Virus record (IMG/VR): IMGVR_UViG_3300010883_011338
Coordinates: 1-30,184 of that record
Reading direction: 5' to 3' (one strand)
Length of the DNA: 30,184 nt
Source: a virus
The translations under genes were made by a program, and so were the position numbers. The stretch's first letter is position 1; the number at the start of each line of letters is the position of its first letter. Under the pieces are notes generated by a model, which was not told the origin of the DNA, ran no database searches, and worked only from the letters and a program-made list of their open reading frames with translations. Of this stretch, positions 1-30,184 are shown piece after piece.

Positions 1-123
1 ACTTCGCCGGGTGTCGCCGACGTTTTGTCGCGGGTTGTTTCGCGTTGTCGATTACTGTCCGCGACGACCCGCGCGGTTTGCTTTGCAACGATCCGGGACA
101 GGGACCGTTTTATATCGTGGATC
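1..123. repeat. Direct terminal repeat, left copy (123 bp)
   Basis: These 123 bases are repeated exactly at 30062-30184. The repeat lies inside a minus-strand gene whose frame is continuous across the join (323 down to 1, then 30061 down to 29710), so it marks circular closure or terminal redundancy of a 30,061-bp genome. A physical repeat and an overlap left by the assembler cannot be told apart from the sequence alone. Confidence 0.95.
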
Positions 124-323
124 ATTGGTTTCTTTTGAGTCGAAAACCCGTCGTTAACCGCTAATTCGTCCAATACTGGTTCCCACAGTTCCGCGGCGAA
201 TGTTTCAGCGAAGGCGCATAAAACCCGCGCGCCGTATTCGGGCATATTTCCAAATCGGGATTCGTATTCAGCCCGAAAGATTTTCCCGGACGGGCGCGAC
301 GGGGGGACCGTGTCGTTTTTCAT
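1..323 (-). CDS. Hypothetical protein spanning the genome join (N-terminal part)
   Basis: The ATG at 323-321 overlaps the TGA of the upstream replication gene as ATGA. It is preceded by a good ribosome binding site, GGGGG, about seven bases upstream. This part encodes 107 complete residues (start MKNDTVPPSRPSGKIFRAEY) and continues at 30061 through to a stop at 29710-29712, giving 224 residues in all. The N-terminal half is predicted to be helical and charged, with basic stretches around KKPMIHDIKRSLSRIVAKQ. I do not recognise a family. Its place directly after the replisome-organiser-like gene suggests a replication accessory role, but that is only inference. The gene is split here by the linear representation, not truncated biologically. 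Confidence 0.75.
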   Translation of the reverse strand, partial: MKNDTVPPSRPSGKIFRAEYESRFGNMPEYGARVLCAFAETFAAELWEPVLDELAVNDGFSTQKKPMIHDIKRSLSRIVAKQTARVVADSNRQRETTRDKTSATPGE

Positions 324-1285
324 TTCGTAACCCCCGACGCGTAACTGTTCCATTCGGCGTCCGAAATCCCGTCGCGCGACGATCCCCAATCATACCCGTC
401 CGGGTCGTCGGACCAACGTCGCGCGCGGTCGATCGTCCCGGTTAGGAATTCGCTTCGAAACATATTTCCCGGTTCCAAGTGCGACAGGACCGCCGACGGG
501 TCTTCGGCGCGGTCGTACTTCGCGAATTCGTAACGGACGACGGCGTCCAACATTTCGCGACCGACCCCCGGTTCGCGTAACGCCCGGTCGATCGGGACCG
601 CAGCGAAGTGTCCGACCAGTTCCGCAAGGTCGCGGGACCGGCGAAGGTCGTTTATTACTGCAACGACCCCGTCCCGGTCGAGAGTGCCGGGAGTAAACGA
701 CGCGAAGTCGATAGTTGGCGGCGGTGACGCCTTCCCCCCCCCCTGTCTGTTCTGTCTGTCTGTCTGTTCTGTCTGTCTGTCGTCGGGAAGGGTAGCGGGA
801 ACAGTAGCGGGAACAGTAGCGGGAAGGGTAGCGGGAAGAGTAGCGGGAAGAGTAGCGGGAAGGGTAGCGGGGGGTTCCGCATGGTTACCCGTGCGATCCC
901 CCCCGGTTGTCCGGGGGATTCCCCGCGGTTGTCCGGGGGATTCAAATAACCAACCGTAGCGGGGGGACGTTAGGACTTCGACCATTCGACGAAAATCCGA
1001 CGCCGGAAACCCGGTGAAATCTTCGAAGTCGTCCGCCGTCCAGGGTTCGCCCGACGCGGTCCCGTCGTCCGACAGATACCCGTCTAATCGTTGGTCCGGG
1101 CGGCGAGCCGAATTGACATTACAAAGCGCGACAAATAGTCCGTAGATCATGGCGCCGTCGGGCAACCGCGACAGGCGTCGGAGGCCGCGCCCGAATCGGT
1201 TCGGGTGCGCGCATTTCGCCGGGGACACAAGTCGCCGGGATTCGTTCCATTCGAAATTTTCGTTCCAACCGTTGATTTGAAACAT
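320..1285 (-). CDS. Replisome-organiser / replication initiation-like protein
   Basis: 321 residues from ATG 1285, with AGGA upstream. Residues about 40-115 (IYGLFVALCNVNSARRPDQR, then an LDGYLSDDG stretch, then DFEDFTGFPASDFRRMVEVL) match the pattern of the winged-helix N-terminal domain in phage replication proteins. That pattern is: short turnover of resident genes, threshold growth, and a final hydrophobic WLF strand. The middle is low complexity: seven ATLP/ATVP repeats from a tandem 12-bp unit, then a DRQTEQ-type stretch from a TCTG-type microsatellite, then a Gly run encoded by ten Gs. The C-terminal part (about 190-321) is a second helical region, perhaps for loading the host helicase. 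It follows the ATPase/nuclease group and overlaps the next gene by ATGA. I infer it recruits host replication proteins; the family assignment rests on pattern only. Confidence 0.6.
   Translation of the reverse strand: MFQINGWNENFEWNESRRLVSPAKCAHPNRFGRGLRRLSRLPDGAMIYGLFVALCNVNSARRPDQRLDGYLSDDGTASGEPWTADDFEDFTGFPASDFRRMVEVLTSPRYGWLFESPGQPRGIPRTTGGDRTGNHAEPPATLPATLPATLPATLPATVPATVPATLPDDRQTEQTDRQNRQGGGKASPPPTIDFASFTPGTLDRDGVVAVINDLRRSRDLAELVGHFAAVPIDRALREPGVGREMLDAVVRYEFAKYDRAEDPSAVLSHLEPGNMFRSEFLTGTIDRARRWSDDPDGYDWGSSRDGISDAEWNSYASGVTK
744..783. repeat. TCTG-type microsatellite beside a C10 homopolymer
   Basis: A short tract of TGTC/TGTT/CTGT units follows directly on ten consecutive Cs (734-743; ten Gs on the coding strand). 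It lies inside the replication gene and encodes the Asp/Arg/Gln/Thr-rich stretch and the Gly run. Tracts like these are prone to replication slippage. Confidence 0.85.
785..868. repeat. Seven tandem 12-bp repeats (candidate origin iterons)
   Basis: Seven perfectly phased 12-mers of the form GGGAA(GG/CA/GA)GTAGC fill 84 bases inside the replication gene. The variants are GGGAAGGGTAGC (three), GGGAACAGTAGC (two) and GGGAAGAGTAGC (two). On the coding strand they give seven ATLP or ATVP units. Lambda places its origin iterons within gene O, so tandem repeats in the middle of a replication gene are a natural candidate for an origin. No clear AT-rich unwinding element is adjacent, which weakens the case. 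Confidence 0.8.
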
Positions 1286-1361
1286 TGATTTTTTCCTGTG
1301 GTGTTGTTGTTGTGGGGTATTACTTGGGCGATCCGCGGGTCCGTCCGCGGGGGGTTGGGGT

Positions 1362-1790
1362 TTAGGTCGGGTCCAGTTGCGAAACGATCGTCCGCAGTTC
1401 GTCGATTGATCGGCACAAAAAGCGCCGCGAATGCTGTTCTATTAGTTGTTTTTGATGCAAGGCGACGCGGGTCGACGGACCTTTTAGTTCGACTTCGATC
1501 CATTCGCCGCAATTGTCCAAAATAAGCAAATCCAAAACCAACGGATTCCGCGGCGCGTTGTTTAGGTGTATTTGCCAACCGCGCGGCGGCGGACCCGACG
1601 CGATATTCGTCGCGGTCCGTCGCCAGTACCCGACAAATTCCAACCATTTTTCCGCGTCGCCTTGCAGGATACTTTCCCGACGCGCGCCGGTCGCGATCGG
1701 TTCGGCGGTCCGACTGTCCCGCCGGTCGACGCTGGCGATTTGATCCATTACAGCGCCCCGATAGCGTCGGGGGATTTCGTCGATTTTCAT
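1362..1790 (-). CDS. VRR-NUC-type PD-(D/E)XK nuclease
   Basis: 142 residues. I chose ATG 1790 because it overlaps the upstream stop as ATGA; the open frame extends further upstream only in alternate frame over the neighbour. The nuclease signature is visible near the middle: a Pro-Leu-Val-Leu-Asp strand (Asp87), a turn DNCGEW, then IEVELKGP with Glu101-x-Lys103, followed by HQKQL (Gln113). This is the D...ExK...Q layout of VRR-NUC proteins, which cut branched or structured DNA. The C-terminal LCRSIDELRTIV strand-helix is also typical. It is coupled to the OB-fold-like and ATPase genes upstream, so a joint role in recombination or repair of replicating phage DNA is likely by inference. There is a 76-base gap before the next gene. 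Confidence 0.72.
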   Translation of the reverse strand: MKIDEIPRRYRGAVMDQIASVDRRDSRTAEPIATGARRESILQGDAEKWLEFVGYWRRTATNIASGPPPRGWQIHLNNAPRNPLVLDLLILDNCGEWIEVELKGPSTRVALHQKQLIEQHSRRFLCRSIDELRTIVSQLDPT

Positions 1791-2518
1791 TTCAACCCGA
1801 CCCCGCGGCGTTGGGCGTCGATTATGATCGTCGCCACAAGTTCCGGGTAAAAGTCGATTCCGGTCCGCGCGCAAACGTCCAGGGCGATCCGGACGGCTGC
1901 GACGAAATGGTCCGACAATTCCCCGGTCGCGGACGCCGCGGGAACCGGAACCGCCGCCGACGCGGGGGGCGGGGGGATGCTAACGTACTCTACCCCTAAG
2001 CTATCCGGCGGGGCGGATAACTGCGGCGGCGGAAACAAGTCGTCCGGGATCGGCGGGGGCGGGATCGGCGCGGCGGGGAAGTCGGTCGGGTTGGGGGGGG
2101 CCGCGGGGTCGAACGATTGGAACGCGGTCGGGATCGGTGACGGAACAACGGGCGGCGGCGGGGTCGCGACTGCGGCGTTGGGCGGCGGCGGGGTCGCGAC
2201 TGCGGCGTTGGGCGGCGTCGCCCCTATTGCCGGGACGACGGTCGCGCGTCCGGTAACGTATATTTGCGCCTCATTACGGAAGGTCTTTTTTACGACCCCA
2301 GGTCCGCAGAATTCGACCGGCGTCGGCGACGGGGGGAGGGGAATACAATTATTCATTCGCAACCGGACCGCCGAACCGTTGTCCGTATATTTCCCGTTTT
2401 GATAGGTATACGCCCCCCCCGTACTTTCTGCGGTTTCTTGCGCCCAGCATTCCGCGACCCCGGAAACCCGGTCGATTTCGGTTTCGTCCGGCAAAAGCAA
2501 AACGTCCGCGATTGTCAT
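1787..2518 (-). CDS. Proline-rich protein with OB-fold-like N-terminus
   Basis: 243 residues from ATG 2518, which overlaps the upstream ATPase stop as ATGA; the ribosome binding site is AAGGGGGG. Residues about 14-95 alternate short strands and turns (VSGVAECWAQETAE, then GGAYTYQNGKYTDNGSAVRL, then AQIYVTGRATVV). This resembles an OB fold of the nucleic-acid-binding type. Residues about 98-195 are a low-complexity linker rich in Pro and Ala, including a perfect duplication of ten residues encoded by two 30-bp repeats. The last 40 residues form a separate helical tip (HFVAAVRIALDVCARTGIDF). A single-stranded-DNA-binding role is inferred from the fold-like pattern and the neighbours. I cannot assign a named family. 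Confidence 0.5.
   Translation of the reverse strand: MTIADVLLLPDETEIDRVSGVAECWAQETAESTGGAYTYQNGKYTDNGSAVRLRMNNCIPLPPSPTPVEFCGPGVVKKTFRNEAQIYVTGRATVVPAIGATPPNAAVATPPPPNAAVATPPPPVVPSPIPTAFQSFDPAAPPNPTDFPAAPIPPPPIPDDLFPPPQLSAPPDSLGVEYVSIPPPPASAAVPVPAASATGELSDHFVAAVRIALDVCARTGIDFYPELVATIIIDAQRRGVGLK
2151..2210. repeat. Two perfect tandem 30-bp repeats
   Basis: Bases 2151-2180 and 2181-2210 are identical, and a third copy begins (GGCGGCG) before diverging. The unit is a multiple of three, so it adds PPPPNAAVAT-type residues to the linker of the OB-fold-like protein without shifting the frame. Confidence 0.95.
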
Positions 2519-3834
2519 TTAATCCGCCCCCCTTCAATTGTGATATCCGCCCCCGGACCGACGATTTCGATCCAAACTTGGAAGTCGTTATTTATTGCAA
2601 TATCCCGCAAAATTTGCAAACTGTCTTCGTCCATCAGTGACCCGTCGCGGATTAACAGTACGCGAAGGGCCGGGTCGACCGCGATCGACAATAGCGCGCC
2701 GACGCGAATCTGTTCGGCGGACGAACAGTCGCGGAGGGGCGACCCCCGAAAATATATTCCGTCGTCGACTATCGATAATCCGGGGACGACGTCGTCGACC
2801 GCCGATAATAGCGCGACGCGATCCGATCGCAAATCATCGACCGATTGATTCAGCGCGTCCGACGTCGACGAAACCCGTTCGATTTCGTCGTCCGCGATCG
2901 ACAACGCCGTCCGCCATTGCTTCCAAACCCCCCGCGATTCCGCAACGATCAACGCGTCCGAATATTCCGCGACGGTGATCCGGGGGACCGGGTCCAGTTG
3001 TTGCGATTTCGATCGTTCGCGAATCCGGTCCGCCGCCCGTTCGATTTCGTCGGCGATCGCCGCGATTCGCGTTTCGAGCGTCACGCGTTCGGATTGTAAG
3101 TGTTCGATACCGTAACGATCGCGGTCGTTTTCCGCATCCGCCGCGGCGTATTCGTCCCGGTCGGATTGTCGACGCAATAGGTCCGGCAACGGGTCGTCGC
3201 GTTTTAAGTCGGCGCGGGATACGGACGAAAACGCGTCGCGCGTTGCAGTTAATACGCGGACCCGGTCCCGGACGGTTCGGCGGTCTTCGACGGCGACGGC
3301 CAACGCGTCGTCGATCGCGACGATCGATTCCCCAGGCGCGAAGGCGTCGACTAATTGGGATAACTGTTTTGGTCCGAAGGCCCGGATAAAATCGTGCGGG
3401 TCGACGATGCCGATCCCGCCGGACAAGTCGTTTAGGAACGTTTGCGGGGAATCAATATTCCCGGTCGCGTTGGGGTTGTCCGAATCGGGATCAAAAATCG
3501 CCTTGACGGTAACCGTCGATTTGATTTCGGCGGTTTCGTCGGACCGATACCATTTCCGACAAACCAAATATTTCCGTCGGCGATTCCCGTCGCGTCCGTC
3601 TAATTCTATCGACACTTCGGCGAATACCGCGCCGCGGCGTATTACTTCCGCAGCGTCGACCCTACGTCCGGCGATCGGGTAAAGGATAGCGTCCAGGACG
3701 GACGACTTCCCGGCGGCATTTCGACCGCCGATTCGGATAACGTCGCCGATCGCGACCGGATCGATTTCGACGTCGGTGATCCCCTTTATATTTCGGATTT
3801 TAACCCGTCCGATTTTATATCGAAACTCAGCCAT
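2515..3834 (-). CDS. RecF/SMC-like AAA ATPase
   Basis: 439 residues from ATG 3834, with a GGGGGG ribosome binding site four bases away. The start VKIRNIKGITDVEID leads to a Walker A at residues 37-45 (GRNAAGKSS), as in RecF, RecN and Rad50-type proteins. The middle (about 165-330) is charged and helical, consistent with a short coiled coil (ERVTLETRIAAIADEIERA). A degenerate ABC signature (SSAEQIRV) and a Walker-B-like strand (LRVLLIRDGSLMDEDS) follow. The acidic pair normally after Walker B is replaced by RDG...DEDS, a form common in phage members of this group. It overlaps both neighbours, so it probably works with the OB-fold-like and nuclease proteins on DNA ends or forks. It is much shorter than true SMC or Rad50 proteins. 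Confidence 0.82.
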   Translation of the reverse strand: MAEFRYKIGRVKIRNIKGITDVEIDPVAIGDVIRIGGRNAAGKSSVLDAILYPIAGRRVDAAEVIRRGAVFAEVSIELDGRDGNRRRKYLVCRKWYRSDETAEIKSTVTVKAIFDPDSDNPNATGNIDSPQTFLNDLSGGIGIVDPHDFIRAFGPKQLSQLVDAFAPGESIVAIDDALAVAVEDRRTVRDRVRVLTATRDAFSSVSRADLKRDDPLPDLLRRQSDRDEYAAADAENDRDRYGIEHLQSERVTLETRIAAIADEIERAADRIRERSKSQQLDPVPRITVAEYSDALIVAESRGVWKQWRTALSIADDEIERVSSTSDALNQSVDDLRSDRVALLSAVDDVVPGLSIVDDGIYFRGSPLRDCSSAEQIRVGALLSIAVDPALRVLLIRDGSLMDEDSLQILRDIAINNDFQVWIEIVGPGADITIEGGRIK

Positions 3835-4036
3835 TCGACCCCCCGCCGGTTCCGTCCGACCGAATCAGTTCGATATCGGTCCGGGAATATTTCGTCGACA
3901 ACCGGCGCGGACGTATTTTTCCGCCGCGAATCCAGTTCCGCAAGGTCGCCGACGATACGCCCAAAATCCGCGCCGCAGCGTTGCCGTCGATCCATTCGCC
4001 CAGGTCGACCCGTTCGTTCCGTTTCGTTTCGCTCAT
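3827..4036 (-). CDS. Excisionase/MerR-type helix-turn-helix protein
   Basis: 69 residues from ATG 4036. Residues 18-41 (NAAARILGVSSATLRNWIRG) followed by GKIRPRR and a short strand (STKYSRTDIELI) match the winged HTH of the excisionase/MerR-like (HTH_17) group. It overlaps the start of the ATPase gene by eight bases. No integrase is present, so it is more likely a transcription regulator or a replication accessory than an excisionase. It is the first gene after a 201-base gene-free spacer, so it may bind there and control the replication group; that is inference. Confidence 0.75.
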   Translation of the reverse strand: MSETKRNERVDLGEWIDGNAAARILGVSSATLRNWIRGGKIRPRRLSTKYSRTDIELIRSDGTGGGSNG

Positions 4037-4237
4037 TTAGCTTTTCGTCCGTTTGGATTCGGAATTTAGCGCGGCGGTGGACGGATACAACCCGCCGCGG
4101 ATCGGGTCCGGGGTAAATTTGGATAGAATAGCCCCTATCGGGTCGACTTGGGGGCGGGACGCGCAACGGTTCGGCGGCGGGGGTTTTAGGCGAAAACCCC
4201 CCTTGCCGGCGAAATCCCCAGGATACCCGCCGGGGGT
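4037..4237. other. Gene-free spacer with hairpin and inverted repeat
   Basis: No gene seen in 201 bases between the lipase stop and the HTH gene. Two structures stand out. A perfect nine-base-pair stem, GGGGGTTTT / AAAACCCCC, with a five-base loop lies at 4176-4198; it has no U tract after it on either strand, so it is not a standard terminator. GATAG/CTATC form an inverted repeat across about 4123-4140. An AT-richer stretch (TATTCTATCCAAATTTA on the minus strand) lies near it, but I could not find a matching -35 box. The spacer probably carries the control signals of the replication group. Confidence 0.5.
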
Positions 4238-4825
4238 CTATTCGTCGATTAGTGCGACGTATTGGTCCGCGGCATGATCCAGCCGACCGTCGAAACAGGA
4301 TTTTAACCATGTAACCGGCAACGCCGAATAACCGAAGCGCGGGACGTAACAAATAGGGTCCAGGCGTCGACAGTATATCCGGCGTTGGACGATCGGGAGT
4401 CGGGCGCGCAATAGATCGACGAACGCGCGGTCCCCGACGCGGGGCGCGGCGATAGCGCAAAGGGCGACCGGGGTCGCGGGGGAAATTATCGTCGACGTGA
4501 TAATCGCGACCGCAGCGCCCAGCGAATGGCCGACGATCGCCCCGTCCGGGTTGTCCCGCGCCCAATCCCGGACCGTCGGAAGGATAGCGTCCGCCGCGCG
4601 GAAAAATCCCGAATGTATCCGGACCGGCGTCCCGTCGATTTCGATCCGGGTCCGCGACCGATGCAAATTAAAAAACCAATCCCGGACGCCGTTCGTTCCG
4701 CAGATCGCGAAAACCGGTCCGTCGTCGGTTTCGGTCGTTGTGAATTCTACGCCTTCGACTTCGACCCGATTTTCGTCGCGATAACATTCCGCCGCGCATT
4801 CCGCCAACCGTCGCCAATGTTTCAC
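4238..4825 (-). CDS. Class 3 lipase/esterase
   Basis: 195 residues. I chose GTG 4825, which overlaps the upstream stop as GTGA with GGGG upstream, over a longer frame that would sit inside the neighbour. All landmarks of an alpha/beta-hydrolase of the lipase class 3 family are visible: IHSGFFRAAD before the active site, GHSLGAA with Ser101, the Asp of RRLDPICYVP (Asp156), and a final His in RLDHAADQY (His184). It has no signal peptide or membrane segment, so it is probably released at lysis or acts in the cytoplasm. It follows holin-like and membrane genes, so it may attack host lipids or surface esters during lysis; a tail-associated role is less likely given its position. Its substrate cannot be told. 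Confidence 0.88.
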   Translation of the reverse strand: MKHWRRLAECAAECYRDENRVEVEGVEFTTTETDDGPVFAICGTNGVRDWFFNLHRSRTRIEIDGTPVRIHSGFFRAADAILPTVRDWARDNPDGAIVGHSLGAAVAIITSTIISPATPVALCAIAAPRVGDRAFVDLLRARLPIVQRRIYCRRLDPICYVPRFGYSALPVTWLKSCFDGRLDHAADQYVALIDE

Positions 4826-5154
4826 AATGAAACCCCGCGGATTATTGCTATTGTCGCAGCGATCGCGGCAACGATCGAAACGACCGTTTGCCAATTCGCG
4901 ACCGTTGCCTTTTTCGAAATCGACAGTTCGTCGACGACCTTTGTTGTTTCGTTTGCGCGTCGGTTAAGCGCGTCGACGTCGGTCCGGTACTTCCGGACCG
5001 CGCGTTCCAGGTTCGCGACTTGTACTATTAACCCCGGACGTTCCGGGTTTAGTCCGCGGTCGGGTCCAACCAGGGCGGTCATAATCTTTTCAGTATTATC
5101 GGCGATTTCGCGGACGGCGCGGACTAAATCATTGTCGACCATAGTTTCCCCCAT
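4822..5154 (-). CDS. XhlA/holin-like membrane protein with C-terminal anchor
   Basis: 110 residues from ATG 5154, which has GGGGGG eight bases upstream. A second in-frame ATG at 5142 (GGGGGA nearby) is also possible and would shorten it by four residues. A charged helical region with coiled-coil character (NLERAVRKYRTDVDALNRRA) is followed by one C-terminal membrane segment (TVVSIVAAIAATIAIIRGVSL, about residues 89-109). This order, coiled coil then anchor at the C-terminus, resembles the haemolysin XhlA family that works with holins. It overlaps the lipase gene as GTGA and follows the MscS-like gene after a 96-base gap with no gene. A lysis role is inferred from architecture and context. Confidence 0.6.
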   Translation of the reverse strand: MGETMVDNDLVRAVREIADNTEKIMTALVGPDRGLNPERPGLIVQVANLERAVRKYRTDVDALNRRANETTKVVDELSISKKATVANWQTVVSIVAAIAATIAIIRGVSL

Positions 5155-5250
5155 AATCCGGACCCCCCGCGAGAAGAAAAACGGACCCCCCGGTTTTCCC
5201 CATTGCCCCAGCCACAAAACAACGATAAAAAACCGAAGGGACCGAATCCA

Positions 5251-5586
5251 TTAGGTCGCCCCGTTTGCGTGTTCGTCTAAAACGATTTCCAACGTTAATT
5301 CGACCAATTTTGAATTAGGGACGACCATTTTTTTCGGGTGTCCGTTTGAAGAGTAAAAGGTGCAATAATACAAGCCTATTCGGACAAGTCGAAATTTTCG
5401 TTTCGATATCAAAACGGTTTGATCCAATTTCAGTTCCGCGCCCCTTTTGAACAGAATTCCCGCGACGAAATTTTGGATCGTTGTCCTAAAAATCAACAAC
5501 GCCGCGCCGGTTAAAAACAGCGCGCCGGTTACCCCGGTGATCGCCTGTAATAGGTCTTGTGCGGGGGGCGCATTGATGGTTTCCAT
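5251..5586 (-). CDS. Miniature MscS-like channel domain protein
   Basis: 111 residues from ATG 5586, three bases after the upstream stop; no strong ribosome binding site, so coupling is likely. Residues about 12-33 form one membrane segment. What follows aligns in order with the pore helix and beta domain of mechanosensitive channel MscS: TIQNFVAGILF (compare the pore-lining helix), a short polar turn, LDQTVLISKRKFRLVRIGLY, and a VVPNSKLVE strand that matches the conserved PN(G/S) element. E. coli MscS is 286 residues, so this lacks the first two membrane helices and the C-terminal cage. The usual GD before the beta domain is replaced by LD. It lies between a lipoprotein and a holin-like protein, so a role in membrane permeabilisation is an attractive guess. 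Confidence 0.62.
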   Translation of the reverse strand: METINAPPAQDLLQAITGVTGALFLTGAALLIFRTTIQNFVAGILFKRGAELKLDQTVLISKRKFRLVRIGLYYCTFYSSNGHPKKMVVPNSKLVELTLEIVLDEHANGAT

Positions 5587-5589
5587 TTG

Positions 5590-5856
5590 TTATTGTGTCG
5601 CCAGAGCCGCGAACGGTGCGATCGATTTTATAGCTTCGACGAATGGACCTTCCAAAATGTGCGCGTTGATTTGGACCGTCTTGTCCGCGATCGGATTCCC
5701 GTCCGCGTCGGTTCCGCCGGGTAGATCGATTGTCATATTCGACGCGAATCCGCGAAACGACATTACCCGGTCCGATCCGTCCGCGACGGGTAGTTCCACT
5801 GTCGCGCAGCCGGACCCGAACAGCGCGACGACGATAACGAAGATAATCCTTTTCAT
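5590..5856 (-). CDS. Small secreted lipoprotein
   Basis: 88 residues from ATG 5856, with AAAAGGGGGGA five bases upstream. The first 16 residues are a signal peptide (MKRIIFVIVVALFGSGC), and Cys17 lies in a loose lipobox, with Gly at -3 and -1 and Leu at -5, so lipid modification is likely but not certain. The mature part (about 71 residues) has no recognised domain. It sits between the tail-fibre genes and the MscS-like gene. Possible roles are an outer-membrane spanin-like factor in lysis or a superinfection-exclusion lipoprotein; neither can be shown here. Confidence 0.75.
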   Translation of the reverse strand: MKRIIFVIVVALFGSGCATVELPVADGSDRVMSFRGFASNMTIDLPGGTDADGNPIADKTVQINAHILEGPFVEAIKSIAPFAALATQ

Positions 5857-5869
5857 ATTGTCCCCCCTT

Positions 5870-6094
5870 TTATACGATTACTATTTCCCAATCGGGATGA
5901 TTAGTCGCGCCCCAATCCCGAAACGTCGTCTGTTGTTCCGCGGTTAGGTCGTCTTCCAACGGAAGTTCGAACCGTCCGGCGGTCGTCATTCGAGACTTGT
6001 TGATTCCGGGCGCGAGCGCGTTTAGTTGTGCTTGGGCCGTGCCGACTTCTTCGACATTAAACCGTCCGTCCCGGTCGTAGATTTTTACATTCAT
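5870..6094 (-). CDS. Small hypothetical protein after the tail fibre
   Basis: 74 residues from ATG 6094; a GTG four codons upstream (6106) overlaps the fibre gene's end and is an alternative. The protein (MNVKIYDRDGRFNVEEVGTA to a final WEIVIV) is small, acidic and mixed in structure. I recognise no family. The gene follows the tail-fibre gene with only two bases between them, so it could be a fibre assembly factor or part of the fibre; this is inference. Confidence 0.68.
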   Translation of the reverse strand: MNVKIYDRDGRFNVEEVGTAQAQLNALAPGINKSRMTTAGRFELPLEDDLTAEQQTTFRDWGATNHPDWEIVIV

Positions 6095-6096
6095 TT

Positions 6097-7344
6097 TTAT
6101 ATCCACAGTTCCGCGCGATAGAATCGAAATCCCGCCGCCGCAGTCGTTAGGGTTCTAATCCCCATTGTCGGGTCCAAACTAAGGGTCGGAAGGTTAGTCG
6201 TGATTGTTGTGTCAGCTTTAAGAATCGTCCCGTCGACTTCGGACAGGCGCATTCGACAGCTTGCCCCGGCGGACGAAAATTCGATTTCCAAATCGTATAT
6301 CTTCGCCGCGTCGGGCGCAACGCCAGTATCGACTAAAGTTTGCGCCGCGTTGCGCGTTACGAACTGAAAATTAGTGTCGGGGCGCGCGGTCGAAAATGTA
6401 ATTCCGCAATGGTCGTTCGCGTAGTCGTCACTGTCTATCGTGTTGTTGTACGTTCCATATTTTGTGAGCCCCGCGAAAAACCGAACGTTCGTCAAATCGG
6501 ACAGTCCAAATCGAACCATATAGAAAAAATTTGCAGTCGGCAAAGTATGGTAATAATAATGAGAAATTCCGAAGGTCGCTTCGTTATTAGTTGACGTCCC
6601 CGTGTCGAATGTTTGGAAATATCCGCCCCCGTCAGTTCCCGGAGTCGTCGCGCCCGAAACGGTTTCGTACAAATACGAAATGTAACCGGTCCCCGTGAGA
6701 ACCGACGACGACGTTCCCGACCCCGACGGATAGATATAATAAGCCGCGCGTTTAACCAACCCAACGCGACGCGCCATTTCCAAATAAGTAGGGGGGACTT
6801 GGTCGATCGTCGCAATCAGTGTGTCCATTTCCGACGCGGTGTAATATGTCGGCGTCGACGGGGGCGGGGTTCCCGCCGCGCCGTCGTCAAGTTGGGCGTA
6901 AATCGTAACGTCTAATTGGGCGATCGTCTTAGGGTGTCCGTTCGTATCAACATAAGTCCATTCAATAAACCCCGCGACCGATTCTTCCGTCGTCGAAAGT
7001 GCCGTCGTCAGGTCGGCGTCATTTAATGCCATTGCCCAGGTAACGAAACCGGTCGCCAGGTCTTCCGTCAGCGCCGCGTCGAAGCCTTGGTTTATTACGT
7101 CTTGGAATCCCCATAAATCCGCCCCGACCCCTTCGCGTCGGGAACTCTCGATACTACACCGAAGCGCCGTCGCCGCGTTTAGATTCGAATCGACGGGCGT
7201 TTCGGACGATACGTTCCGGACGATATGCGCGTTAATTAAATTAGTGTCGCCGTTTATCATTTCGAGTTCGGACAGGACGTCGCCGGTCGCAGTATTCGAA
7301 ACGACGCCGGTCGTTTCGTTGATCGTTAAAACGTGCAAATGCAT
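6097..7344 (-). CDS. Tail fibre / receptor-binding protein with lectin-like C-terminus
   Basis: 415 residues from ATG 7344, with GGGGGG upstream. The first half (about 1-160) is rich in Asn, Thr and Ala and probably attaches to the baseplate. Residues about 185-415 look like a concanavalin-type beta sandwich: alternate strands such as YMVRFGLSDLTNVRFFAGL, a DDYANDHCGITF segment, FQFVTRNAAQTLVDTGV, and a closing FRFYRAELWI strand. Such domains are common at the C-terminus of phage fibres that bind surface sugars. It is the last large tail gene, the usual place for receptor-binding proteins. Exact receptor unknown. Confidence 0.7.
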   Translation of the reverse strand: MHLHVLTINETTGVVSNTATGDVLSELEMINGDTNLINAHIVRNVSSETPVDSNLNAATALRCSIESSRREGVGADLWGFQDVINQGFDAALTEDLATGFVTWAMALNDADLTTALSTTEESVAGFIEWTYVDTNGHPKTIAQLDVTIYAQLDDGAAGTPPPSTPTYYTASEMDTLIATIDQVPPTYLEMARRVGLVKRAAYYIYPSGSGTSSSVLTGTGYISYLYETVSGATTPGTDGGGYFQTFDTGTSTNNEATFGISHYYYHTLPTANFFYMVRFGLSDLTNVRFFAGLTKYGTYNNTIDSDDYANDHCGITFSTARPDTNFQFVTRNAAQTLVDTGVAPDAAKIYDLEIEFSSAGASCRMRLSEVDGTILKADTTITTNLPTLSLDPTMGIRTLTTAAAGFRFYRAELWI

Positions 7345-7345
7345 T

Positions 7346-7465
7346 TTACTTTTCCCCCCGGTTTTGGCCCCTAAGTAGGACCGCGCCGGATTCGTCGGCG
7401 ACAGTTAAAGATTTCGAATCGTGTCCCGCCCCGAATCCGCCGCGGTTAATTGTTTTTGTGTCCAT
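7346..7465 (-). CDS. 39-residue hypothetical protein between tail genes
   Basis: ATG 7465 overlaps the upstream stop by one base (TAATG), with AAGG upstream. It encodes MDTKTINRGGFGAGHDSKSL followed by TVADESGAVLLRGQNRGEK. The product is small and Gly-rich with no membrane segment. Its stop is one base before the next gene's start, so it fits the coupled layout. Function unknown; it may be a small structural or assembly peptide of the tail tip. Confidence 0.6.
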   Translation of the reverse strand: MDTKTINRGGFGAGHDSKSLTVADESGAVLLRGQNRGEK

Positions 7466-8868
7466 TATATAACCTTGTCCAGCCCGTCCGTTACGTCCCA
7501 TTTGTGCAGGACATAAATAACGAACGGTTGTCGGACCTTCCAACCGTTTTCGTTTCCCGAACCGGGGTCCGTACTGGTAAAGGTCGGAAAATCCCCGACG
7601 GTTATTGTCGGGACGGTCGCGGTTAGAGTCGGCGTTGATCCGCCCCCCGCGCCAGCGACGGGGATAATCGAAAATTCGTCGTTCCCCCCGTCGTAATCGT
7701 TATTTTCGTATGCGCCCGAAGGGGACACAGTTAACGCGGTGTAGACGTTAAACGTCTTTTTCGGCGTCGCGGTCGGCGACCCCCCGACGAAAAGTTTCGT
7801 AACGGTCGGCGCGTCCAAACTGTATTCGTCTTCGTCGGATTCCGGACCAAAGTCGAAGCGCCGACGGTGGACCGTATACGTCCCCCCGGATTCGCGGACC
7901 GTCGAATCGTCCGTTTCGCCCCCGTCGCCGACCGCATACGCGGACGCGTTCCAAGCCGTAACCGCGGCGGCAAACGTCGCGCCGGTTCCCTGTCGAAATT
8001 GCGAATTAACGAATCCGATAGCGTCGCCAAGTGTTACGGTGCAAGTCGTCGCCGCCGCGGCGTCCTGTGCAGTACACCAACCCGCGCCGCCGGGATCGTT
8101 ACAAGAATCGTGCGCGAAACTGCCCAAGGGGGCACAGGCCGACGCGGTGCCTTCCCATAAAAGATAAGCGCCGGTAAAAGCGTTTAGCCGAACGTCCCAT
8201 TTATTAGAAAATTCGGCATCCCACGACAATTTAAGACTTGAAGTCCCCGTAGCGCCGGAAGGCTTTTCCGGTGCAATCCATATACAACCCGACGACCATT
8301 CCACAATATGCGAACCGTTCCAATGGTCAAACGGCGCGACCAATCCGGAAAGGGCGACGGAAAACCTTGCCGGAATCGGCGGGGCGCAGGCGTTGCAAGC
8401 AATCGCCGACGGGGCGGAAACGTCCTTTAATAATTGCGACGTCCAGCGCAGTTTATCCAGTATCCGTTTCTGTTGCGAAATCCATTCGAAATTAAATTCG
8501 TCCAATTCGGAATGGTCGATCCGCGATTCGGACAGCGCCGACAGTAACGACGCTTCCGTCCAGTACGGGAAAGGGGGCGCGACGGAATAGTCGACCCCTT
8601 CCCACTCGTCCGCGTCCGTCGTGTTCGCATACTCCGGAATGAGGTCGTCGATTAGATCGCGGATTTGTCCGGCGATCGTTTGCGTCGAAAACGCCGCGAA
8701 GTCCGTCGCGGTCGCCGATAAAAACGAAGGTTTCGCGATCGTCGATAATTTGTCCTGTCGTCCGTTCGCGATATCGACCCGTTCGTTTAGCGCGATCTGT
8801 AATTCCGACAACCAGGGCGACGGATCGTATATTTCGAACGTTCCCGTCCATGTTTCGGTCCATGCCAT
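7465..8868 (-). CDS. Large baseplate/tail-tip protein
   Basis: 467 residues from ATG 8868, four bases after the upstream hub stop; the frame is open further upstream but only over that gene. It opens MAWTETWTGTFEIYDPSPWL and has several Cys pairs in the middle (IACNACAPPI, CAPLGSFAHDSC, WCTAQ), which is unusual for a tail protein. The C-terminal third is rich in Gly, Thr and Asp (beta-structured). I recognise no named family. Its place between the tail hub and the fibre suggests a baseplate or fibre-adaptor component. Confidence 0.65.
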   Translation of the reverse strand: MAWTETWTGTFEIYDPSPWLSELQIALNERVDIANGRQDKLSTIAKPSFLSATATDFAAFSTQTIAGQIRDLIDDLIPEYANTTDADEWEGVDYSVAPPFPYWTEASLLSALSESRIDHSELDEFNFEWISQQKRILDKLRWTSQLLKDVSAPSAIACNACAPPIPARFSVALSGLVAPFDHWNGSHIVEWSSGCIWIAPEKPSGATGTSSLKLSWDAEFSNKWDVRLNAFTGAYLLWEGTASACAPLGSFAHDSCNDPGGAGWCTAQDAAAATTCTVTLGDAIGFVNSQFRQGTGATFAAAVTAWNASAYAVGDGGETDDSTVRESGGTYTVHRRRFDFGPESDEDEYSLDAPTVTKLFVGGSPTATPKKTFNVYTALTVSPSGAYENNDYDGGNDEFSIIPVAGAGGGSTPTLTATVPTITVGDFPTFTSTDPGSGNENGWKVRQPFVIYVLHKWDVTDGLDKVI

Positions 8869-8872
8869 CCGA

Positions 8873-11257
8873 TCACCCAATCCGCGCGGGGATATGTATG
8901 TCCCCGCCGGTCCACGTTTGCCGAAGGTTAGAATTAGCCGAACCGGTCGACGTAACATATCCCAACGTCCAAAAGATTTCGCCGTCGACTTGCGCCGGGG
9001 GCGCGGTCCCGGCGACGGTCCATGGGGTCGCGGTTATCGTCGTTCCCGATTTCGTGATTTTATATCCGATCCAATTTTCTCCGGACGCCGAAACCGTTAG
9101 ATTTTCCGCGGCGGTCTTCGCCAACCGGTCCAACCCGACGGTAACGATATCGTTGAATCCGTAAGTCGATTCCGCGCGGAATTCCCCGAAAACGACCCGC
9201 GTCGGGACCGTCGCGGATTGCGTCAAAGTAAACCCGAACCGGACGTCGGACGACCCGCCGGAACCGGTCCGAATCGGACTGTTCGACATTTGCCGTTCCA
9301 AATTCCGAATCCGTGAGTCCAGGCGCGCGAGGGATCGGTCCCGACCAAGGCCGATAATGTCGAGGTCGAAAAAATCAGTATTAACGACGACCGACTGTCC
9401 GACGATATCATATCGGATATTATTGATAACTGTTCCCGTCGCGATCGTCGCGCCGCCGATCGTCGTTTCGGAAACGACCTTCCCCAAATGGTCCAAAACT
9501 ATCGCGTCGCGGTACGGGACGGAAATCCGATTCCGTCGGCGTCCGTACCATGCTTGGGCGATATCCGCGGTTCGCGATAAAATATCGGCGTCGGTTCGAA
9601 TGGTCGCGTTACCCGACTGTTCGACGGCGGTCCCGTCGTCGTCGATATCCGTCATTGTCCCGTCTATAATAATCCATAGTTCCGCGTCCGGGACGTCGAT
9701 AATTTTCGTCCGGATAATCGACCCCGGTTCGACGTCGATCGCGGTCCGCTGAATCCGAACGTGTTCGTCCGTTTCGACCGCGACCGTAAACGAAGACAAT
9801 TCGTAATCGTAGGACGCGCCCGATTGCGCGGAATGCGTCTTCCCGTATGTGTGCTGTTTGGGGGTGTCGATAACGACCCCCAGGTCGTCGTCCATCATTC
9901 GCAGCGTTCCGGGCGCGCCCCCGGTCCAACCCGAACCGGACCCGCCGCGTTCGATCATAACGAAATTTCCGGTATCGTCGACGACCATTCCGATCGGGCG
10001 ACGCAGTTCCCCGTCGCGCGGGTTGCCGGGATACGCCGGTTCGGATAACGGCAACGTCCGCATAAATCGCAAATCCGGACGCCATAGTTTTTGTTGAGTC
10101 GAATAGTCGGGCGCGCCCGTCGCCGTATTGACTACGGGGAAACACTCTTCCGTATTCGCGAGGCCATCCCACGCCGCCGGGACAACGTACCGGGTAAAGA
10201 CATGTCCCAGCGCGTCCGATTCCGAATCGGACAACGCTTCGTATAAGGTTTCTTCCGCGGCGGTCCAGCCCTTTTCCAAATTCGCCCAAGCAAAATTAAC
10301 AGTAAAACAAGAAACCATACGCGCGCCGCGGACGACGATCCGGTCGTAGTGTGAATTTTCGACCTGTTGGATTGTAGGGATTCCCGCCGACGTCGAATCC
10401 GCAAGGTTAAGGGTAAGGACCGTCGAATTGCGCGGGACTAATACCGTTGCCGGGTCGCCCGAAACGGTAATGTCGACGTCCGTGATTGTGCGGACTTCGA
10501 TCGTTTGGTCGTTGCAGTACCAAACGAAACCGTCGCGGGGGGAAATGACCCGACCCAACGCGGCGAAATAAGTAATCCCCGATAAATCCCACTGTCGCGT
10601 GATATTCGCCAGGGCGGACGATTGTCCCGCCAGCGCGAACGACGTTCCGAATTCATCATTAGCGACGCGTAGGATATGTTCGGCGACGTCCAGCGCGGTC
10701 CATTCGACAGGGGACGACGTCGAAAACGTATATGACCCCCCGGTTTTCCCGGTCGATCGGTTAGGGTATCGCGCGCGGTTCCGCGACCCGGTCCCAGTAT
10801 TAAACCCGACAACGTGTCCGACTGTCCCGGCGTCGGTGACGCAGGACGCGAAATCGTGTCGTTGAAGATAGAACTCCATTCCATAGCAAGTCCATTCGTT
10901 TATCCCGGTGTCGTAATCGTCCGCCGCCGCGCCCGGTACGGAATGCGCCTTTAGTTCCCCGTAGGCTTTTGTTCCCGGTGCGGCGACGTACCCCGTCCAG
11001 GTGACAGAATCGCCGACGCCGCCGCCGCCGTCCGTTTCGGTTATTACGATTTCGACAAACTTTCCCGCAATGTCCGCCGAATCGACCGCGACTTCGACAC
11101 TTCCGTCGTTAACGACCCCGAAGACTTGGGACAGTTTCGCGGACCGGACGCGGGGCGCAAGATCAAACGAAACCGAATCGACCCGTATCGACGACGGCGC
11201 GTCGACGTAATCGTCCCCAAGTGCCGTTTTCGTTTTGATTGTATACGCGAAGGGCAT
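8873..11257 (-). CDS. Tail hub / tail-associated protein
   Basis: 794 residues from ATG 11257, directly after the 125-residue tail gene (stop and start adjacent). It is the largest protein in the genome. The N-terminal 120 residues are beta-rich (VDSVSFDLAPRVRSAKLSQV); the middle (about 190-300) has a WTALDVAEHILRVANDEFG helix followed by DGFVWYCNDQTIEVR strands, a pattern like baseplate hub (gp27/gpD-type) domains. A coiled element (LARLDSRIRNLERQMSN) near residue 660 precedes a C-terminal beta domain. Size and position after the tape measure and distal tail genes fit the central tail-tip hub that contacts the host. Confidence 0.68.
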   Translation of the reverse strand: MPFAYTIKTKTALGDDYVDAPSSIRVDSVSFDLAPRVRSAKLSQVFGVVNDGSVEVAVDSADIAGKFVEIVITETDGGGGVGDSVTWTGYVAAPGTKAYGELKAHSVPGAAADDYDTGINEWTCYGMEFYLQRHDFASCVTDAGTVGHVVGFNTGTGSRNRARYPNRSTGKTGGSYTFSTSSPVEWTALDVAEHILRVANDEFGTSFALAGQSSALANITRQWDLSGITYFAALGRVISPRDGFVWYCNDQTIEVRTITDVDITVSGDPATVLVPRNSTVLTLNLADSTSAGIPTIQQVENSHYDRIVVRGARMVSCFTVNFAWANLEKGWTAAEETLYEALSDSESDALGHVFTRYVVPAAWDGLANTEECFPVVNTATGAPDYSTQQKLWRPDLRFMRTLPLSEPAYPGNPRDGELRRPIGMVVDDTGNFVMIERGGSGSGWTGGAPGTLRMMDDDLGVVIDTPKQHTYGKTHSAQSGASYDYELSSFTVAVETDEHVRIQRTAIDVEPGSIIRTKIIDVPDAELWIIIDGTMTDIDDDGTAVEQSGNATIRTDADILSRTADIAQAWYGRRRNRISVPYRDAIVLDHLGKVVSETTIGGATIATGTVINNIRYDIVGQSVVVNTDFFDLDIIGLGRDRSLARLDSRIRNLERQMSNSPIRTGSGGSSDVRFGFTLTQSATVPTRVVFGEFRAESTYGFNDIVTVGLDRLAKTAAENLTVSASGENWIGYKITKSGTTITATPWTVAGTAPPAQVDGEIFWTLGYVTSTGSANSNLRQTWTGGDIHIPARIG

Positions 11258-11635
11258 TTACTGGACCCGCTTTATTTCCAGTCGCATTGTTAACCGCCAA
11301 TTCCCCGCGACGGTTCCCGACAGGACGACCCGTTGCGGGACTTCGATATCGATCCCGAACAGGAAAACGGGATATTGTGCGGCGTTGTTGACGTCGCGAA
11401 TCAAAACCGTCCGACCGATTAACCCCTTTGCGCCAGCGATCCAACCGTTCAGTTGTTGCAAGTTTTGAAAAAAACGATGTGCGGTTACGGTCTTCCGGAT
11501 TCCCTTTTTTCCGATCAAAAGGAACGTGTCCCCGTCGACCCCTTTCCGCGAATGGTCTTCGGCGCGCATGGCAAAAAGACCCGCGGTTCCGTCGATTTGT
11601 TGGAAAGTCAATCGGACTTGAGGGGGCAGGGCCAT
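11258..11635 (-). CDS. Distal tail-like small structural protein
   Basis: 125 residues from ATG 11635. No clear ribosome binding site is present (TAGTTAACA precedes the ATG), so translation may depend on coupling to the zinc-ribbon gene six bases upstream. The protein is beta-rich with a hydrophobic core (VFLFGIDIEVPQRVVLSGTV, then WRLTMRLEIKRV). It lies between the tape measure and the hub, where distal tail (Dit-like) proteins of siphoviruses sit. The family itself is not recognised. Confidence 0.62.
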   Translation of the reverse strand: MALPPQVRLTFQQIDGTAGLFAMRAEDHSRKGVDGDTFLLIGKKGIRKTVTAHRFFQNLQQLNGWIAGAKGLIGRTVLIRDVNNAAQYPVFLFGIDIEVPQRVVLSGTVAGNWRLTMRLEIKRVQ

Positions 11636-11641
11636 TGTTAA

Positions 11642-11788
11642 CTATTCCGGTTTTGTGCGTTTCGCTTTTTTCTTATCGGACGACGGGACGGTCGTCGTCG
11701 TTCCGCAACCCGGACAACGATAGACCGTCGCGGTCGCCGACGCGGCGGTTATTTGCAGTTCTACTTTTTCGCATTTTTCGCATTTCAT
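11642..11788 (-). CDS. 48-residue zinc-ribbon protein
   Basis: ATG 11788 with a strong ribosome binding site (GAGGGAAACC). The product has two CxxC knuckles, CEKC at residues 3-6 and CPGC at 25-28, followed by a Lys/Arg-rich tail (SSDKKKAKRTKPE). This is the form of a small zinc ribbon that could bind nucleic acid. It lies between the tape-measure and distal-tail genes, where small regulators or assembly factors occur. No specific family. Confidence 0.82.
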   Translation of the reverse strand: MKCEKCEKVELQITAASATATVYRCPGCGTTTTVPSSDKKKAKRTKPE

Positions 11789-11806
11789 GGTTTCCCTCTG
11801 GTTTCG

Positions 11807-13648
11807 TTATAGGTCGTTCGCATCGATCGGAACGGTTCCGACGGTCGTCGGCGTCGTCGTTGTTACAATGTCGGACGTCGTCACGCCGTCCGCGGCGGCG
11901 TTTGGCATAGCGCCGATAATTCCTATTCCCACTCTTGTAAGTTCCTCAAGTGCCGCACGTAATCTTTCGTCCCGGTCTTTTCCGATACCTTCCAAACTAA
12001 GTTTTGTAATATCCGCTTGTGTGTGACCTTGCAACAATAACGCTTCCGTTTCCGCGCGGCTGATTCCCCTTTCGGGCGCGATTAGATTATGTCGCGCCAT
12101 TACCTTAAAAAGTTCTTCGGGATTTCCGGTCGCGGCGGCGTCCTTTATATCGTCGCGGATTGCGTCGGTCCGTTCCCACTCTTCCCTAGAACTACGGGGC
12201 GAAAATTTATGTATCCCAAGCGCGCGACTTTCTTCGCCTTCCAAAAGACGTCGCGCCAAATGTTCCGTCACTTGCGCCCGTCCGAATTCTTTAATTTCTT
12301 CCCCGCTTCGGTCTTGTCTAACGTCTTGCCATCTTCGTATCCTATGACGTTGGCCAAGAAACCCCAGCGAGTCGCCTTCGAAGGATGATATTTTATGCGT
12401 CTTTCGAAGGGATTCTATTTCCGCCATAGCCCTCGCGCGGATACCTTCCCGCGTCATATCTTCGAACGTTTCGGATTCCTCCGCGAGTTGTTCCTGTAAA
12501 GAAAGCTGGGCAGCGGCGGCCGGTGCAGTTTTTAAAAATTTTTCTTGGAAGTCGTCCCCAACATCAGAATCGGGGCGGGTATCGGTGATCGCCGTCATTG
12601 TTTCTTGAAATCGACCCAATTTCGCGACTAACTGTTGTATTAGACCGACCGCCGCAATATCGCCGCCGCCTTCGGACAGTGCTTTAATGACCGCGCCAGG
12701 GTTTTCGAATTCGTCCGCGCGAATGCGTTCGACTATATTTACAAGTCGGTCCAAACCGTTGTCCCCGACCATTTGGATTTCTTTCCCGTCGACCTTTAAC
12801 GGGCGCGTCATCATTCGCGTAAGCAACCCCGAAACAGTCGACGCCGTCGGCTTGCCGGTTACGTCCCCGGTTTCAGCGGTTCCGAAGGCGAATAACGACA
12901 ATAGTTCCGTCAGCGTGTTACCCGTCGCCACGCCTTCCGCGCCCGTTAACCTTATCATTGCGGCGGACAGTTCCGAAATGTCGCCCCCAGCGCGCGACCC
13001 CGCGAAAAGCATTGTTTTAAACGCTTGGTCTATAGTTAATTCCCCGCCTTGACGTTGCGCGGATTCCTGTAATTTAATCGCCATTCCGGCGAACGACGCC
13101 ATATCGATATCGGGGTCGAGTGCCTTTAATTTCGCCGCGGTTCTAATTGCCTGCATTTGTGATTCGGGCGAAGCGCCAGGGGTTTGTCCGCGAAGGGCCA
13201 TAAGGGCGGAAAATGCAGCCGCGCCCCCCCCCGCCCCTAACGGTTTTCCGGCTTCGCGCGCGTCTGCCTTAAATTTGGAAATATCCGCCGCGGACGTTTG
13301 CGGGTTGTTAACGATAAATTTCGCGACAACGGAGTTTAGTGTCGCTTGCGCCGTGAACGCGCCCGTATCGATCGCCTTCAAGCGATCGAATTCGGTTCGG
13401 ATTAATCGAACGGACGCGGCGATCGCCGCCGCCGCCGTTCCAATCCCGACCAGCGATCCGCCAACCTTGGAAAATCCCGACAGCATAGACGACGACGCCG
13501 CTTTCCCGTCGCGCCCGGTCTTTTTCATTGCGCGACTAACCCCCGCAGCCTCTAACGCGACTTTCCGTTCCGCCGCCGATAATCGCAATAAGGAGTCCGC
13601 CGCCGCCTTCGCGCCGGGGGTGGAAACTTGGATTTTAATCTTCGCCAA
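11807..13648 (-). CDS. Tail tape-measure protein
   Basis: 613 residues from a TTG at 13648, the only start that fits: the frame has a TGA just upstream and the run GGTGGGGG acts as ribosome binding site. The protein is Ala-rich, mostly helical, with a hydrophobic segment at about residues 62-80 (VGGSLVGIGTAAAAIAASV), as in tape-measure proteins. At about 0.15 nm per residue it would specify a tail of roughly 90 nm. It overlaps the upstream gene by 14 bases. A run of nine Gs lies in the coding strand near 13224. The C-terminal 200 residues are more charged and lack a peptidase motif I can see. Confidence 0.85.
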   Translation of the reverse strand: MAKIKIQVSTPGAKAAADSLLRLSAAERKVALEAAGVSRAMKKTGRDGKAASSSMLSGFSKVGGSLVGIGTAAAAIAASVRLIRTEFDRLKAIDTGAFTAQATLNSVVAKFIVNNPQTSAADISKFKADAREAGKPLGAGGGAAAFSALMALRGQTPGASPESQMQAIRTAAKLKALDPDIDMASFAGMAIKLQESAQRQGGELTIDQAFKTMLFAGSRAGGDISELSAAMIRLTGAEGVATGNTLTELLSLFAFGTAETGDVTGKPTASTVSGLLTRMMTRPLKVDGKEIQMVGDNGLDRLVNIVERIRADEFENPGAVIKALSEGGGDIAAVGLIQQLVAKLGRFQETMTAITDTRPDSDVGDDFQEKFLKTAPAAAAQLSLQEQLAEESETFEDMTREGIRARAMAEIESLRKTHKISSFEGDSLGFLGQRHRIRRWQDVRQDRSGEEIKEFGRAQVTEHLARRLLEGEESRALGIHKFSPRSSREEWERTDAIRDDIKDAAATGNPEELFKVMARHNLIAPERGISRAETEALLLQGHTQADITKLSLEGIGKDRDERLRAALEELTRVGIGIIGAMPNAAADGVTTSDIVTTTTPTTVGTVPIDANDL

Positions 13649-14546
13649 TGTTCACGCCCCCACCATTTTTACGCCAGGTCCATACGTCCCGCAAATTCGA
13701 GAACAGTGATGATCCGCCAATCAGCAAAAGAGAATTGTCGGTCCCCGTCGTCGGGTCGGTCGCCGTCGCGTCCGGAATCCATTCGCCGAATATATTTTCT
13801 TCGGGCGTAATGTCGGGCGCGACGGCATCCGAAAAAGGGTCCGCGCGCATTCCTTCGGATAGTTGCAGTAAATTATCGACGTCCACGAACGCGTGGAAAA
13901 TCTTCCCCCAGGCGTCCGCGTTTAAGCATTCAAAAACGGAAATTTCGAACGGGGTAACGTCATAGTTTAAGCAAATCACACGCGCGCAAATGTCGCGCAG
14001 TTCGTCGTCGTCGATATCGACGTCGTCCGTCCCGGTCGCGACCGTCGACAAAATGATTTCGGCGTACTTTTCAACTTGTTCGGAAAGTTGCCGCCAATCT
14101 TCCGCGACGCGTTTTTTCCAGCGACATTTATTCGCCTTTTCGTCCCAGGCGAAAAATTCGGTTCTTTCTAGGGAACAAGTTGGAAGAAGTGGGTTGGCGA
14201 CGGGTATCCGCCAAACCTTACCGTCGCCAAGTTCGACGTCGTATCCGCCGGGTAAAAACTGCGGACGCGCGACGTCGTCGGGGCCGCAGACATTAAACGT
14301 CCCAATCCAAACGCCGTCGTCGACCCGGACCCAATTCTGTAGACCGGCGGCATACCGTAACGCGCCGTATTGGACTTCCGGCGTCCCGGCAAAAGGCGAC
14401 GCCAATAACCCGGACCCCGTTCCCGGTCCGTCGGAATTGCGCGCAATCATGCGGCGTTCGAAACGCCAATCCCAACCATCCGGAATGTCGTTCGCCCCGG
14501 AAAACCAATAAAGGACCGGAAGCGGTTTCGCGACAAGGTCGGACAT
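13635..14546 (-). CDS. Tail assembly protein in the chaperone position
   Basis: 303 residues from ATG 14546, which overlaps the tail-tube stop by one base; CAGGTTTCATA precedes it. The N-terminal half is beta-rich (VLYWFSGANDIPDGWDWRFE); the C-terminal half is acidic and helical (DDVDIDDDELRDICARVICL). It occupies the slot between tail tube and tape measure, where most siphoviruses carry assembly chaperones, but it is longer than lambda gpG. I see no programmed frameshift or second chaperone. It might join a chaperone to another domain. Family not recognised. Confidence 0.6.
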   Translation of the reverse strand: MSDLVAKPLPVLYWFSGANDIPDGWDWRFERRMIARNSDGPGTGSGLLASPFAGTPEVQYGALRYAAGLQNWVRVDDGVWIGTFNVCGPDDVARPQFLPGGYDVELGDGKVWRIPVANPLLPTCSLERTEFFAWDEKANKCRWKKRVAEDWRQLSEQVEKYAEIILSTVATGTDDVDIDDDELRDICARVICLNYDVTPFEISVFECLNADAWGKIFHAFVDVDNLLQLSEGMRADPFSDAVAPDITPEENIFGEWIPDATATDPTTGTDNSLLLIGGSSLFSNLRDVWTWRKNGGGVNIGED

Positions 14547-15334
14547 TATGAAACCTGGTCGAATGTTATCGACGTCCGCGCGCCGTCGAGTCCGCGTAGG
14601 ATATGACAGTTACCCAAAACGACGTCGAACGTCGCGGACGCGTTAACATCGGTGATTCGCAACGTTACCGACGCTTCCGTTCCGCCTTCGATTCCGTCTT
14701 TCGTTAGAAAATCCCCGTCCAATAGTCGCGCGGACCCCGACAGGTTAAGCGCCGAATAATACAGATAAGACGGTTTGTGGACCCCGTCGTCTTCGACGGT
14801 GTGTGTCCAACTAACGTCGGCGGATTCGACCGCGGTGATTGTGTCGCCCCCAAGGATTATATGTGTTATGTAATACGCCTTCGTCAATGTCGCCGCCGAC
14901 GCGGACGCAACGCCAACCGTGCAGGAATTACCCCCGGCGAAGGTTGCTTCGAATTTACATTGTAACTTTGCGGCGGTTTGTCGATCTGCGGTTAGGCGGA
15001 CCGGATATATTACCCCTTGCGGAAAGGACACAGATTTGTAGGTCGACGAAAACCCGCCCTGTTGTTCGTAAGCGCGGTGGTATACGTCGACTTTTGTCGT
15101 TCCCAACCCCGCGCCGACTTCGGTCCACGCGGTGACGATCGACGGGTCCGAAAAAGTAACGTCGACCGTCGGACGGTTCGCGACGACTTGTCGAAGGTCT
15201 TTATTGAGCGCCGCGCCCGACTGCAAATCGTCGAACCTATGGTCGCCGCCGATCGCAACCGAATCAGCTTCGAAACCTTGCGAAGTTGTCCCCAGCAAAA
15301 ACGCCCAAGGCGCGTATGTCGTTGTTGCAGCCAT
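14546..15334 (-). CDS. Major tail tube protein
   Basis: 262 residues from ATG 15334, with GGGGGA twelve bases upstream. It is a beta-rich, Ala/Thr/Gly-rich protein without charged clusters, beginning MAATTTYAPWAFLLGTTSQG. A second beta domain near the C-terminus (about 205-262) is consistent with tail-tube proteins that carry an added decoration domain. Its place between tail completion and tape-measure genes supports the call. No sheath gene is present, so the tail is probably non-contractile. Confidence 0.78.
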   Translation of the reverse strand: MAATTTYAPWAFLLGTTSQGFEADSVAIGGDHRFDDLQSGAALNKDLRQVVANRPTVDVTFSDPSIVTAWTEVGAGLGTTKVDVYHRAYEQQGGFSSTYKSVSFPQGVIYPVRLTADRQTAAKLQCKFEATFAGGNSCTVGVASASAATLTKAYYITHIILGGDTITAVESADVSWTHTVEDDGVHKPSYLYYSALNLSGSARLLDGDFLTKDGIEGGTEASVTLRITDVNASATFDVVLGNCHILRGLDGARTSITFDQVS

Positions 15335-15349
15335 TCGTTCACTGTCCCC

Positions 15350-15895
15350 CTAACGCTTCCGCGTTTTTGTGTTTGCGTATACTTTTATTGCTTTATCCGC
15401 GACCTTCGCGAAAACCGTTCCTTCGTCGCGACGGATAACTTCCAACGCGGCGCGTTTGTTGGCGACGCCTTCCGGTGAAACTATATACCAGGGGACCGTT
15501 AACAGCATTTTACGCGCGTTTAGCGATCCCGCGAACGTCGCGTGTTGTAGCAAAACCATTTGGCGCATTATCCCCGAATCTACCAAAGGTAACAACCGGT
15601 TCGGATTCGCGCGACGTTGGTCGAATTCGGATTGTATATCGCGCCGCAGTTGTTCCCATTCGGACCGGGGCGTCGATTCGAACCGCGCCCGAATCGCCGC
15701 GGCGCGGTGCGCGGACGCCGCGGTCGACGTCGGCGTTTTTTGATACTGTAACGGGTAAAGAGTGAACGCGCGCGGGGTAAAATGCCGGGGCATAAATCGC
15801 CGACGGTGATTGACCAGCGCGGAATCTATCGCCTTCCTCATTTCCTTTTTCGCGCCGCGAAGGTTCGGGCCGGTGTATTGGTAGACCAACGCCAT
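15350..15895 (-). CDS. Head-tail junction / tail completion protein with PRHF motif
   Basis: 181 residues from ATG 15895, which overlaps the upstream stop as TAATG. The motif RRRFMPRHFTPRAFTLYPLQ followed by PLVDSGIMRQM is found in a widespread phage family encoded at head-tail junctions, often gp10- or minor-tail-Z-like in position. The protein is basic and mostly helical. It lies between the tail terminator-like gene and the tail tube, so a role in completing or attaching the tail is likely. Confidence 0.65.
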   Translation of the reverse strand: MALVYQYTGPNLRGAKKEMRKAIDSALVNHRRRFMPRHFTPRAFTLYPLQYQKTPTSTAASAHRAAAIRARFESTPRSEWEQLRRDIQSEFDQRRANPNRLLPLVDSGIMRQMVLLQHATFAGSLNARKMLLTVPWYIVSPEGVANKRAALEVIRRDEGTVFAKVADKAIKVYANTKTRKR

Positions 15896-16389
15896 TATTC
15901 GGATTTCCGGGAGTTGTTCAATACAAACGCGCGGACGTATGTCGGCAGGGTCGACGGTCGCCACTGGTGCGGTAATTCTTCTTCTGTGATTTGGGCGACC
16001 CCGGTAATTTCGAACGCGGATTCCGTCGATAGCATATCCGACAAAATATCGTGCAGTGAATTGTCAAATGTGACCGCGCGTTCCTCGTCTTGTTCGGCGA
16101 CGACCGCGAAAAAGGCGATCGGGATATCGATCGACAGTTCGTCGACGTAGGACGCAATTCCCAACCCCGGACCCGACCGTCCGCCGAATTCGATAATCGG
16201 GTGTCCAATAGCGGCATAAGTCGTCTGTAAATTGTCGTCGAAATTTATAGTGTACGCGTGTATATACGCCTTCGCGGTCGGCGCGGACCCGGTCCCGGTC
16301 CACGTTTGGAACGCGTCGGTTCCGGCGACCAATGTCCGCAGTCGATCGACATTTAAGGACCATAGTCCCGAAGGGGCCGGGATCGGCAT
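15895..16389 (-). CDS. Tail terminator-like protein
   Basis: 164 residues from ATG 16389 with GGGGGGAACTGAT upstream. Mixed alpha/beta structure with a central IDIPIAFFAVVAEQDEERAV strand pair and a C-terminal VRAFVLNN strand, in line with tail terminator proteins (lambda gpU type). Its position just before the tail completion and tube genes supports this. The family is inferred from position and fold pattern, not from a signature motif. Confidence 0.6.
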   Translation of the reverse strand: MPIPAPSGLWSLNVDRLRTLVAGTDAFQTWTGTGSAPTAKAYIHAYTINFDDNLQTTYAAIGHPIIEFGGRSGPGLGIASYVDELSIDIPIAFFAVVAEQDEERAVTFDNSLHDILSDMLSTESAFEITGVAQITEEELPHQWRPSTLPTYVRAFVLNNSRKSE

Positions 16390-16390
16390 A

Positions 16391-16741
16391 TCAGTTCCCC
16401 CCTATGGTTTTAATCGTCGCGACCTTGCAACGCAATTCGACGACGCCGTCCGCGTCGTCGACCGAAGTAATTTCGACGACCTTCGAATCGGAAACGCGGG
16501 TTATTCGCCCCCGGATTCGCGCGACGGATAGGTCCGCCAGTTTCGCAAATACTGTGAAATCTTCAATCGTAACGACGCCGAAACGATCGACCGCGCCTTC
16601 GGACGCGCGGTCGATAAAAACCCCGCTAAATTCGACGGTCGAACCGGCAACGCCGGACGGCGGATCGTATTCCAGGGCGACAGCCCAATCGTCGACGATA
16701 ACCGTCGAATCGTCCGCAAGGTATGTTGCAAAAGTTGCCAT
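16391..16741 (-). CDS. Head-tail connector / attachment protein
   Basis: 116 residues from ATG 16741. The T-tract of an intrinsic terminator ends directly at this ATG, and there is no separate ribosome binding site, so initiation must depend on read-through or an unusual mechanism. The protein is a small beta barrel type (SGVFIDRASEGAVDRFGVVT, later RIRGRITRVSDSKVVEITSV), like lambda FII-type head-tail attachment proteins. It is the first gene after the decoration protein and so begins the tail-connector group. Confidence 0.62.
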   Translation of the reverse strand: MATFATYLADDSTVIVDDWAVALEYDPPSGVAGSTVEFSGVFIDRASEGAVDRFGVVTIEDFTVFAKLADLSVARIRGRITRVSDSKVVEITSVDDADGVVELRCKVATIKTIGGN

Positions 16742-16789
16742 AAAAAAACCGGGGGCGAACGGGGGTCGGTTGTCCCCCCGCGCCCCCGG
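16742..16789 (-). terminator. Intrinsic terminator between capsid and tail-connector genes
   Basis: On the minus strand a nested hairpin (CCGGGGGCG pairing with CGCCCCCGG, with an inner CGGGGG/CCCCCG stem) is followed by seven Ts. It lies after the decoration gene, and its T-tract touches the ATG of the connector gene. Partial termination would give more capsid than tail transcript. Confidence 0.85.
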
Positions 16790-16814
16790 CGACCTTTAGT
16801 CGTTGCTTGTCCGC

Positions 16815-17147
16815 CTACATCAAGTTAAGAGACAGGGAACCGGTTGTCGCGCCAGCAATTTCGACGCTTGTCGATCGACCCGCCAACGTATTCCCGGACG
16901 ACGTCGTCGTAAATTTCGACGTCGAATCCTTCCAATAGATCGCGGTCCCCTGGTCCCAGGTTTCGCCGGTTGTTTTTGCAACATCCTTAAAACGCCCCAG
17001 TACCATAACCGGACCCGTTGCGGACGCGGCGATATCGTTAACCGCGCAACCAATAACGCCGGAGATTTTCACAAAATCCCCCGACGAAACCGCAGTTACG
17101 CCGTTAATGTAATCGAATGTGTCGCCGGATTTTTCGTAGTTTTTCAT
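16815..17147 (-). CDS. Capsid decoration/stabilisation protein (DUF2190-like)
   Basis: 110 residues from ATG 17147, with GGGGGAATCCGTAAC upstream. The pattern GDTFDYINGVTAVSSGDFVK followed by a Gly-Val-Ile-Gly segment, a GPVMVLGRFKDVAK strand and an AIYWKDSTSKFT strand fits the small beta barrels of DUF2190, often found next to major capsid genes as decoration or stabilising proteins. It follows the protease-capsid fusion by 33 bases and precedes a terminator. Copy number per virion should be high if it decorates the capsid. Confidence 0.75.
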   Translation of the reverse strand: MKNYEKSGDTFDYINGVTAVSSGDFVKISGVIGCAVNDIAASATGPVMVLGRFKDVAKTTGETWDQGTAIYWKDSTSKFTTTSSGNTLAGRSTSVEIAGATTGSLSLNLM

Positions 17148-17180
17148 GTTACGGATTCCCCCGTTTTTTGTTTAGGTTTA

Positions 17181-19358
17181 TTAATTAACGTGCTTCGCAG
17201 CGCCGCGATAATCGATCGCCGCCGCGGCGACGTCGCCAGCGACCTTGAAACGAACGCCGTCGACGGCGAATCCGGTTTCTTGTTCCAGCCGCGGGGCGTC
17301 GTTGCCGTCCAGGAAACGGACTTCGACGACCGGCGCGTCCGACGGATTCGCGAATGCAAAGGTAAGATTTGCAGCCGCCCCCGTTAGCGTCGTATTTTCG
17401 ATTTCCGGTTCGGCGACCAGCGTTATCCCCATTTGGGCAATATCGACCGCGCGATTGTTGTCGGCGCGGTCGGTTTCCGCCAACGCTTGAATGTAATAGT
17501 TCTTCAAGGTCGGACCCGTGACGATAACCGCAGGCGACAGGTTCAAATAAGACGCGCCGTCGACGTCCGTTTGTTGCATCATAAGCAATTCAAGCGCCCG
17601 AATAACCGCTTCGGCGGTCGCCTTTGTCGTTACCGCAGTCGTTGCCGCGTCTAGGTTATTGTGCGACGCGTGGAACAGCGCGACCGTGTCCGTTAGTGCC
17701 GAATTCGACAATAGGACTTGGACCGCGAGTTGGTTAATAGTCCGCGCCCAGGCGCGCCCATGCATTGTCGGAATACGATCGAATGCGGACAGGTCGTCGT
17801 TAACGATTGCCTGTCGCGTTATCGAAAGAATTTTTCCGTAGGTCTTTAACTGGATTGATTCCTTTTCTTCGCTTGCCGCGTAGGCTGGGAATTCCGCGCC
17901 TTCGGGGACTTCGGACATAACCCCGGATTCGGACAGCGCCGCAACGCTTGCCGTTTTGAAGTCCGACGCCGAACCGCGCGCGGTCCAGGTCGACCATTGA
18001 ACCGGGGAACTATCATACGCGGCCCGAAGTGTTTTCGCGATTGAATTTTCCAGGATATACGGAAAGTCGCCCGTCGCAGTAAAAGCGCGACCAACAATTT
18101 CCTGTCGCGATCCGGTCGTCGATAGACCGGCATTCCGGACGCAGGATTCCGCAAGGTCGAACAGCGAACGACAATCGACTTTAGCGGCGCGGTGTTCGTC
18201 TTCGTCGGACAGGGTCCGCCCGGTACGCTTTTGGATTTTCGCGATCATGTTCGCGCGACGGTGATCCGCTTCGTCTACGCGGATCGTTGCCGACGGTTTG
18301 TCGTTGGTCGCCAGGACGTCCAACATTTTGGCGCGAGCGACGTCGACGGTTACGTCGGACGAAACGCATTCGTCGCGGACCGTCGCCATTCCCGGCATTG
18401 TGTCGAACGGCGCGAACGCGGCGCGAATGTCGCGGATTCGACCGCGTTCGTCGGCGACTGCGGCGTTTTTGATTGCGCCGGTATCGATAACCGCAGCCGT
18501 CGGAAGTGCCGGTGTCGTTTCGGTTTGATCGTTAGCCGCGCGGAAGGTTACAACGTCCGCGGGGGACATATCCGGATCAATTCCCGCGCCGGTCGCGAAG
18601 GCGCGCGCCAGGTCGCCCGAAAAAGATTCGTCCATGCCGTTGTCGGTTAAAAGTTTGTGAACGTTTGCGTTCATTTTTTCGCCCCTTTGTTTTTGCTTTT
18701 GGTGTTGGTTGTCTGTTTTGTGTGCGCGCAGTTGCGCGTCAATGTCTGCCTGTATAGGCGTTAAGGACGCTTCAAATAGCGTCCAAGTCTTAGCGATCCG
18801 CAACGGTACGTCCCCGGCGGAAAATTCCCGACCGGCAATCGTCGCCGATTCGCCGGGTTCGACGAATGAGATTGCGCGTTCTTCGTATCCGATAGAAACC
18901 CCGGACAGGTGTCCTTCGGTTACCAGGGTCCACGCGTCGTCGGCGGTCGTCGAAAACGTAATCCGCCCGATAAGTTGGTCCCCGAAGACCCGGATATGAT
19001 CGACCGACCCTAATTGGAATTCGGTTCCTTCGGACTTGTGCGAATTCAGCAAGGGGACGCGGCCCCCGGCGGCGGCAACGCGGGACAGGTCGACGCCGGA
19101 CATAATAGTTAAATCGTCGACAGGTTCCCAGCGCGTCGAATCGAACATTCGGACCGCGCGTTCGGTCGCCAGGACCGCGTCGACGGTTCGCGTTTCAGTG
19201 TCCAACGTGGACGGACGCAACGGCGCGTCCGCGCGGTAATTTAAAACCCCGACGGCGTCGGCGGTTCGCGCCGGGACGACATGAATCGTCGCGGTTTGTT
19301 TCGCGCGCGCAATCTGTCGGCGACGGGCGCGACGTTTTTCGGATTTGGTTTTCGGCAT
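17181..19358 (-). CDS. Prohead protease fused to HK97-fold major capsid protein
   Basis: 725 residues from ATG 19358 with GGGGGAACAA upstream. Residues 1-20 are Lys/Arg-rich. Residues about 35-210 are an HK97-type (S78) prohead protease: LLNSHKSEG gives the catalytic His107, and HLSGVSIGYE gives the nucleophile, Ser155 (Ser152 less likely). Residues 229-725 are a full-length major capsid protein: an N-terminal scaffold-like region, then FPYILENSIAKTLRAAYDSS, ILSITRQAIVNDDLSAFDRI and VRFLDGNDAPRLEQETGF, as in Mu-like and related capsid proteins. The join at 211-228 is Gln/Lys-rich. An internal ATG with its own ribosome binding site lies at the start of the capsid part, so the capsid protein is probably also made alone. 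Confidence 0.85.
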   Translation of the reverse strand: MPKTKSEKRRARRRQIARAKQTATIHVVPARTADAVGVLNYRADAPLRPSTLDTETRTVDAVLATERAVRMFDSTRWEPVDDLTIMSGVDLSRVAAAGGRVPLLNSHKSEGTEFQLGSVDHIRVFGDQLIGRITFSTTADDAWTLVTEGHLSGVSIGYEERAISFVEPGESATIAGREFSAGDVPLRIAKTWTLFEASLTPIQADIDAQLRAHKTDNQHQKQKQRGEKMNANVHKLLTDNGMDESFSGDLARAFATGAGIDPDMSPADVVTFRAANDQTETTPALPTAAVIDTGAIKNAAVADERGRIRDIRAAFAPFDTMPGMATVRDECVSSDVTVDVARAKMLDVLATNDKPSATIRVDEADHRRANMIAKIQKRTGRTLSDEDEHRAAKVDCRSLFDLAESCVRNAGLSTTGSRQEIVGRAFTATGDFPYILENSIAKTLRAAYDSSPVQWSTWTARGSASDFKTASVAALSESGVMSEVPEGAEFPAYAASEEKESIQLKTYGKILSITRQAIVNDDLSAFDRIPTMHGRAWARTINQLAVQVLLSNSALTDTVALFHASHNNLDAATTAVTTKATAEAVIRALELLMMQQTDVDGASYLNLSPAVIVTGPTLKNYYIQALAETDRADNNRAVDIAQMGITLVAEPEIENTTLTGAAANLTFAFANPSDAPVVEVRFLDGNDAPRLEQETGFAVDGVRFKVAGDVAAAAIDYRGAAKHVN
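18672..18689 (-). promoter_or_regulatory. Internal ribosome binding site and start for the capsid domain
   Basis: On the coding strand AAAGGGGC lies six bases before an in-frame ATG (18674-18672, Met229). It sits exactly at the join between protease and capsid parts. Starting here gives a 497-residue capsid protein. Comparable nested genes are known for lambda C/Nu3 and Mu I/Z; here the direct evidence is the motif and its placement. Confidence 0.72.
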
Positions 19359-19370
19359 TTGTTCCCCCGT

Positions 19371-20948
19371 TTAACTAATTAGACGCAACGCTTCGTCCGC
19401 GCGTTGTTCTTCTTCGGTATCGTCCGCGATTATTACGGTGGCGTCCGGGTCGATGCCCTGTAACTTCGGGTGGACGCTCAAGTCGAGCGCCGACGCGAAG
19501 TCGATTTCGTCGCGGACTTGTTCCAGGTATTCGCGCCAGTTGCCCCCCTTACTTTCGACTTGTTCCTTTATTGTCGAAATCCCGTTGTCTATCGCCATAA
19601 TCGCGGCGCGCGTGTCTTGCAAAGGATTAACCCCGCCAATCGATCGGGGTCGCGAATACGCCGCCGCGTAGGGATAAGCCGCCGCGGGGGGTTGGGGGAT
19701 TGCGCCGACGGCGATCGCGGAGTCGATAAATTCCCGGTGGACAGGACGGGACAAACGATTAACCGCGAACGAATGCGTCCAGTCTAGGCGGCGGCGCGTG
19801 TTTTGGTCCGATAATCGACCCCCGGCGAAATTTGTCCGTTCGTAATCGCCGGACAATCGTTCGTAGGAAATGCCGATTCCGATAGCGATCGACCGCAGGA
19901 CAAGACGCGTTAACGCGTCCAGGTCGTTAGATTGGGACGGGTTGTGCGAATGTACTTCGCCTTCCCCGGCGTTGTGGATCGCGCCCGGTTCCAGGAATCC
20001 CAAAACGTCCCCCGCCGCGTTCGTCGAATCCGCCCCGGACGCGACCGCGTTTCCGATTAGCGAAGGCGTCCGCGCGCCGGGTTTCCGACTGATAACAAGC
20101 GCAATCGCTTGTTGTACCTTGCGCGATACAAGCGCGTATTCTTTGACTTCGCGCAAATAGGAAAGGTCCGGGATTATCGGCGCGAACCATGTAATCCCCC
20201 GAAACATTCCGGGCATATCCATTCTAAACGAATGAATCATATCCGCCGCCGGTATGCGTTGGATTTTCGTCCGCGCCAATCCCGTTTCTACATGATAGGC
20301 GACGCGGCGTCCGGTCTTGTCGAATTCGATTCCCGAAATTACGTCGTTACCGGACGCGGGGGTCGAACGATATTCCGCCAGTTGTGCGGGTTGGATGAAT
20401 TCGTAGGCCAAGGGCAAAACGCGACGACCCGCGCGGAAGTCGTCGACCAGTTGTCGACGGTGTAAAAACGCTTCCCCTTCGACGACGACTTCCGAAAACC
20501 ATAGCGCCGACATTTCGTCAAAACCGACCGCCCCGGTCGCGTCCGCTTCGTCGTTCCAGCGGTCCCGCAAATCGCCGACCGCGGCGTTTTGTAATTGATT
20601 CGCAGTTGTCGACGTCGGGTCCGAACCGGACCGATAAGATATTTTCGGGGCGACCGTGATCCCAGTTCCGACCGTCCCGTCGACTAAGGCATTCGCGGCG
20701 GCGCGCGCGTATGCGTCGTTAGCCACAAGCCAGCGCGCGCGTTGGGCGGACTTCCGTCCGTCGGATTCGAAAATATCGTGATTCGACGACGTCGCGATTT
20801 TACCCCAGCCGCCCGTTAATCGATTATCGACGGCGGAGTCCAGGTAGCGCCGGAAATTTATCCGCGACGACGCGCGTTTGTGGACCGTGTCGACAAACCC
20901 CAGGCGTAAAAGTAGCCGGTCGAATCGGGTTAAGTCGGCGGTCGTCAT
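19371..20948 (-). CDS. Portal protein (lambda gpB family)
   Basis: 525 residues from ATG 20948, one base after the upstream gpW-like stop; a longer frame starts inside that gene. Landmarks of lambda-type portals are clear: an N-terminal helix, RARWLVANDAYARAAANALV followed by DGTVGTGITVAP, the FLHRRQLVDD segment, SFRMDMPGMFRGITWFAPII, and the LSGDYERTNFAGGRLSDQN element. It forms the dodecameric channel through which DNA enters the head and docks the terminase. It lies just before the protease-capsid gene, with 12 bases between. Confidence 0.92.
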   Translation of the reverse strand: MTTADLTRFDRLLLRLGFVDTVHKRASSRINFRRYLDSAVDNRLTGGWGKIATSSNHDIFESDGRKSAQRARWLVANDAYARAAANALVDGTVGTGITVAPKISYRSGSDPTSTTANQLQNAAVGDLRDRWNDEADATGAVGFDEMSALWFSEVVVEGEAFLHRRQLVDDFRAGRRVLPLAYEFIQPAQLAEYRSTPASGNDVISGIEFDKTGRRVAYHVETGLARTKIQRIPAADMIHSFRMDMPGMFRGITWFAPIIPDLSYLREVKEYALVSRKVQQAIALVISRKPGARTPSLIGNAVASGADSTNAAGDVLGFLEPGAIHNAGEGEVHSHNPSQSNDLDALTRLVLRSIAIGIGISYERLSGDYERTNFAGGRLSDQNTRRRLDWTHSFAVNRLSRPVHREFIDSAIAVGAIPQPPAAAYPYAAAYSRPRSIGGVNPLQDTRAAIMAIDNGISTIKEQVESKGGNWREYLEQVRDEIDFASALDLSVHPKLQGIDPDATVIIADDTEEEQRADEALRLIS

Positions 20949-20949
20949 A

Positions 20950-21222
20950 TCATGCACTGATCCCGCGCGTCGAAACAAGGTAAGTCCCGCCGGACGCGGC
21001 GTCGGTTAGTTCGTCGATTCTAAGTTGTAGTTCTTCTTCGGCGTCCAGTAATGACGAATATTCCTTCGACATTGGTCCGAAGTCTTGATAGGTCGTCGAC
21101 GCCACACCAAAACCGCGACTATATGATTTTAGTCGAATCATTTTCGGGTATTCGACTTCAATTTCCGCGATTCGCGCTTGGACCTTCGCCAGTTTCGCGG
21201 ACAGGATGTCGGACAATGCCAT
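20950..21222 (-). CDS. gpW-like head-tail joining protein
   Basis: 90 residues from ATG 21222; the frame is open 14 codons further upstream but this start is better placed after GGATTGTACGGA. It begins with a helical region with heptad character (LSAKLAKVQARIAEIEVEYP), then a loop with SYSRGFGVASTTYQDFGPMS, and a second helix LLDAEEELQLRIDEL. This helix-loop-helix with a Ser/Thr-rich loop resembles phage gpW-like joiners that follow the portal site in the connector. It is the first gene after the terminator at 21310-21351. Confidence 0.66.
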   Translation of the reverse strand: MALSDILSAKLAKVQARIAEIEVEYPKMIRLKSYSRGFGVASTTYQDFGPMSKEYSSLLDAEEELQLRIDELTDAASGGTYLVSTRGISA

Positions 21223-21300
21223 TCCGTACAATCCGACCGGATTCCCGGATCGCCAGTTCCGCAAGGTCGAATGTTTTCGCGTTGCGAAATATTCCCGCGG

Positions 21301-21310
21301 ATAATAGACA
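21301..21310 (-). promoter_or_regulatory. Candidate -10 element for the head-gene operon
   Basis: TGTCTATTAT on the minus strand, directly after the terminator T-tract and about 80 bases before the gpW-like gene. The same ten bases occur at 23713-23722 in another spacer. TATTAT differs from TATAAT at one base. I found no good -35 box here because the terminator stem occupies its place. Confidence 0.35.
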
Positions 21311-21351
21311 AAAAAGCGCCGGGAAGCCGTTTTAAGGGGTTTCCCGGCGCT
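21310..21351 (-). terminator. Intrinsic terminator before the head genes
   Basis: An 11-base-pair stem (AGCGCCGGGAA / TTCCCGGCGCT) with a 15-base loop is followed on the minus strand by six Ts. On the plus strand only four Ts follow, so minus-strand termination is favoured. It separates the regulatory and modification block from the portal-capsid block. Confidence 0.88.
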
Positions 21352-21400
21352 TTTAGGGGTTGGGGGCGGTATTAGGTCCGCCCGGACCGTCGGGGGGGCG

Positions 21401-21613
21401 CTACCAGCGCGCGTCGGGGGTCGCCGCAGCGATCGCGCGTTCGATCATTGCCAACCGGTCCGCCGGGGACGAAACGCAATCGATCGCAATTTGGCAATCG
21501 CGGACCGTGTCCAGGGCGACGCGGATTCCCGCGGACAGGTTTCCGACCCCGGCGGATTGCGCCGCGGCGACTTGTTCCGCGGTTAGTCGGATTTGGACAA
21601 GCTGTTTTTTCAT
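21401..21613 (-). CDS. Ribbon-helix-helix regulator
   Basis: 70 residues from ATG 21613, overlapping the upstream small gene as ATGA. The N-terminal strand KKQLVQIRLTAEQVAAAQSA and the helix that begins NLSAGIRVALDTV are typical of the CopG/Arc-type ribbon-helix-helix fold that binds DNA as a dimer. It lies upstream of the terminator and the head operon, so it may regulate structural or early genes. No antitoxin partner is seen. The C-terminal part (about 45-70) is helical. Confidence 0.72.
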   Translation of the reverse strand: MKKQLVQIRLTAEQVAAAQSAGVGNLSAGIRVALDTVRDCQIAIDCVSSPADRLAMIERAIAAATPDARW

Positions 21614-21732
21614 TTTTCGGTCCGGTTAGGGGTCGGGGGTTCAGGGCGGACGGATTCGTCGTCTGTGAAAAACGTCGCGATCGATCCAAGGCCGAAGACG
21701 ACGAAGACAGTTACGAGGACAAATATTTCCAT
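21610..21732 (-). CDS. 40-residue single-span membrane protein
   Basis: ATG 21732, ending with a TGA that overlaps the next ATG. The product has one N-terminal membrane segment (MEIFVLVTVFVVFGLGSIAT) followed by an acidic and Pro-rich tail (TDDESVRPEPPTPNRTEK). The ribosome binding site is weak (GGACC). It is preceded by a hairpin leader shared with two other genes. Function unknown; tiny phage membrane proteins can act in superinfection exclusion or lysis. Confidence 0.68.
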   Translation of the reverse strand: MEIFVLVTVFVVFGLGSIATFFTDDESVRPEPPTPNRTEK

Positions 21733-21753
21733 TTTTTTGGTCCGGTTGTGATC

Positions 21754-21784
21754 GGGGGCGGGGGTCCGCCCCCGGTCGGGTTGT
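21754..21784 (-). repeat. Hairpin leader repeat, copy 1
   Basis: On the minus strand ACAACCCGACC is followed by a stem GGGGGCGG / CCGCCCCC with a four-base loop. Closely matching copies lie at 22883-22914 and 23648-23678, each in the untranslated space before a gene. Confidence 0.8.
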
Positions 21785-21914
21785 GGATTGTAATACTATA
21801 CCGCGCCGGGGGCGCGGGGTACGTCGACGGGGCGGGTTGTTGTTGGGGGGGGTTGGGGTTACTGTTGTCCCGTTGTGGGCGGGGGGCGGCGATCTGCGTC
21901 GTCGACCCCCGAAT
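21785..21914. other. G-rich spacer, no gene recognised
   Basis: Part of a 226-base gene-free stretch. It is strongly G-rich on the plus strand and contains TATAGTATT on the minus strand near 21790-21800, a -10-like box without a matching -35. Short open frames here are low complexity and not convincing. Confidence 0.5.
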
Positions 21915-21953
21915 CGCCCCCGTCCGACTTATAACGGACGGGGGCGTTTTTTT
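21915..21953 (+). terminator. Plus-strand intrinsic terminator with no plus-strand gene
   Basis: A perfect 12-base-pair stem (CGCCCCCGTCCG / CGGACGGGGGCG) with an eight-base loop is followed by seven Ts on the plus strand only. It lies just beyond the stop of the DUF932-type gene. For minus-strand transcripts it gives a hairpin without a U tract, which could protect the mRNA end. Confidence 0.85.
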
Positions 21954-21958
21954 GCCGG

Positions 21959-22855
21959 TTATGCGTCGACGTAATCGTCCGCGATTGTCCATAGACCCCG
22001 GTTGATTTTTTCGGCGCGAACGATCGACGTAACCGGACGCGTCCGGGTCTTCCGGATTGCGACCGGCGTCCCGTCGGCGCGAACCGTTTTCGTCCGCCGA
22101 CGGTCGCGAAATTCGGACGTCCCCGCAACGCCTTCGATCCCGCCGCGGATTATATTTTCTTGGATCACATTATAGACCGTCCAAAGGTCCGACCCGTCGT
22201 CTTCTTCGCGCCGGGGGTCCAGTAACTTTTCCGGGGGGATCGGTGACGGGTTGCGGTTATCATGCCAGCGCAACGCCGCAGCGCGAACCGCGAAATCGAT
22301 TCGGTCGGCGTCGGATAATTGCGTCGCCCGAAACGAACGAAGACGACGACCGATTTTCGGCGCGCGGTCGGCGACGTCTTGAGCCGCCGCGATCACGTTA
22401 TCGGCGTCAATTGACGAATGCCGAAGACGGAAAAAGTCCGCGTCGTAATCCGCAACGACTAATCCATTCGCGCAGGCGTAACGATACAGGCCAAACGCCA
22501 GGGAAAGACGCGACGTCCAATCGTGCGAATTCGTTAACAACAATTGCGGGGCGACTTCGTCCGGGTCGTCCATTTTCAAGTCCGAATGGATTAACCGGAC
22601 GATATGTCGAGCGACGCCGGAATGATTTCGGACGGGGGTCCGATCACTTCCCCAGGCGACGTCCCGCGGACTTGCTTCGCCAGCGTCGACCGCGCGCCAA
22701 CCGGCCCGGACTAATTCCGCCAAAATAAGGTCGGTCCGAACGAACGAATATTTTCCGGACACATGGTCCGCCGGACCCGTCGCGTAGATCGACGGGGCGC
22801 AAGCGCGCAAATCCGACGCCGACATTTCCTGCAAGTTTTGAGTGAGCATTACCAT
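21959..22855 (-). CDS. DUF932/DUF945-type phage protein
   Basis: 298 residues from ATG 22855, with GGGAAC upstream; a longer open frame lies over the leader repeat and the upstream gene. Residues 25-75 show the family pattern: HVSGKYSFVRTDLILAELVR, a Gly-Trp, then a later ARHIVRLIH strand. The next part (TNSHDWTSRLSLAFGLYRYA, CANGLVV) corresponds to the conserved core seen in plasmid and phage members. The C-terminal 70 residues are basic (RDRRRTKTVRADGTPV). The biochemical function of this family is not established; members are frequent in mobile elements and phages near replication or modification genes. Confidence 0.8.
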   Translation of the reverse strand: MVMLTQNLQEMSASDLRACAPSIYATGPADHVSGKYSFVRTDLILAELVRAGWRAVDAGEASPRDVAWGSDRTPVRNHSGVARHIVRLIHSDLKMDDPDEVAPQLLLTNSHDWTSRLSLAFGLYRYACANGLVVADYDADFFRLRHSSIDADNVIAAAQDVADRAPKIGRRLRSFRATQLSDADRIDFAVRAAALRWHDNRNPSPIPPEKLLDPRREEDDGSDLWTVYNVIQENIIRGGIEGVAGTSEFRDRRRTKTVRADGTPVAIRKTRTRPVTSIVRAEKINRGLWTIADDYVDA

Positions 22856-22882
22856 TTTTTTTGTTCCCAATGTTTCGACCGG

Positions 22883-22914
22883 GGTCGGGGGGCGATCCCC
22901 CCCGGTCGGGTTGT
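22883..22914 (-). repeat. Hairpin leader repeat, copy 3 (variant)
   Basis: On the minus strand AACAACCCGACCGGGGGGG is followed by ATCG and a C-run that pairs back. It shares the flanking ACAACCCGACC with the other two copies but has a changed loop. It lies between the stop at 22918 and the DUF932 start. Confidence 0.7.
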
Positions 22915-22917
22915 TGT

Positions 22918-23613
22918 TTATTTGAAAAGCGCGGAGTTTTTCCGGTCGTATGGATCGGTCCGAATCGCGCCACGGCGGAAGAGATAATCCGGATCGACCG
23001 CAATTTCCCGGACGATCGCCGAAACCGTCGCCGCGATCGCCGGGGGAATCCGGGGGTCGATCATTATCGCCGAACAAACGTCTTCGGCGTCGATGTACGG
23101 ACCGCGATAGTCGCGGTCGCCGGGGACCGGGGTCCGGATTTTTATTTCCGCGGGGGGTTCCCCGGACCCGGCAACGATCGAAACGACGTCCATAACCGCC
23201 GACGCGATTCGATAGTCGATCGCATCGAGCACATCGACTAATTTTCCGACCATTCCCGGAAGGGGGTCGGAAGCCGGGTTGTCCAGCCCGTAAGGGACTT
23301 CCGGGGGGGCCGCCGGGGGCGCGACGGGCGCGACGGATTCGTCGGCGGGGAATTCCCCAAGGGGTAGACGCGCCAATCCTTTCGCGGCGCGCGCGGCGTT
23401 TGTTTCAGTATAGCGCGCGACGACCGCCGATTTCTTCGACGTCCACGCGCGGCGACGACCGCGACGATTCGCCCAAAACGACCCGTCCGGGTTTTGGATC
23501 GAAAAGATCGTCGCGCCAGGGCGACCGGTTACGGGATTCGCCGCCGTCGTCGATACTGCGACGACCAAGGCGAACGGACTATTTTCGGGGGTTGCGGGGG
23601 CGGGGGTCGTCAT
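22918..23613 (-). CDS. Hypothetical protein in the modification block
   Basis: 231 residues from ATG 23613, with AAAGGA nine bases upstream; earlier ATGs in the same frame would cross the hairpin leader and are less likely. The N-terminal domain (about 13-75) has a basic segment FWANRRGRRRAWTSKKSAVV that could bind nucleic acid. A Pro/Ala-rich link (about 90-112) leads to a C-terminal helical domain (MVGKLVDVLDAIDYRIASAV). I recognise no family. It is the first gene after a likely promoter and a leader repeat, and precedes the DUF932-type gene. Confidence 0.68.
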   Translation of the reverse strand: MTTPAPATPENSPFALVVAVSTTAANPVTGRPGATIFSIQNPDGSFWANRRGRRRAWTSKKSAVVARYTETNAARAAKGLARLPLGEFPADESVAPVAPPAAPPEVPYGLDNPASDPLPGMVGKLVDVLDAIDYRIASAVMDVVSIVAGSGEPPAEIKIRTPVPGDRDYRGPYIDAEDVCSAIMIDPRIPPAIAATVSAIVREIAVDPDYLFRRGAIRTDPYDRKNSALFK

Positions 23614-23647
23614 GGTCTGCGGTCCTTTGTTGGGGTTGTGGGGTCCA

Positions 23648-23678
23648 GGGGCGGGGGTCCGCCCCCGGTCGGGGTTGT
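23648..23678 (-). repeat. Hairpin leader repeat, copy 2
   Basis: Nearly identical to copy 1: ACAACCCCGACC then GGGGGCGG / CCGCCCC with a four-base loop on the minus strand. It lies between the promoter and the ATG at 23613. Confidence 0.8.
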
Positions 23679-23712
23679 TGTTTTCGATTGTCGGCGTCGT
23701 TGTCATATAGGT

Positions 23713-23740
23713 ATAATAGACATTTCCAACCAACATACAA
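23713..23740 (-). promoter_or_regulatory. Candidate sigma-70-type promoter
   Basis: On the minus strand TTGTAT (23740-23735), a 16-base spacer and TATTAT (23718-23713) fit a bacterial promoter, four and five of six bases matching. It lies in an AT-richer spacer between the stand-alone ParB gene and the next operon. The plus strand also shows a perfect TATAAT (23712-23717) with TTGTCG 18 bases before it, so a divergent antisense start is possible. Confidence 0.5.
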
Positions 23741-23806
23741 CCCGCGGCGCAACTATTCGCGAAGGGGGGGGGACCGGGTCCGGGGATTGTTTTATATCTT
23801 ATGCCG

Positions 23807-24382
23807 TCAAAATGTGACGACCTTACACTGGTAACCGCGCCCCGTCATTTCGTCGAACAGTGCGCGTTGTTGCGTTTCGGAATCGACCGCGATTTCCACC
23901 GAATACGATAGCGCCGGGGGGTCCGGGTCCGGGTCCGGGTCCGGTCCAGGTGCGACGATTTCCAGCAACGCGGCATATTCCACCGGGTCGAAACCGGCGG
24001 ACGCCAATTCGCCGACATCGAAGTCCCGCAGGATATCGGCGACCGCCGCGTCGTCGAATTCCGACAGGTCCGTCGTCCGGTTGTCGGCGATCGCCAGCGC
24101 CGCGCGTCGCCGGTCGTCGGTCCCCAGGTCCGTCCGCCGGACCGCGATCAATTCCGACCCGTCGGAATCAATAACCCGGATCGGAATCCCAAGGTCCGTT
24201 GCTTGTTCGACCGCGCAATTCCCCGCGATTATAACGTCGTCGTTATCTAATAATACCGATCGACCCGCGCCGGAGTCGCGCAACGACGCCCGTACCGCGG
24301 ATTTGTTTCGGTCGGAATGCGTTCGCGCGTTGCGCGGGTCCGGCGTCGGGGGCGTCGTCATGGTCTTTTTCCGGGGGGGCAT
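23807..24382 (-). CDS. Stand-alone ParB-like domain protein (paralogue)
   Basis: 191 residues from ATG 24382, overlapping the upstream methyltransferase stop as TAATG; AAGGAAGG lies upstream. Residues about 12-140 nearly repeat the N-terminal domain of the preceding fusion protein, including SLRDSGAGRSVLLDNDDVII and the AGNCAVEQATDLG motif of phage ParB-like proteins. A run of PDPDPDPDPP links to a different C-terminal domain (SYSVEIAVDSETQQRALFDE to a CKVVTF end), which fits a small domain seen at the end of other phage ParB-like proteins. Its role may be to regulate or complement the fused methyltransferase. It is not a segregation ParB on this evidence. Confidence 0.82.
   Translation of the reverse strand: MPPRKKTMTTPPTPDPRNARTHSDRNKSAVRASLRDSGAGRSVLLDNDDVIIAGNCAVEQATDLGIPIRVIDSDGSELIAVRRTDLGTDDRRRAALAIADNRTTDLSEFDDAAVADILRDFDVGELASAGFDPVEYAALLEIVAPGPDPDPDPDPPALSYSVEIAVDSETQQRALFDEMTGRGYQCKVVTF
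23961..24350. repeat. ParB-domain duplication, copy in stand-alone gene
   Basis: These 390 bases match 25181-25570 at a constant offset of 1,220 with no gap. Most differences are single bases, and most leave the protein unchanged, pointing to a fairly recent duplication kept under selection. Confidence 0.95.
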
Positions 24383-25596
24383 TATTTACCTTCCTTTGTT
24401 GCGGTGTTTCCGGTGAACTCTTCCCAGCGTTTTATAATGACGTCGCAGTAATGCGGGTCGATTTCCATTCCGAAACATTTCCGATCGGTCTTTTCGCAAC
24501 CGACCAATGTCGCACCGGAACCTAGAAAGGGGTCGACGACATTGGTCCCCTTATACCGATCGAAAAACCATAGAACTAAACGCACGGGCTTTTGCGTCGG
24601 GTGCAATCTCTTCTGATCGAATTCCGAGTCCATTCCGAACATTCCCGCCCATTTTATCCGCGCTATATCGCGTTTATGTTTCTTTTTAGACCAACATAAT
24701 TCGAAACAACTTCCATACATTTTGTCCGCGCTTTCCGTTAACCGTTTATCCCAAACAACCCAAGCGCCCCCCGGCGGCAAATGGTCGGAATAGTAGTCGC
24801 AACCGAACCAAAACTGTTCGTCGCAATACTGAAAATAGTCGAAGAAAAAGGTCGGGTCGAACGGACTATCGTCGCCGATTACATTGTCGTATTTGTTGCC
24901 GCCCTTATGATAGCTCCGTTCACCGTTGCGGGGAAGTCGCGACTTCATTCCGCTGAAATCGGCGTCTAAATTCATTCCGTAGGGGGGGTCTGTAAAAACG
25001 ATATCCGCCTTCCGTCCGTCCATAAGTCGATCGATGTCGTCGCGATCTGTCGCGTCGCCGCATAATAACCGGTGTCCGCCCAACAACCATAAATCGCCGC
25101 GGACGACGGTCGGGGTTTCAGTCGATTCCGGGACGTCGTCGTCGTCGATTAACCCGACCTTCGGGTCCGGGTCGACGGTTTCCAATAACGCGGCATATTC
25201 CACCGGGTCGAACCCCGCCGACGCCAGTTCATCCGGGGCGAAGTCCCGCAGGATATCGGCGACGACCGCGTCGTCGAATTCCGAAAGGTCCGTCGTCCGG
25301 TTGTCTGCGATCGCCAGCGCCGCGCGTCGCCGGTCGTCGGTCCCCAGGTCCGTCCGCCGGACCGCGATTAGTTCCGACCCGTCGGAATCAATAACCCGGA
25401 TTGGAATCCCCAGGTCCGTTGCCTGTTCGACCGCACAATTCCCCGCGATTATAACGTCGTCGTTATCCAACAATACCGATCGACCCGCGCCGGAGTCGCG
25501 CAACGACGCCCGGACGGCGGATTTGTTTCGGTCGGAGTGTCGTCGGGCGTTACGCGGGTCCGGCGTCGGGGTCGTTAGCTTTTTTTTCCGGGGCAT
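24382..25596 (-). CDS. ParB-like domain fused to beta-class DNA methyltransferase
   Basis: 404 residues from ATG 25596 (TAATG overlap; AAGGGGGGCAAATA upstream). Residues 12-140 are a phage ParB-like domain (GAGRSVLLDNDDVIIAGN). Residues 165-404 are a methyltransferase: a VRGDLWLLGGHRLLCGDATD start, DIVFTDPPYGM at 199-208 (catalytic motif IV), HPTQKPVRLVLWFF, and VVDPFLGSGATLVGCE at 353-368 (AdoMet-binding motif I). Motif IV before motif I makes it a beta-class N6-adenine or N4-cytosine enzyme. Such fusions are common in phages and are thought to modify phage DNA against host restriction. Target sequence unknown. Confidence 0.92.
   Translation of the reverse strand: MPRKKKLTTPTPDPRNARRHSDRNKSAVRASLRDSGAGRSVLLDNDDVIIAGNCAVEQATDLGIPIRVIDSDGSELIAVRRTDLGTDDRRRAALAIADNRTTDLSEFDDAVVADILRDFAPDELASAGFDPVEYAALLETVDPDPKVGLIDDDDVPESTETPTVVRGDLWLLGGHRLLCGDATDRDDIDRLMDGRKADIVFTDPPYGMNLDADFSGMKSRLPRNGERSYHKGGNKYDNVIGDDSPFDPTFFFDYFQYCDEQFWFGCDYYSDHLPPGGAWVVWDKRLTESADKMYGSCFELCWSKKKHKRDIARIKWAGMFGMDSEFDQKRLHPTQKPVRLVLWFFDRYKGTNVVDPFLGSGATLVGCEKTDRKCFGMEIDPHYCDVIIKRWEEFTGNTATKEGK
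25181..25570. repeat. ParB-domain duplication, copy in methyltransferase fusion
   Basis: Partner of 23961-24350, offset 1,220 bases. It covers most of the ParB-like domain. Confidence 0.95.
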
Positions 25597-25994
25597 TATT
25601 TGCCCCCCTTATTCGTCAACGTCGCGGCGACCGCGTGGACTTCGATCGGACGGACTTCTGTCCACTGCAAAAGACAAACCCGACAACGGAAATAATGTCG
25701 GCGGTTCTGTTCGTTGATTCGGGGGGACGAATAGTTATGGACGACCTTTAACCCCTTATTCAGTTCGCCCGAATGTCCGCGGGGGCAAGTGTGCGGGGGG
25801 GGCGCGTCCCGACGCGGGACCGCGTCCCGTGTCGGGGGCGGATCGTCGGGGGCGAAATCTTCGACAACGGACCCCGGTCGGCGGCGGTACATTATGCCGT
25901 CCGATTCGATCGTTAGGACGTCCCCGACTTCGACGACGACCCCCGTTTTTTTTGCCGGTCCCGCGTTAAATTTTACGGTCGTTCCAGTCTGCAT
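25596..25994 (-). CDS. Small zinc-binding protein with SH3/KOW-like N-terminus
   Basis: 132 residues from ATG 25994 with GGGGGCAAATA upstream. Residues 4-45 (TVKFNAGPAKKTGVVVEVGD and DGIMYRRRPGSVVEDF) form a small barrel-like strand pattern. A Pro/Arg-rich link follows. Residues 69-111 carry a probable zinc site: CPRGH, then FRCRVCLLQW, that is Cys-x3-His and Cys-x2-Cys. The stop overlaps the ATG of the ParB-methyltransferase gene. It lies between large terminase and modification genes; a DNA-binding or regulator role is possible, but I do not know the family. Confidence 0.72.
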   Translation of the reverse strand: MQTGTTVKFNAGPAKKTGVVVEVGDVLTIESDGIMYRRRPGSVVEDFAPDDPPPTRDAVPRRDAPPPHTCPRGHSGELNKGLKVVHNYSSPRINEQNRRHYFRCRVCLLQWTEVRPIEVHAVAATLTNKGGK

Positions 25995-26010
25995 TATTTG
26001 CCCCCTTCGT

Positions 26011-27930
26011 TTAGCGTTTCGTCTGTTTGCCGGTGAACGGATTAATCATTACTGGCGACCGCGGCGTTTCCGCGACCGGCGCGTCCGGTAACGACGGGTC
26101 CGGCGGCGGTTCCGGTTGTGTCTGTTGCTCTTGTTCCCAGTATGCCGCAACGTCGAAAACGTCGCGCATTATTATTTGCATTTTCTCGCAGTCTAACGCG
26201 TGATTGTGTCGCGCGACTTGTTGCCATTTCGTCGAAAGTTGGTTGCCTTTTTCGATTGTTATTCGTTGTTCCGCGATCATTTGTTGGCAATATTCCGCCG
26301 ATATTTTTTCTTCCAACCCCATATATCCGGGCGCGCCGGGGGTAACGCGTAGCCAGGACGCGAATTTATCCATATATTGTTGGTGATTATATGCGAGGCT
26401 TTGCAGCGCCCCCTCTAAATTCCGCCCCGACGCGGGGTCCGGCGTTACGATTTTCGTCGTCCATCGATATAATTCCCGTAAAGTATCCGTTCCGAATGCA
26501 GGGTAGGCGCGACCTTCCCATTTCATACACCACTGCAAGACCTCTTGTGTTCGATATCGTCCGTCGATCATTGCCATATCGACGCCGATTTTCCGGTCGT
26601 CGTCGGCGCCGATTGTCCAAGTCCGATTCATTAACGGATCGAGCGAATCCAGTTCGGCGCGGACCGTTCCTTCTTCGATTCCGAACGACGTTGTATCGGT
26701 CGCCCAGGCGCGAAGGCGATAACGAATGTTGGCGTCGTGGACGTCGGCGGTTAAGAAGACAAACCGAACGGACGACGGGACGGTCCCGGCCAAGTGTCCG
26801 GGGATAATATGCGAACGGATTCCGCCGACGTCGATCGGATCGGTTACGCGGACTTCGTAAGGAACCGCACAATCGGAATTCAAAAAGTCTTGTCGGTCGT
26901 CTTCGCTTTTTTCGGCCGCGTCCATTTTAACCGCCAGGTCGCCAATAGTCGACCATTGCGAACAAATCGAAGGCAGCCAACAACCGTACCCCGAAGCGTC
27001 CGGAAACCGCGCGCGCCATTCCCCCAGCGCGACCGCGTCGTTTAGTTGTTGATCGGTCCAGCGCGCGACGCAATCGGCGACCGAACATTCAAAATACGCC
27101 GCCGACGAGATCGATTCCGGATCGGTCGCGTCCGGGTCGAAATGTACCCCCCCGGCCCCGCAGTTGTCAACGTCGAACCAACGCGCGACTTCCGCCGACG
27201 GGTACGGGACTTGGAAAACGCCGCAGTCCGGGCAGGGTATCCAATATTGGTTTTGGGTCGACGTCGAAAATTGCTTCCAACCCGCCTTGGATTCCGTTAC
27301 GGGGGTCGTCGTTATTAACCCGCGCGCCGCGTTTTCGTAAGTCCGCGTCCGTCGCCAGGACAAGTTAACCGGGTCGGTTTCGTCGCCGGACGACTTGGGA
27401 AATTTCGCAGCTTCGTCTAAAAACAAATATCGAATCGCTTCCGCCGCCAACATCGTAGGCGACCCCGCCCAGGCTAATTTAATAGAACAAGACTTTAACC
27501 GGAAATAGTGTTTTTGGAGGTCGAACCGGCGCCCGGTAAGTTGGGCCGACATACAGTCTTCAATCATTGGGCGCAAATGGTCCGTAGATCGGCGGTCGCA
27601 CGTCGTCATATTAGGGTAAACAATCAACGTCGGACCCGGACGCGTCGCGGCGTTATATGCCATTATTGCTTGTAAGCCCAAGGTCTTCCCGCATTGCGCG
27701 CCGAAAATCCAAACGTTTTCACGATAGCGACGATACCCCCAAAGGGGGCCGCCAACCCCCCGCATATACGGCGAATGCGTCCAATCTAACTTCCCCGGTC
27801 GCGCCGTGACGCGGTCCGATAAGGTAATATTCTTTTCCGCCCAATCGTATACTTCCAGGTCGGGAGGGGGCGACAGCATTTCCGCCGCAGTGTCCACAAT
27901 CGCCGCGACTTTTTGGGCGGTTCGGATCAT
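26011..27930 (-). CDS. Large terminase subunit (lambda GpA family)
   Basis: 639 residues from ATG 27930, overlapping the small terminase stop as ATGA. The ATPase half has Walker A at residues 76-83 (FGAQCGKT) and Walker B at 168-176 (YLFLDEAAK), with the typical entry YDWAEKNITLSDRVTARPGK. A CPDCG zinc-like segment near residue 235 (YWIPCPDCGVFQVPYPSAEV) is characteristic of GpA-type terminases. The C-terminal half contains the nuclease domain (ADVHDANIRYRLRAWATDTT and IGVDMAMIDGRYRTQEVLQW). It packages DNA into the prohead through the portal and cuts it at the end. GpA-type enzymes often make cohesive ends. Confidence 0.92.
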   Translation of the reverse strand: MIRTAQKVAAIVDTAAEMLSPPPDLEVYDWAEKNITLSDRVTARPGKLDWTHSPYMRGVGGPLWGYRRYRENVWIFGAQCGKTLGLQAIMAYNAATRPGPTLIVYPNMTTCDRRSTDHLRPMIEDCMSAQLTGRRFDLQKHYFRLKSCSIKLAWAGSPTMLAAEAIRYLFLDEAAKFPKSSGDETDPVNLSWRRTRTYENAARGLITTTPVTESKAGWKQFSTSTQNQYWIPCPDCGVFQVPYPSAEVARWFDVDNCGAGGVHFDPDATDPESISSAAYFECSVADCVARWTDQQLNDAVALGEWRARFPDASGYGCWLPSICSQWSTIGDLAVKMDAAEKSEDDRQDFLNSDCAVPYEVRVTDPIDVGGIRSHIIPGHLAGTVPSSVRFVFLTADVHDANIRYRLRAWATDTTSFGIEEGTVRAELDSLDPLMNRTWTIGADDDRKIGVDMAMIDGRYRTQEVLQWCMKWEGRAYPAFGTDTLRELYRWTTKIVTPDPASGRNLEGALQSLAYNHQQYMDKFASWLRVTPGAPGYMGLEEKISAEYCQQMIAEQRITIEKGNQLSTKWQQVARHNHALDCEKMQIIMRDVFDVAAYWEQEQQTQPEPPPDPSLPDAPVAETPRSPVMINPFTGKQTKR

Positions 27931-28625
27931 TCGTCCCGCCCGTCGTTATCGGCGTCCCGGTCGGAATAGTCGCGCGACGGGGGCGACAGTAGTTCCGCGA
28001 CGCCGTCGCGCATTCGTTCGCGCATTCGCCGAACCGCCGTCCGAATACGGTCGCGGACGTAATCCGCGGGGCGGTCGGCTAATTGCGACGACAGGTTTTC
28101 AAACTGTTCGAGTTCCGCGATTAGTACCGCGAAAATCGATTGGACCGTTTCGATTACGTCGTCTATCGGACGATAAACGCCGCGGTCCGCGAGTATTTTC
28201 GGAAGGTCTTTTTCGAGTCTGCGAATCCGTTCGACCGTGTCCAGCCAATTCGCTTGATAGACGCGTTGTTCCCCCGCCCCGGCGCGGTCTTGGACAGCGC
28301 GCGCCCACTGCGAGTATTGGACCCGTTGCGCTTGTTTCATCCGAAACAAAATCATTTCGATATCGTCCGTTTCGGGGACCGGCGTCGCGGACGTTTCGAC
28401 CGTCGGCGCGACCGTCGCCGGTGCCGGTTTCGGGATCGTCGCGGCGACCCGCGCGATTGCGCGCGAACCGCGTTCGTTAGTCATAATCCAAGCCCGGACC
28501 GCGTCCAGGTCGAAGACATTCGTCCAACCGTTCGACGCTTTCGTAAACGGAAGTCCGCGTTTTTGGAGTTGATACAGCGACGCGGCGCGGATATCCAACG
28601 CGGCGCAAATTTCGCGGGTCGTCAT
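27927..28625 (-). CDS. Small terminase subunit-like HTH protein
   Basis: 232 residues from ATG 28625. The N-terminal winged HTH (TTREICAALDIRAASLYQLQ, RGLPFTKASNGWTNVFDLDA) is of the Nu1/MerR-like type that recognises the packaging site. A Pro/Ala/Thr link (about 58-85) leads to a helical oligomerisation part (DIEMILFRMKQAQRVQYSQW) and a basic tail. It overlaps the large terminase as ATGA. The upstream sequence carries a terminator-like hairpin ending only 22 bases before this start, and no strong ribosome binding site. Confidence 0.78.
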   Translation of the reverse strand: MTTREICAALDIRAASLYQLQKRGLPFTKASNGWTNVFDLDAVRAWIMTNERGSRAIARVAATIPKPAPATVAPTVETSATPVPETDDIEMILFRMKQAQRVQYSQWARAVQDRAGAGEQRVYQANWLDTVERIRRLEKDLPKILADRGVYRPIDDVIETVQSIFAVLIAELEQFENLSSQLADRPADYVRDRIRTAVRRMRERMRDGVAELLSPPSRDYSDRDADNDGRDE

Positions 28626-29335
28626 AATTTCAACCGGGGCGGGATCGAAAAAGGGGGACCACTAGGCCCCCCGGATAAAAAAAAAATACACGTTTTTTCG
28701 AAGGTGTGTGCAACCAACCCAATCCCGCGCGTCGGGTAGTACCTTTTCTTCCCGGACCGCCGGGGCGGGGCAGGGGGGCGCAGATAGGGCAAGGAACGAC
28801 AGAAAGGGGGCGTAACGGTGAACAGTGCCGGAAGGCGGCACAATCCCCGGACCCCGGACGCGGTTCGGCGGCAATCCCCCCCCCCGCTTGTTTTATCGAT
28901 CCGCGGTCCGGCTCCGGTCGTTTTTGATCCGCCCCGGTTTGTTTTCGCGCCAGGGGGGGCGGACCCCCCGACCCGGAAGACCCCGGACCCCGAAGGCCCG
29001 GAAGGCCCGGAAGGCCCGGAAGACCCGGAAGACCCCCCGACCCGGAAGACCCCCCGACCCGGAAGACCCGGTCCCCGAAGAGCCCGAAGACCCCGGACCC
29101 GGAAGACCCGGTCCCCGAAGACCCCGAAGACCCCGGACCCGGAAGACCCCCCGACCCGGAAGACCCGGTCCCCGAAGACCCCCCGCCCCGGTCCCCGACG
29201 GTCCGCCGCAGCGATCCCCCCCCCGCTTGTTTTTGACGGTTCCCCAGGCGCGAAAACGATTTCGTATAGATACCCGGCGACCGACGCAATAAGCGCGCCG
29301 ACGATCGCCCCGAATGTAAAGTCGACAAGGTTCAT
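28622..29335 (-). CDS. Membrane-anchored, collagen-like repeat protein (tentative)
   Basis: 237 residues from ATG 29335, overlapping the upstream stop by one base, with CCGGGGG upstream. The first 30 residues (MNLVDFTFGAIVGALIASVA and a following GYLYEIVF) are a convincing membrane segment. The rest is low complexity: Gly/Ser/Pro-rich with FGDRVFRVGG repeats and a GPSGPSGPSG run. The stop makes an ATGA overlap with the small terminase start, which supports coding throughout. But two or more other frames are also open across the same DNA, and a terminator-like hairpin lies inside the end. The gene may have ended sooner before the repeat expanded. Function unknown. Confidence 0.45.
   Translation of the reverse strand: MNLVDFTFGAIVGALIASVAGYLYEIVFAPGEPSKTSGGGIAAADRRGPGRGVFGDRVFRVGGSSGSGVFGVFGDRVFRVRGLRALRGPGLPGRGVFRVGGSSGSSGPSGPSGPSGSGVFRVGGSAPPGAKTNRGGSKTTGAGPRIDKTSGGGDCRRTASGVRGLCRLPALFTVTPPFCRSLPYLRPPAPPRRSGKKRYYPTRGIGLVAHTFEKTCIFFLSGGPSGPPFSIPPRLKL
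28648..28672 (-). terminator. Terminator-like hairpin just before the small terminase
   Basis: On the minus strand GGGGGGCC / GGTCCCCC (one G-T pair) with a four-base loop is followed by TTTTT. It separates the small-gene group from the terminase genes. Either a promoter lies after it in only 22 bases, or transcription reads through in a controlled way. Confidence 0.75.
28680..28970. other. Region upstream of terminase, possible packaging site
   Basis: Apart from the tentative repeat-protein frame I recognise no gene in these bases. They hold an A10/T6-rich stretch on 28676-28698, poly-C runs, and a GGGGGCGGACCCCC element on the plus strand near 28955 that resembles the core of the leader hairpins. 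In GpA-type phages the cos site usually lies just upstream of the small terminase, so this is the place to look for it; I cannot identify it by sequence. Confidence 0.35.
28971..29200. repeat. Low-complexity repeat tract built from CCCGGAAGA-type units
   Basis: About 230 bases are made of 9-bp (GGCCCGGAA) and 15-bp (GACCCGGAAGACCCC) units with larger duplications: GACCCGGAAGACCCGGTCCC occurs near 29053, 29098 and 29153. The tract is flanked by related copies of a C-run followed by GCTTGTTTT (28876-28893 and 29216-29233). It is open in several frames on both strands. Confidence 0.9.
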
Positions 29336-29520
29336 CAAACCCCCGGCTTAAGTCGGCAACATTCGACCGCGTCCGCGCGGGTTTGGTGCGGGGTTCCGCA
29401 GGAACAGGACCAGTACGCGACCCGTTCCGCCGACGAGCAACATTGCGTAGAGCGGGAACGCGATTCCGTAAATTTCCCGCAGCAACTACACCGAAACCGC
29501 CAGCATTTAACAGGGTTCAT
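29335..29520 (-). CDS. Cysteine-rich small zinc-binding-like protein
   Basis: 61 residues from ATG 29520, with CCGGGGGTATTCT upstream; it overlaps the previous gene by 14 bases. Ten Cys occur at positions 6, 11, 13, 14, 27, 28, 39, 41, 54 and 55 (CWRFRCSCCGKF, STQCCSS, WSCSCGTPHQTRADAVECC). Paired knuckles like these suggest two zinc sites. Probably a nucleic-acid or protein adaptor. No family assigned. Confidence 0.72.
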   Translation of the reverse strand: MNPVKCWRFRCSCCGKFTESRSRSTQCCSSAERVAYWSCSCGTPHQTRADAVECCRLKPGV

Positions 29521-29713
29521 AGAATACCCCCGGTGCGTCGAACGATACGGTAACGACGGCGTCGGTCCGTTCGATCCGGTCGTCGTGATTGTTGTCGAGC
29601 AAATACAAAACGTCGGACGCGATCGATTCGCCGTCGACAAAAATTTCCGGCGTTCCGTCCGGCGTTTCGGAAATTTTCATGGTCCCGCGATATTCCAAGA
29701 CTATTCGTTTCAT
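29507..29713 (-). CDS. Small hypothetical protein
   Basis: 68 residues from ATG 29713, overlapping the upstream stop as ATGA. The protein is beta-rich (MKRIVLEYRGTMKISETPDG, TPEIFVDGESIASDVLYLLD) and acidic. I recognise no family. It shares its last 14 bases with the start of the Cys-rich gene. Confidence 0.68.
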   Translation of the reverse strand: MKRIVLEYRGTMKISETPDGTPEIFVDGESIASDVLYLLDNNHDDRIERTDAVVTVSFDAPGVFYEPC

Positions 29714-30184
29714 CGGTCAACCCGTTTCATAGGTCGACCCGATTCGCCGATCGTCCGGACCGGGTCCGTTTTTTCCGTTGCCGTTGCCGCAGTCGCGAAC
29801 GACTTCGCCAAATTGCGATCGGGTCGCGACGGTTCGGGCGCGGTGGACAGGCCGGGGGCGATCTGCGAACGAATGTCGGCGGAGTCGGTCCCGGCGTCCA
29901 GTTGTCCGACCGCCCAGGTTGCCCAATCCGTCCCCATTCGATACGCGTCCGCGATTATTGCCAGCGCGCCCGGACGGACCGCGACCGATAATCGTCCGGG
30001 GTCGGTTATCCACGCCGCCAGCGCAGCGCCCCCGGATTCGAACGCGGATAGTATGGTTTCTACTTCGCCGGGTGTCGCCGACGTTTTGTCGCGGGTTGTT
30101 TCGCGTTGTCGATTACTGTCCGCGACGACCCGCGCGGTTTGCTTTGCAACGATCCGGGACAGGGACCGTTTTATATCGTGGATC
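29710..30184 (-). CDS. Hypothetical protein spanning the genome join (C-terminal part)
   Basis: This is the continuation of the gene that starts at 323. Bases 30184-30062 repeat the segment at 123-1, and 30061-29710 add the remaining 116 residues or so, ending MKRVDR. The C-terminal part has an AWITDPGRLSVAVRPGALAI segment and a Pro/Arg-rich tail. No start codon is expected at the window edge. Full length is 224 residues; family unknown. Confidence 0.75.
   Translation of the reverse strand, partial: IHDIKRSLSRIVAKQTARVVADSNRQRETTRDKTSATPGEVETILSAFESGGAALAAWITDPGRLSVAVRPGALAIIADAYRMGTDWATWAVGQLDAGTDSADIRSQIAPGLSTAPEPSRPDRNLAKSFATAATATEKTDPVRTIGESGRPMKRVDR
30062..30184. repeat. Direct terminal repeat, right copy (123 bp)
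   Basis: Exact second copy of bases 1-123. It contains part of the junction-spanning minus-strand gene. Joining base 30061 to base 1 restores that gene without a stop or frameshift, which supports true closure. Confidence 0.95.

Follow-up and report, generated by a model that had tools for sequence, protein, structure and literature searches.

The window, that is, the whole stretch of DNA analyzed here, is a virus record of 30,184 bases that contains terminase, portal, and a protease–capsid fusion. Positions 5251..5586 of its minus strand hold an open reading frame of 111 amino acids with an ATG start and its stop codon at 5251-5253, referred to here as mini-MscS. The preliminary description had placed a 111-residue protein at these positions without naming the strand. 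The frame is real and is found on the minus strand, while the plus-strand frame over the same positions contains many stops. Between close relatives of the gene, pN is about 0.02 and pS about 0.2–0.28. Because pN is far below pS, this shows that mini-MscS is a true coding gene under strong purifying selection.

Immediately upstream lies an open reading frame for an 88-residue lipoprotein (5590..5856, minus strand) with the lipobox SGC at Cys17, whose stop codon is located 3 bases ahead of the mini-MscS start. Its counterpart in another virus contig, L002, is 73% identical and occupies the same place, and relatives are also present in contigs L004 and L006. Downstream, an open reading frame at 4822..5217 (minus strand) encodes a coiled-coil protein of 131 residues or shorter, with a C-terminal membrane helix (hydrophobic segment at 106) and a weak PHROG match to ‘hemolysin’ (E 0.29). 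This is followed by a class 3 lipase (4238..4894, minus strand; PF01764, E 3.8e-14; PHROG 21992, esterase/lipase, E 3.8e-16), for which the listed start is a TTG and the real start probably lies later. L002 likewise carries a lipase after mini-MscS. A 69-residue MerR/excisionase-like helix-turn-helix protein (3827..4036, minus strand; PF12728, E 4.3e-9) comes after the lipase. The lipoprotein and lipase neighbors had been named in the preliminary description and are verified by these data. Its XhlA/holin-like neighbor is not: the gene at 4822..5217 encodes the coiled-coil protein described above, and the XhlA profile PF10779 picks up no gene of the window at E ≤ 1.

Mini-MscS contains a single hydrophobic segment, at about residues 12–34, in agreement with the one membrane segment reported earlier. 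An AlphaFold2 model, calculated for a single chain from 30 phage sequences with no templates, has a pLDDT of 75 and a pTM of 0.50; an earlier model from four sequences was weaker (pLDDT 61). The model shows a membrane/pore helix in two parts at residues 7–49 (5440..5568, minus strand), where helices 7–32 and 34–49, separated by a kink at 32–34, correspond to TM3a and TM3b of MscS. A hydrophobic-moment test gave no clear amphipathic signal in the N-terminal helix. The beta domain follows directly at residues 57–101 (5284..5418, minus strand), with predicted strands at 57–60, 63–70, 74–79, 86–90, and 99–101. A Foldseek search of the model against the PDB returned MscS-family structures for all of the 50 best matches, with E-values from 1.5e-5. 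In VIA, rows 1–46 are all MscS-family (Z 7.5–10.4), and the next row is a Tudor domain (Z 6.5). The model spans residues from about 85 to 187 of Escherichia coli MscS (EcMscS), with an identity to MscS of about 20% in the fold alignments.

The Pfam family PF00924 aligns to residues 35–97 of the window protein over profile positions 1–61 of 68, with 18.1 bits and an E-value of 0.0029. This is below the gathering score of 20.2 bits. The cut-off is passed over the same stretch by four relatives, from contigs L002 (22.6 bits), L009 (22.3), L013 (24.9), and L016 (22.9), and the mini-MscS members of L004 and L006 go undetected in this search. The L002 protein is 64% identical to the window copy and has the same PF00924 boundaries. 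The preliminary description would have given up the MscS assignment on a missing profile match or on a fold lacking the pore helix plus beta domain. Its check does not overturn the assignment: the window protein by itself scores under the cut-off, but relatives exceed it, and the predicted fold contains both elements.

Alignment of 15 mini-MscS sequences with the six E. coli K-12 MscS paralogues, drawn from the MG1655 record, by hhalign gave a P-value of 5e-6 and a probability of 86; in this alignment, the PN motif and the TM3b glycine match up with their counterparts. The smaller of the two mini-MscS subfamilies described below, aligned by itself, gave a P-value of 2.2e-4. When the mini-MscS profile was searched against all PDB sequences, four matches were found at E ≤ 10, and every one of them is an MscS channel (MSL1, H. 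pylori MscS); all four keep the same register, and none is significant individually. A match to BACH2 in the first PDB search was judged to be noise. Since relatives pass the Pfam cut-off, the hhalign P-value is 5e-6, and the fold matches, we regard the PF00924 match of the window protein as beyond chance, and homology of its core to that of MscS as close to certain.

The motifs highlighted in the preliminary description, IQNFVAGIL and VVPNS, are located at residues 37–45 and 88–92. The structural part of its interpretation, a minimal MscS-like unit of pore helix plus beta domain, is borne out by sequence, profile, and fold. Gly43 is equivalent to Gly121 of EcMscS, Asn39 to Asn117, and Pro90/Asn91 to Pro166/Asn167. 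Furthermore, Arg63, Arg66, and Arg69 in the beta domain are invariant in 16 representative mini-MscS proteins and absent in EcMscS, and for this reason the vestibule of mini-MscS may serve another purpose than in EcMscS.

E. coli MscS (YggB) and its paralogues share with mini-MscS the kinked pore helix, the beta domain, and the PN motif. In contrast to mini-MscS, they also contain TM1 and TM2 and a portal-bearing cytoplasmic α/β domain. The tension-sensing helices TM1 and TM2 are absent from mini-MscS, whose model begins at the pore helix, and the protein stops about 10 residues past the last strand, so that the C-terminal α/β cage with its side portals is missing as well. Mini-MscS is therefore a homologue of the MscS core, though not a canonical MscS channel.

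The closest precedent for such a reduction is MscS from Trypanosoma cruzi (TcMscS; PDB 9bgq, 9bgu), which has no TM1 and no C-terminal cage, and which is heptameric, mechanosensitive, and conducting (PMC12334622). TcMscS and mini-MscS both end after the beta domain, and the TcMscS structure aligns to our model with a TM-score of 0.63 (model) or 0.52 (chain) and a VIA Z-score of 9.3 over 92 residues. TcMscS is eukaryotic and keeps TM2 besides TM3, whereas mini-MscS has a single membrane segment and occurs with phage lipoprotein and membrane-protein partners. Conduction by TcMscS has been demonstrated (PMC12334622), whereas the pore of mini-MscS is predicted. Because TcMscS conducts without TM1 and the cage, conduction by a minimal MscS core appears feasible. 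With one helix fewer than the T. cruzi channel, mini-MscS is the smallest MscS-type unit found, and it therefore offers a direct test of which part of MscS suffices for a pore.

Apart from the window, successive profile scans of IMG/VR identified mini-MscS relatives in 48 contigs. Two subfamilies can be told apart. The first comprises the window protein and those of L002, L004, and L006 (111–119 residues). The second is larger, with full-length copies of 127–134 residues, and includes the PF00924-passing proteins of L009, L013, and L016. No relative, and hence no prophage copy, turned up when 84,980 bacterial and archaeal genomes were scanned twice by pattern, a method that distant copies could escape, and a tblastn search of 50,697 deposited phage records with five members as queries gave nothing credible. 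One of the contigs, G005, carries a gene that resembles a tyrosine integrase by eye, and on this basis temperate relatives may exist.

In the second subfamily, mini-MscS is the first gene of a compact operon, followed by a small lipoprotein and a one-helix protein of 50–57 residues. Of the contigs that extend 900 bases or more beyond mini-MscS on its downstream side, 43 in number, the lipoprotein start overlaps the mini-MscS stop in 36 and the one-helix gene comes next in 41; both genes were recognized by sequence motifs, and the lipoprotein pattern may miss variants. In the first subfamily, the lipoprotein gene lies directly upstream of mini-MscS or some genes further upstream. Both subfamilies have a lipoprotein as their constant neighbor. 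No relative of the one-helix gene could be identified in the window. In the literature searched, whose coverage was partial, we found no description of this operon.

A search with the one-helix gene returned 245 stretches. The best 80 were considered, of which 62 contigs with at least 700 bases upstream were assessed. Within this set, mini-MscS is found upstream of the one-helix gene in 28. In 12 others, the place of mini-MscS is filled by an unrelated protein of about 98 residues that combines a membrane helix at its N terminus and a coiled coil (L088 2108-2404, L112 2074-2367, L115 2074-2367, L108 2096-2395, and eight more loci), and none of these 12 contigs has both genes. Several of them contain a lipoprotein between the 98-residue protein and the one-helix gene. 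The remainder of this set, about 23 of the 62, have the one-helix gene with neither mini-MscS nor the replacement, so this gene is not exclusive to the operon. The replacement of one gene by the other in a fixed slot suggests that mini-MscS and the 98-residue protein share a role, of whichever kind.

In sequenced relatives, mini-MscS sits among tail fiber and tail tube genes. This neighborhood, together with the lipoprotein, the small membrane proteins, and the lipase, makes a late membrane role of mini-MscS plausible, from which we infer a role related to lysis. The protein itself has a weak PHROG match to holin (E 0.054). Among its partners, no holin family was recognized: PF10746 gave no match over its cut-off, PF10960 gave none, and other Pfam and PHROG searches gave nothing significant. 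The labels XhlA, T7-type holin, and BhlA, considered for the neighbors, were accordingly dropped after searches with PF10779, PF10746, and PF10960. Holins are diverse, and the absence of a family match does not exclude a holin.

In 20 mini-MscS records, many of which are fragments, no member of five common endolysin families is present, and no recognized lysin lies beside the mini-MscS gene. Four of the 20 records, all from the second subfamily, encode a DPBB/RlpA-like lytic transglycosylase that begins with a hydrophobic segment near its N terminus and is not adjacent to mini-MscS (L060 986-1447, minus strand, in G005; also L070, L071, and L072). This enzyme may be an unusual kind of anchored endolysin. 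Pinholins are heptameric channels of about 2 nm partnered with membrane-anchored endolysins (PMC9636201). Because a pore of this kind needs a membrane-anchored lysin, the DPBB enzyme is compatible with a pinholin mechanism, although it is not proof of one.

On the basis of homology and the model, we propose that mini-MscS is a minimal MscS-type channel subunit consisting of one kinked pore-lining helix and a beta domain. It would most likely oligomerize in the host inner membrane and form a small pore, perhaps as a heptamer by analogy with MscS and TcMscS. Its probable partners, judged by gene order, are the small lipoprotein, joined in the larger subfamily by the 50–57-residue one-helix protein of the same overlapping operon. 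The likely task of this assembly would be the late permeabilization or depolarization of the inner membrane for controlled lysis, in a pinholin-like manner. We favor this late inner-membrane pore tentatively and rate its chances at somewhat less than even. Against it stand the lack of a holin-family partner, the missing endolysin families, the distance of the DPBB gene from mini-MscS and its presence in only four of the 20 records, the invariant arginines that EcMscS lacks, the loss of the TM1–TM2 sensor, and the lack in the window of an identifiable relative of the one-helix gene. The likeness to the pinholin S21-68 of phage 21, a heptameric pore of about 2 nm, would be functional only, both being small phage membrane proteins; no homology is claimed, and the beta domain of mini-MscS is absent in pinholins.

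The channel to which mini-MscS is homologous is known to serve osmotic release, which raises the alternative that the phage supplies a small MscS-type valve, either preventing premature bursting of the wall-weakened cell or aiding its osmotic survival. The conduction of TcMscS, the smallest known natural member, and the need of its organism for it in osmoregulation (PMC12334622, PMC8282336) are in line with such a function. The loss of the tension sensors TM1 and TM2 argues against faithful tension gating, however, and a valve leaves both the coupled lipoprotein and one-helix genes and the slot replacement unexplained. We consider it unlikely.

The constancy of the lipoprotein in both subfamilies would also suit superinfection exclusion or another surface moron function, in which the lipoprotein and the membrane proteins block the entry of competing phages. 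A PHROG search links the lipoprotein of the window weakly to the Cor superinfection exclusion protein (E 0.007), but this match is restricted to residues 1–33, which are mostly lipoprotein signal. Moreover, the genes lie in the late tail-gene region with overlapping starts and stops and do not form an isolated moron, and we hold this reading to be quite unlikely.

All that mini-MscS keeps is the oligomerizing core, the pore helix with the beta domain, as might be expected of a fragment that joins host MscS subunits and blocks the host channel or locks it open. At about 20% identity to MscS, however, mixed rings are not likely, and the strongly conserved phage-specific residues and fixed phage partners point instead to an independent phage complex, which makes a modulator of host MscS improbable. 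The location among tail fiber and tail tube genes could alternatively indicate a small membrane protein carried in the particle or made for genome entry. Lysis genes, too, are commonly located among tail genes, and lipoproteins with export signals are not expected in a virion; a virion or ejection component is thus distinctly improbable. Finally, a coincidental resemblance of a membrane helix and small beta barrel to MscS, which the sub-threshold Pfam score of the window protein and the lack of a PF00924 match for the L004 and L006 members would allow, is barely credible given the conserved PN motif and TM3b glycine and the same register from Pfam with several members, profile–profile alignment, the reverse PDB search, and the fold.

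Returning to the late inner-membrane pore, a wider form of this proposal is that phages of a widespread group have domesticated the MscS core as a dedicated late pore, acting with the lipoprotein and the one-helix protein in a three-component holin- or pinholin-like system in which the slot protein can take its place. We regard this as possible, on the doubtful side. The presence of the MscS core in dozens of uncultured bacterial viruses, usually beside a small lipoprotein gene, suggests that viruses have made their own membrane pore out of a valve that protects the cell. If true, a cellular emergency valve would have been repurposed as a viral tool. In phages with no detected member of the common endolysin families tested, mini-MscS suggests a phage-encoded membrane system whose partners are fixed.

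MscS-like proteins have been reported in other viruses. The protein gp51 of Paraglaciecola Antarctic GD virus 1 (PANV1), a myovirus with a 151-kb genome, has an HHpred match to MscS (6RLD) of 99.7% and no more than a single membrane helix, which is weakly predicted (PMC9239159). By this description, the phage protein resembles mini-MscS. The best viral fold matches in BFVD (A0A516MLU7, A0A1B1IQW5, and A0A516LVN0; E 6.9e-8 to 3.4e-6) are proteins of 104–138 residues, similar in length to mini-MscS and 21–25% identical to it. Among giant viruses, for which MscS-like proteins were reported earlier (PMC6163359), the Aureococcus anophagefferens virus encodes the MscS relative A0A076FGK6 (PMC6163359). 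Unlike mini-MscS, this protein from a giant algal virus has 261 residues and three predicted membrane helices, and no lipoprotein operon has been described for it.

Several further observations concern the relatives. In L043 (4980), L052 (1492), and L077, the automatic choice of start gives forms of 96–99 residues that begin within the helix. For L043 and L052, a full-length frame with an MTN start exists upstream (L078 and L123 are the same contigs). By analogy with dual-start holins, internal starts in genes of this type could give a shorter product.

In L002 (5388-5735) and L004 (5624-5944), a protein with a membrane helix and a coiled coil directly precedes the lipoprotein. The two are 65% identical to each other, and the L002 protein matches PHROG 20984, a family of unknown function (E 3.5e-21). 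The order of this protein and the lipoprotein is suggestive of an i-spanin/o-spanin pair. Proteins with an HDxGY motif (L004 6281-6646 and L006 4320-4730) adjoin the lipoprotein in L004 and L006, and the window has its lipase nearby. A resemblance of this motif to bacterial phospholipase A2, seen by eye, found no support in Pfam, PHROGs, or a PDB sequence search.

Elsewhere in the window, also on the minus strand, the protease and the major head protein are fused in one gene at 17181-19358 (PHROG 4523, E 6.2e-135). Two adjacent genes with ParB-like domains, one of them fused to a DNA methyltransferase, are located at 23807-25596, and 2515-3834 encodes an SbcC/RecN-like AAA ATPase that belongs to a phage family without a name (PHROG 1499, E 2.8e-46).

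Follow-up and report, generated by a model that had tools for sequence, protein, structure and literature searches.

In phages lambda (gpC/Nu3) and Mu (gpI/gpZ), an in-frame internal start yields protease-carrying and protease-free chains, with the scaffold made from the internal start, while in herpesviruses the UL26 protease is fused to the scaffold, a shorter in-frame scaffold product (UL26.5) arises from its own transcript, and the capsid protein is separate. The capsid gene of Salmonella phage Gifsy-2 is said to be tripartite, reportedly as described by Effantin et al. in 2010 (Virology 402:355). For Pseudomonas phage MD8 / F10 gp5, one paper describes a single gene comprising protease, scaffold, and capsid and cites work on the lambda C/Nu3 overlap (PMC8508860), and another describes a protease-capsid fusion in Paracoccus prophages (PMC6536676). 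The fusion itself is thus already known, from NCBIfam, Gifsy-2, and these two sources, and a previous sequence-only reading of the locus studied here did not mention that the class is both catalogued and in print. A literature search that covered mainly papers free of subscription returned no report that fusions of protease, scaffold, and capsid, with either type of protease, share a conserved internal start. No internal start in a protease-capsid fusion is mentioned in the accessible portions of PMC8508860, PMC6536676, PMC8538268, or PMC8814770, and the word "internal" is absent from the main text of the MD8 paper (PMC8508860).

The window, i.e., the whole stretch of viral DNA that was analysed, is the 30,184-base IMG/VR record IMGVR_UViG_3300010883_011338. 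Its head module is a standard gene set on the minus strand, consisting of small terminase (27927-28625), large terminase (26011-27930), portal (19371-20978; PF05136, E 1.1e-63), the fusion, and a head decoration (cement) protein (16815-17147; PF09956, E 1.8e-19; phrog_122). The fusion gene encodes 725 residues between an ATG at 19358 and a stop at 17181, and the gap after the portal gene (19359-19370) holds CGGGGGAAC, the Shine-Dalgarno sequence (SD) of the full-length start (SD score −8.6). The sequence-only reading had the coordinates 17181-19358 and the 725-residue frame right but missed that the strand is minus. Against NCBIfam NF045541 (prohead protease/major capsid protein fusion), the protein gave an E value of 2.5e-132 with profile positions 1-630 of 634 aligned, falling short of the curated cut-off (442.6 versus 525 bits), and it also matched phrog_4523 ("major head and protease protein"; E 6.2e-135). 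Like the members of NF045541, the window gene carries an HK97/herpes-type protease and a capsid in a single frame, and on profile scores it appears to be a diverged relative beyond the curated limit.

The predicted domains and structure comparisons indicate that the long gene is protease, scaffold, and capsid rather than protease and capsid. An AlphaFold model of the 725-residue protein was built from a 60-sequence alignment (mean pLDDT 85.5), and all of its domains are given here in minus-strand coordinates. The prohead protease domain (residues about 58-200; 18759-19187) was assigned from predicted structure, VIA-align, and the invariant H107 and S155. When predicted alone with AlphaFold, the protease reached a pLDDT of 96.3 over residues 45-212, and VIA-align placed the model closest to the T4 gp21 protease (5jbl; Z 10.9, 2.5 A, 128 aligned), with herpesvirus proteases at Z up to 8.8; Foldseek alone ranked the matches to T4 gp21 and herpesvirus proteases weakly (best E 0.017). 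The His107 and Ser155 named by the sequence-only reading are indeed present, and they are invariant in 10 aligned relatives, in the 60-sequence alignment, and in a protease-only alignment of 49 (numbered H63/S111 there). With conserved His and Ser in an assemblin-like fold in the predicted structure, the window protease is predicted to be a herpesvirus/T4-gp21-like prohead protease. It scored 15.9 bits against the HK97-type prohead protease profile TIGR01543 (cut-off 59), PF04586 (S78) was not listed among the Pfam matches of the window protein, and phmmer of that protein against PDB sequences gave no matches. No ClpP-like N-terminal protease was found, NF045540 matching the window protein at residues 243-723 only. 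The protease is followed by a low-confidence linker (pLDDT <50; residues 213-229, 18672-18722) that ends at Met229 and then by a helical scaffold/delta-like region (residues about 230-417; 18108-18671), recognized from model helices at 231-409 and from alignment across fusions with different proteases. The remainder, from about residue 418 to residue 725 (17184-18107), is a major capsid domain of HK97 fold that matches PF25209 (Phage_capsid_4; E 6.8e-43, 148.3 bits versus a gathering cut-off of 27) and whose C-terminal part (about 420 to 725) matches HK97-fold shells with Z up to 16.3 (Foldseek, VIA-align).

Read along the coding strand, the join is AAAGCAAAAACAAAGGGGCGAAAAA-ATG, in which the Shine-Dalgarno-like motif AAAGGGGC (18681-18688) is followed by six bases and then by the ATG of codon 229 (18672-18674), just as the sequence-only reading had described for Met229 at 18674. 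That reading's protease-capsid fusion with a predicted internal start at the join also stands, but the internal product would not be capsid-only, residues about 230-417 being scaffold/delta-like. The gene holds 25 in-frame ATG/TTG start candidates and no GTG, and among the starts scored, from codons 151 to 420, anti-SD pairing was strongest for Met229 (−8.6, with −6.0 for the runner-up), which equals the SD score of the gene's own start at 19358. The motif contains the gene's sole AGG codon (codon 225), with AGA/AGG accounting for 1 of its 53 Arg codons and AGG for 12 of 618 Arg codons over the 25 window ORFs counted. Among 60 aligned S78-type fusions the Met229 column is at least 90% Met within an otherwise variable linker. 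G-rich SDs of the same kind also stand 5′ of other window genes (e.g., 1787-2518, 15895-16389, and 24382-25596). As a separate matter of codon usage, GAG is strongly avoided in the 25 minus-strand window ORFs counted (18 GAG versus 401 GAA), and the SD sites of those ORFs have G runs (GGGG, GGGGG) instead of GGAG.

Gifsy-2, like the window, joins a protease, a scaffold region, and a capsid protein in a single frame and has an internal ATG at the same join (Met221), which follows GAGGAG and has an SD score of −9.6; its protease is ClpP-like, whereas that of the window is S78/herpesvirus-like. MD8 likewise has a join ATG with an SD (gcaggagttcgcccacATG), and its protease, unlike that of the window, is also ClpP-like. 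In lambda and Mu the capsid protein is the product of a separate gene, whereas in the window fusion it is part of both predicted chains; the window frame continues through the capsid domain, unlike a C/Nu3-type gene, whose internal product is a scaffold without a capsid domain. The herpesvirus UL26 protease has the same fold as the window protease (as judged from the predicted structure), but the UL26.5 short form has its own transcript and the capsid is separate, unlike in the window fusion. The same join arrangement recurs in four c2-type fusions, which have a separate capsid family. L5 of Lactococcus phage c2 (NC_001706; L184:1419-2861) is a protease-delta-capsid fusion with ATG131 at the join after AAAGGAG, and a correspondingly placed ATG, likewise with an SD, occurs in LG75P1 (142), Q54 (144), and ACM616_1 (136). 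The L5 capsid belongs to PF06673/PF05065 and gave no match to the capsid profile of the window family. Because the Pfam c2 capsid model PF06673 begins exactly at L5 residue 131, the internal Met, it covers only the would-be internal-start product, and the annotated mature N-terminus of L5 (codon 206) is consistent with removal of a delta domain at 131-205.

Because a single-protein search of viral contigs returned only a near-copy (L002, 97% identical) that was useless for conservation, profile searches were adopted. The relatives collected were 8 divergent S78-type phage fusions (24-30% identity), 4 ClpP-type fusions, and the best 80 loci each from IMG/VR and GTDB, which together with L002 made up the 173 loci scanned. 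These comprised 114 S78-type fusions, 48 ClpP-type fusions, 8 loci cut at the 5′ end, 2 with a separate S78 protease, and 1 capsid gene alone. The fusion frame was open in 162 of the 165 loci having the gene's 5′ end, a ratio that is not an unbiased census because the loci are the best 80 per collection. From the 163 fusions including the window, 7 were left out for an unclear capsid start (L009, L043, L045, L110, L136, L144, and L163), among which L009, inspected by eye, has the internal site; removal of 21 near-duplicates from the other 156 left 135 (94 S78-type and 41 ClpP-type). The S78-type members of the 60-sequence alignment share 23-34% identity with the window protein. In the record of Pseudomonas phage PAN70 (L179), the fusion gene is given as disrupted by a frameshift that followed a deletion within a homopolymer.

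An ATG with an SD score of ≤ −5 was present no more than 70 codons past the protease domain in 123 of the 135 dereplicated fusions (86 of 94 S78 and 37 of 41 ClpP). The other 12 consisted of 3 with a GTG and an SD, 8 with an ATG and no SD, and 1 with none in that range (L167), which has one slightly past the 70-codon limit. GGAG, GAGG, or AGGA was found 5′ of the best join ATG in 114 of 133 cases, compared to 163 of 2028 other in-frame ATGs in the same genes, and in S78 genes the SD energy profile is sharply centred on the join ATG, at −7.2 against about −2 to −3 for most flanking positions. Control windows of the same size elsewhere in the same genes reached ≤ −5 in 29% (S78) and 34% (ClpP); Fisher p-values for these windows were set aside as evidence because the windows overlap. 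The internal start is thus conserved across very distant fusions and through protease-type exchange, as computed directly, like the domains and the start signal itself. Comparison of related phages for conservation of the internal site had been proposed with the sequence-only reading, which took a lack of such conservation as grounds for refutation, and the site is clearly conserved (123 of 135 fusions), being found in c2-type phages and Gifsy-2 as well.

Synonymous-codon shuffling left 52% of S78 shuffles at ≤ −5, compared to 86% observed, and the joins lay within the top 5% of their own shuffles in 12 of 94 S78 and 1 of 41 ClpP genes. Because the shuffles retain much of the SD, the join signal appears to reside largely in amino-acid choice (KE, EE, or GD before Met) and not in codon choice alone. 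This outcome is expected if the linker residues were themselves chosen to spell an SD, a choice that shuffling cannot prove. Choosing the first ATG past the protease fails as a rule in many ClpP-type genes, where it gave an SD score of ≤ −5 in only 25 of 41, because another Met sits closer to the domain. A best-in-window rule was additionally used and was applied alike to shuffles and control windows. A well-scoring ATG in the protease motif ETWM (Met186 in Gifsy-2; also L013 and L014) lies inside the protease domain and was regarded as a by-product of protein sequence. The Bacteroidota-linked loci (L148, L172, L174, L029, and L076) retain the join ATG and lack the SD, which is also missing from 10 of the 12 scorable downstream genes of these loci (L029 gave none); well-supported branches of the capsid tree pair L029 with L174 and L076 with L148. 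Weak joins outside this set occur in L107, whose downstream genes do have an SD, L151, and L075.

In L041 and Faecalibacterium phage Epona, the protease stop TAG lies in the SD ATATAGGAGG, with the capsid gene beginning 8-9 bases past this SD; L168 has separate protease and capsid genes with AAAAGGGGG 5′ of the capsid ATG. These boundaries indicate that fused and unfused arrangements differ little and that the internal start is the equivalent of the site where a separate scaffold-capsid gene begins. In the unfused L041 (2900-3300) and L178 (1780-1900) the stop TAG forms part of the capsid SD ATATAGGAGG, so that a single base change may be all that divides a fused from an unfused arrangement.

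A capsid tree was built by a quick method, with long branches flagged (L181, L177, L178, and L183). Its 105 capsid-domain rows were those of the window and of representatives of the ClpP-type and unfused loci, together with 50 S78 rows picked at random and a few chosen by name. Protease-type changes on this tree numbered 11 for S78 and 9 for ClpP, with well-supported (starred) branches forcing at least 7 and at least 6, respectively. In 10 S78/ClpP pairs the scaffold aligned (E 5e-10 to 4e-19) and the capsids were 54-69% identical, while the N-terminal parts had no match in 9 pairs and a chance-level match in 1. As the scaffolds and capsids align and the proteases do not, the exchange boundary lies near the linker carrying the internal start. 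On the evidence of the tree and these alignments, two unrelated proteases have repeatedly been exchanged upstream of one scaffold-capsid module. The MD8 paper suggests that the capsid is exchanged only together with the protease (PMC8508860), and the capsid tree does not support this suggestion.

We propose, with a probability of roughly 0.82, that one gene gives two in-frame products, scaffold-capsid alone and a co-assembling protease-scaffold-capsid chain that carries the protease inside. Ribosomes starting at 19358 would make the protease-scaffold-capsid chain (calculated mass 78 kDa), and those starting at Met229 (18674) would make a scaffold-capsid chain (53 kDa) equivalent to HK97 gp5; we infer that both starts are used and that long chains are outnumbered by short ones. 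Because the scaffold and capsid domains are common to both, the two chains should co-assemble, and the long chain, built into the shell lattice, would take the protease with it into the procapsid. Once there, the enzyme would cut off itself and the scaffold region, leaving a capsid domain of roughly 33 kDa. By analogy with HK97, a one-to-one fusion poses a dosage problem, as a shell needs hundreds of capsid chains and far fewer proteases, and a conserved internal start would solve it. The sequence-only reading had envisaged many capsid-only and few fusion chains. The SD scores of the window do not bear this out, being equal for the two starts (−8.6 versus −8.6), and those of 12 annotated phage relatives do so only loosely: the internal SD is stronger than the 5′ SD in 8 of them, the other 4 have an internal SD of similar or lower strength, and the annotated 5′ starts may be wrong. 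The ratio is nonetheless plausible.

We regard as unlikely an arrangement in which the internal start makes essentially all of the capsid and the upstream fusion is neutral, having come from chance loss of a stop codon. Unfused relatives with the same start do exist (L041, L168, and L178), and stop loss at TAGGAGG is a one-base event, but unfused loci are rare among the best 80 per collection (2 with a separate protease and 1 capsid alone versus 162 fused), and the fusion stays in frame when one protease fold is replaced by another. Quite unlikely, in our estimation, is that the full-length chain is the single product, with an internal ATG and SD that are coincidental or a relic of a separate capsid gene; every chain would then bring one protease that removes itself and the scaffold. 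The frame is indeed open in 162 of the 165 loci with a 5′ end (best 80 per collection), the two window starts have equal SD scores, and the codon-shuffle test is moderately significant at most per gene. A relic would decay, however, yet the site is retained in 123 of 135 fusions, persists among S78-type members with only 23-34% identity to the window protein and through protease exchange, and recurs in the c2-type family. Moreover, HK97-like proheads hold far fewer proteases than one per capsid subunit, a content that the single-product arrangement would far exceed. A lambda Nu3-like outcome, in which initiation at the internal site gives a short scaffold protein of its own instead of a scaffold-capsid chain, seems very improbable: lambda and Mu do start the scaffold at an in-frame internal site, but no stop codon separates the scaffold region from the capsid domain in the window or its fused relatives.

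The two-product arrangement may be an instance of a general rule for tailed phages, one that in our judgment could equally well hold or fail, by which every fusion of a maturation protease to the capsid protein retains a start for the capsid at the join. Under such a rule the protease would be dosed into the shell on a minority of capsid-fused chains, and unrelated protease folds would be interchangeable modules placed directly before that start. In Gag/Gag-Pol, dosing is achieved by frameshifting, and the general rule, if true, would be its bacterial counterpart, with internal initiation replacing frameshifting. The two-product arrangement makes a clear, testable prediction for cultivated phages (Gifsy-2, MD8, and Rhodobacter, Shewanella, and Lactococcus phages), and annotation would have two products to record for each such gene. 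That S78-type and ClpP-type proteases, which are unrelated in fold, have repeatedly replaced each other at the same boundary is a clean case of modular evolution, and a capsid-fused route for cargo is suggested that structural biologists could test directly.

Elsewhere in the window, a minus-strand gene for a ParB-like protein (23807-24382) adjoins one for a ParB-like/DNA methyltransferase (24382-25596, minus strand; phrog_620, phrog_498; N6_N4_Mtase). The pair (23807-25596) borders the terminase block and resembles the ParB-TerL locus described for Paracoccus phages. Among 9 head/tail-region proteins tested, 6 had no PHROG match at E 0.001 (13635-16741 and 20950-21264, minus strand), and the genes for these proteins occupy the positions expected of neck/tail genes.
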